Positions 1 to 64,000 of a stretch of 64,000 bases of DNA are shown piece by piece. Each line of letters opens with the position of its first letter. The stretch's first letter is position 1. A model generated the notes under the pieces. That model did no database searches and was not told the origin of the DNA. It saw nothing but the letters and a program-made list of their open reading frames with translations. Source of the stretch: Azonexus sp. R2A61 (GTDB lineage Bacteria > Pseudomonadota > Gammaproteobacteria > Burkholderiales > Rhodocyclaceae); assembly GCF_021401135.1 (NCBI RefSeq), contig NZ_JACBFO010000006.1, positions 62,001 through 126,000 on the forward strand, given 5' to 3'. The translations under genes were made by a program, and so were the position numbers.

Positions 1-1
1 G

Positions 2-907
2 ATCGTCGGCGACGTCAAGCTGGCCCGCCCGCTGAAGATCGTCATGGATTGCGGCAACGGCGTCGCCGGTGCGATCGCCCCCGAACTCTTCAAGCGTCTG
101 GGCTGCGAGATCCTGCCGCTGTACTGCGACGTCGACGGCAACTTCCCGAACCATCACCCGGACCCGTCGAAGCCGGAAAACCTCGCCGACGTCGTCCAGG
201 CGCTCAAGGACAGCGACGCCGAAATCGGCATCGCCTTCGACGGCGACGGCGACCGCCTCGGCGTCGTCACCAAGGACGGCGAGATCATCTACCCCGACCG
301 CCAGTTGATGCTGTTCGCCGCCGACGTGCTGTCGCGCGTCCCCGGCGGCACCATCATCTACGACGTCAAATGCACGCGTCTGCTGGGGCCGTGGATCACG
401 CAGCACGGCGGCGTACCGCTGATGTGGAACACCGGCCACGCGCTGGTCAAGGCCAAGCTGAAGGAAACCGGTGCGCCGCTGGCGGGCGAGATGTCCGGCC
501 ACACCTTCTTCAAGGAACGCTGGTACGGCTTCGACGACGGTCTGTACACCGGCGCCCGCCTGCTGGAGATTCTCAGCCGCTCGGCCGACGTCAATGCGCC
601 GCTGAAAACCCTGCCGAACTCGCCGTCGACCCCGGAACTCAACATCAAGATGGCCGAGGGAGAACCCTTCGCGCTGATCGACAAACTAAAGGCCGAAGGC
701 CGCTTCGACGGCGCGGAACAAATCATTACCATCGACGGCGTGCGCGTAGAATATAAAGACGGTTTCGGCCTGGCCCGGCCGTCGAATACGACGCCGGTCG
801 TGGTACTGCGTTTCGAGGCGGACAACGCCGAAGCCCTGACGCGCATCCAGGCCGGTTTCCGTTCGGCCCTGAACTCAGTGTGGCCGGGGATACAGTTGCC
901 TTTTTAA
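2..907 (+). CDS. algC: Phosphomannomutase/phosphoglucomutase, C-terminal 301 residues
   Basis: The gene is cut by the window edge; the frame is open from base 2 and the family is usually about 450-460 residues, so roughly the first third is missing. The enzyme interconverts hexose-6- and hexose-1-phosphates for nucleotide-sugar synthesis (exopolysaccharide, LPS) in the cytoplasm. The Mg-binding loop DGDGDR is present near base 240, the sugar-specificity loop GEMSGHTFFKERW near base 488, and the C-terminal phosphate-binding loop RPSNTTP near base 778. These make the alpha-D-phosphohexomutase family certain; the bifunctional AlgC/ManB subtype is likely from the proteobacterial pattern. The next gene starts 9 bases after the stop, so the two may share a transcript. 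Confidence 0.93.
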   Translation: MVGDVKLARPLKIVMDCGNGVAGAIAPELFKRLGCEILPLYCDVDGNFPNHHPDPSKPENLADVVQALKDSDAEIGIAFDGDGDRLGVVTKDGEIIYPDRQLMLFAADVLSRVPGGTIIYDVKCTRLLGPWITQHGGVPLMWNTGHALVKAKLKETGAPLAGEMSGHTFFKERWYGFDDGLYTGARLLEILSRSADVNAPLKTLPNSPSTPELNIKMAEGEPFALIDKLKAEGRFDGAEQIITIDGVRVEYKDGFGLARPSNTTPVVVLRFEADNAEALTRIQAGFRSALNSVWPGIQLPF

Positions 908-916
908 GGAGAAATC

Positions 917-2164
917 GTGAGCAACGCCGCCGATCAGCTATATCTGGGACGCCAACCCATCCTCGATCGCGATCAGCGGCTTTATGCTTATGAACTTCTC
1001 TTCCGCAACGGCAGCACCAACGCGGCGGAAGTGACCGACGGCGTGCAGGCGACGGCGACCGTGATCGCCAACGCCTTTGCCGAACTCGGCGTCGAAGCCG
1101 CGCTCGGCGACTGCCGTGGCTTCATCAATGTCGACGAGCAGTTCCTGTTCAGCGATCTGCTTGAATTGCTGCCACGCCAGTCGGTCGTTCTCGAAATCCT
1201 GGAAACCGTACCGCCGACGCCGGCCGTCATCGAGCGCTGCAAGGCGCTCAAGGCCGCCGGCTTCACGCTGGCGCTGGACGATGTGATCCAGCTCGAGCCG
1301 CAATACGCCGAACTGCTCGCCCAGGTAGACGTGGTCAAGGTCGATATCCAGCCGCTCAGCCGCATCCAGCTGATGCAACTGGCGATGAAACTGAAACCCA
1401 CCGGCAAACTGCTGCTGGCCGAAAAGGTCGATTCGCGGGAACAGATGGAGCAGTGTCTGAAACTCGGTTTTTCGCTGTTTCAGGGCTATTACTTCGCCAA
1501 GCCGACGATCATCGCCGGCAGGAAGCTCGACCATTCCCAGATGTCGCTGATGAAGCTGATGGGCCTGCTGCTATCGGATGCCGACACCGGCGAGATCGAG
1601 AAGGCACTGAAGCCGGAGCCCGGTCTTACGGTCAACCTGCTGCGCATGACCAATTCGGTCGGCGCCGGCACCAGCGAGACGATCACTTCGCTGGGCCACG
1701 CCATCACCGTGCTCGGCCGCCGGCAGTTGCAACGCTGGCTGCAACTGCTGGTTTTCTCGTCCGGCAACCAGAACGGCACCGGCAGTCCGCTGCTGCTGCT
1801 GGCCGCCACCCGTGGCCGGCTGATGGAATTGCTGGCCGGCGAGCTGCATGCCGGCGACCATGCGTTCTCCGACCAGGCCTTCATGGTCGGCATCATGTCC
1901 TTGATGCCGGCACTGGTCGGGCTGCCGATCGAGGAAATCGTTGCCCCCCTGGGTATCGGCGACGACCTGAAAGAAGCCTTGTGCAACGGCGACGGCGAAC
2001 TCGGGGCGCTGCTCGCACTGGCCGAAAGCAGCGAGGATGGCGACCTGTCCGGACTGAGCGACGTACTGGACAGGCTGCCGGGAATCGGCCCCAAGGCGCT
2101 CAACCGCGCCCAGGCGGACGCCCTGCAATGGGCCGGCCAGATCGGCCGGGAGCGCGCCGGCTGA
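917..2164 (+). CDS. EAL-HDOD domain signalling protein (YuxH-like)
   Basis: 415 residues starting at GTG, with AAGGAG six bases upstream. Residues 1-200 form an EAL-type fold (YLGRQPILDRDQ, YELLFR, LALDDV, LAEKV, FQGYYFAKP). The signature EAL is replaced by ELL and DDFG by DDV, so this half is probably a degenerate c-di-GMP binder rather than an active phosphodiesterase. Residues 205-400 are an HDOD domain, as in the YuxH/CdgJ family that links c-di-GMP to motility or surface behaviour. Loss of catalysis is inferred from the motifs. It follows algC closely, so c-di-GMP control and exopolysaccharide precursor supply may be co-expressed. Confidence 0.85.
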   Translation: MSNAADQLYLGRQPILDRDQRLYAYELLFRNGSTNAAEVTDGVQATATVIANAFAELGVEAALGDCRGFINVDEQFLFSDLLELLPRQSVVLEILETVPPTPAVIERCKALKAAGFTLALDDVIQLEPQYAELLAQVDVVKVDIQPLSRIQLMQLAMKLKPTGKLLLAEKVDSREQMEQCLKLGFSLFQGYYFAKPTIIAGRKLDHSQMSLMKLMGLLLSDADTGEIEKALKPEPGLTVNLLRMTNSVGAGTSETITSLGHAITVLGRRQLQRWLQLLVFSSGNQNGTGSPLLLLAATRGRLMELLAGELHAGDHAFSDQAFMVGIMSLMPALVGLPIEEIVAPLGIGDDLKEALCNGDGELGALLALAESSEDGDLSGLSDVLDRLPGIGPKALNRAQADALQWAGQIGRERAG

Positions 2165-2267
2165 CCTTCGGCAGTTACAAAAGCAAGACACGACGGCGAC
2201 AGGCGGAATACCGAATGTCGCCGACGATCCGGCACAATGGGCACTATCCCCAACGACAGATCGCGCC

Positions 2268-2606
2268 ATGAACGAACACTACATCGGCTTCAACCCGCAA
2301 CCGAACGGCCGTCAGGCATCGTTGCCGGCACGCATCATCGCCTTCCTGATCAGCGCTGCGCTGCTCGTGCTCGGCGTGATGTTCTCGGTCGTCGCGCTGG
2401 CCATCGCAGCGGTGATCGCGGTGGCGCTGGCCGGCTGGTTCTGGTGGAAGACGCGGGCACTGCGCAAGGCGATGCGCGACGCCGCAAGCGAGCGCGGGCA
2501 GCCCTCGGCGGAAAGCCCCGGCCGCCCGGCAAGTGCAGCCGATCCCGCCGTGATCGAGGGCGAATTCGTCAGAGAAAGCGACGATTCGCCCGGTCGACCG
2601 CGCTGA
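2268..2606 (+). CDS. Small membrane protein of unknown function
   Basis: 112 residues. Residues 24-65 are strongly hydrophobic and can form one long or two short membrane segments (IIAFLISAALLVLGVMFSVV then LAIAAVIAVALAGWFWW). A basic stretch follows (KTRALRKAMRDAA), then a hydrophilic tail rich in Ser, Pro, Asp and Glu. This predicts an inner-membrane anchor with a cytoplasmic tail. It abuts the convergent gene at 2607 with no spacer. No family was recognised. Confidence 0.6.
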   Translation: MNEHYIGFNPQPNGRQASLPARIIAFLISAALLVLGVMFSVVALAIAAVIAVALAGWFWWKTRALRKAMRDAASERGQPSAESPGRPASAADPAVIEGEFVRESDDSPGRPR

Positions 2607-2905
2607 TCAGCGCATTTTCGGGTTGAGCGAACCCCGGTTGTAATCCTTGTCGCCCGGCATCACGTAGCGCCCGAAACCGCCGATCACCAGCCCTTGCGAT
2701 TCGACCGGCCGGGTCTTGTTTTCCGGGAATTCGGCCGCCACCTTCTGCGCCTCGGCGGCTTTTGCGGCATCGACGTATTCCCAGCGGCCGTTGGGGAAAA
2801 GTCGCACTTTCTGACCGTCGAGCGTCGTCGCATCCAGCGGCGTGCGGTCGAGATCGGCGGCCAGCGCCGGCGCGGCGGCCAGCGCAGCGATCAACAGCAG
2901 GCGTT

Positions 2906-2909
<4 letters not shown>
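2607..2909 (-). CDS. Small exported protein, coupled to alaS
   Basis: 100 residues from a GTG start whose bases overlap the alaS stop as GTGA, which fixes the start and implies translational coupling. An N-terminal signal peptide is clear ([18 protein letters not shown], cleavage near residue 18). The mature part has a '[19 protein letters not shown]' segment, a pattern seen in small periplasmic proteins of betaproteobacteria, and ends in a basic [10 protein letters not shown] tail. Function unknown. Longer upstream frames run antisense into alaS coding sequence and are not credible. Confidence 0.7.
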
Positions 2910-5527
<2,618 letters not shown>

Positions 5528-5573
5528 GAAGGATCAGCCCGGCGGGCTCGAAGAATACGGAACCCGTGATTTT

Positions 5574-5602
5574 AAAAGAAAAACCCACCATCAGGCGGGT
5601 TT
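5574..5602 (-). terminator. Intrinsic terminator of the gene at 5627-5986
   Basis: Read leftwards, AACCCGCC-TGAT-GGTGGGTT forms an 8-bp stem with one G-T pair and is followed by a T-rich run (TTTTCTTTT). It lies between the small secreted-protein gene and alaS, so alaS probably has its own promoter to the left of 5574. Confidence 0.8.
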
Positions 5603-5626
5603 GTGCCGCGGAGGCCGTGCGCCAAT

Positions 5627-5986
5627 TCAACCGCGCCTGCGGTCAACCCGGCCGTTATGGTTGAAATCGTGCTGGCGGTCATGCTTCTGCCGGTCGATAC
5701 GACGGCTCTGGACGTTCTGCGCTTCGTGCAGACGGAGGCGTTCCTGACGGGTAACGACGCCATCGGACTTGGCCCGGGCTTCCATGTTGTCAACATGCTG
5801 CTGACCACGCTCCAGGCGGTTGGCTTCCGGTGCGGTCAAGCTGCCGGAAGCGACGCCCTGTTCGATACGTTGCTCCTGATGGATGCTGCGCTGATCGACG
5901 CGCGGCGTTTCCTGGGCCATGACCAGGCCGTGCATCAACAGGGAAAGGGAAAGCGCGACGGCGTGTTTCACGGTATTGCTGGACAT
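5627..5986 (-). CDS. Secreted conserved betaproteobacterial protein of unknown function
   Basis: 119 residues. The start is ATG at 5986, with GGAG about 8 bases upstream and a signal peptide directly after it (VALSLSLLMHGLVMAQE, cleavage near residue 25); a longer open frame upstream lacks both. The mature part is charged and helical: RIEQGVASGSLTAPEANRLE, then a DGVVTRQERLRL segment and a basic C-terminus (QNVQSRRIDRQKHDRQHD). The repeated 'GxLTxxEAxRLE / DGxVTxxER' pattern recalls small periplasmic helical proteins of this group that are often induced by stress. Function unknown. A strong terminator follows. Confidence 0.72.
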   Translation of the reverse strand: MSSNTVKHAVALSLSLLMHGLVMAQETPRVDQRSIHQEQRIEQGVASGSLTAPEANRLERGQQHVDNMEARAKSDGVVTRQERLRLHEAQNVQSRRIDRQKHDRQHDFNHNGRVDRRRG

Positions 5987-6114
5987 TTTCGGTCTCCTGG
6001 ATCGCTGGCAAATCGCCTGAAAGCGATTAAAGCGCGACCGGCCAGCGAAATCACCCCTCGGGATGCAAGCTTTTGTAAGCGGAGATGTCCGCCGGAAACA
6101 CCCCGGAAACAATT

Positions 6115-6138
6115 CGGGCCGGGAAACCTCCCGGCCCG
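6115..6138 (-). terminator. Hairpin terminator after the solute-binding protein gene
   Basis: Perfect 10-bp stem CGGGCCGGGA / TCCCGGCCCG with a 4-nt loop, 28 bases downstream of the stop of the minus-strand gene ending at 6166. Read leftwards it is followed by AATTGTTT, a weak T-tract. Confidence 0.6.
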
Positions 6139-6165
6139 ACATTCAATCCCTGACTTGCGCAACGA

Positions 6166-7467
6166 TCAGAACGGTTGCGACTTCTTCAGCAGGGGTTGGG
6201 CAGCCAGCACGGCATTGCCCCGGGTCACGGCGGTATCCAGCGCAGCCTTCGCCGGCTTCTTGTCGCCCCAGACAGCCTCCAGTTCCTCGTCGGCGATCAG
6301 GCGAACCCGATCGACATCGGCCACCCGCAGCGACGGCGCGAAACCGTTGCCCTGCAGCGACTGATAGGCGGCTTCCAGCGCCTGGTTGCCGTCCTTCAGC
6401 AAACGGCTGCGAACCGCCGCGCGCGCGGCGTCGGTCAGCGGCAGGCCACCGTAGGTGCGTACCAGTTCAATCTGGATTTCCGGGCTGAGCAGGAAATCGA
6501 CGAACTTGGCAGCCGCCTTGTATTCGGCGGCCGACTTGCCGGCACCGACCCACAGCGACGGGCCGTCGGCCAGCGAACCCTTGCGACCGCCGTAGACGTC
6601 GTCGTGATAGGGCAACGGGGCCACGCCCAGTTCAACGCCCTTGGCATCTTCAAAATCGGCGTACTCGCGGGAATCGGTCGAAATGATCGCGCACTCGCCG
6701 GCGCGGAACTTTTCGCTGGCTTCACCCAGTCGACCGTAGAGCTTGAAATAGTTGGCCTTGGCCCACGTTGCCATCATCGCGACATGCTTGACCTGCGGCA
6801 GCGCATTGAAGATCAAGCCGCCCTTGGCGTCGGTGGCCGGCACGCCGGAAATCGCACTGACGTTGTCGATGTGCACCCAGACCGGCCACGACGAGGTGTA
6901 GGGGCAGGCATAACCGGCATCCTGCAACTTGTCGAGCATGCCCTGCATCTCGAACCAGGTCTTCGGCGCCTTTTCCGGATCCAGGCCAGCCTTGCGGAAA
7001 GCATTGCGGTTGTAGAAGAGCACCGGCGTCGAATAAAGCACCGGCAGGGCAACCAGACGACCGCGACCATCGATGACACCCGCTTTCAGTTGCGGCGCCA
7101 GGTTCAGCTTGAGCGGCGAACCGGCCTTCTGCATCATCGCATGGAGCGGCACGAAGCTCTTGCCCTGACTGAGCACATCGCTCGTCTCATAACGGCTGAA
7201 CAGGTTCAGGGTGGCCGGCGCAGCCCCTTTTTCAAGGCGCACCAGCTTGATGGCGCTGCCGGTATCCCGCTGGTAACGCTCGACCATCGCCTGCAGCCTG
7301 GCTTCGTTGGCCGGACTCAGGTTATGGGCCAGGGTCGGCTCGACGGTTGCAGCAACGCTTTCCTTCTTGGGCGATGCCTTGGCCGGAGCCTTGGCCGCCA
7401 GCGCGGCCGTCGACGAGAAGGCCACACTGACGCAGGCGGCCACGAGGAAAGGACGGAATCGGTACAT
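6166..7467 (-). CDS. Extracellular solute-binding protein, family 1 (UgpB-like)
   Basis: 433 residues. The start ATG at 7467 leads straight into a signal peptide (MYRFRPFLVAACVSVAFSST, cleavage after ALA near residue 25). A Lys/Ala-rich linker is followed by a typical family 1 binding-protein fold, with PVLYSTPVLFYNRNAFRKAG, TWFEMQGMLDKLQDAGY and a C-terminal LWVGAGKSAAEYKAAAKFVD block. The overall pattern is closest to glycerol-3-phosphate binding proteins (UgpB). No permease or ATPase genes are nearby, so it is an orphan subunit. The substrate is not provable from sequence. Confidence 0.8.
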   Translation of the reverse strand: MYRFRPFLVAACVSVAFSSTAALAAKAPAKASPKKESVAATVEPTLAHNLSPANEARLQAMVERYQRDTGSAIKLVRLEKGAAPATLNLFSRYETSDVLSQGKSFVPLHAMMQKAGSPLKLNLAPQLKAGVIDGRGRLVALPVLYSTPVLFYNRNAFRKAGLDPEKAPKTWFEMQGMLDKLQDAGYACPYTSSWPVWVHIDNVSAISGVPATDAKGGLIFNALPQVKHVAMMATWAKANYFKLYGRLGEASEKFRAGECAIISTDSREYADFEDAKGVELGVAPLPYHDDVYGGRKGSLADGPSLWVGAGKSAAEYKAAAKFVDFLLSPEIQIELVRTYGGLPLTDAARAAVRSRLLKDGNQALEAAYQSLQGNGFAPSLRVADVDRVRLIADEELEAVWGDKKPAKAALDTAVTRGNAVLAAQPLLKKSQPF

Positions 7468-7565
7468 TTGCGACTTCACGGCGATGAGAAAGCGCGGATT
7501 ATACGCTTGGCGGCCGACGCGAATTTCGACAGCCATGTTTCAAATATGGCAGAATCGCCACCATC

Positions 7566-8000
7566 ATGATCAAGCGCCTACCGATCGCCCTTCTCGCCCT
7601 TGCCACGCTCGCCGGCTGTGACCAGGTCACGGCCCGACTGGGGCTGGAAAACCCGGCGGCCAAGGAAGCCAAGCAGGAAGACGAAGGCAAGGCCGTCGGC
7701 AGTGCCTGCCGCCAGTCCGGCCGGGCCATCGAGGATTGTTATTCGATCTACAGCTGGCTGCCCAAGGCGAGCATCTTCGCCGGCTGGCGCGAGATGGACG
7801 AATACATGCGCGACAACAAGATCGAAACGATCGTCCCGCAACTGCCGCCCCCGGAACCGCCCAGTTCGGTCCGCGGCAAGAAGAAAAAGGTCGCACCGCC
7901 AAGCGAAAGCGAAACGGAAGGCAAACCTGACCAGGAAAAGCCGGCCGGACAGCGCGAGGAAAGCGCCGAAAAACCGGCCGAGCCGGCGGCCAAGCATTGA
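7566..8000 (+). CDS. Putative lipoprotein
   Basis: 144 residues. A lipoprotein signal peptide with lipobox LAGC at residues 15-18 predicts lipidation of Cys18 and membrane anchoring in the periplasm. Two further cysteines (SACRQSG, EDCYSIYSW) could form a disulfide. The C-terminal third is low-complexity Pro/Glu/Lys, typical of a linker. It lies 34 bases before a sensor kinase, so it may belong to that signalling unit. Function unknown. Confidence 0.68.
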   Translation: MIKRLPIALLALATLAGCDQVTARLGLENPAAKEAKQEDEGKAVGSACRQSGRAIEDCYSIYSWLPKASIFAGWREMDEYMRDNKIETIVPQLPPPEPPSSVRGKKKKVAPPSESETEGKPDQEKPAGQREESAEKPAEPAAKH

Positions 8001-8034
8001 CCGCCACGGATCAGCGCAGACGAACCTCCCCACG

Positions 8035-10572
8035 ATGAAACGCCCTCCGTTCCTCGACGGGATTCGCGGCAAGCTGATCCTGATCTTCGTCCTGATCAAG
8101 GTCGTCCCGCTATTGCTGCTGGCATGGTTCGCCTGGCATGCCGCGCAAAGCCTCGGCGACGACGTCTCGGACAAGGCCGGTGGCATGGCCGATGCCACGC
8201 TCGAGACCATCCAGTCCATCGGCAAGACCGTTACCGACGACTCGATCCGCGCATTGGACCTGCGTTCGCGCGAGGCCATCGAGGCGCTGACCACCGACAC
8301 CGCGCGCAAGATCGCCGACTTTCTCTACGACCGGGACGCCGACATCCTGCAGGCCAGCCATGTCGAGCCCAGCGAAGGCGCTTACCGGCGTTTCCTGAGC
8401 GAGCGCAAACGCGCGCTCTTCCAGCACGGCACCTGGCGCCTGGCCGAGGATGGAAAATCCTGGGAGCCGGAAAAGGAACACGCCGAAGAAGCCCTGGTCA
8501 CCCGCCCGATCCTGCCGGACAACGCCAAGGACTTTCATGCCCGGCCGCCCGAATACCTCGGCGAAAAGTCGATGCGTCCGCTATTCGTCGAAATGACCTA
8601 CGTCGACCTCGACGGCAACGAAAAGATCAAGGTGACCACCGGCGACCTGACGCAAAAATCGCTGAAAAACGTCGTCGACCGCAACAACACCTTCGTCCGC
8701 GCCGAAACCTACTTCACCGAACTGAAAAAACTCAAACCCGGCGAAATCTATGTCTCCGACGTGATCGGCGCCTATGTCCCGACCGATGTCATCGGCCCCT
8801 ATCTGCCGACCGCGCTGGAAAAGGCCGGCAAACCCTTCCATCCCGAGCAATCGGCCTATGCCGGCACCGAAAACCCGGTCGGCAGGCATTTTCGCGGCAT
8901 CGTCCGCTGGGCGACGCCGGTCGTCGCCAATGGCCGGATCACCGGCTACGTGACACTGGCCCTCGACCACGACCACATCCGCCAGTTTTCCGACCGCCTG
9001 ATGCCCACCGAGGATCGCTACACGCCGATCGCCGATGCGATCAATGGCAACTATGCCTTCCTCTGGGATTACAAGAGCCGCTCGATCTCGCACCCGCGCG
9101 ACTACATGATCGTCGGCTACGACCCGGCGACCGGCCACCCCGCCACCCCGTGGATGGACACCGAGCTTTACGCGGAATGGCAGGCCAGCGGCAAGCCTTC
9201 CCACGAATTCCTGGCCACCGTTCCGCCGTTCCGCGACCAGAAGCTGGCACGCAAGCCGGCCAAGGAACTGATCAAGGCCGGCACGCTGGGACTGGATTGC
9301 CGCTACCTGAATTTCTCGCCGCAGTGCGACGGCTGGAATGCGGTCACCGAGCACGGCGGCTCCGGTTCCTTCGTGATCTTCTTTTCCGGTCTCTGGAAAC
9401 TCACCACGGCCGCAGCCATCCCCTATCACACCGGACAGTACGGCGCCACGCCACAGGGCTTCGGCTTCGTGACGATCGGCGCCAACGTGGACGACTTTCA
9501 CAAAGCGGCCACCGACACCGCCACCAAGATCAACCGCCTGATCGCCCTCAAGGATCTCGAGTTCAAGGCGCAGCGCCAGGACCTGCTCGACGGCATCGAA
9601 CAGAGCCTGACGACGACAGCCGTCGGCCTGTGGACCTCGACGCTGCTGATGATCGCCGTCGTCATCGGCATCGCGATCTGGATGGCCAACCTGCTGACCG
9701 GCCGCATCACCTCGATGATCGGCGGCATCCGGAAATTCCGCGAAGGCCGGCTGGATCACCGCCTCGAGGTCACATCGCGAGACGAGATGGGTGAACTGAC
9801 ACGCTCCTTCAATGCCATGGCCGACTCGGTCGAGGAATCGTTCAAGCGGCTCGACGAAGCCCGCGAAAAGGCCGAGCAGGCCAGCCATGCAAAATCCGCC
9901 TTCCTGGCGACCGTATCGCACGAATTGCGGACGCCGCTGAACGGCATCCTGGGCTTTTCCGAACTGCTCAAGTCCGATCTCACCGATCCGAGCCATCAGG
10001 AATACGCCCGCATCATCCAGCAGAGTGGCGAACACCTGCTGAACCTGGTCAGCGAGATTCTCGATCTGACCAAGATCGAAGCCGGTGAGATGACCTACAA
10101 CCGCATCGACGTGGACCTGCGCAGCTTCCTCGATGAAACATCCGCCGTCTATCGCAGCGCCGCCGAAGCCAAGGGACTGCCGCTGCGCCTGCTCCTCGAC
10201 GATGCACTGCCGACGACGCTCCATACCGATCCGACACGTCTGCGCCAGATCCTGAACAATCTGCTGAGCAACGCGATCAAGTTCACGATTGCCGGCGAAA
10301 TCGAACTCAAGGCCTTCCCGGTCGACGACATGATCGCCTTTGCCGTACGCGACACCGGCCCGGGCATCGCGCCGGAGTTCCATGAAACGGTGTTCGAAAA
10401 ATTCAAGCAACTGGAGCATTTCCTGACCCGCGAACACGGCGGCACCGGCCTGGGGCTGTCGCTGGTCCGGCAATTGGCGGAGAATATGGGCGGTCGCGTG
10501 ACGCTGGATTCCACCCCCGGCGCCGGCGCGACATTCACCGTATTCCTGCCCGTGGAGCAAGCCCATGAATGA
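8035..10572 (+). CDS. Membrane sensor histidine kinase with a large periplasmic domain
   Basis: 845 residues. The start ATG at 8035 gives MKRPPFLDGIRGKLILIFV with a first membrane helix at 13-35. A periplasmic sensor region of about 500 residues follows, with Cache-like elements (DRNNTFVRAETYFTELKKLK, ITGYVTLALDHDHIRQFSDR). A second membrane helix (TLLMIAVVIGIAIWMANLL, about residue 540) leads to HAMP. HisKA has the phosphoacceptor in SHELRTPLNGILGFSELL near residue 625, and HATPase_c has N-, G1- and G2-boxes (NNLLSNAIKF, DTGPGIAP, GGTGLGLSL). There is no internal receiver; the 118-residue receiver encoded next overlaps by 8 bases and is the likely partner. Ligand unknown. Confidence 0.88.
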   Translation: MKRPPFLDGIRGKLILIFVLIKVVPLLLLAWFAWHAAQSLGDDVSDKAGGMADATLETIQSIGKTVTDDSIRALDLRSREAIEALTTDTARKIADFLYDRDADILQASHVEPSEGAYRRFLSERKRALFQHGTWRLAEDGKSWEPEKEHAEEALVTRPILPDNAKDFHARPPEYLGEKSMRPLFVEMTYVDLDGNEKIKVTTGDLTQKSLKNVVDRNNTFVRAETYFTELKKLKPGEIYVSDVIGAYVPTDVIGPYLPTALEKAGKPFHPEQSAYAGTENPVGRHFRGIVRWATPVVANGRITGYVTLALDHDHIRQFSDRLMPTEDRYTPIADAINGNYAFLWDYKSRSISHPRDYMIVGYDPATGHPATPWMDTELYAEWQASGKPSHEFLATVPPFRDQKLARKPAKELIKAGTLGLDCRYLNFSPQCDGWNAVTEHGGSGSFVIFFSGLWKLTTAAAIPYHTGQYGATPQGFGFVTIGANVDDFHKAATDTATKINRLIALKDLEFKAQRQDLLDGIEQSLTTTAVGLWTSTLLMIAVVIGIAIWMANLLTGRITSMIGGIRKFREGRLDHRLEVTSRDEMGELTRSFNAMADSVEESFKRLDEAREKAEQASHAKSAFLATVSHELRTPLNGILGFSELLKSDLTDPSHQEYARIIQQSGEHLLNLVSEILDLTKIEAGEMTYNRIDVDLRSFLDETSAVYRSAAEAKGLPLRLLLDDALPTTLHTDPTRLRQILNNLLSNAIKFTIAGEIELKAFPVDDMIAFAVRDTGPGIAPEFHETVFEKFKQLEHFLTREHGGTGLGLSLVRQLAENMGGRVTLDSTPGAGATFTVFLPVEQAHE

Positions 10573-10921
10573 TTGCCTGGCCCTGGTTGTCGACGACCAT
10601 CCGACCAATCGCATTCTGGCAACCGCATTGCTCGGAAAACTGGGCTGGACGGCGAGCGAGGCCGAAACCGGGGAACAGGCCCTGGCCCTGGCGGCGACCC
10701 GGCCGTTCCGCTTCGTCCTGCTCGACATCAGCATGCCCGGCGCCTCGGGCGAGGACATCTACCCCGAACTGCGCGCCCGCCTGGGGGCCGACGCACGCAT
10801 CGTCGCCTACACCGCCCATGCCTTTCCCGAAGAACGGCAGCGCTTCCTGAGCGCCGGTTTCGACGACATCCTGGTCAAACCGATCAGCCGGCAGCAGCTC
10901 CAGGAAGTCCTGCCCGCCTGA
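10565..10921 (+). CDS. Stand-alone response regulator receiver (CheY-like)
   Basis: 118 residues, a single REC domain with no output domain. The acidic pair (VVDDH), the phosphoacceptor Asp (LLDISMPG), the Thr/Ala switch (AYTAHAF) and the conserved Lys (LVKPIS) are all present, so it should be phosphorylatable. The gene overlaps the kinase stop by 8 bases, implying coupled translation. It may relay phosphate from that kinase or serve the hybrid kinase encoded next. Confidence 0.88.
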
Positions 10922-10935
10922 ACGGCGGCCACCCG

Positions 10936-13041
10936 ATGCCGATTCCCCGCAAGCCTTTCCGACGCCACGCCGGCCGCCTGGCCATTGGCCTTTTTGCGCT
11001 ACCGCTGCTGGTCCTGCTGATCATTGGCGCCGCCACCGAGTTCGCGGTGCACGAACTGGACCGCCGTACGCAGAGCGAGCTTCGCCAGGAAACCCTGCGC
11101 AAGGCGACCGCCATTCGCGCCGTACTCGAATCCGAGCTGAACGCCACCGCCTTCCTGGCCAACGGGATCGAGTCCTACGTCGTCGCCCGCCGGGGCCAGG
11201 TTAACGCGCATGAAATCGAAGCCATGCTGCACCTGCTTTACCAGCGCGGCCGCTATTTCCGCAACCTCGGCATCGCCCCGGACAACCGCTTGCAGTACGT
11301 CTTCCCCAAGGCAGGAAACGAAAAGGCCATCGGCGTCGATTACGCACAGATTCCGACCCAGTGGCCCGCAGTACGGCAGGTCATCGAGGAGGGCAAGGGG
11401 CGCCTGGCCGGCCCGGTCAACCTGCTGCAGGGCGGTACCGGGCTGATCTACCGTACCCCGATCTTCATCGACGGCGCCTACTGGGGCCTGATCAGCACGG
11501 TGATCGATTACGACAAGCTGATGAGCGCCATCACGCCGTTGCTGGTCGACAAGGATGTCCGCATGGCATTGCGCGGGCGCGACGGCGACGGCCACGGCGC
11601 CGACGGCGAAGTCTTCTTCGGCGACGGAGAACTGTTCTCTGCGGACACCCCCCGGCTGTCGATCGGCATCCCGGGAGGAAGCTGGGAAATGACCGTCGCC
11701 ACCAACCAGCCGACCACCGAGCGCCATCTCGCCGCCCGCCTCGGCGGATGGCTGGTCGGCCTGTTGCTCGCCGGGCTGACGCTGGCCCTGATGCGCGCAC
11801 TGCTCGACCGCACGCGCCTGGCCGACGACCTGGCCGGCCATCGCGACGAACTCGAGGCCACGGTCGCCCAACGCACCGGCGAGCTCCGGCAGGCCAAGGA
11901 GATTGCCGAAGGCGCCAGCCGGGCAAAAAGCGCTTTCATCGCCAACATGAGCCACGAAATCCGCACGCCGATGAATGCGATCATCGGCCTGACCCATCTG
12001 CTGCGCCGCGACCTGCCGCGACCGGAACAGGCCGAGCGCCTGGACAAGATCACCGCCGCGGCGGAACACCTGTCGGGCATTCTGAACGACATCCTCGACT
12101 ACTCGAAGATGGAAGCGGAAAAAGTCCAGCTTTCTGCGGTCGACTTCCCGCGCGACAAGATTTCCGGCGGGCTGTCTTCGATGTTCGGGGAACAGGCCAG
12201 GCAGAAGGGCGTCGAGCTGAGCATCGACCTGTCGCGCCTGCCCGAGTTCCTGCACGGCGATGCAATGCGCCTGATGCAGGTGCTGTACAACCTGGTCGGC
12301 AATGCACTCAAGTTCACCGAACGCGGCCGCATCGCCGTCGGCGCCGAAGCACTCGGCGAGGACCGCTACCGTTTTTCGGTCAGCGACACCGGCATCGGCA
12401 TGACCGAGGAACAGCTGACGCGCATCTTCGAACCTTTCGAACAGGCCGACAATTCGACCACCCGGCGCTTCGGCGGCACCGGTCTCGGCCTGGCCATCAG
12501 CCGACGCCTGGTCGAACTGATGGGCGGCGACATGAGCGTGGACAGCGCTCCCGGTCAGGGCAGCCGCTTCCACTTCTCCACCGTGCTGCCGGCGGCCGAC
12601 AGCAAGGAAATGACCGCCACGCCGGAAAACGGGCTCGAGGCGGAGCGGCTCATCCTGGCACGACACCGCGGCAAATCGCTGCTGCTGGCCGAAGACAACC
12701 CGATCAACCGCGAAGTCGCCCTCGAACTGCTGGAAAGCGCCGGCCTGATCGTGACCACCGCCAACGATGGGCTCGAAGCCGTCGAACTGGCCGCCGACAA
12801 CCGCTACGACCTGATCCTGCTCGACATCCAGATGCCCAGGCTCGACGGCACCGAAGCGGCCCGAAGCATCCGGCGCCAACCGGCGAACGTCGGCGTGCCG
12901 ATCATCGCGATGACGGCCAACGTCGGCCCCGAGGAGCGCGCCAGCTGTGCGCTGGCCGGCATGGACGACCACCTGGCCAAGCCGGTCGACCCGGATCGCC
13001 TGTTCATCACGCTGCTGCACTGGCTGGATCGCAGAAGCTGA
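10936..13041 (+). CDS. CHASE-domain hybrid histidine kinase
   Basis: 701 residues, start ATG at 10936. A membrane helix at about 18-35 ([20 protein letters not shown]) is followed by a periplasmic CHASE domain ([39 protein letters not shown]), a class that senses small molecules. A second membrane helix lies near residue 275. The HisKA motif is [18 protein letters not shown], the HATPase_c domain has [11 protein letters not shown] and [19 protein letters not shown], and a C-terminal REC domain has [16 protein letters not shown] and AKPVD. A hybrid kinase without its own Hpt domain needs an external phosphorelay. It forms a three-gene signalling cluster with the two preceding genes. Confidence 0.9.
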
Positions 13042-13061
13042 ACCGGAGTCCGGCGAGGGGG

Positions 13062-13067
13062 TATAAT
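13062..13067 (+). promoter_or_regulatory. Consensus -10 box of rhlE
   Basis: TATAAT ends 8 bases before the rhlE ATG (13076). Transcription would start at or within a few bases of the start codon. No good -35 hexamer is visible in the GC-rich sequence upstream. Confidence 0.55.
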
Positions 13068-13075
13068 GCCGGCCC

Positions 13076-14566
<1,491 letters not shown>

Positions 14567-14581
14567 GGTTTTTTCGCCGGC

Positions 14582-15376
14582 TCAGCGTGTCGACCGCGGC
14601 ACGAAGCCGGCCGGCGGTTTTGGCTTGGGCACCTCGATTTCGACCAGCCGCACGATGGCCAGCGACAGATTGTCGCCACTGCCCCCCGCCCGGGCACGCG
14701 CCAGTTCGATGAGCTTCTGACAGGCAAGACGCGCCGAATTGCCGGCCACGATGGCGCCCATCTCGGCATCCTCGAAATAGGCCCAGACCCCGTCGGAGCA
14801 AAGCACAAAGCTGTCGCCCGCGGCCAGCCGGGTTTCGGCAAAATCGAAACGCGGCTCGTCCTGGCCACCGAGCGAAGTCAGCAACACATTGCGATGCGGA
14901 TGCACCGCGGCCTGCGCCGCAGTGATCTTGCCGCTGGCCAGCAAATGTTCGACCAGCGAGTGGTCGACCGTATGCGTCACCGGCGTGCCATTGCGGAAAT
15001 GATAGAGCCGGCTGTCGCCACAATGCCCCCAGCTGGCCAGGCCCGGCTGCAGCAGCAGCATGACGCCGGTGCTGTGCGGATCCATTTCGTTCATGAACCG
15101 CGAAGCCTTGATCATCGTATGCGCCTCGCGCATGCTGTTTTCCAGCAGCCAGCGGCCGCTTTCGTCGCCGGGCGCGAAATGCTCGAAATTGGTCTTGGCC
15201 GTGTGCAGCACCTGCTCGGCCGCCAGCGCGCCGCCGGTATGACCGCCCATACCGTCGGCGACGACCGCCAGCGCAACGCCCTTCTTGCGGGGATGCGGCA
15301 GGATGGCGACCCGATCCTGTTGTTCGCGGCGATCGCCTTGATGCTGGGCGACGCACGCGTCGACGGCTAAAGCCAT
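14582..15376 (-). CDS. PP2C-family protein serine/threonine phosphatase
   Basis: 264 residues; the start at 15376 is preceded by a GAGGAGGAAG ribosome-binding site. All metal-binding motifs of PPM/PP2C phosphatases are present: ADGMGGHTGG, GHCGDSRLY, LCSDGVW and SGDNLSLAIV. It dephosphorylates Ser/Thr-phosphoproteins in the cytoplasm, often paired with a Hanks-type kinase or a type VI secretion system; neither is in this window. The stop lies 15 bases from the convergent rhlE stop. Confidence 0.9.
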   Translation of the reverse strand: MALAVDACVAQHQGDRREQQDRVAILPHPRKKGVALAVVADGMGGHTGGALAAEQVLHTAKTNFEHFAPGDESGRWLLENSMREAHTMIKASRFMNEMDPHSTGVMLLLQPGLASWGHCGDSRLYHFRNGTPVTHTVDHSLVEHLLASGKITAAQAAVHPHRNVLLTSLGGQDEPRFDFAETRLAAGDSFVLCSDGVWAYFEDAEMGAIVAGNSARLACQKLIELARARAGGSGDNLSLAIVRLVEIEVPKPKPPAGFVPRSTR

Positions 15377-15429
15377 TCTTCCTCCTCTGTATCCGGGGAG
15401 GTTATCACGAAAGGCGGAGCCGCCGGGAA

Positions 15430-16314
15430 TCAGGCGGCGCTGTTGTAGCGCTCGAGCACGACGTCGACGAACTCGGGCAGTGCGTCGTCGTTCAGGCCGA
15501 TTTCCGGCAGTGCCGCGGCGCGGGCGGCCGGCCATTCCGGATTCGGCTGGCGTTGGGCGCGGGCGTGGATTTCCTGGGCCAGCGCCAGGATGGCCACCAG
15601 GCTGCGCGCTTCGTGCTCGCCCAATTCGGCCATTGCGTACTGGTAGCGGATCGCGGCGCAAATGAATTCCGGCAGGTGCCAGTGCCGGGCGACCAGATAG
15701 CCGACCACTGCGTGATCGGTATTGAACTTGCGGTCTTCCTCGCGCCAGTCGGTCCAGTGCCCCGGCACGCCCAGGCGCATTTCCTGGCAATAGGTCGGGA
15801 AACGCTGCAGCAACAGCGGCACGCCGCAAGCGTGGAAGATACCGGCCAGATAAGCCTGATCCGGGAAGACGTTGCAAACCGCGATACGCTCGTCGGCGAT
15901 CAGCATCGCCAGATGCCCCACCGCCTGCGAACGCGCCCAGAACGCTTCGTACACCTGCCATTCCTTGCGCACGCTGAGCGCCGAGCTCAACGACACGGCC
16001 AGGGCCAGGTTCAGCGTCTGATCGACGCCGACGGCATGGATGATGCGCTCGACGGAATCGAAAGGCTGATGCGCCCGATACGCCGCGTTGCCAACCACCT
16101 TGAACAGCATGGCGGCGAGCCCCGGATCGCGCTGGATGGTCTCCGCCAACAGGCGTACATCGAGCCGGCGTTGCGCCACCAGCTTGCGCAATTCCTGAAT
16201 CACCCGCGGCTGCGGCGGAATCTTCACGCCGCCTTCCAGCACCCGGCGCACGCGCGCGGCATTTTCCTCGTCCAACGTCCCGATCAGTTCGAGCAGCGAT
16301 CCGCTGCGCTTCAT
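15430..16314 (-). CDS. HDOD-domain protein at the end of the glc operon
   Basis: 294 residues. The HDOD domain spans about 30-225 (KIPPQPRVIQELRKLV, ETIQRDPGLAAMLFKVVGNA, GVDQTLNLALAVSLSSAL, YLAGIFHACGVPLL). The His-Asp pairs of true HD phosphohydrolases are mostly absent, so it is probably a non-enzymatic signalling scaffold. Its ATG shares four bases (ATGA) with the glcF stop, which ties it to the glycolate oxidase operon. Its role there is unknown. Confidence 0.82.
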   Translation of the reverse strand: MKRSGSLLELIGTLDEENAARVRRVLEGGVKIPPQPRVIQELRKLVAQRRLDVRLLAETIQRDPGLAAMLFKVVGNAAYRAHQPFDSVERIIHAVGVDQTLNLALAVSLSSALSVRKEWQVYEAFWARSQAVGHLAMLIADERIAVCNVFPDQAYLAGIFHACGVPLLLQRFPTYCQEMRLGVPGHWTDWREEDRKFNTDHAVVGYLVARHWHLPEFICAAIRYQYAMAELGEHEARSLVAILALAQEIHARAQRQPNPEWPAARAAALPEIGLNDDALPEFVDVVLERYNSAA

Positions 16315-17537
16315 GACAATGCCTCGTCGATCAATTCGATCCAGTGGCGGACCGGCGTCGCAACGCCGGCCTGCAGATGTGTCAGACAACCGATGTTGGC
16401 GGTGGCGATCCGTTCGGGCGCCCCCGCGTTCAGTGCGGTCAACTTGTTGTCGCGCAGCTTTTTCGCCAGCGCCGGCTGCAACAGCGCGTAGGTGCCGGCC
16501 GAGCCGCAGCACAGGTGAGCCTCGGCCACCGGCGTCAGCGTGTAGCCGGCGGCCTGCAGCAGCGGCTCGACGACGCCGCGGATCTTCAGCCCATGCTGCA
16601 GTGTACACGGAGAATGGAAAGCCAGCCGCCCGCGTTCGGCCGGGACCAGCAATTCGCCCAGGCGGGCGGCCTCGCCGGCGACGACTTCGGAGGGATCGCG
16701 GCACAGCGCGCTGATCGTTTGCGCCCTGGCGGCGTAGTCGGCATCGTCGGCGAGCAGGTGGCCGTAGTCGCGGACCTCGACGCCGCAGCCGGAGGCGGTG
16801 ACGACAATCGCCTCGACCCCGGCTGCGACATGCGGCCACCAGGCGTCGATGTTGCGCCGGATGTCGTCGCGGGCCGCTGCCGGATCGTCGAGATGCTGGC
16901 GCACCGCGCCGCAACAGCCGGCCTTCTTTTCCTCGAACAAGGCGATGCCGAGACGGTCGAGCACGCGCGCCGTCGCCGCGTTGATGTTCGGCGCCAGCGA
17001 CGGCTGGACGCAGCCGGCCAGCGCCAGCATGCGCCGCGGGTGGCGGTCGTTTTCCGGCCACGGCCGGCGCTCGGCGACTGGCGGCAGCTTGTCGGCGAGC
17101 GCCGACGGCAGCAGCGGCTTGAGCGCGCGACCGAGCGCCACCGCCGGCCCGAACAGCGCCGGTCGCGGCAGCACCGCCTTGAGCAGGGCGCGCGGCAGGG
17201 CCTCACGGAGCGGCCGCTGCAGCTTGGCCGCGACGACCTGGCGGCCGATGTCGAGCAGATGACCGTAGTCGACGCCGGACGGACAGGTCGTCTCGCAGGC
17301 ACGACAGGTCAGGCAGCGGTCGAGGTGCAGGCGGGTCCTCGCCGTCACCGGCTGGCCTTCGAGCACCTGCTTGATCAGGTAGATGCGGCCGCGCGGCCCG
17401 TCGAGCTCGTCGCCGAGCAGCTGGTAGGTCGGGCAGGTGGCGGTGCAGAAGCCGCAATGCACGCACTTGCCGAGGATCTCGGCGGCGACCTGGCCGGCGC
17501 GCGTGGCGCGGTATTCGTCGGTGAGCCGGCTATCCAT
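16311..17537 (-). CDS. glcF: Glycolate oxidase iron-sulfur subunit
   Basis: 408 residues. Two [4Fe-4S] ferredoxin motifs near the N-terminus (CVHCGFCTATCP, CLTCRACETTCPSG) are followed by the CCG-domain pairs expected in GlcF (GCCGAVRQHL, LCCGSAGTYAL). It accepts electrons from the GlcD/GlcE flavin subunits during glycolate to glyoxylate oxidation at the inner membrane. The start overlaps the glcE stop as TGATG, and the stop overlaps the following HDOD gene as ATGA. Confidence 0.94.
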   Translation of the reverse strand: MDSRLTDEYRATRAGQVAAEILGKCVHCGFCTATCPTYQLLGDELDGPRGRIYLIKQVLEGQPVTARTRLHLDRCLTCRACETTCPSGVDYGHLLDIGRQVVAAKLQRPLREALPRALLKAVLPRPALFGPAVALGRALKPLLPSALADKLPPVAERRPWPENDRHPRRMLALAGCVQPSLAPNINAATARVLDRLGIALFEEKKAGCCGAVRQHLDDPAAARDDIRRNIDAWWPHVAAGVEAIVVTASGCGVEVRDYGHLLADDADYAARAQTISALCRDPSEVVAGEAARLGELLVPAERGRLAFHSPCTLQHGLKIRGVVEPLLQAAGYTLTPVAEAHLCCGSAGTYALLQPALAKKLRDNKLTALNAGAPERIATANIGCLTHLQAGVATPVRHWIELIDEALS

Positions 17538-18631
17538 CAGAACTCCGCGTAAAGTCGGCCGGGGTTGAGGATGCCGGCCGGATCGAAGACCTTCTTCAGC
17601 CGCCGGTGCAGCGCAAGCAGCGCCGGCGCCAGCGGTGTGAACGGATCGACGCGGCAGCGCAGCGATTCCGGCGCCCGGTACAGCGTCGCGTGGCCGCCGG
17701 CCGCCGTCGCCGCGGCGCGGATGGTCGCCGCGTCGATGTCGCCGGCGTACCAGCGCAACGCGCCGCCCCATTCGATCGCGGCCAGGCCGTCGACCGCCAG
17801 GGCCGGCGCCGTCGATGGCAACGCGACGCGCCACAGCGGCGTCGCGGCGAAGGCCGGATGCGTCTGCTCACGGACCGAAATCCAGGTTTTTTCGGCGTCG
17901 ACCGTCAACTCGCCGCCCAGCCGCCGGCGCGCCGCATCGACCGCTGCCGCCGCCCCCGACAGGCGCAGCAGCAAACGTCCGTCGTGCCAGAACGCCGCCG
18001 ACAGCGGCAACGGCTGCGCGCCCCAGTCGTTCAGGCGGCGCACCGCCTCGTCGGCGGCGCAGGCGAAGGCCAGCGTCGTCTCGGCGACCGGTTTCGGCAG
18101 CACCTTCAGCGTCGCCTCGGCAATCGCGCCGAGCGTGCCCAGGCTGCCGGCGATCAGCCGCGAGACGTCGTAGCCGGCGACGTTCTTCATCACCCGGCCG
18201 CCGAAGTCGAGGACCTGGCCGCGGCCATCGACCAGCGTCACGCCGAGCACGAAATCGCGCACCGCGCCCGCCTGCATCCGGCGCGGCCCGGCCAGCCCGG
18301 CGGCCAGGCAGCCGCCGAGCGTGGCCCCGGTTTTTGCCGAAATATCACGGTCGACCGTCAGATTCGCCGAAAAATGCGGCGGCTCGAAGGCCAGCATCTG
18401 GCCATGCTCGGCCAGCGTCGCCTCGATCTCGGCGAGCGGCGTGCCGCATTTCGCGGTCAGGTAAAGCTCGGTCGGCTCGTAGGCGACGATGCCGCGATGG
18501 CCGCTCAGGTCGAGCACCTCGCCGGCCAGCAGACCGCCGTAGAAATCCTTGCTGCCGGCACCGCGCAGGCGCAGCGGCGTGCGTCCGGCGTGGGCGGCGC
18601 GGATCGCCGCGACGATCTCGTCCCGCGTCAT
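17537..18631 (-). CDS. glcE: Glycolate oxidase FAD-binding subunit
   Basis: 364 residues. A PCMH-type FAD-binding fold is shown by PLRLRGAGSKDFYGG, GCLAAGLAGPRRMQAGAVRD and GGRVMKNVAGYDVSRLIAGS. The C-terminus FDPAGILNPGRLY is typical of GlcE. It forms the glycolate dehydrogenase complex with GlcD and GlcF. TGATG overlaps at both ends make glcDEF one translationally coupled operon in the standard order. Confidence 0.94.
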   Translation of the reverse strand: MTRDEIVAAIRAAHAGRTPLRLRGAGSKDFYGGLLAGEVLDLSGHRGIVAYEPTELYLTAKCGTPLAEIEATLAEHGQMLAFEPPHFSANLTVDRDISAKTGATLGGCLAAGLAGPRRMQAGAVRDFVLGVTLVDGRGQVLDFGGRVMKNVAGYDVSRLIAGSLGTLGAIAEATLKVLPKPVAETTLAFACAADEAVRRLNDWGAQPLPLSAAFWHDGRLLLRLSGAAAAVDAARRRLGGELTVDAEKTWISVREQTHPAFAATPLWRVALPSTAPALAVDGLAAIEWGGALRWYAGDIDAATIRAAATAAGGHATLYRAPESLRCRVDPFTPLAPALLALHRRLKKVFDPAGILNPGRLYAEF

Positions 18632-20118
18632 CAGAAGCGCTCCAGGTCGGGGAACTTGAGTTCGCCGCGATGCACGTGCATGCGCCCGTATTCGGCGCAG
18701 CGGTGCAGGCTGGGAACCGCCTTCTCCGGGTTGAGCAGGCGTTTGTCGTCGAAGGCCGCCTTGACCGCGTGGAAGGTTTCCAGCTCGGGCGTCGCGTACT
18801 GCACGCACATCTGCTTGATCTTCTCGATGCCGACGCCGTGCTCGCCGGTGATCGAACCGCCGAGCGCCACCGACAGCTCGAGGATCTCGGCGCCGAAGGC
18901 TTCGGCTTTCTCCCAGTCGCCGGGCAGCGACATGTCGTACATGATCAGCGGATGCAGGTTGCCGTCGCCGGCGTGGAAGACGTTGGCGCAGCGCAGGCCG
19001 TATTTCCGCTCCATCGCGGCGATGGCCGCCAGCATCTCGGCCAGGCGCTTGCGCGGAATGGTGCCGTCCATGCAGTAGTAGTCCGGCGTGATCCGGCCGA
19101 CCGCCGGAAACGCCGCCTTGCGCCCGGCCCAGAAGCGCAGGCGCTCGGCTTCCGACTGCGACACACGCAGGTCGCGCGCGCCGCTGGCCGTCAGTACGGC
19201 ACGCACGCGGGCGATTTCCTCGGCGACTTCCTCGGGCGTGCCGTCCGACTCGCAGAGCAGGATGGCCGCCGCGTCGAGGTCGTAGCCGGCCTTGACGAAG
19301 GGCTCGACGGCGGCTGTCGCCGGCTTGTCCATCATCTCCAGCCCGGCCGGGATGATGCCGGCGGCGATGATCGCGGCGACCGCGTCGCCGGCCTTGGCGA
19401 CGTCGTCGAAGGAGGCCATCACCACCTGCGCCAGCTCCGGTTTCGGCACCAGCTTCACCGTCACTTCGGTAACCACGCCGAGCAGCCCCTCGGAGCCGAT
19501 GCACAGCGCCAACAGGTCGTAGCCGGGCGCATCCGGCGCGGCGCTACCGATCTCGAAAATCTCACCCTCGATGCTGACCATGCGGATGCGCAGCACGTTA
19601 TGCACGGTCAGCCCGTACTTCAGGCAATGCACGCCACCCGAGTTCTCGGCGACGTTGCCGCCGATGGTGCAGGCGATCTGCGACGAGGGATCGGGCGCGT
19701 AGTAGAGGCCGTAGGGCGCCGCCGCTTCCGAGACGGCGAGGTTACGCACGCCGGGCTGGACGACGGCGGTGCGGCTGTCACGGTCGACCGCCAGAATCCG
19801 GTTGAAACGGGCCAGCGACAGGACCACACCCGCGGCGTGCGGCATCGCCCCACCGGACAGGCCGGTGCCGGCGCCACGCGCGACCACCGGCACGCCGAGC
19901 TGGTGGCAGGTACGCAGCACATCGACCACCTGGCCCTCGTTTTCCGGCAGGCAGACGGCCAGCGGCATTTCCCGGTAAGCGGTCAGCCCGTCGCATTCGT
20001 AGGGACGCAGGTCCTCGTCCTCGACCAGCAGGCAATGCGTCGGCAGCACTTGGCGCAGACGGCGAAGCAGGGTGGCGCGATCCGCCACGACGGGGGATTC
20101 GGAAGACATGCGGCACAT
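18631..20118 (-). CDS. glcD: Glycolate oxidase subunit GlcD, FAD-linked
   Basis: 495 residues from the ATG at 20118; a second in-frame ATG at 20109 (MSSESP) is an equally possible start because neither has a clear ribosome-binding site. FAD-binding PCMH motifs are present: VPVVARGAGTGLSGG, SSQIACTIGGNVAENSGGVH and GSEGLLGVVTEV. The C-terminal FAD oxidase domain has FHAGDGNLHPLIMYD and GEHGVGIEK. It is the catalytic flavoprotein oxidising glycolate (or D-lactate-like 2-hydroxyacids). The hyi and glycerate kinase genes at 21.5-23.6 kb fit downstream glyoxylate use. Confidence 0.94.
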   Translation of the reverse strand: MCRMSSESPVVADRATLLRRLRQVLPTHCLLVEDEDLRPYECDGLTAYREMPLAVCLPENEGQVVDVLRTCHQLGVPVVARGAGTGLSGGAMPHAAGVVLSLARFNRILAVDRDSRTAVVQPGVRNLAVSEAAAPYGLYYAPDPSSQIACTIGGNVAENSGGVHCLKYGLTVHNVLRIRMVSIEGEIFEIGSAAPDAPGYDLLALCIGSEGLLGVVTEVTVKLVPKPELAQVVMASFDDVAKAGDAVAAIIAAGIIPAGLEMMDKPATAAVEPFVKAGYDLDAAAILLCESDGTPEEVAEEIARVRAVLTASGARDLRVSQSEAERLRFWAGRKAAFPAVGRITPDYYCMDGTIPRKRLAEMLAAIAAMERKYGLRCANVFHAGDGNLHPLIMYDMSLPGDWEKAEAFGAEILELSVALGGSITGEHGVGIEKIKQMCVQYATPELETFHAVKAAFDDKRLLNPEKAVPSLHRCAEYGRMHVHRGELKFPDLERF

Positions 20119-20184
20119 TCTAAACGCCGGCTTCCGTTGTCGTCAGCCGGGAAAACCATACCCCGGCGGCTACGAAATTTAACC

Positions 20185-20211
20185 TTGTCACAAAAACCCG
20201 CGACCTATAAT
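20185..20211 (+). promoter_or_regulatory. Candidate promoter of the CZB-GGDEF gene
   Basis: TTGTCA (20185-20190) and a perfect TATAAT (20206-20211) are separated by 15 bp, shorter than the usual 16-18. The divergent glcD start lies about 65 bp to the left, so control regions may be shared. Confidence 0.5.
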
Positions 20212-20254
20212 CGCCCGACCGTCGCGCCAGACGACCGGAATCAAGGAGAACCGC

Positions 20255-21532
20255 ATGCCTTACTGGAACGAGCCGGCCAACCGCGCCCTGCTCGGCCGCC
20301 TGCTGACGGCACTGAACGCCCGCCTGAAGGACGCCCCGCCCGACGACACGTTCATGGTGGAAAACATCAACGTTGCCTGGTCGCACATCAAGGATTGCCT
20401 GGCCGAGGCCATCAACTGCGGCGACGAATCGCGCTGCCGGACGATGATCCGGCAACTGGCCGACAGCGACACGCCCTTCCTGCTGTTTGCCCACCAGTTC
20501 GGCATCCTGCGCAACCTGCTGGTCAAGGAAGCCCTGGAAACCGGCGACATCGCGCTGGCCCGCCAGGCGATCACGCTGTTCGAGATGATGGAGGAGAACT
20601 TTGCCGCCACCTATCTCGAGGTCTTCCTGAATCGGCTGGGCACCCGCAACCACCTGCGGCTCGGGCACATCCGCTCGCTCAGCGACAAGAACATCCTGAC
20701 CTATTTCGAAAGCCATCTCGAATGGATCGCCCGGCTGGTCGAAGCCGTCGCCCGCCGGCAGACCGGCGCACTGCCGGAGCTGGACCCGAATGCCTGCCAG
20801 TTCGGCGGCTGGCTGAACGGCGACGGCGGCCGACTGATCCGCGACCGCAGCCACATCGCGCAGATCCGCCAACTGCACGAATCGATGCACAACGTGGTCG
20901 GCGAAGTCGGCAACCTGCTCGAGCACGAACGGGCCAGCGGCCCGATCTACGCGCTCCTGAAGAAAGCGGAAACTTTCTCGCTCGAACTCGGCAACGAAAT
21001 CTCGCTGCTCAACAGCGTGATCATCATGAGCGTCTACAACAAGGATCCGCTGACCGGTTTCCTGAACCGCCGCTTTCTCGACCGCGTGCTGATCAACCAG
21101 CTGGAAATCGCCAAGGCCACCGAAGTGCCGTTCAGCGTGATCATGTTCGACCTCGACCACTTCAAGCGGCTCAACGACGAACACGGTCACCAGACCGGCG
21201 ACCGGGCGCTCGAACACATCGCCGCCATCGTCCGCGACACCTTGCGCCAGTCGGACCTGATCTTCCGTTTCGGCGGCGAGGAATTCCTGCTCATCGCACC
21301 GTCGACCGCGCTATTGCCCGCCCGCGCGCTGGCCGAACGCCTGCGCGAGCGGATCGCCGCCACACCGCTGCCGAGCGCCCCGCAGGTATCGCTGAGCGCC
21401 AGTTTCGGCGTCATCGAAGTCTCGCCGGACAGCTACCAGGTGGTCGATGCCCGCCAGGTGCACGACGTCATCGCCGATTGCGACGCCCACCTTTACGCGG
21501 CCAAGCACGCCGGCCGCAACCGCGTCGTCTGA
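20255..21532 (+). CDS. Diguanylate cyclase with CZB zinc-sensor domain (DgcZ-like, N-terminally extended)
   Basis: 425 residues; ATG 6 bases after AAGGAG. Residues about 145-225 match the chemoreceptor zinc-binding (CZB) pattern: SHLEWIARL, then CQFGGWL, then IRQLHESMH, giving the His/Cys/His/His zinc ligands. The GGDEF domain (about 265-425) is complete, with DLDHFKRLND, the active site GGEEF, and an inhibitory I-site RQSD five residues before it. E. coli DgcZ has the same CZB-GGDEF order but is about 296 residues; here an extra domain of about 135 helical residues precedes CZB. It predicts c-di-GMP synthesis repressed by zinc. The extension is not recognised. Confidence 0.85.
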   Translation: MPYWNEPANRALLGRLLTALNARLKDAPPDDTFMVENINVAWSHIKDCLAEAINCGDESRCRTMIRQLADSDTPFLLFAHQFGILRNLLVKEALETGDIALARQAITLFEMMEENFAATYLEVFLNRLGTRNHLRLGHIRSLSDKNILTYFESHLEWIARLVEAVARRQTGALPELDPNACQFGGWLNGDGGRLIRDRSHIAQIRQLHESMHNVVGEVGNLLEHERASGPIYALLKKAETFSLELGNEISLLNSVIIMSVYNKDPLTGFLNRRFLDRVLINQLEIAKATEVPFSVIMFDLDHFKRLNDEHGHQTGDRALEHIAAIVRDTLRQSDLIFRFGGEEFLLIAPSTALLPARALAERLRERIAATPLPSAPQVSLSASFGVIEVSPDSYQVVDARQVHDVIADCDAHLYAAKHAGRNRVV

Positions 21533-21544
21533 CGCCGCCGGCCA

Positions 21545-22843
21545 TCAGACGACCAGGATCGCCCGGAAGTCGTTGACGTTGGTCAGCGTCGGCCCGGTGA
21601 CCAGCAGATCGCCGGTCCCGGCAAAAAAGCCCCAGGCATCGTGGGCGGCCAGGGCGGCCGGCAGCTCCAGACCGGCCAGCCGGCCGCGCTGACGGGTGCC
21701 GGCATCGACGAAGGCCCCGGCATTGTCCTCGCTGCCGTCGATGCCGTCGGTGTCGGCCGCCAGCGCGTAAATTCCTGGCGCACCATCGAGCGCCAGCGCC
21801 AAGCCGAGCAGGAATTCGCTATTGCGGCCGCCACGACCGCCGGCCGTCCCGAGCGTGACCGTCGTCTCGCCGCCGGACAGCAGCACGCAGGGCTTTTTTG
21901 CCGGAAAACCATGTCGACCGCAGGATTGGGCGATCCCGGCGAGCAATTTCCCGACTTCGCGCGCCTCGCCCTCCAGCGCGTCACCGAGGATCAGCGGCGC
22001 AACCCCCAGCCGGCGCGCTTCGGCCGCCGCGGCCTCGAGCATCTGGCGCGGCGAGGCGACCAGCCGGAAGTCGCTGCCGGCCAGCCGCGGATCGCCCGGT
22101 TTCGGCGTCTCCAGTTCACCACCGGCCAAGCGTTCGCGTAGCGCCGGATCGAGCGCAATGCGGTAGGCATCCAGCACCGCCAACGCATCGGCGGCCGTCC
22201 CGGGATCGCCGACCGTCGGGCCGGAAGCGATGACCGCCGGATCGTCGCCGGGCACATCGGAAATCGCCAGCGTCAGCACCGGCGCCGGCCAGGCGGCAGC
22301 GGCCAGCCGACCGCCCTTGATCGCCGACAGGTGCTTGCGCACGCAGTTGATCTCGGCAATGCTCGCGCCGCTGGCCAGCAGGGCGGAGGTGAGCGCCCGC
22401 TTCTGCGCCAGCGTCACGCCCGCGGCGGGCGCCGCCAGCAATGCCGAGCCGCCGCCGGAGATCAATGCCAGTACGCGGTCGGCCGCGGTCAACCCGTGCA
22501 ACAGCCCGAGCATGCGTCCGGCCGCCGCTTCGCCGGCGGCATCCGGCACCGGATGCGCGGCCTCGACGATCGTGATGCGCTCGCACGGCACACCGTGCCC
22601 GTAACGGGTCACGACCAGCCCGGTCAACGGCCCCGGCCAATGCATTTCCACCGCCCGCGCCATGGCCGCCGAAGCCTTGCCGGCGCCGATCACGATCAGC
22701 CGGCCGCCCGGCCCCGGCGGTTCGAGTCCGGCCAGCGCCGGCGGCACGCAGCGCGCCGGGTCGGCCGCCGCCAGCGCGGCATCGAACAACTGCCGAAGCA
22801 GCCGGCGCGGATTATCGAAGTCAGTACTCACTGGCGCATCCAT
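21545..22843 (-). CDS. gckA: Glycerate 2-kinase (MOFRL family)
   Basis: 432 residues. Characteristic motifs are VIGAGKASAAMA near residue 50, ISGGGSALL near 130, KHLSAIKGGRLA near 180, SDVPGDDPAVIASGPTV, and the C-terminal MOFRL region (LSGGETTVTLG, GGRNSEFLL, ADTDGIDGSEDNAGAFVD). It phosphorylates D-glycerate to 2-phosphoglycerate. The start overlaps the 3' end of hyi by 16 bases. With hydroxypyruvate isomerase and glycolate oxidase this outlines glycolate to glyoxylate to tartronate semialdehyde to glycerate; the carboligase and reductase are not in this window. Confidence 0.92.
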   Translation of the reverse strand: MDAPVSTDFDNPRRLLRQLFDAALAAADPARCVPPALAGLEPPGPGGRLIVIGAGKASAAMARAVEMHWPGPLTGLVVTRYGHGVPCERITIVEAAHPVPDAAGEAAAGRMLGLLHGLTAADRVLALISGGGSALLAAPAAGVTLAQKRALTSALLASGASIAEINCVRKHLSAIKGGRLAAAAWPAPVLTLAISDVPGDDPAVIASGPTVGDPGTAADALAVLDAYRIALDPALRERLAGGELETPKPGDPRLAGSDFRLVASPRQMLEAAAAEARRLGVAPLILGDALEGEAREVGKLLAGIAQSCGRHGFPAKKPCVLLSGGETTVTLGTAGGRGGRNSEFLLGLALALDGAPGIYALAADTDGIDGSEDNAGAFVDAGTRQRGRLAGLELPAALAAHDAWGFFAGTGDLLVTGPTLTNVNDFRAILVV

Positions 22844-23601
22844 GACAGGCCCTCCTCGCTACCGGCCAGCGGTTTGTACTCGCAACCGACCCAGCCGGTA
22901 TAGCCCAGCCGGTCGAGCAGCGCGAACAGGAAGGGATAGTGGATTTCGCCGCTGCCCGGCTCATGGCGGCCGGGGTTGTCGGCGATCTGCACATGGCCGA
23001 TGCGGCTCAGGTTGTCGCTCAGCGTGCGCGCCAGATCGCCCTGGATGATCTGCGCGTGATAGAGGTCGAGTTGCACGCCGACATTGCTGCGGTCAACCTC
23101 GGCGCACAGCGAAAAAGCCTTGGCGACATCGTCCAGCCAGTAACCGGGCATGTCGATGCGGCTGTTGATCGGTTCGATCAGCACCGTGGCGCCGATCCCG
23201 GCGAAGCGCTCGGCGGCATGGCGCAGGTTGGCGACATAGGTGGCGCGCAGTTCGGCTTCGGCTATCCCGGCCGGACGCAGCCCGGCCATGCAATGGACGC
23301 GCCGGCAGCCGAGCGCTTCGGCGTAGGCCAGCGCCGTTTCCACCCCTGCGGCGAATTCGGCCCGACGCTGCGGCAGACAGGCCAGACCGCGTTCGCCGGC
23401 CGCCCAGTCGCCCGGCGGCAGGTTGAACAGCACCTGCTCGACGCCGGCGGCACGCAACCAGCCGGCAATGTCCGCAGCCGGCCAGTCGTAGGGAAACAGA
23501 TATTCGACACCGGCAAAACCGGCGGCGGCAGCACGCGCGAAACGCGCCGGGAAAGGCGCGTCGGTAAACAAAAAACTCAGGTTGGCGGCGAACTTCGGCA
23601 T
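22828..23601 (-). CDS. hyi: Hydroxypyruvate isomerase
   Basis: 257 residues, a TIM-barrel of the AP-endonuclease 2 superfamily. Metal and substrate residues appear in LIEPINSRIDMPGYWL, VGVQLDLYHAQIIQGD, HVQIADNPGRHEPGSGEIHY and VGCEYKP, which together are the Hyi signature. It interconverts hydroxypyruvate and tartronate semialdehyde. The gene precedes and overlaps gckA, so the two are coupled. Confidence 0.92.
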   Translation of the reverse strand: MPKFAANLSFLFTDAPFPARFARAAAAGFAGVEYLFPYDWPAADIAGWLRAAGVEQVLFNLPPGDWAAGERGLACLPQRRAEFAAGVETALAYAEALGCRRVHCMAGLRPAGIAEAELRATYVANLRHAAERFAGIGATVLIEPINSRIDMPGYWLDDVAKAFSLCAEVDRSNVGVQLDLYHAQIIQGDLARTLSDNLSRIGHVQIADNPGRHEPGSGEIHYPFLFALLDRLGYTGWVGCEYKPLAGSEEGLSWMRQ

Positions 23602-23631
23602 GGCGGCGACGGTCTGTGCTGGGGCGGAAAG

Positions 23632-23637
23632 TATAAT
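23632..23637 (+). promoter_or_regulatory. Consensus -10 box upstream of the cobalamin adenosyltransferase gene
   Basis: Perfect TATAAT 26 bases before the GTG start, with a GAGGAGAG ribosome-binding site in between. No clear -35. It sits in the short divergent gap with hyi. Confidence 0.55.
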
Positions 23638-23663
23638 GGCCCGCTCATCGAGGAGAGAACACC

Positions 23664-24239
23664 GTGACCCAGCCTGCAGAACGCAAGGGCAACCGCCTGT
23701 CGAAGATCGTCACCCGCACCGGCGACGCCGGCTCGACCGGCCTCGGCGACGGCAGCCGGACGACCAAGGACAGCCTGCGCATCGATGCCATCGGCGAAGT
23801 CGACGAACTCAACTCGATGCTCGGCGTGCTGCTCTGCGAAACGCTGCCCGACGCCGTGCGCGACGCCCTGCTCGGCATCCAGCACGACCTGTTCGACCTC
23901 GGCGGCGAACTCTGCCTGCCCGGCATGGCCGTCATTAAGGATGCCCAGGTCGAACGCATCGAAACGATCGCCGAAGCGTTCAATGCCGAATTGCCGATGC
24001 TCAAGGAATTCATCCTGCCCGGCGGCACCCGGCCGGCGGCCCTCGCCCATCTGGCACGCACCGTCTGCCGCCGCGCCGAACGGGCGATGGTTCGCCTGCA
24101 CCATGCCGAGCCGCTGTCCGATGCCGCCCGCCGCTACATCAACCGGCTGTCCGACCTGCTGTTCATTTTCGGGCGCAGCCTGAACCGCAGCGGCGGCCAG
24201 GGTGACGTACTATGGCAGAAGGGCAAGAACGCTCACTGA
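23664..24239 (+). CDS. ATP:cob(I)alamin adenosyltransferase, PduO type
   Basis: 191 residues from GTG, with a GAGGAGAG ribosome-binding site. The ATP-binding N-terminus is VTRTGDAGSTGLGDGSRTTK, followed by the PduO core (IGEVDELNSMLG, QHDLFDLGGEL, LPGGTRPAALAHLARTVCRR, AERAMVRL) and the C-terminal RYINRLSDLLFIFGR. It converts cob(I)alamin to adenosylcobalamin in the cytoplasm for B12-dependent mutases. No other cobalamin gene is adjacent, although a FecCD-type transport cluster starts 0.5 kb downstream. Confidence 0.92.
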   Translation: MTQPAERKGNRLSKIVTRTGDAGSTGLGDGSRTTKDSLRIDAIGEVDELNSMLGVLLCETLPDAVRDALLGIQHDLFDLGGELCLPGMAVIKDAQVERIETIAEAFNAELPMLKEFILPGGTRPAALAHLARTVCRRAERAMVRLHHAEPLSDAARRYINRLSDLLFIFGRSLNRSGGQGDVLWQKGKNAH

Positions 24240-24297
24240 GACTTGTCTGCCGAGGCCCGGCTTCGGATAATTGATCGACTGCAACCAGGACAGCCAC

Positions 24298-24522
24298 GTG
24301 TACCGCGTCGTCACCACCTACCGCAATGGCAGCACCCGCCCCGTCGTCGAACGCGGGCCGTGGCACCCTTCGCGCAAAATTGCCGAAGACTGGGCCGAGA
24401 CGCTGCGCGTGCACGGTTACGCGGTATCCGTCGAATCGCAGAGCGGCATGATCGACGTCGGCGGCGGCGTTGCGGGCGACGACAACGGCGACCTGATGAG
24501 CGCGCTGGCCAGCATGGCCTGA
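24298..24522 (+). CDS. Small conserved hypothetical protein
   Basis: 74 residues from GTG at 24298, preceded by AGGA at a good distance; a TTG start at 24271 would add nine residues. A compact beta-alpha-beta pattern is suggested (YRVVTTYRNGS, SRKIAEDWAETLRVHGYAV, SVESQSGM), ending in a Gly/Asp-rich tail. No function can be assigned. It follows the adenosyltransferase gene by 58 bases. Confidence 0.55.
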   Translation: MYRVVTTYRNGSTRPVVERGPWHPSRKIAEDWAETLRVHGYAVSVESQSGMIDVGGGVAGDDNGDLMSALASMA

Positions 24523-24556
24523 GGCGCTTCCCTCACCCCAAAGCGTAGTACCAGGC

Positions 24557-24580
24557 ACGATGTCGACCTTCCGACATCGT
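24557..24580. other. Perfect inverted repeat, possible terminator hairpin
   Basis: ACGATGTCG and CGACATCGT (9 bp, perfect) flank ACCTTC. It lies 34 bases after the stop at 24522 and its last two bases overlap the next inverted repeat. It may end the upstream transcript, although no strong T-run follows, or act as a third operator, since the 6-nt spacing is the same as in the two next elements. Confidence 0.5.
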
Positions 24581-24600
24581 TGTCTACTTTTATACACAAC
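24579..24600. promoter_or_regulatory. ModE-like operator, distal copy
   Basis: GTTGTCTA-N6-TACACAAC, matching its own reverse complement at 7 of 8 arm positions. It shares the GTTrTsTA-N6-TAsAyAAC architecture with the perfect copy 97 bp downstream. Confidence 0.5.
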
Positions 24601-24675
24601 GCAGCAAAGAAGACAGCCAAGACACGCAAAAACCGCCATAAAAGCTGGCACAACGCTTGCTGACCCGAACATATC

Positions 24676-24697
24676 GTTATGTATTTTCATACATAAC
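24676..24697. promoter_or_regulatory. ModE-like operator, proximal copy
   Basis: GTTATGTA-N6-TACATAAC is a perfect 8-bp inverted repeat 45 bases before the receptor ATG, preceded by TC. It resembles the E. coli ModE (molybdate repressor) operator pattern CGTTATATnn...TACATAACG as remembered. A TTGCTG hexamer at 24657-24662 lies at -35 distance from it, so bound protein would cover the -10 region. Assignment to ModE rather than another dimeric regulator is inference. Confidence 0.55.
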
Positions 24698-24742
24698 AAA
24701 ACAAGGACCGTCGCCAAGGTCACAAAAAAGGGGATCAGCAAC

Positions 24743-26971
24743 ATGCAAACACCGGGGAATTCCATCTTCGCGCGCCGACGCCTGGCCGTCATGCTGGCCG
24801 GCGCACTGTCGTCGGGCCTGAGCCAGGCCGCCGACACGCTGCTCGACAGTATCGAAGTGACGGCCAGGGGAAATCCCGACGCCGAAATCGTCCAGCCCGA
24901 CGCGTCGACCGCAGCCACGCTGTACAAGGTCGATCGCGAGGCTATGCGCCAGTTCGACACACCCGGCGGCAGCAATCCCTACACGGCGGTGGCCGAAGTG
25001 CCCGGCGTCAAGGTCACGACGCTCGACGCCTACGGTCTGAACAACTCGCAGGGCGGCCAGAAGGGCATGCGCGTGCGCGGCGAGGTGGTCACCCACGGCG
25101 CCTACGGCACCGTCGAAGGCCTGGCGCTCGGCGGGCCGGGCCCCGGCCCCGGCTATCTGTTCCTGTTCGACAAGGAAAACATCCGCCAGGTGGATATCGC
25201 CCAGGGACCGGTCAATGCCGACCGCGGCGGTCTGTTCAACAATTTCGGCTCGCTCGACACCAAGCTGCGCTGGCCGGAAGCCGTGGCCGGCGGTGAAATC
25301 GGCCTGGCCATGGGGCAATCCGACTTCCGGCGCGGTTTCGTGCGCGCCGACAGCGGACGCCTGGCCACCGGCAGCGCCTTCTTCGTTTCCGCCTCGAAAA
25401 CGCAGGCCGAGAAATGGCGCGGCACCGGCGACGCCCCCGGCGACCGCAACAACGTCGAAATCGGCTTCAGCCAGGCGCTCGGCGCGCTCAAGATCAACCT
25501 GATCTACGCCAACAACCAGCAGAAACAGCACAGCTACCGCGGCCTGACCTACGCCGAGGCCTCGGACCTCGACCATTACCGCAATTTCGACTACAGCGAC
25601 AATCGCCAGAGCGCCGACTACTACAACTACAACCGCCAGGAGTTCCGCAACCAGGCGCTGCTCGGCGAAATCAGCTACGCCTTCACGCCGGACACCGTGT
25701 TCACCTTCAAACCCTTCTACGCCCGCGAAGAAGGCAGCTACACCTATCAGGGCTCGGCGGCGACTCAGGTCATGCAGTGGCTGATCGACCACCAATCCTG
25801 GGGCGCCACCGGCGAGCTGCGGACCCGGCTGGCCGGCACCGAATTCAAGCTGGGTCACGCCTGGTCCACCTATGCGCCGCCGGGGCCGCCGACCAACCAG
25901 AAGATGTACAACGTCGCCAGCGGCGAGATGGTGTTCACCCGCTGGGCGCGCCTGTCGCGATTGACCGACCGCCACGAATTCCACAACACCTACCTGACCG
26001 CCCAGCACGAATTCGACGCCCTGACGCTGAGCGGCGGCATCCGCCATTTCCGCGAAACGCTGCCCGGCATCATCGCCTACAACGCGGCGGCGACGAACGG
26101 CGCCAGCTGGGACGTCTCGGCGGAAGAGGCCGCCGCCCGAGCCAGCGAGGACCCGACACGCAGCGTCGACGCCCGGACGCTGACCCGCTGGCTGCCCAAC
26201 CTCGGCGCCAGCTACAAGCTCAACCTGGCCGTCGAACTGCGCGTGAATGTCGGGCGGACCGTCGGCAACCCGTCGCTCGACGTTTTCCAGAGCTCCGCCG
26301 CCAGCGTCGTCCGCCCCGGCTGGAACAGCATCGAGCCGGAACTGGCGACCGGTATCGACATCGGCGCCCGCATCCGCCTGAGCAACGCTTACCTCGATCC
26401 GACCTTCTACTACAGCCGGTCGAAGAACAAGGGCGTCTCGGTCTACGACCCGGCGCTCGGCCAGACCTACAGCCAGAACGTCGGCAAGACCGCCGCGCTG
26501 GGCTTCCAGTTGGCCGGCGGCTGGTCGCTCAGCCAGTCGCTGCAACTGGTCTCCGCCCTGTCGTACAGCCGCTCGACATTTACCGAGAACGTCCAGACCG
26601 CAGCCGGCACGACGCTCGACGTCGAGGGCAAGCAATTGCCCGACGTTCCGCGCTGGATGGGCAACGTCGGCGCCATCTGGCGCCACCAGGGCTTCACGGT
26701 ATCGCCGATGGTCCAGTACGTCGGGCCGCGCTGGGTAACCAGCGACTACGCCTATCAGGTATCCGGCTACTGGGTCACCGACCTGACCGCCGGCTACGCG
26801 CAGAAGACCTCGTGGGGCCGCTGGTCGGCCACGGTCGGCGTGATGAACCTGTTCGACCGCGCCTACATCGGCCAGATCAGCGTCAGCGAAATCAGCACCG
26901 GCGCCGGCAACCGCGTGCTCTACCCGGGGGCGCCGCGTACCGTCTTTGCTGCGGTCAACCTCGGTTTTTAA
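24743..26971 (+). CDS. TonB-dependent outer-membrane receptor
   Basis: 742 residues from ATG 24743, which leads into a signal peptide (RRRLAVMLAGALSSGLSQAA). A TonB-box-like DSIEVTA follows the cleavage site. The plug domain spans about 60-190 (NPYTAVAEVPGVKVTTLDAY, KGMRVRGE, QVDIAQGPVNADRGGLFNN), and a 22-strand barrel pattern runs to a terminal aromatic (VFAAVNLGF). The ligand is unknown. It heads a cluster with a periplasmic binding protein, FecCD-type permease and ATPase, and sits behind ModE-like operators, so a molybdenum complex is proposed over iron-siderophore or cobalamin. Longer upstream starts run through the operators and are rejected. Confidence 0.9.
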   Translation: MQTPGNSIFARRRLAVMLAGALSSGLSQAADTLLDSIEVTARGNPDAEIVQPDASTAATLYKVDREAMRQFDTPGGSNPYTAVAEVPGVKVTTLDAYGLNNSQGGQKGMRVRGEVVTHGAYGTVEGLALGGPGPGPGYLFLFDKENIRQVDIAQGPVNADRGGLFNNFGSLDTKLRWPEAVAGGEIGLAMGQSDFRRGFVRADSGRLATGSAFFVSASKTQAEKWRGTGDAPGDRNNVEIGFSQALGALKINLIYANNQQKQHSYRGLTYAEASDLDHYRNFDYSDNRQSADYYNYNRQEFRNQALLGEISYAFTPDTVFTFKPFYAREEGSYTYQGSAATQVMQWLIDHQSWGATGELRTRLAGTEFKLGHAWSTYAPPGPPTNQKMYNVASGEMVFTRWARLSRLTDRHEFHNTYLTAQHEFDALTLSGGIRHFRETLPGIIAYNAAATNGASWDVSAEEAAARASEDPTRSVDARTLTRWLPNLGASYKLNLAVELRVNVGRTVGNPSLDVFQSSAASVVRPGWNSIEPELATGIDIGARIRLSNAYLDPTFYYSRSKNKGVSVYDPALGQTYSQNVGKTAALGFQLAGGWSLSQSLQLVSALSYSRSTFTENVQTAAGTTLDVEGKQLPDVPRWMGNVGAIWRHQGFTVSPMVQYVGPRWVTSDYAYQVSGYWVTDLTAGYAQKTSWGRWSATVGVMNLFDRAYIGQISVSEISTGAGNRVLYPGAPRTVFAAVNLGF

Positions 26972-26981
26972 GGAAAAACGC

Positions 26982-28010
26982 ATGTCCCACGCCAACGCCC
27001 GCAAACTCCTCCTGCTGCTGGCCGCCTGCCTCGTCCAGACGGCCGTCCAGGCCCGCGAGATCGTCGACATGATCGGCCGCAAGGTTGAAGTCCCGGAGCG
27101 CATCGAACGCGTCTTCGGTTCGGCGCCGCCGCTCAACGTGATGCTGCACGCCGTCGCCCCGGACAAGATGGTCGCCCTGAGTTTTGCGGTGACCGACGAC
27201 GGCAAGCCCTATTTCCCGCCCCGCCTGCTGGGCCTGCCGGTGGGCGGCGGGATTTTCGGCATGGGCCAGCAGATGAATGCCGAAGCCGTGCTCGGCATGC
27301 AACCGGACATCGCCCTCGCCTGGCAAAGCCCGTTCACCGATGCCGCCCGCGTCGAAAGCGCCTTTGCCAAAACCGGCGTCCCGGTCATTTTCATCAAGCT
27401 CGACGAACTCGCCGACTGGCCGGCCGGCCTGCGTTTCCTGGGCCGCTTGCTGGGCCGCGAGAAAGCGGTGGAAGCGCAGGCCGCCTACATCGAGAACAGC
27501 CTGCGCAAACTCCGGAAATTCGTCGCCGCGGTGCCGGAACGGCGGCGGCCGCGCGTCTATTACGCCGAAGGCCCGGACGGACTGGCTACCGACTGCCACC
27601 GTTCCTTCCACACCGAGGCCATCGAACTGGCCGGCGGCTACAACGTTTACCGCTGCGAACCGAAGAGCCACACCGGCATGGAGCGGATCAGCCTGGAGCA
27701 GGTGATCGCCTTCGATCCGGAAGTCATCGTCACCCACGAGCGCCAGTTCTTCGCCAGCGTACGCAACGATCCGCGCTGGCAGGCGATCCGTGCCGTCCGC
27801 CAGGGCCGCATCCATCTCGTGCCGAAATGGCCGCACAACTGGATGGATCGCCCGCCGTCGCTGATGCGCGCACTCGGCGCGCAATGGCTGGCCAGCGTTT
27901 TCTATCCGACAAGCTACCGCTTCGATCGTCACGCCGACACCCGCGCCTTCTACCAGCTGTTCTTCAAGGTTGCGCCGGACGACGCCCAGATCGACCGGCT
28001 GTTCGAGTAA
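26982..28010 (+). CDS. Periplasmic metal-complex binding protein (TroA/FhuD-like, MolA-type candidate)
   Basis: 342 residues; AAGG ribosome-binding site and a signal peptide (KLLLLLAACLVQTAVQAREI). The mature part opens with IVDMIGRKVEVPERIERVFG, the classic start of class III periplasmic binding proteins. Two lobes follow, joined by a long helix (LRFLGRLLGREKAVEAQAAY). The C-lobe PHNWMDRPPSLMRALGAQWL resembles a motif I recall from binding proteins near molybdate/tungstate or unassigned FecCD importers. It delivers the ligand from the TonB receptor to the permease. Substrate identity is inference. Confidence 0.85.
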   Translation: MSHANARKLLLLLAACLVQTAVQAREIVDMIGRKVEVPERIERVFGSAPPLNVMLHAVAPDKMVALSFAVTDDGKPYFPPRLLGLPVGGGIFGMGQQMNAEAVLGMQPDIALAWQSPFTDAARVESAFAKTGVPVIFIKLDELADWPAGLRFLGRLLGREKAVEAQAAYIENSLRKLRKFVAAVPERRRPRVYYAEGPDGLATDCHRSFHTEAIELAGGYNVYRCEPKSHTGMERISLEQVIAFDPEVIVTHERQFFASVRNDPRWQAIRAVRQGRIHLVPKWPHNWMDRPPSLMRALGAQWLASVFYPTSYRFDRHADTRAFYQLFFKVAPDDAQIDRLFE

Positions 28011-28019
28011 GGCCGCACC

Positions 28020-28163
28020 ATGATGCAGGCGGCCCACCCTCTCTGCTGCCCGAAACGCCCCCGCGCCGGTCAGCCGACGTTTTCTCTCCACGTTGGGCTT
28101 TTCCCGCGACTGCCGGCCGGCGGTCGCGGGCATTTTTTGCCCGAGCCGGAGAAAACGGCCTGA
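28020..28163 (+). CDS. Possible 47-codon leader ORF coupled to the permease gene
   Basis: ATGATG at 28020 follows AAGG at a suitable distance. The frame stays open for 47 codons and its TGA overlaps the permease start as TGATG. It contains a Cys-Cys pair (HPLCCPKRP). A strong terminator-like hairpin lies inside its last third. It may be a leader peptide whose translation disrupts the hairpin, or may be untranslated sequence; codon composition alone does not decide. Confidence 0.3.
   Translation: MMQAAHPLCCPKRPRAGQPTFSLHVGLFPRLPAGGRGHFLPEPEKTA
28103..28137 (+). terminator. Strong hairpin with T-run between binding-protein and permease genes
   Basis: CCCGCGACTGCC pairs with GGCGGTCGCGGG (12 bp, one G-T) around a GGCC loop and is followed by CATTTTTT. 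This is a textbook intrinsic terminator in the middle of a co-directional transport operon, 26 bases before the permease start. It suggests attenuation, or a stoichiometry control that gives more binding protein than permease. Confidence 0.75.
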
Positions 28164-29176
28164 TGCCGGCCTGGCTGCGCCTCGGTCCGGCACTGCTGCT
28201 CGGCGTCGCCGCCGCCATGCTGGCCGCGCTGTGCGTCGGCCGATATCCACTGCCCCTGGCCGACATCCTGCGTTTCCTCGGCGCCGCCGCCGGCCTTTGG
28301 GAGATGCCGACGCGGGAATTCGACACGCTGTTCAACCTGATCGTGCGCATCCGCCTGCCGCGCGTGCTCGCCGCGGTGCTCGTCGGCATGTCGCTGGCCA
28401 CCGCCGGCGCCGCCTTTCAGGGCGTTTTCCGCAATCCGCTGGTCTCGCCCGGCCTGCTCGGCGTGCTCGCCGGAGCCGCTTTCGGCGCCGCCCTCGGCAT
28501 CGTCCTCGACCTGCCCTGGGCGATGGTCCAGTTGCTCGCCTTCCTGATGGGCGTTGCGGCGGTCACCGTCGGCGTCGGCATCGCGACGCTGTTCGGCAAC
28601 GGCAGCGTGATCATGATGGTGCTCGGCGGGGTCATTTCCGGTGCGCTGTTCACCTCGCTGCTGTCGATGGTCAAATACGTCGCCGATCCGTACAACCAGT
28701 TGCCGGCCATCGTGCATTGGCTGATGGGCAGCCTGGCCCTGGCCGACCTCGACCAGATCGGCGTGCTGATCATCCCGATCGGGATCGGCGTGACACTGCT
28801 ATGTACGCTCGGCCGGGCGCTCGACGCGCTGACCATGGGCGACGACGAGGCGCGGGCCCTCGGCATGCCGGTGCAGGCCCTGCGCATCCTGATCGTCGCC
28901 CTGGCGACGCTGATCTCGGCGCTGACCGTGTCGCTGGCCGGCATCATCGGCTGGGTCGGGCTGATCGTGCCGCACATCGCCCGCCTGCTGGTCGGCCCCG
29001 GCAACGCTGCGCTGCTGCCGACCAGTGCCGCCCTCGGCGCCGGCTTCCTGCTGGCCGCCGACGGGATCAGCCGAACCGTGGCGACGACCGAAATCCCGAT
29101 CGGCATCGTCACCGAACTGATCGGCGTGATCGCCTTCGTGCTCGTCCTCGGGCGCGTGCGCAAGGGATGGCTGTGA
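28163..29176 (+). CDS. FecCD-family ABC transporter permease
   Basis: 337 residues with about ten hydrophobic helices. Family signatures are RLPRVLAAVLVGMSLATAGA followed by FQGVFRNPLVSPGLLGV, then LGGVISGALFTSLLS, DEARALGMPVQALR (the coupling helix contacting the ATPase), IGWVGLIVPHIARLLVG and EIPIGIVTELIG. This is the BtuC/FhuB/MolB type of importer in the inner membrane. The start ATG at 28163 has GGAGA upstream and overlaps the small upstream frame as TGATG. Confidence 0.92.
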   Translation: MPAWLRLGPALLLGVAAAMLAALCVGRYPLPLADILRFLGAAAGLWEMPTREFDTLFNLIVRIRLPRVLAAVLVGMSLATAGAAFQGVFRNPLVSPGLLGVLAGAAFGAALGIVLDLPWAMVQLLAFLMGVAAVTVGVGIATLFGNGSVIMMVLGGVISGALFTSLLSMVKYVADPYNQLPAIVHWLMGSLALADLDQIGVLIIPIGIGVTLLCTLGRALDALTMGDDEARALGMPVQALRILIVALATLISALTVSLAGIIGWVGLIVPHIARLLVGPGNAALLPTSAALGAGFLLAADGISRTVATTEIPIGIVTELIGVIAFVLVLGRVRKGWL

Positions 29177-29967
29177 GCGACACGCCCAGACTCGTCGCCC
29201 ACGACATCCGCCACGCCTATCGCGGCCGCGTCGTGCTGCAGGGCGCCGGCCTGACGCTGCGCCCCGGCGAAGTAGTCGCCCTGCTCGGCGCCAACGGCGC
29301 CGGCAAGAGCACCTTGCTGCGCATCCTGCTCGGCCTGCTGCGGCCGACCGCCGGCCAGGTCACGCTGTCCGGCATCCCGCTCGCCGGCTACCCGCGCCGC
29401 CGACTGGCCGGACTGATCGCCTACGTGCCGCAGGTCCATTCGACGCCCTTTCCCTATACCGTGCGGCAGATCGTCGGCATGGGCCGGCTGCCGGCCAGCG
29501 GCCTGTTCGCCGCCCCGTCGGCCGACGACCGTACGGCCGTCGAGCAAGCCATCGAACGCCTGGGCATCGCCCATCTGGCCGACACGCCCTATACCGAAAT
29601 TTCCGGCGGCGAACGACAGCTGGCGCTGATCGCCCGCGCGCTGGCCCAGGGCAGCCGCCTGCTGGTGATGGACGAGCCGGCCAGCGGCCTGGACTACGGC
29701 AACCAGATTGCGCTGCTCGCCCTGCTGCGCTCGCTTGCGGTCGACGGCTACGGCATTCTCAAAACCACCCACCACCCCGACCACGTGCTGGCCGGCGCCG
29801 ACCGCGTCGCGCTGCTGCGCGATGGCCGCATCGTTGCCGACGGCAAACCCGCCGAGGTGCTCACCGGCCAGCGCCTGAGCGAACTCTACGGCGTCGCCGT
29901 CGCGCCGGTGCGGCTGCCCGACGGGCGACTGATCGTCGCCCCGCGCCTGCCGGAGGAAGATCGATGA
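29173..29967 (+). CDS. ABC transporter ATP-binding protein (FecE/MolC type)
   Basis: 264 residues from GTG 29173, which overlaps the permease stop as GTGA and has AAGGG upstream; an ATG at 29167 is an alternative. Walker A is GANGAGKST, the Q-loop VPQVHS, the signature ISGGERQ, Walker B LLVMDEP, and the H-loop His lies in KTTHHPDH. It powers the FecCD-type permease. The stop shares four bases with the monooxygenase start, so the operon continues. Confidence 0.93.
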   Translation: MSDTPRLVAHDIRHAYRGRVVLQGAGLTLRPGEVVALLGANGAGKSTLLRILLGLLRPTAGQVTLSGIPLAGYPRRRLAGLIAYVPQVHSTPFPYTVRQIVGMGRLPASGLFAAPSADDRTAVEQAIERLGIAHLADTPYTEISGGERQLALIARALAQGSRLLVMDEPASGLDYGNQIALLALLRSLAVDGYGILKTTHHPDHVLAGADRVALLRDGRIVADGKPAEVLTGQRLSELYGVAVAPVRLPDGRLIVAPRLPEEDR

Positions 29968-30983
29968 ACACGCCAGTCGAATACGCCCTGTTCGCCAACG
30001 TCGAGAATCCCTTCGACGACGCCCCGCGCGCCCTGCGCGAATCGGTGGACACCATCGTCCATGCCGAAGCGCTCGGCTTCGAACAGGTCTGGCTGACCGA
30101 ACACCACTTCAACCCGTTCAGCATCAGCGCCGCGCTGTTGCCGCTGCTCGCCTACCTGACGGCGCGCACGACGCGTATCAAGCTCGGCGCCGGCGCGCTG
30201 TTGCTGCCGTTCCACGATCCGGTGCGGATCGCCGAAGACCTGGCGACCATCGACGCGCTGGCCGACGGCCGCCTGCTGCTCGGCGTCGGCCGCGGCGGGC
30301 CGTTTCCCGAACAGTTCAAGCACTTCGGCATCGCCCCCGAAGACAGCCGCGCCCGGCTGTTCGACGCGCTCGACCTGATCGAGGAAATTCTGCAAAAAAC
30401 ACCGGTCGACCGCAGCAGCGGGCATTACCGCTACGACAACCTCGCCGTCTTCCCGCGCCCCTTGCGCCCACGCCTGCCGACCTGGCTGGCCAGCCTCAAC
30501 GACGACAGCCTGCGCCTCGCCGCGCAACGCGGTTACGGGCTGATGGGGCCATCCGCCGCGCCGGTCGAAAAGCTGCGCGAAGCGCTGGCCGCCTTCGCCG
30601 CTTACGCCGACCGCCCGGCTCTACCCTTCGTCGTCGCCCGCTACTTCCTGTGTGCCGACGACCACGCCGCCGCCCGCCGCGAAGCCTCGCCCTTCATCCG
30701 CGACTTCGGCAGCAACATGCGGACGATCTACCGCGACTACCCGAATTCGCCGGCGATGCGCCCGTTCGGCCAGGCCGCCGAGGAATTCGCCGACGACAGC
30801 CTGCTGGCCAAGGCCATCGTCGGCGACCCGGCGGCCTGCATCGAGCAATGCCTGGCGCTGCGCGAAGCCATCGGCCCGCACATCCTGCTGCTCAAGCCGG
30901 CCGCCTACGACCCCGACACCAACCGCCGTTCGCTGACCCTGTTCGCCGAACGCATCCGCCCTGCCTTGCCCACCCACGACTGA
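29964..30983 (+). CDS. Luciferase-like flavin-dependent monooxygenase (LLM class)
   Basis: 339 residues, a TIM-barrel of the bacterial luciferase family: EALGFEQVWLTEHHFNPFS, LTARTTRIKLGAGALLLPF, DLATIDALADGRLLLGVGRG, then AAQRGYGLMGP. Members use reduced flavin and O2 on organic substrates. The ATGA overlap with the ABC ATPase gene means it is co-translated with the transporter. A role in modifying or breaking down the organic ligand of an imported metal complex would fit, but is inference. Confidence 0.85.
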   Translation: MNTPVEYALFANVENPFDDAPRALRESVDTIVHAEALGFEQVWLTEHHFNPFSISAALLPLLAYLTARTTRIKLGAGALLLPFHDPVRIAEDLATIDALADGRLLLGVGRGGPFPEQFKHFGIAPEDSRARLFDALDLIEEILQKTPVDRSSGHYRYDNLAVFPRPLRPRLPTWLASLNDDSLRLAAQRGYGLMGPSAAPVEKLREALAAFAAYADRPALPFVVARYFLCADDHAAARREASPFIRDFGSNMRTIYRDYPNSPAMRPFGQAAEEFADDSLLAKAIVGDPAACIEQCLALREAIGPHILLLKPAAYDPDTNRRSLTLFAERIRPALPTHD

Positions 30984-30997
30984 CCAGGAGAACCGCC

Positions 30998-31585
30998 ATG
31001 TGCCAATCCCAGAACGCCCACCCGCAACCCGCCGCCCCGGCGCCGCATGCCTGCGGCTGCAGCACGCACGGCAGCCGCCCCGAGGTCGGCCGCCGGGTGC
31101 CCGAAGCGCATGACATGGACTACCCCGAAGTGCCGTTCCCGACCGCCCGCGTGCTCGCCACCGCCGGCGCCGCCAGCTTGCGCAAGCTGGTCTTCCGCCA
31201 TCACGAGCGCCTGCGCCAGAGTGAAATCGGCCACCTGTTCGCGATGGACGACACGCAATTCGCCAAACTGGTCGGCCACATTGCCGACTACGTCGTCGAA
31301 ACCTGCGGCGGCCCGCAGAAATTCACCGAAGAACGCGGCGCCGGCTGCATGCGTACCCGCCACTTCCCGTTCACCATCGACGAGCGCGGCCGCGAGGTGT
31401 GGATGGAAAACCTGTTCCACGCCATGGAAGAAACCGGCTTTCCGCTCGAACTGCGCGAGGAATACTGGACCTGGCTCGAAGCCATGTCGATCCGCATGAT
31501 CAACCGCCGCACGACCAAGGCACAACCGGTACGGATCGACTGGGCCGACGCCAACGCCCGCTACCGCGAGACCGTCGCCGCCTGA
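30998..31585 (+). CDS. Group III truncated haemoglobin with Cys/His-rich N-terminus
   Basis: 195 residues; AGGAG upstream of ATG 30998. Residues about 60-180 fit truncated globins: LRKLVFRHHERLRQSEIGHL, then AGCMRTRHFPFTIDERGREVW with the likely proximal His, and YWTWLEAMSIRMINRRTT, which matches group III (P) globins. An extra N-terminal segment of about 45 residues holds HACGCSTHGS, a possible metal site not usual in the family. Likely a haem protein handling O2 or NO, or a redox function, in the cytoplasm. Its place next to a monooxygenase and a metal-complex importer is unusual. Confidence 0.8.
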   Translation: MCQSQNAHPQPAAPAPHACGCSTHGSRPEVGRRVPEAHDMDYPEVPFPTARVLATAGAASLRKLVFRHHERLRQSEIGHLFAMDDTQFAKLVGHIADYVVETCGGPQKFTEERGAGCMRTRHFPFTIDERGREVWMENLFHAMEETGFPLELREEYWTWLEAMSIRMINRRTTKAQPVRIDWADANARYRETVAA

Positions 31586-31643
31586 ACGGAGCACAGCCGG
31601 CGTTCCGGTTTACCATGCGCTTTCCGAACCGCAAGGAAGCGCC

Positions 31644-32783
31644 ATGCCGAAACGCTTGCTCCCGCTGCTCTGCCTCGCCTGCCTGGTTGCCCCGAGCCAC
31701 GCCCAGGTCCCGGAAACCGTCGCCCGCGGCCTCAACCATCCCTGGGCCGTGGCCTTTCTGCCGAACCAGGATTATCTGGTCAGCGAACGCACCGGCGCGC
31801 TGCGCGTGATCGGCCGCGACGGCAAGGTCCGCCCGCCCGTCGCCGGCCTGCCGGCCATCGCCACCGGCGGCCAGGGCGGGCTGCTCGACCTGGTGCTGGA
31901 CAGCGACTTCGCCAGCAACCGCCGGCTCTACTTCTGCTTTGCCGAACCCGCCGCCTTCGGCCGCGGCAACAGCACCGCACTGGCCAGCGCCCGACTGTCC
32001 GAGGACCGGCGCCGGCTCGAAGACCTGCGCATTCTGTTCTCGCAACGCCCGAAAGTCGCCAGCGAGCTGCACTTCGGCTGCCGCATCGTCGAAAGCCGCA
32101 ACGCCGGCGGGCAACCCGACGGCAAGCTGTTCCTGACGCTGGGCGAACGCTATCACCGGCGCGACGACGCGCAGACGCTGGACAACCACCACGGCAAGGT
32201 CATCCGCATCAACAAGGATGGCAGCATACCGGCCGACAACCCTTTCCGCGGTCGACCGGGTGCCTTGCCCGAAATCTGGAGCTACGGCCACCGCAACCCG
32301 CAAGGCGCCACGCTCGCGCCGGACGGCACGTTGTGGCTGCACGAACACGGGCCGCGCGGCGGCGACGAAATCAACCTGCCGCGACCCGGCGCCAACTATG
32401 GCTGGCCGCTGGTCAGCCACGGCCGCAACTACGACCTCACCGCCGTCGGCGACGGCCAGCAGAGCAAGCCCGGCACCGAACCACCGCTGCACACCTGGAC
32501 CCCCTCCATCGCCCCCGCCGGCATGACTTTCGTCACCAGCGAGCGCTACGGCCAGGCCTGGGTCGGCAACCTGCTGGTCGGCTCGCTGAAATTCACCTAC
32601 CTCGCCCGCCTCGAACTCGAACGCCCCTACGCCGGCAAGGTCGTCCGCGAAACCCGCCTGCTGGCGTCGCTGGGCGAACGCATCCGCGACGTACGCCAGG
32701 GCCCGGACGGCTATCTCTACGTGCTGACCGACAGCCCGGACGGCAAACTGATCCGCTTGCTGCCGGTGAAAACCGCCCCCTGA
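31644..32783 (+). CDS. PQQ-dependent aldose sugar dehydrogenase family protein (YliI-like)
   Basis: 379 residues with a signal peptide (LLPLLCLACLVAPSHAQ). The six-bladed propeller of soluble sugar dehydrogenases is recognisable: LNHPWAVAFLPNQDYLVSER, GQGGLLDLVLDSDF, LGERYHRRDDAQ, SYGHRNPQGATLAPDG, LHEHGPRGGDEINLP and GANYGWPLVSHGRNY. It would oxidise aldoses in the periplasm with PQQ. No PQQ synthesis gene is in the window. A terminator follows. Confidence 0.9.
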   Translation: MPKRLLPLLCLACLVAPSHAQVPETVARGLNHPWAVAFLPNQDYLVSERTGALRVIGRDGKVRPPVAGLPAIATGGQGGLLDLVLDSDFASNRRLYFCFAEPAAFGRGNSTALASARLSEDRRRLEDLRILFSQRPKVASELHFGCRIVESRNAGGQPDGKLFLTLGERYHRRDDAQTLDNHHGKVIRINKDGSIPADNPFRGRPGALPEIWSYGHRNPQGATLAPDGTLWLHEHGPRGGDEINLPRPGANYGWPLVSHGRNYDLTAVGDGQQSKPGTEPPLHTWTPSIAPAGMTFVTSERYGQAWVGNLLVGSLKFTYLARLELERPYAGKVVRETRLLASLGERIRDVRQGPDGYLYVLTDSPDGKLIRLLPVKTAP

Positions 32784-32816
32784 ATCTCACTCCCTGAGAC
32801 TGACGCCCCCTAAACT

Positions 32817-32841
32817 GGCCTCGCATTCGACGAGGCCTTTT
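32817..32841 (+). terminator. Intrinsic terminator after the sugar dehydrogenase gene
   Basis: GGCCTCG / CGAGGCC, 7-bp perfect stem with a 7-nt loop, followed by TTTT. It marks the boundary before the CRISPR-Cas locus. Confidence 0.75.
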
Positions 32842-32931
32842 GGGTTAACCCGATGCATCCGCGCTCGGGGGGAGTGGATTGCCATCGGAATATGCACTTA
32901 AGATGAGAGTCTTTACGACAAAAATCCCATC

Positions 32932-33924
32932 ATGTCGCGTGCAACGATGACCGAGTTCACTCCCTCAGACTTGAAAACCATCCTGCATTCCAAACGGGCC
33001 AATCTCTATTACCTTGAGCACTGTCGGGTTCTGGTCAATGGCGGTCGCGTCGAATACGTGACCGACGAAGGGTCGCGTTCCATGTATTGGAACATCCCCA
33101 TCGCCAACACCACGTCGATCATGCTCGGCACGGGTACCTCCATCACGCAGGCCGCCATGCGCGAATTGGCCAAGGCGGGCGTGATGGTTGGCTTCTGCGG
33201 GGGCGGCGGGACGCCCTTGTTCAGCGCCAACGAAATCGATGTCGAAGTGGCCTGGTTTTCACCGCAGAGCGAATATCGCCCAACTGAATATCTACAGGCT
33301 TGGGTTCGTTTCTGGTTTGACAATGCAAAGCGTCTCGAAGCTGCCAAAGCCTTTCAACAGGTTCGTCTCGACTTTATCGCCAAACAGTGGACCAACAATC
33401 GGCAGTTGTCTGATGCCGGTTTTCAGGTCGATGCTCATGTCTTGCTCAATGCATTGGACTCGTCGCGCCAGCACGTTGAAGCCGCAATCGACAATACCGC
33501 CTTGCTGACCGAAGAGGCGCGGCTGACCAAGCATCTCTTCAAGCTGGCGGTCAACGCCGTCGGCTACGGTGAATTCACGCGCGCCAAGCGCGGTGGCGGC
33601 ACCGATCCGGCCAATCGTTTCCTCGATCACGGCAACTATCTCGCCTACGGCCTCGGGGCGACGGCGACCTGGGTGCTCGGTCTGCCGCACGGGCTGGCGA
33701 TCCTGCACGGCAAGACGCGGCGTGGCGGACTGGTCTTCGATGTCGCCGATTTGATCAAGGATGCGCTGGTTCTGCCGCAAGCCTTCATCTCGGCCATGCG
33801 CGGCGACGATGAGCAGACTTTCCGCCAGGGTTGCATCGAACGCTTTACCCAGACCGAGGCGCTCGATTTCGCCATCGATACGATCAAGGTCGTTGCCCTC
33901 AATACGGGGGCAGCCGAGTCATGA
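32932..33924 (+). CDS. cas1: CRISPR-associated endonuclease Cas1, subtype I-F
   Basis: 330 residues; a second ATG at 32947 (MTEFTPSDLKTIL) may be the true start, since I-F Cas1 proteins typically open with that segment. Hallmarks are HSKRANLYYLEHCRVLV, MYWNIPIANTTSIMLGTGTS, RFLDHGNYLAYGLGATATW and ILHGKTRRGGLVFDVADLIK, which holds the metal-binding His and Asp. With the Cas2 domain of Cas2-3 it integrates new spacers. Its TGA overlaps the cas3 ATG (ATGA). Confidence 0.96.
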   Translation: MSRATMTEFTPSDLKTILHSKRANLYYLEHCRVLVNGGRVEYVTDEGSRSMYWNIPIANTTSIMLGTGTSITQAAMRELAKAGVMVGFCGGGGTPLFSANEIDVEVAWFSPQSEYRPTEYLQAWVRFWFDNAKRLEAAKAFQQVRLDFIAKQWTNNRQLSDAGFQVDAHVLLNALDSSRQHVEAAIDNTALLTEEARLTKHLFKLAVNAVGYGEFTRAKRGGGTDPANRFLDHGNYLAYGLGATATWVLGLPHGLAILHGKTRRGGLVFDVADLIKDALVLPQAFISAMRGDDEQTFRQGCIERFTQTEALDFAIDTIKVVALNTGAAES

Positions 33925-36900
33925 ACATCATGCTGATTTCCCAGTGCAGCAAGAATGCGCTGGTCGAAACCCGGCGCATTCTCGACCAGTTCGCCGAGCG
34001 GCGCGGCGAACGGACGTGGCAGACGGCGATTACCCAAAATGGCCTGGATACCTTGCGCCGTCTGCTGCGCCAGACCGCCCGCAAGAACACGGCGGTAGCC
34101 TGCCACTGGATACGCGGCAAGGACCACAGCGAACTGATCTGGATCGTCGGCGATGCCCGCCAATTCAACGAACGCGGTGCCACGCCGACCAATACCACCA
34201 GCCGCGACATCCTGCGCGCCAACGATGAAAACGACTGGCACAGCGCCGAAGTGATCCGCCTGCTCGCGAGTATTGCCGCGCTGTTCCACGACTTCGGCAA
34301 GGCCAGCGAAGCTTTTCAGGCCAAACTAAAAAGCAGCAAACCCCTGGCCGATGCCTATCGCCATGAATGGGTTTCGCTGCGCCTGTTCGAAGCCTTCGTA
34401 AATGGCGATGACGATGCCGACTGGTTGGCGCGGCTGGTCGATCTTCCTGATGGCGCGGCCAAGGAAGTCGAGTCCCGCCTGCTCAAGGACGGCCTCAGCA
34501 TCAGCAACATCAAGACGCCGTTTGCCACCTTGCCGCCCCTGGCGCAGGTCGTCGGCTGGCTCATCGTCAGCCATCACCGCATGCCGACGCCGGAAACCCT
34601 GCATCACAAGGCGCTGGTTCATCTGCCCGCCAATATCGAAGCCAACTGGTGCGGCGCTCGCGAAGGCGTCAGTCAAAAGGAGATTGCCGCCTGCTGGCAT
34701 TTCCCCAAGGGCTTGCCGCTGACCAGCAAGCACTGGCGCAAGCATGCGGGCAGAGTGGCGTCGGCCTTGCTGCAACAACTGGAGCGTGAGCCGCGCGACT
34801 GGCGCCGGGAGGCTTACGTCTTGCACCTTTCCCGCATGGCGCTGATGTTGTCCGATCACTACTATTCCAGCGAACCGAGCCACGAGCGCTACGGCGACAA
34901 GGTCGGCAAGAAGGATGCGGTCTACGCCAACACCGACCGCAAAACCGGCCAACTCAAACAACGCCTCGACGAACACCTGATCGGCGTAGAGGTGAACGCC
35001 AGCCGAGTCGTGCGGACTTTGCCCCGCTTGGCAGCACAACTGCCGCGCCTGGCCCGTCACAAGGGGTTTCGCGAACGCAGCAAGGACGCCTTTGCCTGGC
35101 AGAACCGCGCCTTCGACCTGGCCGAAGGCCTGCGCGCTCGTTCAGCGGAGCAGGGCTTTTTCGGCATCAACATGGCGTCGACCGGCTGCGGCAAGACGCT
35201 GGCGAACGGCCGCATTCTCTATGCATTGGCGGATTCGGGGCGCGGGGCGCGGTTCACCGTTGCCCTCGGTTTGCGCACGCTGACCTTGCAAACCGGCGAT
35301 GCCTATCGCGACCGCCTGCGTCTCGGTAGCGACGAAATGGCCGTGCTGGTCGGCGGTGCCGCCGTGCGGGCGCTGCATGAGCAGCAACAGGCCGAAGCCC
35401 GTCTGCAGGCCAAGGGCTCGGAATCCAGCGCCGAACTGCTGCCCGAATACAACCAGGTTTTCTACGACGGCAGCCTGGAGGATGGCCCGCTGAACCGCTG
35501 GCTGGGCGAAAACCAGCCAGCCAGCAAATTGCTCAACGCGCCCATCCTGGTGTGCACCATCGACCACCTGATGCCCGCCACCGAAGGCACGCGCGGCGGT
35601 CACCAGATTCCGCCCATGCTGCGCCTGATGAGTTCCGATTTGGTGCTCGACGAGCCGGACGATTTCGGCATGGAGGACCTGCCGGCGCTCAGCCGTCTGG
35701 TGCATTGGGCCGGCATGCTGGGCAGCCGGGTCTTGCTCTCTTCGGCCACCTTGCCGCCAGCGCTGATCGAAGGCCTGTTTCAGGCCTATCTGGCCGGACG
35801 GCAACAGTTTCAACAGCATCGTGGTCGGCCCGGCCAGCCGCTCAATGTCTGCTGCGCCTGGTTTGATGAATTCTCGGCGGTGGCTTCCGAGCACGGTGCT
35901 GCCGAAACTTACCGTGCCGAGCACCAGAATTTCGTGCAGAAACGCCTGGCTCGGCTGGTGCGCGCCGACGCGCGGCGACACGCCGAAATCCTGCCGTTGC
36001 CGATTGCCCAGGCCAAGCGCGAAATCGTCTGTGCCGAATTGGCGCAAGCCCTGCGGCCGCAAATGAGCCGCTTGCACCAGTTGAATGGCACGGTCGACCT
36101 GGCCAGCGGCAAGAAAATCAGTTTTGGCCTGGTGCGCTTCGCCAACATCAATCCGCTGGTTGCCGTGGCGCGGGAGTTGATCCGCCTCGGTGCCGAGAAC
36201 GATCAGCGTATCCACCTGTGCGTCTACCACTCGCGGCACCCGCTGCTGGTGCGCTCGGCCATCGAAAATCGACTGGATCGCCTGCTCAACCGAAAACAGC
36301 CGCAAGCCGTCTTTGCCGCGCCGGAAATCCAGCAGGCGCTTGCCGCCGGCCCGGAAGCCGACCACCTCTTCATCGTTCTCGCCACCGCCGTTGCCGAAGT
36401 CGGGCGCGATCATGACTATGACTGGGCGATTGTCGAACCCTCGTCGATGCGCTCGATCATCCAGTTGGCCGGACGGGTGCGCCGGCACCGGCCGGAAGCC
36501 TACACGCCCACCAACTTGTTGCTGCTCGACGCCAACATCCAGCACCTGACCACCGGCATGAGCCAGCCGGCCTTCCTGCGCCCCGGCTTTGAATCGTCCA
36601 ATCCCGCGGCCAAGAACTTCCGCCTTCTGAGCCATCGTCTGGCCGAACTGCTGACGCCGGAGCAACTGAAAAACATCGACGCTTCCAGCCGTATTCGCGA
36701 GCGCGATGCGCTTAACCCGACCGGAAATCTGGTCGATCTTGAACATGCCCGCTTGTGCGAACTGATGCAGGCGGCGGCGTCCGGACAAACGCCGCTCAGC
36801 CTGCCTGTGCCCTTGTGGTGGACGACCGGTGCGCATCTCAGCGGCTACCTGCAGCGCCGCGATCCCTTCCGCCAGGACAAGCTGGGCCGACAACGCTACG

Positions 36901-37205
36901 GCCTGCTCCCGGACGAGGACGGGGAGATTGGTTTCTATCGCTTTGGCGATGACGGCAAGCCGGTTGCGGTCGACCACCTCCTGCATCGAGTTTTCTTGGA
37001 GCCAGGGTCTGGCGTCAGTTTTTGGGGAGAGGAGGATTACGCGGCAGCGCTGGCGAGTCTGGCCGAGCGCCGAGATATGGAACTGCGCGAATGCGCGGAG
37101 AAATTCGGCGGACTCGACTTGCCGTTGAAGTCTGTTGAGGATGGGCAGCGCGTGGACGAAGAGTGGGGGTATCACGCAGTCTTGGGACTTTGGCGGGAGA
37201 AATAA
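33921..37205 (+). CDS. cas3: Cas2-Cas3 fusion helicase-nuclease, subtype I-F
   Basis: 1094 residues. Residues 1-95 are the Cas2-like domain (NIMLISQCSKNALVETRRIL) typical of I-F. An HD nuclease domain follows with LFHDFGKAS near residue 122. The SF2 helicase has Walker A STGCGKT near 420, a DExD-type box DEPDDFG near 575, SATLPP near 607 and a motif VI-like LAGRVRRHR near 850. The C-terminal part (to 1094) is the usual accessory domain. It degrades DNA marked by the Csy complex and joins Cas1 in adaptation. No truncation or missing motif is seen. Confidence 0.95.
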   Translation: MNIMLISQCSKNALVETRRILDQFAERRGERTWQTAITQNGLDTLRRLLRQTARKNTAVACHWIRGKDHSELIWIVGDARQFNERGATPTNTTSRDILRANDENDWHSAEVIRLLASIAALFHDFGKASEAFQAKLKSSKPLADAYRHEWVSLRLFEAFVNGDDDADWLARLVDLPDGAAKEVESRLLKDGLSISNIKTPFATLPPLAQVVGWLIVSHHRMPTPETLHHKALVHLPANIEANWCGAREGVSQKEIAACWHFPKGLPLTSKHWRKHAGRVASALLQQLEREPRDWRREAYVLHLSRMALMLSDHYYSSEPSHERYGDKVGKKDAVYANTDRKTGQLKQRLDEHLIGVEVNASRVVRTLPRLAAQLPRLARHKGFRERSKDAFAWQNRAFDLAEGLRARSAEQGFFGINMASTGCGKTLANGRILYALADSGRGARFTVALGLRTLTLQTGDAYRDRLRLGSDEMAVLVGGAAVRALHEQQQAEARLQAKGSESSAELLPEYNQVFYDGSLEDGPLNRWLGENQPASKLLNAPILVCTIDHLMPATEGTRGGHQIPPMLRLMSSDLVLDEPDDFGMEDLPALSRLVHWAGMLGSRVLLSSATLPPALIEGLFQAYLAGRQQFQQHRGRPGQPLNVCCAWFDEFSAVASEHGAAETYRAEHQNFVQKRLARLVRADARRHAEILPLPIAQAKREIVCAELAQALRPQMSRLHQLNGTVDLASGKKISFGLVRFANINPLVAVARELIRLGAENDQRIHLCVYHSRHPLLVRSAIENRLDRLLNRKQPQAVFAAPEIQQALAAGPEADHLFIVLATAVAEVGRDHDYDWAIVEPSSMRSIIQLAGRVRRHRPEAYTPTNLLLLDANIQHLTTGMSQPAFLRPGFESSNPAAKNFRLLSHRLAELLTPEQLKNIDASSRIRERDALNPTGNLVDLEHARLCELMQAAASGQTPLSLPVPLWWTTGAHLSGYLQRRDPFRQDKLGRQRYGLLPDEDGEIGFYRFGDDGKPVAVDHLLHRVFLEPGSGVSFWGEEDYAAALASLAERRDMELRECAEKFGGLDLPLKSVEDGQRVDEEWGYHAVLGLWREK

Positions 37206-37226
37206 AAACGGGGCGCTTGGCCCCGT
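37199..37226 (-). terminator. Intrinsic terminator for leftward transcription from the cas3-csy1 gap
   Basis: ACGGGGC / GCCCCGT (7 bp, loop of 5). Read leftwards it is followed by TTTTTATTT; read rightwards it has only A residues. It therefore terminates the minus-strand mini-CRISPR transcript, and its T-run overlaps the cas3 stop. Confidence 0.7.
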
Positions 37227-37232
37227 AAAAAA

Positions 37233-37304
37233 CTGCCTATCCGGCAGTGTGCGTAGCCCTAATTTGGAAACTACTTTTTCTAAGCTGCTTGTTCAGCAGT
37301 GTGC
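37233..37304 (-). CRISPR. Leftward one-spacer mini-CRISPR with two degenerate repeats (crRNA-like RNA)
   Basis: On the minus strand, 37304-37277 is a 28-nt repeat variant sharing 20 of 28 bases with the main-array repeat. It keeps the 8-nt handle as CTTAGAAA and the Cas6f hairpin with a compensatory change (CTGCT-GAACA-AGCAG instead of CTGCC-GGATA-GGCAG). A 24-nt spacer follows (37276-37253). The second repeat (37252-37233) is identical to the array repeat over CACTGCCGGATAGGCAG but then runs into TTTTTT, so its hairpin can also act as a terminator. The spacer is 8 nt shorter than in the array. It should be processed by Cas6f into a short crRNA. Confidence 0.85.
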
Positions 37305-37347
37305 GGATTGTCTCAGGTTGTAAAGGATTTAGCCTAAAGAAATTATG

Positions 37348-37373
37348 TTAGCCATAAATTGAAAACTACTTGG
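37348..37373 (-). promoter_or_regulatory. Self-target (protospacer plus 5'-CC PAM) of the mini-CRISPR spacer
   Basis: Read on the minus strand, CC at 37373-37372 precedes a 24-nt stretch (37371-37348) matching the mini-CRISPR spacer at 20 of 24 positions. The first nine seed bases match perfectly; mismatches are at 10, 14, 18 and 24. Positions 18 and 24 are among the every-sixth bases flipped out in I-F complexes. CC is the I-F PAM. A -10-like CATAAT (minus strand, 37347-37342) for the mini-CRISPR itself adjoins the site. Confidence 0.85.
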
Positions 37374-37402
37374 TTTACATCTGTGGCGGTTTCTTCTACA
37401 TT
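37374..37402 (+). promoter_or_regulatory. Predicted sigma70 promoter of the csy operon
   Basis: TTTACA (37374-37379) and TACATT (37397-37402) are separated by exactly 17 bp. The -35 box directly abuts the PAM of the self-target, so a bound Csy complex would block it. Transcription would start near 37409, giving an unusually long leader of about 210 nt before csy1. Confidence 0.6.
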
Positions 37403-37413
37403 GCGATTTGGGT

Positions 37414-37447
37414 GAGTTGGGGACGACCTGCCAGTCGTCCCCAACTC
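37414..37447 (+). other. Perfect 14-bp hairpin at the 5' end of the predicted csy leader
   Basis: GAGTTGGGGACGAC and GTCGTCCCCAACTC flank a 6-nt loop (CTGCCA). No T-run follows, so it is not a terminator. It would form within a few bases of the predicted transcript start, as a 5' stabiliser, RNA toxin element or protein-binding site. Confidence 0.75.
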
Positions 37448-37512
37448 GGTGCAAAAACCATCTCTTGGTCGAGCCCAATCGCAGGGTCAGTTGCGTTAAG
37501 GAGGGGAATTCG

Positions 37513-37560
37513 GTGCGTAGCAACCATCACGCCTTATTAGGCGTTCCGGCCCCCCAGTGA
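37513..37560 (+). CDS. Possible 15-codon mini-ORF with strong Shine-Dalgarno and tandem TTA codons
   Basis: AAGGAGGGG (37498-37506) lies 6 bases before GTG at 37513, by far the best ribosome-binding site in the leader, yet csy1 starts 109 bases later. The frame encodes 15 residues (VRSNHHALLGVPAPQ) and has two consecutive TTA leucine codons, which are rare in the GC-rich genes around it. The stop falls inside the following hairpin. It may be a leader peptide or a CreT-like tRNA-sequestering mini-ORF. No homology can be claimed. Confidence 0.35.
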   Translation: MRSNHHALLGVPAPQ

Positions 37561-37574
37561 TTTTTGCTGGGGGG
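37550..37574 (+). other. Hairpin in the csy leader
   Basis: CCCCCCAG / CTGGGGGG, perfect 8-bp stem, 9-nt loop with five T residues inside it. It overlaps the stop of the mini-ORF and ends 48 bases before the csy1 GTG. No T-run follows. Confidence 0.65.
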
Positions 37575-37621
37575 CATTGTACGGCAGTCCTTGTTTTTAT
37601 CCCATGAAGGAGAACGCGCTT

Positions 37622-38932
37622 GTGAACATGACTTCCAATAGCCCGCCAGGTGCGGATAGTGTCAAACAGGTAATCCTTTCATTTCTGCAAGAGCGCCTCC
37701 TGCCCAAGCTGGAAAAGCTCAAGCCGGAAGAGGATGAGCAGCGGCAAGCATTGCTGCAGGATTACCTGCCGGCAAACTGGATTCCCGATGCCGCCCGGCG
37801 GGTTGGGCAGATTCAGCAAGTCACCCATGCCCTCAAATTTACCCATCCCGATGCGCGCGGTTCCAGTCTGAGCGTTGCCGGCAATCCGGCGGTCGGTGAG
37901 GAAATCGTCGGCACGCATACGGTGGCCCAGCGCTTGGCGCCGGATGTGGTTGGCAATGCTGCGGCGCTGGATGTGTATAAATTTCTCCGCCTTTCGGTGG
38001 GCGGAAAAACCATTCTGGAGCTTGCTGCAACGGCTGATCCTGCTCTGGCTGCTGCGTTTTCCGATGATGCCGATCTGGCGAAAACCTGGATGGCGGCATT
38101 CGCATCGCTGACCGAAGCCAAGGGACAGCCGGCTTCCAACAAGCTCGCCAAGCAGGTGTATTGGCCGATTGAAGGCCAAAACTACCATCTACTCGCCCCC
38201 TTGTTCCCGACCTCGCTGGTGCACGGCTTGTGGAAGCGAATCCGCGAGGATCGCTTTTCTGACGAGGCCAAGGCGGCGCGGGAGGCGAGACGCAACGGGC
38301 TTGCCCATCCGCACGGTTATTGCGAATACCCGAATGTGGCGATTCAGAACTTCGGGGGCACCAAACCGCAGAACATCAGCCAACTGAACAGTGAGCGCTA
38401 TGGGGAGAACTACCTCCTGCCTTCGCTGCCGCCGAGTTGGATATCAGCCGAGGTTCGCGCACCGCTGGCGGTGAACAGCGTTTTTGATGGCATTTTCGGT
38501 GGGCGGAAACAGGTTGATGAACTTGTTATAGCCCTACAGAAATTTCTAGTCAGCGTCGAGCATGCCGGGACCAACATCCGCATCCGCGACAAGCGGGCCG
38601 AGCTGGCCGGCTTGATCCGCGACGAGGCGTTGCAATACGCCGCCGAGTTGCGGCAACTGGAACCGGGCTGGAGCGCGTCGCCCGAATGCCTGCTCAATAG
38701 CGCCGAGCAATGCTGGCTGGACCCGGAGCGTACCGAGCTGGACGCCGATTTCGCCAGCCTGCGGCAACGTGGCGATTGGCAGGACGAAATCTGCCGGCGC
38801 TTCGGCAACTGGCTGAATGCCCGCCTGACCACTCCTAACACACCGATGGGCGCGATTGAAGCGGCGCATTGGCGCGATGTTCTGGACGAGGAAATGCGCT
38901 TGATGCGCGATGAGGTGGCCGACGATGAGTGA
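37622..38932 (+). CDS. csy1: Type I-F Cas8f (Csy1)
   Basis: 436 residues from GTG 37622, which has AAGGAG nine bases upstream; an ATG at 37628 is an alternative, and an ATG at 37604 lies before the ribosome-binding site. Family features include FLQERLLPKLEKLK at the N-terminus, NPAVGEEIVGTHTV, DVVGNAAALDVYKFL, RNGLAHPHGYCEYPNVAIQN and FGGTKPQNISQLNSERYG. Csy1 is the large subunit that reads the PAM and clamps target DNA in the Csy surveillance complex. Its 3' end overlaps csy2 by 8 bases. Confidence 0.94.
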   Translation: MNMTSNSPPGADSVKQVILSFLQERLLPKLEKLKPEEDEQRQALLQDYLPANWIPDAARRVGQIQQVTHALKFTHPDARGSSLSVAGNPAVGEEIVGTHTVAQRLAPDVVGNAAALDVYKFLRLSVGGKTILELAATADPALAAAFSDDADLAKTWMAAFASLTEAKGQPASNKLAKQVYWPIEGQNYHLLAPLFPTSLVHGLWKRIREDRFSDEAKAAREARRNGLAHPHGYCEYPNVAIQNFGGTKPQNISQLNSERYGENYLLPSLPPSWISAEVRAPLAVNSVFDGIFGGRKQVDELVIALQKFLVSVEHAGTNIRIRDKRAELAGLIRDEALQYAAELRQLEPGWSASPECLLNSAEQCWLDPERTELDADFASLRQRGDWQDEICRRFGNWLNARLTTPNTPMGAIEAAHWRDVLDEEMRLMRDEVADDE

Positions 38933-39902
38933 TGTCTTTGCTTTGGTTCTGTTGCCGCATCTCAGGGTGCAGAATGCCAACGCCATCTCCGGGCCGTTGA
39001 CCTGGGGTTTCCCTTCGCCGACTGCCTTTGCCGGGTTTGCGCATGCGCTGGAACGCAAGTTCGCGGCGGAGCTGAATGAAGGCTTTGCCGGGGTGGGGAT
39101 CATCTGCCACCATTTCGAACCGCAGGTCTTTCAACCGCCGGGGCGTCGTACCCAGGTGTTCCGCTTGACCCGCAATCCGGTCGGCAAAGACGGCGGCACG
39201 CAGGCTTTGGTCGAAGAAGGCCGCGCCCACATGGAAGTCAGCCTGGTTATTGCCGTCAGAGACTACAAGTCCGAAGGCGACGGCAAAGAACTGGCCGAGC
39301 GGCTGCACCACGCCGCCCAGGGCATGCGCCTAGCTGGCGGCAGTCTGCTGCATCAGGAGGGGAAACGCTATCAGGCCCAATGGTGGCCGCTGGCCGGCGA
39401 TATCGAGGGCGACGCCAGGATATTCCGCCGCCTGCGCCGTCGCCTGTTGCCGGGTTTTGCCCTGGTTCAGCGGGACGACTTGCTGGCTGGTCATCTGGCG
39501 GAAATGCGGGCGACACAGCCGGATAGCAACGCCCTTGACGCTTTGCTCGATCTTTCGCGGCTCAACATCGAGCCGGTTGTCAGCCAAGCGGACGAGGCTG
39601 GTGCGCCAGTGAAATGGGAAATCCGCCGCAAGCCCGGCTGGCTGGTGCCATTGCCCATCGGCTACGCCGGCATTTCACCGCTCTATGCGCCGGGCGAGGT
39701 GGAAAATGCCCGCGATGGCGCCACGCCTTTCCGTTTTGTCGAAAGTCTTTACTCGCTGGGTGAGTGGGTCAGTCCGCATCGGCTCGATGATTTGAGCCAA
39801 TTGCTGTGGACGCAGGAGACCGACGCAGCCAACGGCATTTATCGCTGCATCAATCGCTATTCCGAATCGCTTGATAATTTCAAGGAGCAACAAAATGGCT
39901 AA
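38925..39902 (+). CDS. csy2: Type I-F Cas5f (Csy2)
   Basis: 325 residues from ATG 38925 inside the csy1 tail. The RAMP fold begins with [20 protein letters not shown] and [18 protein letters not shown], and ends with [19 protein letters not shown]. It binds the crRNA 5' handle and pairs with Csy1 at the complex tail. It overlaps csy3 by 8 bases, consistent with coupled translation of complex subunits. Confidence 0.94.
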
Positions 39903-40929
39903 AACCGACCTGAAAACCGCTTCCGTCCTCGCTTTTGAACGCAAGCTCGATCCTTCCGACGCGCTTTTCAGTGCTGGAAAATGGGTTGACCGTAGTACGG
40001 GAGAAAAATGGGTGCCTGTCACCGTGCGCGAAAAATCCGTGCGCGGCACGATCTCCAATCGGCTTGCTACCAAGGACCAGGACCCGGCCAAGCTTGATGC
40101 TTCGATCCAGTCGCCGAATTTGCAGACGGTTGATGTGGCCACCTTGCCCAACGACGCCGATACGCTGCGCGTGCGCTTCACCCTGCGCATCCTGGGCGGC
40201 GCCGGTACGCCCTCCGCCTGCAACAACGCCGATTACCAGATCAAGCTGCAAGGTACGGTGCAGCAATACGCCAAGGAGGTCGGCTTTGCCGAACTGGCGC
40301 GGCGTTACGCCAGCAATCTGACCAACGGCCGTTTCCTTTGGCGCAACCGGATGGGGGCGGAACAGATCGAAGTCCAGGTTCGCCAACTGGCACAGGGCGA
40401 AGCTGCGCAAAGCTGGTCTTTCGACGCGCTGAATTTTTCGCTGCGCGATTTTTCCTCCGATAGCCCGGCCTTGGGTGAACTGGCCAAGGTGATCGAGCTG
40501 GGACTGGCCGGGCAAGCGCACGCCTTGCTGGAAGTCGTTGCCTATGTGCGGATGGGCGACGGCCAGGAGGTCTATCCCTCGCAGGAGCTGATTCTCGACC
40601 GGGGCGACAAGAAAGGCCAAAAGAGCAAGACGCTTTATGTGGTGGGAAACGTGGCTGGCATCCATAGCCAGAAGATCGGTAACGCCTTGCGCACCATCGA
40701 TACCTGGTATCCGGCGGATGAAGAGAACGGGAGCATCGGCCCGATTGCGGTGGAACCGTATGGCTCGGTGACGTCGCAAGGCAAGGCCTACCGCCAGCCG
40801 AAACAGAAGGCCGATTTCTACAATCTGCTCGACGAATGGGTCCTGAAAGACCGGGCGCCGGAAGCGGGCAACCAGCATTACGTGATGGCAACCCTGATCC
40901 GTGGCGGTGTCTTCGGCGAAAAGGACTAA
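39895..40929 (+). CDS. csy3: Type I-F Cas7f backbone (Csy3)
   Basis: 344 residues; AAGGAG precedes ATG 39895. Recognisable segments are [62 protein letters not shown] and RGGVFGEKD at the C-terminus. Multiple copies coat the crRNA spacer and form the backbone of the Csy complex. It lies 3 bases before cas6f. Confidence 0.95.
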
Positions 40930-40932
40930 GGC

Positions 40933-41496
40933 ATGGATTCCTATATCGAACTCCAACTTTTGCCGGACCCGGAGTTTCCCGCCAACATGCTGATGAATGC
41001 GTTGTTCGCCAAGCTGCACCGGGGTTTGGTCAGCAGCGGGGAAGGGCGGGTCGGGGTCAGTTTTCCCGATGTCGAGCATAAAGGTGTCGGTCTGGGAGCG
41101 CGACTGCGCCTGCATGGGACGGCGCCTGATCTTGAGCATTTGATGGCGGCGAACTGGCTGCAAGGGATGCGCGATCATCTTTCCTGTAGCCCGGTCAGTC
41201 TGGTCCCTGCGAACGCAGCCTACCGAATAGTGCGGCGCGTGCAGGCCAAAAGCAGCCCGGAACGGGAGCGGCGGCGCTTGATTGCACGTAAGGGAATCAG
41301 CGCCGAGGCAGCAGTTCAGGCGATTCCTGATAGCGCCGCCGAGATGCTTCGCTTGCCTTACGTACTACTCACCAGCCAAAGCACGGAACAGCAGTTCCGC
41401 TTGTTTATCGAGCATCTTCCTGTGCAGAAAGAAGCTGTGGGGGGAGCGTTTAGCGCTTACGGGCTGAGTTCAACCGCGACTGTGCCGTGGTTTTAG
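40933..41496 (+). CDS. cas6f: CRISPR repeat endoribonuclease Cas6f (Csy4)
   Basis: 187 residues. The catalytic His is at position 29 (AKLHRGL), exactly as in Csy4. The arginine-rich helix that grips the repeat hairpin is RRVQAKSSPERERRRLIAR. The C-terminus ends with the typical YGLS...TVPWF. It cuts each repeat 3' of the CTGCC-GGATA-GGCAG hairpin and stays bound to the crRNA 3' end. It should also process the degenerate repeats in the cas3-csy1 gap, whose stem pairing is kept. Confidence 0.95.
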   Translation: MDSYIELQLLPDPEFPANMLMNALFAKLHRGLVSSGEGRVGVSFPDVEHKGVGLGARLRLHGTAPDLEHLMAANWLQGMRDHLSCSPVSLVPANAAYRIVRRVQAKSSPERERRRLIARKGISAEAAVQAIPDSAAEMLRLPYVLLTSQSTEQQFRLFIEHLPVQKEAVGGAFSAYGLSSTATVPWF

Positions 41497-41500
41497 ACCC

Positions 41501-41532
41501 TTTTTCAGGGGGTGAAATATCCCCCTGAAAAA
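41501..41532 (+). terminator. Perfect 12-bp hairpin between cas6f and the array leader
   Basis: TTTTTCAGGGGG / CCCCCTGAAAAA, 8-nt loop, starting 4 bases after the cas6f stop. The outer stem is A-T rich and symmetric, as in bidirectional terminators, but no separate T-run follows. It probably insulates the csy transcript from array transcription. Confidence 0.6.
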
Positions 41533-41625
41533 TCAATGGGTTGTTTGGTGGCGTGGGATTTTGGTTTTGTGGCAGGAATTGGGTTTTTTCTTTAAAAATT
41601 CGATTGATAGGTAAATTTTTTTGTA
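41533..41625 (+). promoter_or_regulatory. AT-rich CRISPR leader
   Basis: 93 bases rich in T-runs between the cas6f hairpin and the first repeat, with no ORF. An imperfect IHF-like site (TATCAA-N4-ATT on the minus strand, about 41600) could help integration. Its position on the side of intact repeats, opposite the mutated ones, supports it as the leader end. Confidence 0.65.
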
Positions 41626-44600
41626 CTTCACTGCCGGATAGGCAGCTCAGAAAAAGAGGCGTTTCTTGTCAGTGCCGCCAATGGTCTTCACTGCCGGATA
41701 GGCAGCTCAGAAACATCACCTAAGCGTTATGCGTCTTCATGCCGGCTTCACTGCCGGATAGGCAGCTCAGAAATATTTTCCAGTTCAGTGCGTTCATTTG
41801 CAGCCCTTCACTGCCGGATAGGCAGCTCAGAAAGCGAAAGCGTGATTTTCCACTCTCATTGCGAGCTTCACTGCCGGATAGGCAGCTCAGAAAGAACCCG
41901 GTCGGGAAAAAGATCAGCTCGTACGCTTCACTGCCGGATAGGCAGCTCAGAAATGGACGAAGGCCGTGGTAGCCAGTTGGGTGCTCTTCACTGCCGGATA
42001 GGCAGCTCAGAAATTCGACGATCTTGGCGATGTCGTTGGCGGTGCCTTCACTGCCGGATAGGCAGCTCAGAAAATGCTCAAGTTTTCGATGGACACACTG
42101 GGATTGCTTCACTGCCGGATAGGCAGCTCAGAAAATCTTGAGCAGGTCGCAGGGTTCGATCACGGCCTTCACTGCCGGATAGGCAGCTCAGAAAATGTCG
42201 GCGGTGCCGGCGATGCGCTTCATGACCTTCACTGCCGGATAGGCAGCTCAGAAAATTTGCCGGGCGACGCCCAGCATGGCGGTTTCCTTCACTGCCGGAT
42301 AGGCAGCTCAGAAAAGCCGGCGCGGGATACGCTGCTGCAGCCGTACCTTCACTGCCGGATAGGCAGCTCAGAAATACAAGATCCGCCATATCTACGGCGG
42401 CGCGGTCTTCACTGCCGGATAGGCAGCTCAGAAAGCACCCGTCAGCCCAGACAAATCAAGGCCCGTCTTCACTGCCGGATAGGCAGCTCAGAAACCGAGG
42501 AGAAAGCAGCATGAACCGTCCCTCCCCTTCACTGCCGGATAGGCAGCTCAGAAAGGATCAGGGTGGTGACTTCGTTGCTGTTGAGGCTTCACTGCCGGAT
42601 AGGCAGCTCAGAAACAGCCAGGCGGCCGCCCGATGCTTTTTATTGGCTTCACTGCCGGATAGGCAGCTCAGAAAGCTACGCCCGACGTTCCGTCGTTGAA
42701 GTATTCCTTCACTGCCGGATAGGCAGCTCAGAAAATCGATCATCAACACCGGCGCGCCCATCATTTCTTCACTGCCGGATAGGCAGCTCAGAAAAGGCCC
42801 ACGTCATCGTTGCGGATGGCCTCCATCTTCACTGCCGGATAGGCAGCTCAGAAAAGGTGTGCAGCGGCACCTCATCACCATCGATCCTTCACTGCCGGAT
42901 AGGCAGCTCAGAAACTGACGGGCGTCGCCTCATGGCCGGCGTTATCCTTCACTGCCGGATAGGCAGCTCAGAAAATCAGTAGGCCGCGCTCTGCGCCGAT
43001 TGATACCTTCACTGCCGGATAGGCAGCTCAGAAATCGATGAACCAGTTGGACGGCAATTGAAACGGCTTCACTGCCGGATAGGCAGCTCAGAAAAGCGGA
43101 TTAATAGTTATCCATTTCCATTCCCGCTTCACTGCCGGATAGGCAGCTCAGAAAGCAGCAATATCAAGCGCGGCATGTTCAATCGTCTTCACTGCCGGAT
43201 AGGCAGCTCAGAAAATGACACGCGACCAGGTCAGTCCCGTGATCTCCTTCACTGCCGGATAGGCAGCTCAGAAAGCCTCGAAGTTGCCTGCGATCACGTC
43301 GTTCAGCTTCACTGCCGGATAGGCAGCTCAGAAAGCCAGACTTTTGTTTTGCACCAGCAAATATCGCTTCACTGCCGGATAGGCAGCTCAGAAAGCGAGC
43401 CTTCGACCTGGGCGGGATTGTCGGGGCTTCACTGCCGGATAGGCAGCTCAGAAAAGGGTCGCCATACGGGCAGCCGGTGATGACTTCTTCACTGCCGGAT
43501 AGGCAGCTCAGAAAATACAGCCGCGAATAACCACCCTCGTCGGCCGCTTCACTGCCGGATAGGCAGCTCAGAAAATGCGGCCCCTGCCGCACCCGTCAGC
43601 CCAGACCTTCACTGCCGGATAGGCAGCTCAGAAAGTCAGCGATCAGCACAAGAATCAGCCAGGCAGCTTCACTGCCGGATAGGCAGCTCAGAAAAATCTG
43701 CGGACGGCACGCGCGCGGAGCGCGTTCTTCACTGCCGGATAGGCAGCTCAGAAAAGGTCCTGCGACGCCGGCGAGAAGTCCGACAACTTCACTGCCGGAT
43801 AGGCAGCTCAGAAAATCGCGCTCAGCGCTTTCCCCGGCGGCGAGCTCTTCACTGCCGGATAGGCAGCTCAGAAATGATACGACCGACTTCACCTCGACCT
43901 TGAGTTCTTCACTGCCGGATAGGCAGCTCAGAAAGTCGCGCCGGCGACACGCATCGCCTCAACCTCCTTCACTGCCGGATAGGCAGCTCAGAAACGATCA
44001 CTCTCCCGGCATCGACCCCCGCGCCGTCTTCACTGCCGGATAGGCAGCTCAGAAAAAAGCGCAGCGCCTTGCTCACGCGCTGGCCAACCTTCACTGCCGG
44101 ATAGGCAGCTCAGAAACGGCGCGCGGACACCGGCGATCAGCACGCGATCTTCACTGCCGGATAGGCAGCTCAGAAACGGGTCCATCATCAAATGCAGCGG
44201 CACACCGTCTTCACTGCCGGATAGGCAGCTCAGAAAAATCTGCAGAGGAGATCCTGGCAGAAGCTGCTGCTTCACTGCCGGATAGGCAGCTCAGAAATAC
44301 TTCGACTGCCGCCGCACCAAGCGCAACAGCTTCACTGCCGGATAGGCAGCTCAGAAATTGATGAAACCTAGCCGGCACTTCGTTTGATGCTTCACTGCCG
44401 GATAGGCAGCTCAGAAAAATCGTCGCTCATGCCAGGTAGTCGACCGTCACTTCACTGCCGGATAGGCAGCTCAGAAAAACATGCAGAGCAAGCGCTTCCG
44501 CGAAGGCCTCCTTCACTGCCGGATAGGCAGCTCAGAAACACTGCGAGCCGACGACCGATGGCCTGCTGCACTTCACTGCCGGATAGGCAGCTCAGAAAAG

Positions 44601-47120
44601 TCGATGCTAGCCGGCACGCGCGCCGGGCGACTTCACTGCCGGATAGGCAGCTCAGAAAAGGTGGGACGGCCAAGGGCTCCGGCACCGGCGCTTCACTGCC
44701 GGATAGGCAGCTCAGAAAAAGACGCACAACGCTTAGCTGTGCGGACTGCGCTTCACTGCCGGATAGGCAGCTCAGAAATGGCGTAACCGACACACCACCC
44801 CGCGACCGCGCTTCACTGCCGGATAGGCAGCTCAGAAAGCCTGCACATTGCGCCGCCGGCCGGCAAGCGCCTTCACTGCCGGATAGGCAGCTCAGAAAAC
44901 TGATCCTGGCGAGTCCGTCCGTGCCGGCTGCTTCACTGCCGGATAGGCAGCTCAGAAAGACGTGTGGGACAGCTATCTCCACGTCGAGCACTTCACTGCC
45001 GGATAGGCAGCTCAGAAAAGCAGTGCCGAGAATTGATGAATACGATCCGGCTTCACTGCCGGATAGGCAGCTCAGAAATTGTAGATGGGAAGATGGGTAT
45101 GGGTGGCCATCTTCACTGCCGGATAGGCAGCTCAGAAAGCATCCGTCACCCGCAGCGTGATCTGATCATCCTTCACTGCCGGATAGGCAGCTCAGAAAGT
45201 TCCGCGCGACGCTGCCGCTGTCTGTGACAACTTCACTGCCGGATAGGCAGCTCAGAAAAGGCGACGGCAATTCGATCCCAGAAGCCAAGGCTTCACTGCC
45301 GGATAGGCAGCTCAGAAAAGATGCTGTCGATTTTCCGCCTGCCGGCAGTATCTTCACTGCCGGATAGGCAGCTCAGAAAGGAACTGACTGGCTACGAGGC
45401 GCTGGAACAGCCTTCACTGCCGGATAGGCAGCTCAGAAACGATGCAGCTCGGCCCGCTTTAGATTAGCGGGCTTCACTGCCGGATAGGCAGCTCAGAAAA
45501 GACCAGTTCACCGGTCGTGAGCTGAGCAGTCCTTCACTGCCGGATAGGCAGCTCAGAAAAATCTGCGGACGGCACGAGCGCGGAGCTCGTTCTTCACTGC
45601 CGGATAGGCAGCTCAGAAATGATGCAGATGGACACCGCCGCCCTCACCGTCCTTCACTGCCGGATAGGCAGCTCAGAAAACCAGGCCGATGACGGCGGTG
45701 GCGACGGTGCGCTTCACTGCCGGATAGGCAGCTCAGAAAGGTGACGCCCTGGACCGGGACGTTGGAGAGCGCTTCACTGCCGGATAGGCAGCTCAGAAAT
45801 CGGTCGCCTTGACGTTTGCGTCATATGAGGTCTTCACTGCCGGATAGGCAGCTCAGAAATGATGCTGTCGACTTTCCGCCTGCTGGTTCGCCTTCACTGC
45901 CGGATAGGCAGCTCAGAAAACTGGCGATCCGGTCGATCCAGCCGTTCCGCGCTTCACTGCCGGATAGGCAGCTCAGAAATCGAAAGCGCCCCCACTGCCG
46001 GTCATCGGCAACTTCACTGCCGGATAGGCAGCTCAGAAATGCCGGGACGGTTACCAGGAGCGCATCGCGGCCTTCACTGCCGGATAGGCAGCTCAGAAAT
46101 CCGAAGCAGCGGTCACGTAATCGATGACCTCCTTCACTGCCGGATAGGCAGCTCAGAAAGCCGTCGAAGTCCAGCGCCCCGCCGTCACCGACTTCACTGC
46201 CGGATAGGCAGCTCAGAAAATTGCCCACGAAACTTTCGACTACGCAACGACCTTCACTGCCGGATAGGCAGCTCAGAAAGGCAACTTCGAAGCGGCGGTG
46301 AGGAAGTGCGCCTTCACTGCCGGATAGGCAGCTCAGAAAGCTCGGCGCTGCGACAAATGCGGCCGGCGACCCTTCACTGCCGGATAGGCAGCTCAGAAAT
46401 CGATGTACTTGTTGTTTGCGTTGAATACCGCCTTCACTGCCGGATAGGCAGCTCAGAAATTGCGGATCAGGTCGCGGATGTATTCGCCGAACTTCACTGC
46501 CGGATAGGCAGCTCAGAAAGGAACCGTTGGCGAACTGGTAGCCGGTGTCCTCTTCACTGCCGGATAGGCAGCTCAGAAAGACCTCGACGGCTGGGCGTCG
46601 ACGGCGCTGAACTTCACTGCCGGATAGGCAGCTCAGAAAGACCTCGAGAACATTCCGCCGGCCGAGATCGACTTCACTGCCGGATAGGCAGCTCAGAAAA
46701 ATGTAGTTGGCGTCCGTGGTCCCTTGCGACCCTTCACTGCCTGATAGGCAGCTCAGAAAGTGAAGAAAAGCTTCGCCTGGCCGCGTCATTCCTTCACTGC
46801 CGGATAAGCAGCTCAGAAATGGAGAAGACCGGGCGGCGCACGGACGACAGCCTTCACTGCCGGATAGGCAGCTCAGAAAGGGACGGCCCGAAGCGGGAGC
46901 GGGAAGCCTTCCCTTCACTGCCGGATAGGCAGCTCAGAAAGAACTGCCGGTCACCGCTTCCGCCGCCGCCGGCTTCACTGCCGGATAGGCAGCTCAGAAA
47001 TTCCAGGCGCGCGAATTCTGCAGGCGCTGCCTCTTCACTGCCGGATAGGCAGCTCAGAAATGGCAGTACAACGATGGCGCCGATCTACACGACTTCACTG
47101 CCGGATAGGCAGCTCAGAAA
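41626..47120 (+). CRISPR. Type I-F CRISPR array, 92 repeats and 91 spacers
   Basis: Repeat of 28 nt beginning CTTCACTGCC and ending GCTCAGAAA, with the hairpin CTGCC-GGATA-GGCAG and the 8-nt handle CTCAGAAA. Spacing is 60 nt, giving 32-nt spacers; seven spacers are 33 nt (period shifts at about 42.1, 44.0, 44.1, 44.3, 44.5, 45.3 and 46.9 kb). Counting the first (41626) and last (47093) repeats gives 92. Repeats 86 and 87 each carry one substitution. Orientation is the same as the csy genes. Short open frames across the array arise because 60 is a multiple of 3. Confidence 0.98.
46732..46819 (+). repeat. Two variant repeats near the trailer end of the array
   Basis: Repeat 86 (46732-46759) has G to T in the hairpin loop (base 46742). 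Repeat 87 (46792-46819) has G to A in the stem (base 46807). Decay at this end and its absence elsewhere place the oldest spacers here. Confidence 0.85.
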
Positions 47121-47420
47121 GGGATTTCGAAGAAGAGCCGCGCACCCTCCCTCATCGGTTTCAAGAGCTCGCAGAGCCCCTGACCGGCAGTGGCAGATGG
47201 TTCAAAATATGCGTGGAGAGCAGTTGATCAGGCGATCCCGGTTGTAACCGCTGGTGCGGTCACACAGGGAAGCAAAGTTCTAAGCCTGGCTCAGACACGC
47301 TGCGCCACGCCAGCCAATCGGGGCCAAGGCAGGCGACGTAATAGGCTGAAAGAACAAAGCCAGCAGCAACCCGCTATGTTTGCCGGCCACTCCCGCGGTC
47401 AACGCCGCCCGACAACAAAA
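47121..47420. other. 300-bp gap between array and aroG
   Basis: No credible gene, repeat or terminator is seen after the last repeat. The frame open from 47190 is antisense to aroG. The sequence is less GC-biased than neighbouring genes and may be a remnant of the element that brought the CRISPR locus. Confidence 0.4.
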
Positions 47421-48503
47421 TCACTCGGCCGCTTCAATCAGCCTTCTTGCCCGCACCGCCGCCGCCAGTTGCTCCAGCACTCGCAAGCTGTCGTCCCAGT
47501 GGATACAGGCGTCGGTGATGCTCTGTCCGTAGGTGAGCGGGACGCCGGGTTGCAGGTCCTGGCGGCCTTCGACGAGGTGGGATTCGATCATCACGCCGCT
47601 GATCCGTTCGTCGCCGGCAGCGATCTGGGCGGCGACGCTGTCGGCGACTTCCAGTTGCAGCTTGAACTGTTTGCGGCTGTTGCCGTGGGAGAAGTCGACC
47701 ATCACCTTGGCGGCGAGGCCGGCCTTGGCGATTTCGTTGCAGGCGGCGTCGACGCTGGCGGCGTCGAAGTTCGGTTCCTTGCCGCCGCGCAGGATGACGT
47801 GGCAATCCTCGTTGCCGGCGGTGGACACGATGGCGGTGTGGCCGCTCTTGGTGACCGACAGGAAATGGTGCGGGGAATTGGCGGCGCGGATGGCGTCGAC
47901 CGCAATCTTCATGTTGCCGTCGGTGCCGTTCTTGAAGCCGACCGGGCAGGACAGGCCGGAGGCCAGTTCGCGGTGCACCTGCGATTCGGTGGTGCGCGCG
48001 CCGATGGCGCCCCAGGCGATCAGGTCGGCAGTGTATTGCGGCGTGATGGTGTCGAGGAATTCGGTGGCACAGGGCAGGTCCAGCTCGTTGACGTCGAGCA
48101 GGATCTTGCGCGCCAGGCGCAGGCCTTCGTTGATGCGGAAGGTGTTGTCCAGGCGCGGGTCGTTGATCAGGCCCTTCCAGCCGACCGTCGTGCGCGGCTT
48201 TTCAAAGTAGACGCGCATGACGACGACGAGGTCGTCCTGGTGCTTTTCGGCCTCCTTGGCCAGTCGACCGGCGTAATCCATCGCCAGGTCGTAGTCGTGG
48301 ATCGAGCAGGGGCCGATGACGACCAGCAGGCGGTCGTCGGCGCCATGCAGGATGCGGTGGATGGCCTGGCGGGCGTTGAAGGTGGTGTGGGCGGCGCGCA
48401 GCGAGACCGGGTATTCGCGGTTGATCAGCGAGGGCGGCACCAGTTCCTTGATGCCGAGGATGCGCAGGTCGTCGGTGTTCGGTTTCGTCTGTTGCGTGTT
48501 CAT
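47421..48503 (-). CDS. aroG: 3-deoxy-7-phosphoheptulonate synthase, class I
   Basis: 360 residues from ATG 48503 (MNTQQTKPNTDDLRILGIKE); a start four codons upstream is possible. Active-site segments are GPCSIHD, RVYFEKPRTTVGWKG, ARTTESQVHRELASGLS, GFKNGTDG, ILRGG and DFSHGNS. It condenses PEP and erythrose-4-phosphate, the first step of aromatic amino acid synthesis. Which aromatic amino acid inhibits it cannot be fixed from sequence alone. Confidence 0.95.
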   Translation of the reverse strand: MNTQQTKPNTDDLRILGIKELVPPSLINREYPVSLRAAHTTFNARQAIHRILHGADDRLLVVIGPCSIHDYDLAMDYAGRLAKEAEKHQDDLVVVMRVYFEKPRTTVGWKGLINDPRLDNTFRINEGLRLARKILLDVNELDLPCATEFLDTITPQYTADLIAWGAIGARTTESQVHRELASGLSCPVGFKNGTDGNMKIAVDAIRAANSPHHFLSVTKSGHTAIVSTAGNEDCHVILRGGKEPNFDAASVDAACNEIAKAGLAAKVMVDFSHGNSRKQFKLQLEVADSVAAQIAAGDERISGVMIESHLVEGRQDLQPGVPLTYGQSITDACIHWDDSLRVLEQLAAAVRARRLIEAAE

Positions 48504-48567
48504 GGCCCAACCCATTCAAGAATGCCGGAAACCGGCGATTCTAACCGACGAGGCTGCCCCGCCGGGC

Positions 48568-49188
48568 TCAGGGCAGCTGCGTCAGGTAATGGGTGATGGC
48601 GACGATGTCTTCGTTCTTCAGCGCTGCGGTGGCGATCGACATCAGCTGGTTGTTGCGGATGCCGGTACCGTCGCGGTAGCGGGTGATCGAGGTTTGCAGG
48701 TAGGGCATTTTCTGACCGGCCAGGCGCGGGTAGGTTTCGTGCCCGTGCGCCTGTGGCCCGTGGCAGCGCACGCACTGCTTTTCGAACAGGGCCTTGCCGC
48801 GCGCCACCTGGGCCGGGTCGCCCTTGGAAGGCGGCACCGGCAGGCTGGCATAGTAGGCGGCGGCCTGGGCACGCTCGTCGTCCTTGAGGACCTTGATCAG
48901 CCCTTGCATGAAGGCATCCTTGCGCTCGCCGGCGCCGAACTTGCGGATCTGTTCGAGCAGGTAGGCGGCGTTCTGGCCGGCCAGATTGGGCACTTCCGGC
49001 GTCTTGCTGATGCCGTTCTCGCCGTGGCAGTTGGCGCAGAAAAAAGTGATCTTCTTGCCGGCATCGATCGCCGCGCGCATCGCGACGGGATCGGATTCCA
49101 GGGTTTTCAGCCGGTCGACCGCAGAAGTCTGGGCAAAAGCGCCGGCGGCAACGGCCGACATCAGGGCGCCAAGGATCAGGGCACGCAT
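48568..49188 (-). CDS. Dihaem cytochrome c (cytochrome c4/c553 family)
   Basis: 206 residues with a signal peptide (RALILGALMSAVAAGAFAQ). Two haem c sites are present, CANCH near residue 51 and CVRCH near 138, each in a repeat unit ending with a methionine ligand region (DAFMQGLIKVL and NNQLMSIATAALKNEDI). This is the two-domain cytochrome c4 architecture, a periplasmic electron carrier between the bc1 complex and terminal oxidases. It stands alone between aroG and tldD. Confidence 0.9.
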   Translation of the reverse strand: MRALILGALMSAVAAGAFAQTSAVDRLKTLESDPVAMRAAIDAGKKITFFCANCHGENGISKTPEVPNLAGQNAAYLLEQIRKFGAGERKDAFMQGLIKVLKDDERAQAAAYYASLPVPPSKGDPAQVARGKALFEKQCVRCHGPQAHGHETYPRLAGQKMPYLQTSITRYRDGTGIRNNQLMSIATAALKNEDIVAITHYLTQLP

Positions 49189-49214
49189 TCGATTCCCCTT
49201 ACGGAAAAGAGGGA

Positions 49215-50660
49215 TTATGCCGTTCCGCCCACCGTCAGTCCATCGATACGCAGCGTTGGCTGGCCTACGCCGACCGGCACGCTCTGGCCGTCCTTGCCGC
49301 AGGTGCCGACGCCGGGATCGAGTTTCAGGTCGTTGCCGATCATCGAGACGCGGGTCAGCGCATCCGGGCCGTTGCCGATCAGCGTCGCGCCCTTGATCGG
49401 CCGCGTCACCTTGCCGTCCTCGATCAGGTAGGCCTCGCTCATCGAGAAGACGAACTTGCCGCTGGTGATGTCGACCTGGCCGCCGCCGAAATTGGCGGCG
49501 TAGATGCCCTTCTTCACCGAGCCGATGATTTCCTGCGGATCGTGCTCGCCGGCCAGCATCATGGTGTTGGTCATGCGCGGCAGCGGCAGGTGGGCGAAGG
49601 ATTCGCGGCGCCCGTTGCCGGTCGGCGCGACGCCCATCAGGCGGGCATTCAGGCTGTCCTGCATGTAGCCCTTGAGGATGCCGTCCTCGATCAGCACGGT
49701 GCGCTGGGTGACGTTGCCTTCGTCGTCGATGTTCAGCGAGCCGCGGCGGTCGTCGATCGTGCCGTCGTCGATGACGGTGACGCCCTTGGCGGCAACGCGC
49801 TCGCCGATACGGCCGGAAAAGGCCGAACTGCCCTTGCGGTTGAAGTCGCCTTCGAGCCCGTGGCCAACCGCCTCGTGCAGCAGGATGCCGGGCCAGCCGG
49901 CGCCGAGCACGACGGTCATCTGGCCGGCCGGCGCCGCGTCGGCGTGCAGGTTGGTAACGGCCTGGTGCACCGCTTCCCTGGCGTAGCGCTGCAGGATTTC
50001 GTCATCGAAATAGCCGAAATCGAAACGCCCGCCGCCGCCCGAGGCGCCCTGCTCGCGCTTGCCATTCTCTTCGACGATGACCGAGATCGAGCAACGCACC
50101 AGCGGCCGGATGTCGGCGGCCAGCCGACCATCCGAGCCGGCGACCAGGATCACCTCGTATTCGCCGGCCAGCGAGGCCATGACCTGGACGACGCGCGGAT
50201 CGGCAGCCTTGGCAAAACCCTCCAGGCGTTCGAGCAGCTTGACCTTGGCATCGGCCGGCAGCGAGGCGATCGGGTCGTTCGGCAGGTACAGCGAGCGGGC
50301 TGCGGTCGACGCCTGCAACGCCGACAATTTGCCGTTCTGCCCGGCGGCGGCGATGGCGCGCACGGCGCTGGCGGCATCGGACAGCGCCAGCGCGCTGATG
50401 TCGTCGGAGTAGGCGAAGGCGGTTTTCTCGCCGGCGATGGCGCGCACGCCGACGCCCTGATCGATACTGAAACTGCCGGCCTTGACGATGCCTTCGTCCA
50501 GGCTCCAGGCTTCATTGCGCGAATACTGGAAATACAGGTCGGCGTAATCGACATCGTGCGTCAGGATCTGCCCGAAGGTCCGGCTCAGGTCGGATTCGGA
50601 CAGCGAGAACGGGGTCAGCAACAGGGATTCGGCTTGCGCCAGGAGATTCGTCGGATTCAT
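49215..50660 (-). CDS. tldD: Metalloprotease TldD
   Basis: 481 residues from ATG 50660. The zinc motif [11 protein letters not shown] (HExxxH) lies near residue 267, followed by [19 protein letters not shown], the [20 protein letters not shown] block and the C-terminal [19 protein letters not shown]. TldD works with TldE/PmbA as a protease that matures ribosomal peptides and degrades unfolded ones. It is the third gene of a yhdP-nit-tldD operon common in proteobacteria. Confidence 0.95.
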
Positions 50661-50671
50661 CGGGTAGCTCG

Positions 50672-51502
50672 TCAAAGTGCTTGTATCTTGCGGTGGGCGA
50701 GTGCCGGCAGGCTCTCGCGGATGTCGGTGATGCGCTGGTGGTCGAGGTCGGCGATGACCACGCCCGGCCCTTTCAGCTTGCGGTCGAGGATCTCGCCCCA
50801 GGGGTCGACGATCATGCTGTTGCCGTGCGTCAGCCGGCCGTTTTCGTGGCGCCCGCCCTGTCCGACCGCGAGCAGGTAGCATTGGTTCTCGATGGCGCGG
50901 GCGCGCAACAGGATTTCCCAGTGCGCGCGGCCGGTGGTCTCGGTAAACGCGGCCGGCATCAGGATCAGGTCGACCGGGCCGAGCGCCCGGTACAGTTCGG
51001 GAAAGCGCAGGTCGTAGCAGATCGACAGGGCGATCCGGCCGAACGGCGTGTCGACCGCGACCGGCGTGTCGCCCGGCTCGATGAAGGCGGATTCGTCGTA
51101 GGCTTCGTCGCCTTTCCGGAAGCCGAACAGGTGAATCTTGTCGTAACGGGCAACGCATTCGCCCTGCGGATTGAAGACCAGGCTGCTGTTCTTCATCTTG
51201 TCCGGCGATCCTGCGGTCAACGGGATCGAACCGGCAAAAATCCACAGACCGTGGCGCTGCGCGGTCTGCGCCAGCCAGTCCTGCACCGGGCCGCGGCCGA
51301 AATCCTCGCGGGCGCGCACGCGGTCGGCATCGGCGGCGCCGATGATCGGAAAGTATTCGGGCAGCACGACCAGTTGCGCGCCCTGGGCGACGGCTTCGTC
51401 GACCAGCCGGCCGGCGGCCGTCAGGTTGTCCGCGACACGCGGTCCGGACACCATCTGCAGGGCGGCGATGCGGCAGTTCTGCGGTCGACGGGGCAAATTC
51501 AT
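50672..51502 (-). CDS. Carbon-nitrogen hydrolase, Nit1 type (deaminated glutathione amidase)
   Basis: 276 residues. The Glu-Lys-Cys triad is present as [20 protein letters not shown] and [12 protein letters not shown]. The HLFGF and [20 protein letters not shown] segments favour the Nit1/YbeM branch, which repairs deaminated glutathione, over omega-amidase. The ATGA overlap with yhdP at its start and a 12-base gap to tldD make a tight operon. Confidence 0.9.
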
Positions 51503-54500
51503 GGTTTTTCCTGGGCGGACGGCGGGGCGGCATTGTCCTGGGCGCTCTTGTCCACTTGCGGATCGTCCCAGCTGCCGGTCACATGATAACGGTAGGCGAA
51601 CAAGCGATTCAGCGGATTCTGCAACACCGTGCTGGCCACCAGCGCGGCAGCGCCGGCCACCGGATTGATCACCGCGACGCCGACCGCCGCCAGGTTGGAG
51701 ATTTCCGGCCGGACGGTGACCTGCAGGTCCTGCGTCTCGCGTTGCAGGTCGGTGTGGCCGGCGATCAGCACCTGGACCGCCGGGCCGTTCATCTTCATGT
51801 CCTCGACCGTGCGCATCACGCCGCCTTCGACGCGCAGCTTGGCGTCGATGCTGTCGAAGGCCAGGCCGTCGCTGAACAGATCGCGGAAATCGAGACTCAG
51901 CCGGCGCGGGATCGATTGCAGCGAGATCAGCCCGAGCAGCCGGCCGACGCCGGGTTCGAGCTTGTTGAACTGCCCCTTCTCGGCATGCACGCCGAGATTG
52001 CCGGCCAGCGACGGGTAGTGGATGGCGGTCAACGCGCCGTTCCAGCGCAGATTGCCGTTCAGCGTCGCCTTGCCGGCCCGCACCGCATCGGCGTAACCGA
52101 GCCGGGTCAGCAGTTTGCCGATGTCGGCAACGTCGAGCTCGAAATCGAGCTGGGTCTGCTGCTGCGCGCCGCGCTGCCAGCGCCCCTTGCCTTTCAGTTC
52201 GCCGTCCGGATTGGCCAGGCGCAGCTTGTCGAGCAGCCAGTTGCCGCCCTGATTGCGCGCCTGCAGTTCGAGCCGGCCGAGCGTCTTGTCGTCCAGCCGC
52301 AACTGGTCGACGACCAGGTTCATGCCGGGCAGGCTGTCGATCACGTTGTCGCGCTTGCCTTCGGTCATCGCCCGGTTCAGCAGCAGGCGGCGGAAGCGGC
52401 CTTCCAGCCAGCCGTCGCCGGCGCCGCGCCAGAACAGTTCGCCGGCGGCCTGGCGGGATTCCAGGGTGATCTGCCAACCGGCGCCGCTGGGCCGGACCAG
52501 CGTATCGACATCGCTGTAATCCTGGCCGAGCAGCCGCAAACGCGGCGTGCGGATGCGCGCTTCGGCAAACGCCATGCCGTCGCCGTCGGTAGCGGCGGCG
52601 GGCGCCGCACCGGCAGGCGTGGCGCTGTCCAGGTAGGGACGCCAGGCGTCAACGTCGACCACCGGTTGCTGGATGCGCACCGCCAGCCCGCGCGCCGGCA
52701 ACGACATGTCGCTGTCGCCGACCGAGAAGACGCCCTGCGCCCAACGCCCGTCGCGGCGCACCATCAGCCCCTGGGCGACCTTGCCGAGCGTGATCCGGTA
52801 CTGTTCGACGTTGGCTGCCGGCGCCTGCCGTTCGATGCGCAGCGGCAGGCGCGCCGTGGCCGACTTGTTCAAGGCATCGGGCAAGGGCGACGAAATGCCC
52901 AGCAGATCGGAGGTGATGACCACCGAGGCGTTGCGCTTCTGGACGCCGATTTCCGCCTTCCACGGCGTCGAACCGCTGAGCTGGCCGAGCAGCGGCCAGC
53001 CGAAGTGGCGATTGACCTCGCCGATGCTGGCGGTGCCGGTTGCCAGGATGGCAACCTGGTTGCCCTGGCTCTTCACGTCGACGCGGAACGGCCCGCCGAA
53101 ACCGCGGCCGGTGATGTTGTCGGCGCTGACCGTCTGTTCGGTGATGTGCAGCCGGCCGTTGACCTGGGTCAGGAAGGGCAGGCCGTCGATCGGCATCAAC
53201 TGGTTGTCGAGGAAGTGGAAGGTGCCGACGACCTTGGTGTCGAGCGCGTGGCGCAGCGGAATGTCCAGATCGAGGTCGAGCTTGCCGTTGCCGTTGGCCT
53301 TCATGCCTTCGGTGAAGTGATCGATGCTGGCGGCGACCGGGCTGCGCTCGACGAACTTCAGGAATTCGGCGGTCGGCCCGTGCGCGCCGCCGCGGACGAG
53401 CAGCATTTCCTCGTCGGACTCGAAATCGGGGATGACGACCTTGACCTCGCCCAGCTGCGCACCCAGGATGCGCCCCTTGTGGGCGCGGACTTCCATGCCG
53501 ACGCCGAAACGCATGTCGGCATCGACCTGGTCGATCAGCGGCCAGCCTTCGGCGTAATCGATCCGCGTGTCGACGGCGCGGGCGGTCACCAGGAATTGTC
53601 CGGTCGACGGGTCGCGGAACGGAAAATGCCGCAGGTCGCCCTTGAGCACCAGCCGGGCATCGCGCGCCGTGCCGCTGACGATGCCGTGCTTGAGCCACAT
53701 CCGGGCATCGACGTTGACCGCGTGCGGCATGTAGCGCCAGACCGCATCGCCGCGCGCCTTGTCGATGCTGGCCCGCAGGTCGATGACGCCGGGGCCGTTG
53801 CCGTCGTAGCGATAGCTGCCCGAGGTTTCGCCGGTGGCGTCGTCGCCGGCGAAGGCCAGGCGCTCGATGTCCACCTGCCAGGCGCCGCTGCCGCCGGCTT
53901 CGTGCTGCCAGCGGATGCTGCCGTTCAGCGTGTCGAAGCTCATGTTCGGCTCGGGAAAGACCGAGGGCAACGAAAGGTCGGCCTGCTCGCTGTCCAGCTT
54001 CAGGCGGCCGCCCTTCTCGGTCGCCTCGATGCTGCCGCTGAGGCCGCTGCCGCCCGGCACGGCGCCGTCGGCGCGCAGGCCGAGACGCATGAAACCGGCG
54101 TTCAGCGCATAACGGCCCAGTTGCTGGTCGGCGTAGGACCAGCTGGCGCGCAGGTCGCTCAGGCGCCCTTCCGGCGCATGCGTCGCCAGTCGTTGCCGGG
54201 TCCCGTCATCGAGCGGCAGATAGGCGGCGAGCCTGGCCAGCACGCCGAGATCGAGCAAATTTGCCTGCGCCTTGCCGTCGACCGCAGCGCCGCGCTGCTG
54301 CCAGTCAAGCCGGAAATCGGTCGGCACCAGCCGGGTACCGTCGCGCGCCGACAGTTCGAGGCGCTGGCCGGCGACGCTCCAGTCGTTGGCCCGGTAACGC
54401 CCTTCCAGACGGCCGCGCAGGTTCAGCAGATCGAGCATCGGCAGGCGCTTGCCCAGGCGCAGGTGGACATCTTCCAGCGCCACGTCGGCGGTCAACTGGC

Positions 54501-55449
54501 CCTGGCCGTCGTCGAGATCGCCCCACACGCGCAGCGCACCGCGGCCTTGCGGCAGATCAACGGGGTAGTCGATCCAGGCCCGCCAGCCGGCGAGATCGGC
54601 GTAACCGAGTTCGAGGAAAAGCTTGCCGGCGTAGTGCTCGAAAGCGTCGTGCAGATCGCCATGGACTTCGCCGCGCAGGTCGATGCGCGCCGCCAGCGCC
54701 GCCGGCGGCGCCGCCGACAGGCCGAAACGGTGGCGCCGGCCGCTGTTGTCGAGGCCGAACTGCAAGTCTTCGAGAATCAGCGGCGGCGCGCCGCGCAGCG
54801 CATCTTCCCAGACCACGGTGGCGTCGCGGATGCGGATGCGCTTCTGTTCGAGCAGCCATTCGAGCGCGGCCGGATCGTCGTTGCCGCTCGGTTCGATGCC
54901 GGCGACGCTGATCCGCCCGTCCTCGCCGCGCCGGATCTGCAGTACCGGCTGTTCGATGGCGAGCAGCGAAAAGATCGGTCGCAGCCGCCACAGGCTGTGC
55001 CACGACAGCACCACCCGCACCTGGGCCAGGGTCAGTGCCGGGTTGGCTTCGCGGTCGAGCACCGACACCTCGTCGAGCACCAGTTCGGGATTCAGCCCAT
55101 GCCAGTCGGCGGCCAGCCGCCCGATGGCGATCGGTTGACCGAGCGCCTCGCTGCTCAGTCGTTCGATGTCGCCCCGGTAATCGGCGACGCCGGGCAGCAC
55201 CAGGTAGCGCAGCACCAGCAGCAGCGCGACGAAGGCCAGCCAGCCGGCGAAAGTCGCCCAGCCCAGCAGGCGCAACGCGCGCCGGACCGGCGGCCGGGCC
55301 AGCCAGGCGCGCGGGCCGCGCAGGCGGTAATAGAGCGCGGCATGTTCCGGGCTGGGCGGCGTGAGAGAAGGCGGTCGGGAATCGGTCAAACGGGCTGCGC
55401 TTTGCCAGAAACGGAAGGAGGTCACTACAATCGGTGGTTTGCTACGCAT
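51499..55449 (-). CDS. yhdP: YhdP/AsmA-like inner-membrane lipid-transport protein
   Basis: 1316 residues from ATG 55449 with AAGG upstream; a GTG at 55425 is an alternative. An N-terminal membrane helix ([20 protein letters not shown], about residue 60) is followed by more than 1200 residues of beta-rich AsmA/RBG repeats. The C-terminal conserved region includes [40 protein letters not shown] and [20 protein letters not shown]. It spans the periplasm and moves phospholipids to the outer membrane, supporting its permeability barrier. The start region faces glnE divergently. Confidence 0.9.
55402..55431 (+). promoter_or_regulatory. Candidate promoter of glnE
   Basis: TTGCCA (55402-55407) and TACAAT (55426-55431) with an 18-bp spacer, 50 bases before the glnE ATG. 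It lies within the first codons of the longest yhdP reading frame on the other strand. Confidence 0.5.
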
Positions 55450-55481
55450 TCTACCTTGCCGGCTCGACGCCGCCCGAATCC

Positions 55482-58178
55482 ATGGCCCAATCCCCCGATC
55501 CCCGCTGGCATGACGCGCTGGCCCACAGCCGTTACCTGAGCACGCTGCTGCAGGCCCGCCCCGAACTGATTCCCGAACTGCAGGCCAGCTGGCACACGCC
55601 GCTCGACGAAGCACTGCTGCAGGCACCGCTGGCCGGCGAATTCGCCGACGACGAAGCACTGCGCCGGGCCTTGCGCCGGCTGCGCCAGCGGGCGATGGCG
55701 CACATCATGCTGCGCGACCTGTGCGGCCTGGCGCCGCTCGCCGAAGTCGTCGAAAGCATGACGCTGCTGGCCGACGTGACGACCAACTTCGCGCTGACCC
55801 ACTATCACCGGCAACTGGTCGCCACCTACGGCGAACCGCTCGACGCGGCCGGCAATCCGCAGCGCCTGCTGGTGATCGGCATGGGCAAGCTGGGCGGCCG
55901 CGAGCTGAACGTGTCGTCCGACGTCGATTACATCTTCGTGTACCCCGAGGAAGGCGACACCGCCGGGCCGAAGTCGATCGAAAACCACGATTTCTTCAAC
56001 CGGCTGGGCAAGAAGATCATCCAGGCGCTCGGCGACATCACCGCCGACGGCCAGGTCTTCCGCGTCGACATGCGGCTGCGCCCGCACGGCGATTCCGGGC
56101 CGCTGGTCTGCTCGCTCGACTCGCTGGAAAACTATTTCATCACCCAGGGCCGCGAGTGGGAACGCTATGCCTGGATCAAGGGCCGGACGATGAACGCCGG
56201 CGACAACCTGCAGCCGGCCTGGGTCGATGCGATGCAGAAGATCGCCCGCCCCTTCGTCTTCCGCAAGTACCTCGACTTCGGCGCGATCAACGCGATGCGC
56301 GACCTGCACGCGCAGATCCGCCGCGAGGTGGCGCGCAAGGACATGGCCGACCACGTCAAGCTCGGCCCCGGCGGCATCCGCGAGATCGAGTTCATCGCCC
56401 AGGTGTTCCAGCTGATCCGCGGCGGCCGCGATGCCGGACTGCAGATCCGCGCCACGCTCGATGTGCTGGCGCTGCTCGTCGAACGCCAGTTGCTGCCGGC
56501 CGACAGCGAGCGCGAACTGCGCGAGGCCTACGTTTTCCTGCGCCGCCTCGAACACCGCCTGCAATACGTCGGCGACCAGCAGACGCACATGCTGCCGGTC
56601 GACGCCGGCGAACGGGAAAAAATCGCCCGCAGCATGGATTTCCCGGATTGGCCGGCCATGCTCGCCGTGCTCGACGCGCACCGCACGCGGGTCAGCCGGC
56701 ATTTCGACGAAGTCTTCTCCGACCCGGAATCGGGCGAACACCCGCTGACCGGCCTGTGGCTCGGCCAGCTCGACGAGGACACCGCTTTCGAAGCCTTCGG
56801 CAACCTCGGCTTTCGCCGTCCGCAGGAGGCCATCGCCAGTCTGACCGCGCTGCGCGAATCGAGCCGCTACCAGCAGTTGCCGGCCAGCAACCGCCAGCGG
56901 CTCGACGCGGTCGGCCCGCGCCTGATCGAAGCGGCCGGCGCCACGCCGGAACCGGACACGACGCTGCAACGCGGCATCGGCTTCCTCGAGAACATCGCCC
57001 GCCGCGGTTCCTATCTGGCGCTGTTGCAGCAATACCCGATGGCCTTGCGCCGCGTCGCCGACATGATCTGCGCCTCGGCCTGGGCTGCCGACTACCTGAA
57101 CCGCCACCCGCTGCTGCTCGACGAACTGCTCGACCAGCGCCTGTACGACGGCGCCACCGACTGGACCGGTTTCCGCGAGCAGTTGCGCGTCAACCTCGCC
57201 ACCCATGCCGGCGACACCGAGCGCGAGATGGACATCCTGCGCGAGATGCACCACGCCCAGGTCTTCCGGCTGCTGGCCCAGGACCTGGCCGGGCTGCAGA
57301 CCATCGAATCGCTGTCCGACCATCTGACCGAACTGGCCGACACCATCGTCCGGGAAACGCTGCCGCTGGTCTGGGGCAAGATCCGCAACCGGCACTGCGA
57401 CACCCCGAAATTCGCCGTCATCGGCTACGGCAAGATGGGCGGCAAGGAACTCGGCTACGCCTCCGACCTCGATCTGGTTTACCTCTACGACGATGCCGAC
57501 CAGGACGCCCAGGAAAACTACACCCGGCTCGGCCAGCGCCTGGGTACCTGGCTGTCCAGCCAGACGCCGGCCGGCATCCTGTTCGAGACCGACCTGCGGC
57601 TGCGCCCGAACGGCGATTCCGGCCTGCTGGCGGTGACCGTCGATGCCTTCCGCGATTACGAACTGAAGAACGCCTGGACCTGGGAACACCAGGCGCTGAC
57701 CCGCGCCCGCTTCTGCGCCGGCGATCCGGCGGTCGGCCAGCGCTTCGAAGAAATCCGCTGCGAAATCCTGCGCCTGCCGCGCGACCTGGCGACGCTGAAG
57801 GACGAAGTCGTCGCCATGCGCCGCAAGATGTACGACGCGCACGCCGGCCACAGCGCCACCCATTTCGGCCTGAAGCACGACAAGGGCGGCATCATCGACG
57901 TCGAGTTCATCGTGCAGTATCTGGTCCTCGGCCACGCCCACCGCCATGCCGAACTCACCGGCAACCTCGGCAACATCGCGCTGCTGAGGATCGCCGGCGA
58001 ACTGGGCCTGATCGATCCGGCGCAGGCCCGGGCGGCCGGCGACGCCTACCGCGAATTCCGCCGGCTGCAGCATGCCCGCCGGCTGTCGGCCACACCGAAG
58101 GCGCCGGTGCCGCGCGAGGAAGTGGAAAAGCACATTCTTGCGGTCGACACCCTCTGGCAGGCCGTTTTCGGCGACTGA
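55482..58178 (+). CDS. glnE: Bifunctional glutamine synthetase adenylyltransferase/deadenylase
   Basis: 898 residues from ATG 55482, normal length. The two duplicated nucleotidyltransferase halves each carry the metal motif: GMGKLGGRELNVSSDVDYIF near residue 130 (deadenylylation) and GYGKMGGKELGYASDLDLVY near 645 (adenylylation). It controls glutamine synthetase activity according to PII signals of nitrogen status. Both catalytic Asp-x-Asp pairs are intact. The stop is 3 bases from a convergent lipoprotein gene. Confidence 0.96.
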   Translation: MAQSPDPRWHDALAHSRYLSTLLQARPELIPELQASWHTPLDEALLQAPLAGEFADDEALRRALRRLRQRAMAHIMLRDLCGLAPLAEVVESMTLLADVTTNFALTHYHRQLVATYGEPLDAAGNPQRLLVIGMGKLGGRELNVSSDVDYIFVYPEEGDTAGPKSIENHDFFNRLGKKIIQALGDITADGQVFRVDMRLRPHGDSGPLVCSLDSLENYFITQGREWERYAWIKGRTMNAGDNLQPAWVDAMQKIARPFVFRKYLDFGAINAMRDLHAQIRREVARKDMADHVKLGPGGIREIEFIAQVFQLIRGGRDAGLQIRATLDVLALLVERQLLPADSERELREAYVFLRRLEHRLQYVGDQQTHMLPVDAGEREKIARSMDFPDWPAMLAVLDAHRTRVSRHFDEVFSDPESGEHPLTGLWLGQLDEDTAFEAFGNLGFRRPQEAIASLTALRESSRYQQLPASNRQRLDAVGPRLIEAAGATPEPDTTLQRGIGFLENIARRGSYLALLQQYPMALRRVADMICASAWAADYLNRHPLLLDELLDQRLYDGATDWTGFREQLRVNLATHAGDTEREMDILREMHHAQVFRLLAQDLAGLQTIESLSDHLTELADTIVRETLPLVWGKIRNRHCDTPKFAVIGYGKMGGKELGYASDLDLVYLYDDADQDAQENYTRLGQRLGTWLSSQTPAGILFETDLRLRPNGDSGLLAVTVDAFRDYELKNAWTWEHQALTRARFCAGDPAVGQRFEEIRCEILRLPRDLATLKDEVVAMRRKMYDAHAGHSATHFGLKHDKGGIIDVEFIVQYLVLGHAHRHAELTGNLGNIALLRIAGELGLIDPAQARAAGDAYREFRRLQHARRLSATPKAPVPREEVEKHILAVDTLWQAVFGD

Positions 58179-58181
58179 CAC

Positions 58182-58823
58182 TCAGCGGTCGTCGCCGCGC
58201 GGCGGACCGCCCCTGGGGCCGTCGCGATGGCGGCCATCGTCACCGCCCCGCCGTTCGCCGTCCGGGCGGCGCCCTTCGGGACGGCCTTCCCAGCCCGCCG
58301 GCGGCGCGGCCTGCGGCATGTCGCGCGGCGGTGCGGGACGAAAATCGGGACGGCGCATCTCGCCACGCTCCGGCGGAGGTGCGGGACGCGGCGGTTCACG
58401 GTATTCCGGTCGCGGCGGTTCGCCACGCCGAGGTTCGCTGCGCGGCGGTTCTTCCCAAGCCCTGCGCGGCGGCGGTGGCGGTGGCGGTGGCGGAGTCACG
58501 ACCCGGGATGGTGGCGGCCCGTAGCGGTCCGTTTCCCAGCGACCGCCCTGATGACGCCAGTAGGAACCGTCGTTGACCCAGCGCGGTTCGACCCAGCGAT
58601 AACCGGGACGCGGCGGCGACCAGCGGCCGCCGACCCATTCGTAACGCGTACCGATCCAGTTCCAGTAGCCGCCCATCCAGACATAGCCGGTGACCGGCGG
58701 ATAGCCCGGATATTCGACGCGCGGCGGCGGCGGTGCCACCACCACCGCCTCATCGTAAGCCGGGGCGACGACACAGCCGCCCAGGGCGAGACTTGCAGAC
58801 ATCACCAGCAACAGCTTGCGCAT
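58182..58823 (-). CDS. YXWGXW-repeat lipoprotein with Pro/Arg-rich tail
   Basis: 213 residues from ATG 58823, with GAGGAACAAGGA upstream. The lipobox is LGGC near residue 17. The aromatic repeats (GYVWMGGYWNWIGTRYEWVG, GRWSPPRPGYRWVEPRWV, YWRHQGGRW) match the YXWGXW family of cell-surface proteins. From about residue 115 the tail is nearly all Pro, Arg, Gly and Glu, including a run of nine prolines. Function unknown; likely anchored in the outer membrane. Confidence 0.8.
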   Translation of the reverse strand: MRKLLLVMSASLALGGCVVAPAYDEAVVVAPPPPRVEYPGYPPVTGYVWMGGYWNWIGTRYEWVGGRWSPPRPGYRWVEPRWVNDGSYWRHQGGRWETDRYGPPPSRVVTPPPPPPPPPRRAWEEPPRSEPRRGEPPRPEYREPPRPAPPPERGEMRRPDFRPAPPRDMPQAAPPAGWEGRPEGRRPDGERRGGDDGRHRDGPRGGPPRGDDR

Positions 58824-58936
58824 TCCTTGTTCCTCCATCGGGGAGACGCCAATGCCGGAATAACGCACCGGCCGACGCGCGGCCGACCGGATTTACGAAC
58901 TGTTGCAATCGGCGCCGCGACGGGCGCCGAGCCGGA

Positions 58937-59362
58937 TCACTTCTGCAGCGAGTCGCGGATTTCGCGCAGCAGCACGATGTCTTCCGGCGTAGCCGGGGCT
59001 TCTTCGACGACCGGCGCTTCCGGTTTGCGCAGCCGGTTCATCTGCTTGACCATCAAGAAGATGATGAAGGCCAGGATGACGAAATTGACCAGGATGGTCA
59101 GGAAACTGCCGTAGGCGAACACGGCGATACCGGCCTTCTTCAGGTCGGCCAGCGTGCTCAGGTTGTTCGGGTTGTCGCCGAGCACGACGAACAGGTTGGA
59201 GAAGTCGAGATTGCCGACCACCTTGCCGACCAGCGGCATGATCAGGTCGCCGACGATGGAATCGACGATCTTGCCGAAAGCGCCGCCGATGATGACACCG
59301 ACGGCGAGATCGACGGCGTTGCCCTTGACGGCGAATTCACGAAATTCCTGCATCATGCTCAT
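58937..59362 (-). CDS. mscL: Large-conductance mechanosensitive channel
   Basis: 141 residues. The N-terminal amphipathic helix and first membrane helix ([40 protein letters not shown]) and the second helix ([20 protein letters not shown]) are diagnostic. The cytoplasmic helix ends in [13 protein letters not shown]. It forms a pentamer releasing solutes on hypo-osmotic shock. Start at 59362 has GAGG eight bases upstream. Confidence 0.97.
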
Positions 59363-59445
59363 GCTGTTTTCCTCGGGGAATGATGGTTTATGGGTGGGGC
59401 ATTATTCTTGCGCGGCCGAAACAGCGTCAAGCCGCTTTGCATTAT

Positions 59446-60615
59446 TCAACATTGTTTCGCAAAGCCTTTACACAGGCGCCCGGCCGCCGCTTCGAGCGTT
59501 TCCGGCCGTTTTGCAAAGCAGAAGCGGACCACCCGCTCATCGTGACCGTCGGCGTGGAAGGCCGAGACCGGGATCACCGCGACGCCGACCTCGCGGGTCA
59601 GCCAGTCGGCAAAGGCGCGGTCCGGCAGCCCGGAGATCGCCGTGTAGCGGGCAAGCTGGAAATAGGTGCCGGCACAGGGCAGCAATTCGAGGGGCGTCGC
59701 CGCCAGCAGGGCGCGGAAGGCATCGCGCTTTTCCTGATAGAAGGCGGCCAGCCCGAGATGGCGCGACGCGTCCTGCATGTAGTCGGCCAGCGCCAGCTGC
59801 GACGGTCCATGCACGGTGAACACGTTGAACTGGTGGATCTTGCGGAACTCGGCGCAGAGCGCCGCCGGCCCGACCACATAGCCGATCTTCCAGCCGGTGA
59901 TGTGATAGGTCTTGCCGAAACTGCTGACCACCAGGCTGCGCGGCGCCAGTTCGGGATGGCCGCACAGGCTCAGGTGCGGTCGGCCGTCGAACAGGATGTG
60001 CTCGTAGACTTCGTCGGACAGCAGCACGATGTCGGTACCGGCGACGATTTTTGCCAGTTCGCCCAGGTCGACCGCAGACAGCACGGCGCCGGTCGGATTG
60101 TGCGGCGAATTGAGGATGATCATCCGCGTCCGTTCGCTGACCAGCGCACGCACCTGCGCCCAGTCCGGCGCGTAATTGGGAAACTGCAGCCGGGCCCGGA
60201 CGACCGTACCGCCGACCGCTTCGATCGCCGGCCCGTACGAGTCGTAGACCGGCTCGAAGACGATCACCTCGTCGCCCGGCCGGACGAAGGCGGCAACCGC
60301 CGTGAAGATCGCCTGGGTGGCGCCGGCCGTTACGGTGACCTCGCTGTCGGCATCGAAACGCGTGCCGTACAGCGCGGCGACCTTGTCGGCGATGGCGGCG
60401 CGCAGTTCCGGCATGCCGGCCATCGGCGCGTACTGGTTGCGGCCGGCCTTCATGTGTCGGTGCAGCGCGTCGAACAGTTCGGGCTCGGCCTGAAAATCGG
60501 GAAAGCCCTGCGACAGGTTGACGGCGCCGCAATCGGCGGCGAGCTTGGACATCACCGTGAAGATCGTCGTGCCCATGTCGGGAAAGCGGGAGGCGATGCG
60601 GATCGGGGTTTCCAT
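59446..60615 (-). CDS. Methionine aminotransferase (YbdL/KAT-like, PLP)
   Basis: 389 residues from ATG 60615. Fold type I aminotransferase: VNLSQGFPDF, NQYAPMAGMPELRAAIADKV, ILNSPHNPTGAV, SDEVYEH and the PLP lysine in SSFGKTYHITGWKIGYVVGP. The SQGFPDF and FGKTYHITGWK pattern fits the YbdL/KAT group that transaminates methionine and 4-methylthio-2-oxobutyrate. It is divergent from mtnA by 48 bases, so it plausibly makes methionine in the last step of methylthioadenosine salvage. Confidence 0.85.
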   Translation of the reverse strand: METPIRIASRFPDMGTTIFTVMSKLAADCGAVNLSQGFPDFQAEPELFDALHRHMKAGRNQYAPMAGMPELRAAIADKVAALYGTRFDADSEVTVTAGATQAIFTAVAAFVRPGDEVIVFEPVYDSYGPAIEAVGGTVVRARLQFPNYAPDWAQVRALVSERTRMIILNSPHNPTGAVLSAVDLGELAKIVAGTDIVLLSDEVYEHILFDGRPHLSLCGHPELAPRSLVVSSFGKTYHITGWKIGYVVGPAALCAEFRKIHQFNVFTVHGPSQLALADYMQDASRHLGLAAFYQEKRDAFRALLAATPLELLPCAGTYFQLARYTAISGLPDRAFADWLTREVGVAVIPVSAFHADGHDERVVRFCFAKRPETLEAAAGRLCKGFAKQC

Positions 60616-60663
60616 GGTCTGGCAAGGTTTTTCGAAGACTTTCACTATGCCACAATGCCGACC

Positions 60664-61764
60664 ATGAACATCGACGGCATCCCCACCCGCACGCTGCGCG
60701 CCGACCCGGCCCGGCGCACTTTCGAGATCATCGACCAGACCCGCCTGCCGCACGCGCTGCACTGGCTGCCCGTCGCCACGCTGGCGCAAGCGGCACATGC
60801 GATCCGCGCCATGCAGGTGCGCGGCGCGCCGCTGATCGGCGCCACGGCGGCCTACGGGCTGGCGGTGGCGCTCAGTGGCCAAGAGGGCGACGACGCCTCC
60901 GACGCGCGCCTGCACGAGGCCGCGGCGCTGCTGCGGTCGACGCGGCCGACGGCGGTCAATCTGCACTGGGCGCTGGCCCGCATGGAAAATGCGTTGCGCG
61001 GCCTGTCGACCGCAGAACGCGGCACCGCCGCCTGGGCCGAAGCCGCCGCCATCGCCGAGGAAGACGTCGCGCAGAATGCCGCCATCGGCCGGCACGGGCT
61101 CGACCTGTTGCGCCGCCTGCCGCGCCGCCATGGCCGCGTGCTCAACGTGATGACGCACTGCAACGCCGGCTGGCTGGCCACCGTCGACCACGGCACCGCG
61201 CTGTCGCCGGTCTATGCCGCGCACGATGCCGGGTTGCCGGTGCACGTCTGGGTATCCGAGACGCGGCCGCGCAACCAGGGCCTGCTGACCGCCTGGGAAC
61301 TGGCCCAGCACGGTGTGCCGCACACCGTCGTCGCCGACAACGCGGCCGGCATCCTGCTGCGTCAGGGCAAGGTCGATGCGGTGATCGTCGGCGCCGACCG
61401 CATTGCCGCCAACGGCGACGTCGCCAACAAAGTGGGCACTTACCTCAAGGGCCTGGCCTGCGCCGACAACGGGATTCCCTTCTACGTCGCCGCGCCGCGC
61501 TCGACGCTCGATTTTGCCTGCCCGGACGGTGCCGGTATCCCGATCGAGGAACGCGACGGCGACGAATTCCGGCTGGTGCACGGCCTCGCCGAAGACGGCA
61601 CGCCGGCCGTCGTGCGCCAGTTGCCGGCAGCGCAGGCGGTCGGCAACCCGGCCTTCGACGTGACACCGGCCCGGCTGGTGACGGCCATCGTCACCGAACG
61701 CGGCGCCTGCCCGGCCAGCCGCGACGGTCTGCGCACGCTCTATCCGGAGACCGCTGATGACTGA
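60664..61764 (+). CDS. mtnA: S-methyl-5-thioribose-1-phosphate isomerase
   Basis: 366 residues from ATG 60664; an ATG three codons earlier (60655) is also possible, and neither has a clear ribosome-binding site. Key segments are MQVRGAPLIGATAAYGLAVA, TRPTAVNL, the catalytic Cys in MTHCNAGWLATVD, and the catalytic Asp in VGADRIAANGDVANKVGTY. It isomerises methylthioribose-1-phosphate to methylthioribulose-1-phosphate. Its 3' end overlaps the class II aldolase gene by 8 bases. Confidence 0.95.
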   Translation: MNIDGIPTRTLRADPARRTFEIIDQTRLPHALHWLPVATLAQAAHAIRAMQVRGAPLIGATAAYGLAVALSGQEGDDASDARLHEAAALLRSTRPTAVNLHWALARMENALRGLSTAERGTAAWAEAAAIAEEDVAQNAAIGRHGLDLLRRLPRRHGRVLNVMTHCNAGWLATVDHGTALSPVYAAHDAGLPVHVWVSETRPRNQGLLTAWELAQHGVPHTVVADNAAGILLRQGKVDAVIVGADRIAANGDVANKVGTYLKGLACADNGIPFYVAAPRSTLDFACPDGAGIPIEERDGDEFRLVHGLAEDGTPAVVRQLPAAQAVGNPAFDVTPARLVTAIVTERGACPASRDGLRTLYPETADD

Positions 61765-62422
61765 TCCGCGCGCCGCACTGATCGCCGCCGCCCGCGCCAT
61801 GCGCCCGGCCGGGCTGAACCGCGGCACCGCCGGCAACCTCAGCGTGCGCGACGGCGACGGCTTCCTGATCACGCCGACCGGCCTGGCCTACGACGCGCTG
61901 AGCGCCGACGACATTCCGCACATGCGCATCGACACCCCGGCGGACAAAAATGCACACGACAGCGCCGACGCAAGCTGGACCGGCCGCCGCAAGCCGTCGT
62001 CCGAATGGCGCTTCCACCGCGACCTGTACGCCGCCCGACCGGAAGTCGGCGCCGTGCTGCATGCCCACTCGCCGTTCGCCGTCACGCTGGCCTGCCTGCG
62101 TCGCGACATTCCGCCCTTCCACTACATGATCGCCCGCTTCGGCGGGGCGACGATCCGTTGCGCCGATTACGCGATTTTCGGTTCGCCGGCGCTGTCGACC
62201 GCAGCAATGGCCGCGATGACGGAGCGCAAGGGCTGCCTGCTGGCCAACCACGGCCTGCTGGTCGCCGGTCGCGATCTCGACGAAGCTTTCGCGCTGGCGG
62301 TCGAACTGGAAGAACTTTGCGAACAATACTGGCGGGCCTGCCAGCTCGGCGACCCGGTGCTGCTCGACGCCGCCGAGATGGCCGAAGTCATCGAGAAATT
62401 CAAGGGATACGGACAGAAATGA
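61757..62422 (+). CDS. Class II aldolase/adducin family protein (MtnB or Ald2-type)
   Basis: 221 residues. Typical family elements are NRGTAGNLSVRDGDGFLITP, SSEWRFHRDLY, VLHAHSPFAVTLAC (zinc His pair) and LLANHGLLVAG. Coupling to mtnA points to methylthioribulose-1-phosphate as substrate. Two outcomes are known for this position: MtnB dehydrates it towards methionine, while Ald2-type enzymes cleave it to DHAP plus an aldehyde (DHAP shunt). No mtnC or mtnD is seen here, which slightly favours Ald2; the nearby aminotransferase favours salvage. Confidence 0.8.
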   Translation: MTDPRAALIAAARAMRPAGLNRGTAGNLSVRDGDGFLITPTGLAYDALSADDIPHMRIDTPADKNAHDSADASWTGRRKPSSEWRFHRDLYAARPEVGAVLHAHSPFAVTLACLRRDIPPFHYMIARFGGATIRCADYAIFGSPALSTAAMAAMTERKGCLLANHGLLVAGRDLDEAFALAVELEELCEQYWRACQLGDPVLLDAAEMAEVIEKFKGYGQK

Positions 62423-63375
62423 ACGCCGAACACGACCTGAGCCGCTGGGAACAATCGCACGATTTCGGCGCCGGCAACGCCCGCGCCGAAGCCGGCACAC
62501 GCTGGGTACTGTGGATCACGCTGGCGATGATGGTGGTCGAGATCGCCGCCGGCTGGTGGTTCAACTCGATGGCGCTGCTGGCCGACGGCTGGCACATGAG
62601 CTCGCACGCCCTGGCCATCGGCCTGGCTTCCTTTGCCTACGCCGCGGCACGCAAGTACGCCGGCGACCCGGGCTTCACTTTCGGCACCTGGAAGATCGAA
62701 GTGCTGGCCGGCTACACCAGCGCGCTGTTCCTGCTCGTCGTCGCCGGACTGATGGTGTTCGGCGCCGTCGAGCGCCTGATCGAACCGGCACCGATCCACT
62801 ACCTGGAAGCGATGCTGGTCGCCGCCATCGGTCTTGCGGTCAACCTCGGTTGCGCGGCAATTCTGCACCGCGCCGGCGACCACGGGCATTCGCACGGCCA
62901 CGGCCACGGGCACGACCATGCGCCGCACGGCCATCACGACCTGAACCTGAAGGCCGCCTACATCCACGTGATCACCGATGCGCTGACCTCGGTGCTGGCC
63001 ATTGCCGCACTGGCCGGCGGCTGGCTGTGGGGCTGGGACTGGCTGGACCCGGTCTGCGCGCTGGTCGGCGCCGGGCTGGTCGCGCTCTGGGCAAAGAACC
63101 TGCTGCGCGACACCGGCCGCGTGCTGCTCGACCGCGAAATGGATCACCCGGTGGTCGAGGAAGTGCGCGAGGTGATCGCCAGCCTGCCGGCCGGCACGCA
63201 CCTGACCGATCTGCACGTCTGGCGCGTCAGCAACGGCGCCTACGCCTGCGCGCTGTCGCTGCTGACGCACGATCCCGCCCTCACCCCGCTGGCCGTCCGC
63301 CAGGCGCTCGCCATCCACGAGGAACTGGTCCACGTCACCGTGGAAATCCACCGCTGCGACGAGTGCCCGGACTGA
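62419..63375 (+). CDS. dmeF: Cation diffusion facilitator, DmeF type (Co/Ni efflux)
   Basis: 318 residues; ATG overlaps the aldolase stop (ATGA). The DmeF-style N-terminus is HDLSRWEQSHDFGAGNARAE. Six membrane helices are visible, with metal-site segments SMALLADGWHMSSHALAIG and AAYIHVITDALTSVLAI. A His-rich loop (GHSHGHGHGHDHAPHGHHD) lies between helices 4 and 5. A C-terminal ferredoxin-like domain ends with EIHRCDECPD. It exports divalent metals from the cytoplasm in exchange for protons. Coupling to mtnA-aldolase is probably positional. Confidence 0.88.
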   Translation: MNAEHDLSRWEQSHDFGAGNARAEAGTRWVLWITLAMMVVEIAAGWWFNSMALLADGWHMSSHALAIGLASFAYAAARKYAGDPGFTFGTWKIEVLAGYTSALFLLVVAGLMVFGAVERLIEPAPIHYLEAMLVAAIGLAVNLGCAAILHRAGDHGHSHGHGHGHDHAPHGHHDLNLKAAYIHVITDALTSVLAIAALAGGWLWGWDWLDPVCALVGAGLVALWAKNLLRDTGRVLLDREMDHPVVEEVREVIASLPAGTHLTDLHVWRVSNGAYACALSLLTHDPALTPLAVRQALAIHEELVHVTVEIHRCDECPD

Positions 63376-63382
63376 ACCCCAT

Positions 63383-64000
63383 TCACGCCAGCGTATCGAG
63401 CAGGCTGCTGATGTTGTTGTCGTCCGGACGGCTGTAAGCCTGGAGCAGTTGCAGTATCCGGCTCACCGCATCGTACTGACTGCTCTCGCCGCTGGCCGTC
63501 GTCGATGCGCTCGTCGTTGCGCTATCGCTGCCCCCGCCCTGCTGCGACTTGTCGTAAGCCATCGCCTCGGCAAAGCTGACCTTGCCGTCGCCATCGCTGT
63601 CGGCCGCCTCGAAATTCGACACGATGTTCGAAATCAGACTGGCACGCTGGCTGTCGGTATCGCCGATTTCCTCGAGTTGCGCCTGCAACTCGTCCTGCGT
63701 GAAGCCCTCGTCATTTTGCGGCGGCGGCGGTGGCGGCATGCCTTGCATGCCCTGCTGCATCCGCATCTGACCGAACTGGTCTTCCAGTTGCTGCTGCAGC
63801 TTGCTCAGCGTGGTCGAGAACTCGCGCTCGGTGACCTTGCCGTCGCTGTCGCTGTCGAGCATCGAAAACAGGTCTTCAACCGAACTGTCGTCCCCGCTGC
63901 CGGAAATGGACTGAAAGATGGAGGCCAGGTCACTCTTTTCAATGTAACCCTGGCTCTTGCTGTCGATCTTTGAAAATAACTGGCTGAGGGAGGAACTGCC
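63383..64000 (-). CDS. EF-hand calcium-binding protein, C-terminal part
   Basis: The frame is open to the window edge, so the start is outside; 205 residues are present. At least three EF-hand-like loops are visible: KIDSKSQGYIEKSDL, a canonical DSDSDGKVTEREF and DSDGDGKVSFAEAM. Between them are a Pro-rich run (PPPPPPQNDEG) and a Gln/Met-rich stretch. The last 40 residues are Ser/Thr-rich. Such proteins bind calcium and are often secreted or effector-like; no more can be said. It is convergent with dmeF with a 7-base gap. Confidence 0.8.
   Translation of the reverse strand, partial: GSSSLSQLFSKIDSKSQGYIEKSDLASIFQSISGSGDDSSVEDLFSMLDSDSDGKVTEREFSTTLSKLQQQLEDQFGQMRMQQGMQGMPPPPPPQNDEGFTQDELQAQLEEIGDTDSQRASLISNIVSNFEAADSDGDGKVSFAEAMAYDKSQQGGGSDSATTSASTTASGESSQYDAVSRILQLLQAYSRPDDNNISSLLDTLA

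Follow-up and report, generated by a model that had tools for sequence, protein, structure and literature searches.

The closest described systems are the type I-F CreTA modules of Acinetobacter, in which creT kills and is repressed by CreA-Csy; 19 further modules were found by hand, and the cas3-csy1 region of A. baumannii AYE is without a module (PMC10097628). Toxicity in WCHA45 was attributed to a start-codon hairpin and a Shine-Dalgarno (SD) sequence acting on ribosomes, and only synonymous changes at codons 2, 3 and 5 are named there as abolishing it (PMC10097628); this speaks against an explanation of the WCHA45 toxin by tRNA sequestration alone. The creT of plasmid LoGeW2-3 was described there as toxic too (PMC10097628), and by our own reading it contains an 11-codon ORF, ATG TTT AGC ACA CAT TTA GTT AGA AGG GTC TAG. 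For haloarchaea, CreT mini-ORFs have been described that sequester rare tRNAs, through AGA-AGA in H. hispanica and AUA-AUA in H. hubeiense (PMC8501985). CreR (Liu et al. 2023) is presented in review passages as a cas-regulating RNA (PMC12737573, PMC13131331, PMC12948488), generally without a coupled toxin gene (PMC12737573); one passage names autorepression for types I-B, I-E and V-A (PMC13131331) and another for type I and V-A in general (PMC12737573). Our literature search, to which the CreR work was known via reviews, found no published case of a UUA-codon CreT. Shmakov et al. 2023 may describe I-F regulatory elements.

The locus compared here with these systems lies in a window of 64,000 nt of Azonexus sp. 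R2A61, corresponding to C10:62001-126000 of a 3.73-Mb genome in 13 contigs. Pfam annotations identified a complete type I-F set on the plus strand, comprising cas1 (32932-33924), cas2-3 (33831-37205), csy1 (37628-38932, with a GTG at 37622 as alternative start), csy2 (38910-39902), csy3 (39871-40929) and cas6f (40933-41496). The main CRISPR array (41626-47120, plus strand) has 92 repeats and, as the original prediction had counted, 91 spacers, several of which match a resident prophage. The nearest named csy1 loci belong to Azonexus fungiphilus and another Rhodocyclales genome (Csy1 92%). The intergenic region between cas2-3 and csy1, with cas1 and cas2-3 upstream of it, is the subject of this analysis; a plasmid search found nothing similar to it.

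Two degenerate repeats form a mini-CRISPR on the minus strand of this region, within the cas locus. Pseudo-repeat 1 (37277-37304, 20/28 to the array repeat) supplies the 5' handle CTTAGAAA, the 24-nt guide or creA spacer follows at 37253-37276, and pseudo-repeat 2 (37225-37252, 19/28) supplies the 3' hairpin handle and leads into the T tract of a terminator-like hairpin (37208-37226), the predicted end of the transcript. Rfam CRISPR-DR4 scored 30.5 bits (E 6.2e-5) against the first repeat and 17.5 bits against the second, both below its curated gathering threshold of 35; sub-threshold matches at the locus to the sRNA families Spot_42 and Bp1_781 were taken as chance. A CATAAT had been proposed as the -10 box of the mini-CRISPR, and its letters are indeed present (37339-37347, minus strand), although the promoter scan did not call them and this role is unproven.

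The guide fits a site at 37348-37371 (minus strand) at 20 of 24 positions, with a 5'-CC PAM at 37373-37372. This pairing is as predicted: positions 1-9 are perfect, and two of the four mismatches, 18 and 24, are positions flipped out in I-F complexes. The other two mismatches fall at positions 10 and 14. The real match covers 18/20 non-flipped positions, against a best of 16/20 in 1000 dinucleotide shuffles of the intergenic region, so that 0/1000 reached it. The next best PAM-flanked site for the guide within the 64-kb window reached 12/20, and in the 3.73-Mb genome the combination of CC and the 9-nt seed is limited to two places, the target and C6:437038.

The target adjoins a divergent promoter, again as foreseen: the TTTACA of a TTTACA-N17-TACATT promoter (37374-37402, plus strand) starts directly behind the PAM. 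It was the sole sigma-70-like site called by the promoter scan in 37180-37680, and no second promoter-like site was called in that interval before csy1; shuffled sequences average 0.4 sites, so the scan by itself is weak evidence. The next gene is csy1, 226 nt from the -10 box, behind a predicted creT-like RNA and a hairpin. With start and end placed by inference, this RNA spans 37409-37575 (plus strand); it aligns with four other loci, and its fold lies 5.2 s.d. below shuffles (z = -5.2). It contains a 5' hairpin of 14 perfect pairs (37414-37447), a strong SD, TTAAGGAGGGG, at 37496-37506, a mini-ORF of 16 codons including the stop at 37513-37560 (GTG CGT AGC AAC CAT CAC GCC TTA TTA GGC ... 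TGA), and a GC-rich 3' hairpin at 37550-37574, which has no U tract and was not called as a canonical terminator by the scan. Only about 50 nt separate this hairpin from csy1. Codons 8-9 of the mini-ORF are a tandem TTA, the rarest sense codon in the 13 long frames of the window, not all confirmed as genes (6/7274 codons); its absence from all six cas genes (0/2763 codons) is not significant given this overall rarity. In E. coli TTA is a common codon.

This anatomy closely resembles that of the Acinetobacter modules WCHA45, LoGeW2-3 and ANC3789: a cas3-csy1 region of about 400 bp in which the elements have the same position and orientation, two pseudo-repeats, a short guide, a CC-PAM target, and a divergent small RNA with an SD and a mini-ORF (PMC10097628). 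The LoGeW2-3 ORF itself resembles that of the window, with AGA AGG at codons 8-9. However, the window mini-ORF starts with GTG, has TTA TTA rather than AGA AGG and is longer (16 vs 11 codons with the stop), and its target abuts the -35 box, whereas that of WCHA45 lies downstream of the start site (PMC10097628). Two consecutive rare codons in a mini-ORF and repression by a crRNA-like guide also recall the haloarchaeal CreTA, a likeness drawn from its description; its hosts are haloarchaea and no leucine (UUA) version appears in the part of that work considered here (PMC8501985). Because the promoter, the structured RNA, the strong SD and the mini-ORF with tandem TTA match the layout of Acinetobacter I-F CreTA (PMC10097628), we consider the cas2-3/csy1 intergenic region most likely to be a type I-F CreTA module, that is, a type VIII toxin-antitoxin with a Csy-repressed RNA toxin.

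The module would work as follows. The minus-strand creA gene, with its own terminator and presumably its own promoter, would be transcribed and processed by Cas6f into a short crRNA-like guide, predicted to measure about 52 nt (8 + 24 + 20). Loaded with this guide, Csy would bind its PAM-flanked target immediately in front of the -35 box and block the rightward promoter. This promoter would otherwise produce creT, a structured RNA in which a strong ribosome-binding site precedes a GUG mini-ORF containing two UUA codons. Free creT would probably stop growth by engaging both initiating ribosomes and tRNA-Leu(UAA), a rare tRNA, and it would be set free by the loss or blockade of Csy. Read-through from this promoter probably supplies csy1-csy4 as well, since the scan gave csy no promoter of its own and a U tract is missing at the 3' hairpin; the switch would then double as a csy feedback.

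To compare the locus with its relatives, csy1 loci were collected from 9 of 100 relatives' genomes, 21 of 399 genomes in the order and 32 of 369 in the class, together with 36 loci of named genomes, these sets overlapping. The resulting 91 csy1 upstream regions reduced to 82 distinct ones, of which the 47 with a gap of at least 100 nt were scanned for mini-CRISPRs; those left out were 34 whose gap was below 100 nt and a single one that had no upstream frame. A mini-CRISPR with its own PAM-flanked target was present in 20 of the 82 regions (17 pairs found by script; L031, L032 and L033 by eye). The guides are mutually unrelated in sequence, yet identity to their own region at non-flipped positions averaged 0.91 and was at least 0.8 in 19/20 cases, as opposed to a mean of 0.56 for the 380 cross-pairs of guides with other regions, one of which was at 0.8; the lowest own pairing (0.73, L010) lies inside the cross-pair range. 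Positions 1-5 carried no mismatch in any of the 20 pairs. Mismatch rates at positions 6 and 12 were 13/20 and 14/20, but the search score skipped positions 6, 12 and 18, so these rates only show positions left unconstrained and the informative feature is the low rate elsewhere. In addition, the -35 box of the best promoter began 0-2 nt after the PAM in 12/19 loci, compared with 2.7% of random control positions (L066, with its target on the other strand, was omitted, and L055 has two equally good target sites). The comparative fit and the PAM/-35 geometry are strong sequence-level evidence for Csy-guided repression of the surveyed promoters. A further repeat pair, in L023, encloses a 32-nt spacer that fits no target there, and was treated as the end of an ordinary array.

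Two layouts could be distinguished among the 20 loci. The long layout, found in 11 including the window, places the target 221-535 nt from csy1, with a 5' hairpin, an SD and a mini-ORF in between and, in most of them, a GC-rich hairpin. In the short layout of six loci (L021, L031, L033, L036, L063 and L122) only 25-77 nt, free of any SD-led mini-ORF, separate the target from csy1; these are probably type I-F CreR, candidates for csy autorepression in other genomes. L066, L106 and L112 cannot be clearly assigned to either layout. L036 also has two identical 20-nt spacers between three repeats in its cas3-csy1 region, and in L112 an open frame (MNKKYVKEE...) follows the target, possibly a protein instead of creT. 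Four same-genus relatives are without the module, their cas2-3 and csy1 being 38-42 nt apart, which suggests that it is gained or lost as a whole, as in Acinetobacter.

Tandem rare codons were identified in 9 of the 11 long-layout loci (TTA TTA in four, TTA ATA in one and AGA AGA in four), at codons 8-9 in seven of the nine. Our script, looking for pairs drawn from TTA, AGA, AGG, ATA and CTA, found one in 8/20 loci; it skipped L097, whose frame exceeded its limit and whose ORF was read by eye. The mini-ORFs of L097 (GTG TTC GGC ACA CAT CGC GCC TTA TTA) and L035 (GTG TTC GGC AAG CAT CAC GCC AGA AGA GTG TAA) both align with that of the window, as does the LoGeW2-3 ORF. The codon used is mostly rare locally across the loci, as judged from small samples of 634-2740 codons; in L035, for example, TTA is common (19/1853 codons) and the ORF uses AGA AGA, AGA being the rarest codon there. 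L105 and L100 use AGA although TTA is equally rare or rarer there. The remaining two long loci are L101, with TCA ATA, TCA not being rare there (8/1127) though TTA is absent, and L100, an interrupted copy with a stop before AGA AGA. Vitreoscilla pVF1 is an AGA AGA member with the pair at codons 9-10, and ANC 7970 has no clear rare-codon pair.

How the toxin would act is the point on which the strongest competing explanation differs. A CreTA module whose toxicity comes from a start-codon hairpin and the SD acting on ribosomes, rather than from tRNA sequestration, is rather unlikely but deserves weight, as this is the mechanism published for WCHA45 (PMC10097628), and a hairpin over the start codon is kept in the five-sequence consensus fold. 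This consensus comprises 31 pairs, 13 of which show one or more double changes; the covariation term (+1.43) weighs slightly against it. In the minimum-energy fold of the window RNA, by contrast, the SD region pairs with the ORF start and the WCHA45 start-codon hairpin does not appear; position 4/12 of such a hairpin would be C-C in the window and would not pair. The paired minor codons of the window mini-ORF, with tandem rare codons near the same place in 9/11 loci, also point the other way, towards the tRNA-sequestering kind known from the AGA-AGA and AUA-AUA CreT of haloarchaea (PMC8501985).

The original prediction had read the locus as autorepression of csy. In its plain CreR form this would mean a csy promoter, an ordinary leader and a guide that only sets Csy levels. 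The window does share with CreR, as portrayed in the review passages, a mini-CRISPR guide of limited complementarity, here at a promoter that may serve cas genes (PMC12737573, PMC13131331, PMC12948488), and the comparative evidence bears out a Csy-guided repressor of the promoter. Since no canonical terminator stands behind the mini-ORF, the creT-like RNA could be just a csy leader; no other promoter-like site or U-tract terminator precedes csy1, and the six short-layout sister loci do without an SD-led mini-ORF. Against this, some 170 nt of structured RNA, containing an SD, a mini-ORF and a 3' hairpin, lie between promoter and csy1, so that the reading of this promoter as simply that of csy finds no support, and this leader has a conserved architecture and a mini-ORF like that of the published toxic RNA. 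Whereas CreR generally has no coupled toxin, the window has a putative one. We accordingly regard plain autorepression as improbable here. The primary target is likelier to be the RNA toxin, with csy repression only secondary, by read-through. The csy genes are probably transcribed either from the promoter at 37374-37402 or from one upstream of cas1; if from the former, the switch sets Csy levels, and the predicted feedback survives as a second function. That the switch also senses anti-CRISPRs or competing crRNAs is plausible by analogy with the passages of CreR and CreTA reviews.

Two weaker explanations can be treated briefly. The order of SD, TTA TTA mini-ORF and GC hairpin before csy1 would also suit a transcription attenuator, in which tandem rare codons of a leader peptide sense charged tRNA and let the polymerase into csy, but the encoded residue varies among relatives (Leu, Arg, Ile and Ser) and the hairpin of the window is without a U tract, and we consider this very unlikely. 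A chance similarity or the relic of a decayed CRISPR array, to which the degeneracy of the pseudo-repeats (20/28 and 19/28) might point, can practically be dismissed, because none of the 1000 shuffles matched the real pairing and fitting guide-target pairs of unrelated sequence recur in 20 of the 82 csy1 upstream regions. Among all these explanations, a CreTA module remains the one that we favour.

The same genome holds a second set of short guides, in a prophage. This short-spacer I-F array (C6:57857-58100; L013:9858-10100), with five repeats and four guides A-D, lies between a Sie-like moron gene and an AcrIF24 homologue (L013:10404-11126; PDB 7elm, E 9.8e-48; 41% to LESphi3 AcrIF24), some 390 nt downstream of the AcrIF24 gene. 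Genes for a phage methylase, portal, terminase and tail are its neighbours, and the label "P2-like" for this prophage comes from this gene content. Guide D (AAGTAGTTTCCGACTTAAGTC) has the same 9-nt seed and fits the window target at 16/21 (P 5e-5 by shuffling, with 21 known sites compared), although it is not an unbiased draw, the array having been found through its resemblance to the mini-CRISPR of the window. Its first 11 bases are identical to those of the chromosomal guide, including the mismatch at position 10. Searches of the host genome with 17 fixed bases and at most 3 mismatches gave no other site for guide A and one 3-mismatch site for guide B; guide C has three sites, one at C8:159428 with 2 mismatches, including one within the seed, and two with 3 mismatches. 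In 76 same-genus genomes guide B had one other match, in a cyclase-like gene with PAM CA, which was rejected, and it had none in viral contigs. A separate 15/20 match, at L013:10250 in a prophage frame, was left as probable chance. Phage contig L144 carries the same AcrIF24 neighbour (82%) and three related guides, one being identical to guide B over the 20 nt compared except at positions 6 and 19.

Spacers of the main array target this P2-like prophage itself (L124, C6:67901-87800), in and near its tape-measure gene. Matches with a CC PAM are sp7 (31/32), sp69 (29/32) and sp9 (28/32), and those with other PAMs are sp10 (32/32, AC), sp48 (33/33, CT) and sp68 (28/32, CG). Given this self-targeting, a live system would require some anti-CRISPR activity in the cell. 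Like the prophage array, the RNA anti-CRISPRs termed Racr are phage-borne I-F repeat units beside acr genes, but Racrs are solitary repeats (PMC10651486), whereas the phage arrays found here have 2-5 repeats and guides of about 14-26 nt, one with a host site. The prophage array, with five repeats and four guides, was thus not classed as a Racr, whose repeat is solitary and spacerless.

Other phages carry comparable arrays. Short-spacer I-F arrays were detected on 35 IMG/VR contigs, some of them near-identical, and 11 of the 35 have a nearby AcrIF24 homologue. The reverse search, with an alignment of array-linked AcrIF24 members and LESphi3 as query, gave 17 AcrIF24-family loci; 15 have an array, with the first repeat 30-414 nt downstream. 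The array scan had already picked up ten of the 17 contigs, and five of the seven others have an array; the exceptions without an array, L204 and L205, are the most divergent or partial AcrIF24 loci. In the Pseudomonas phages LESphi3 (L164) and IME307 (L165), acrIF24 or its homologue is followed by a promoter-like stretch, a repeat, the 18-nt guide TAATGCTTCTTGTGATGC, a repeat and a terminator-like hairpin, and the phage records carry no annotation for this mini-CRISPR. A different pattern, used in an earlier viral scan, matched 6 contigs, among them L093, a real mini-CRISPR without a known target. The viral array L139 was dropped, as its "guide" was a repeat. No published description of acrIF24-linked guide arrays was found in our literature search.

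Targets for these mobile guides are scarce. The viral guide of L132 and L142 (TAGTTATTTATATTT) matches the creT target of Oryzomicrobium L032 at 14/15, and 2 of 42 mobile guides, several of them from near-identical phages, reached 0.8, against 0.08 expected from shuffles (P 0.005). Since the searches with the other mobile guides gave no convincing target, including a comparison of 40-odd guides with 23 I-F loci, only guide D and perhaps that of L132/L142 can be said to have one. The best mobile-guide match (0.87) sits where cas3 should be and is, by estimate, about what the number of trials would give; matches of the LESphi3 guide to eight AT-rich viral contigs were chance-like, seven of them in open frames of at least 330 codons. 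Another guide family had no matches in viral contigs, and a search for cis targets of the viral arrays gave none.

On this basis we tentatively suggest, as a possibility somewhat short of even, that acrIF24 phages carry, behind acrIF24, genes for one to four short I-F guides which load host Csy and aim it at the CreTA or csy promoter, either replacing the antitoxin guide or shutting off csy. Such a substitution would allow a phage to use an anti-CRISPR without releasing the guard toxin, and guide D looks as if it might have been captured from a creA gene. However, guide D is the only one with a target in its own host, the searches with the others having given none, and phage guides might be kept out of Csy by AcrIF24 itself.

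In conclusion, the sequence comparisons give good support to the view that the element in the window is a CreTA with a TTA codon pair that is new as far as searched and with a promoter-abutting target. The range of I-F CreTA would thereby extend beyond Acinetobacter, to Rhodocyclales and other beta- and gamma-proteobacteria, and some of the non-Acinetobacter loci surveyed here may be among the 19 further modules of the Acinetobacter paper. A leucine-codon version of CreT is predicted, and members may be searched for by three marks: a match of the guide to its own region, a -35 box adjoining the PAM, and a pair of mostly rare codons near codons 8-9. The acrIF24-linked arrays of phages such as LESphi3 offer a place to test phage guides against the CRISPR guard.
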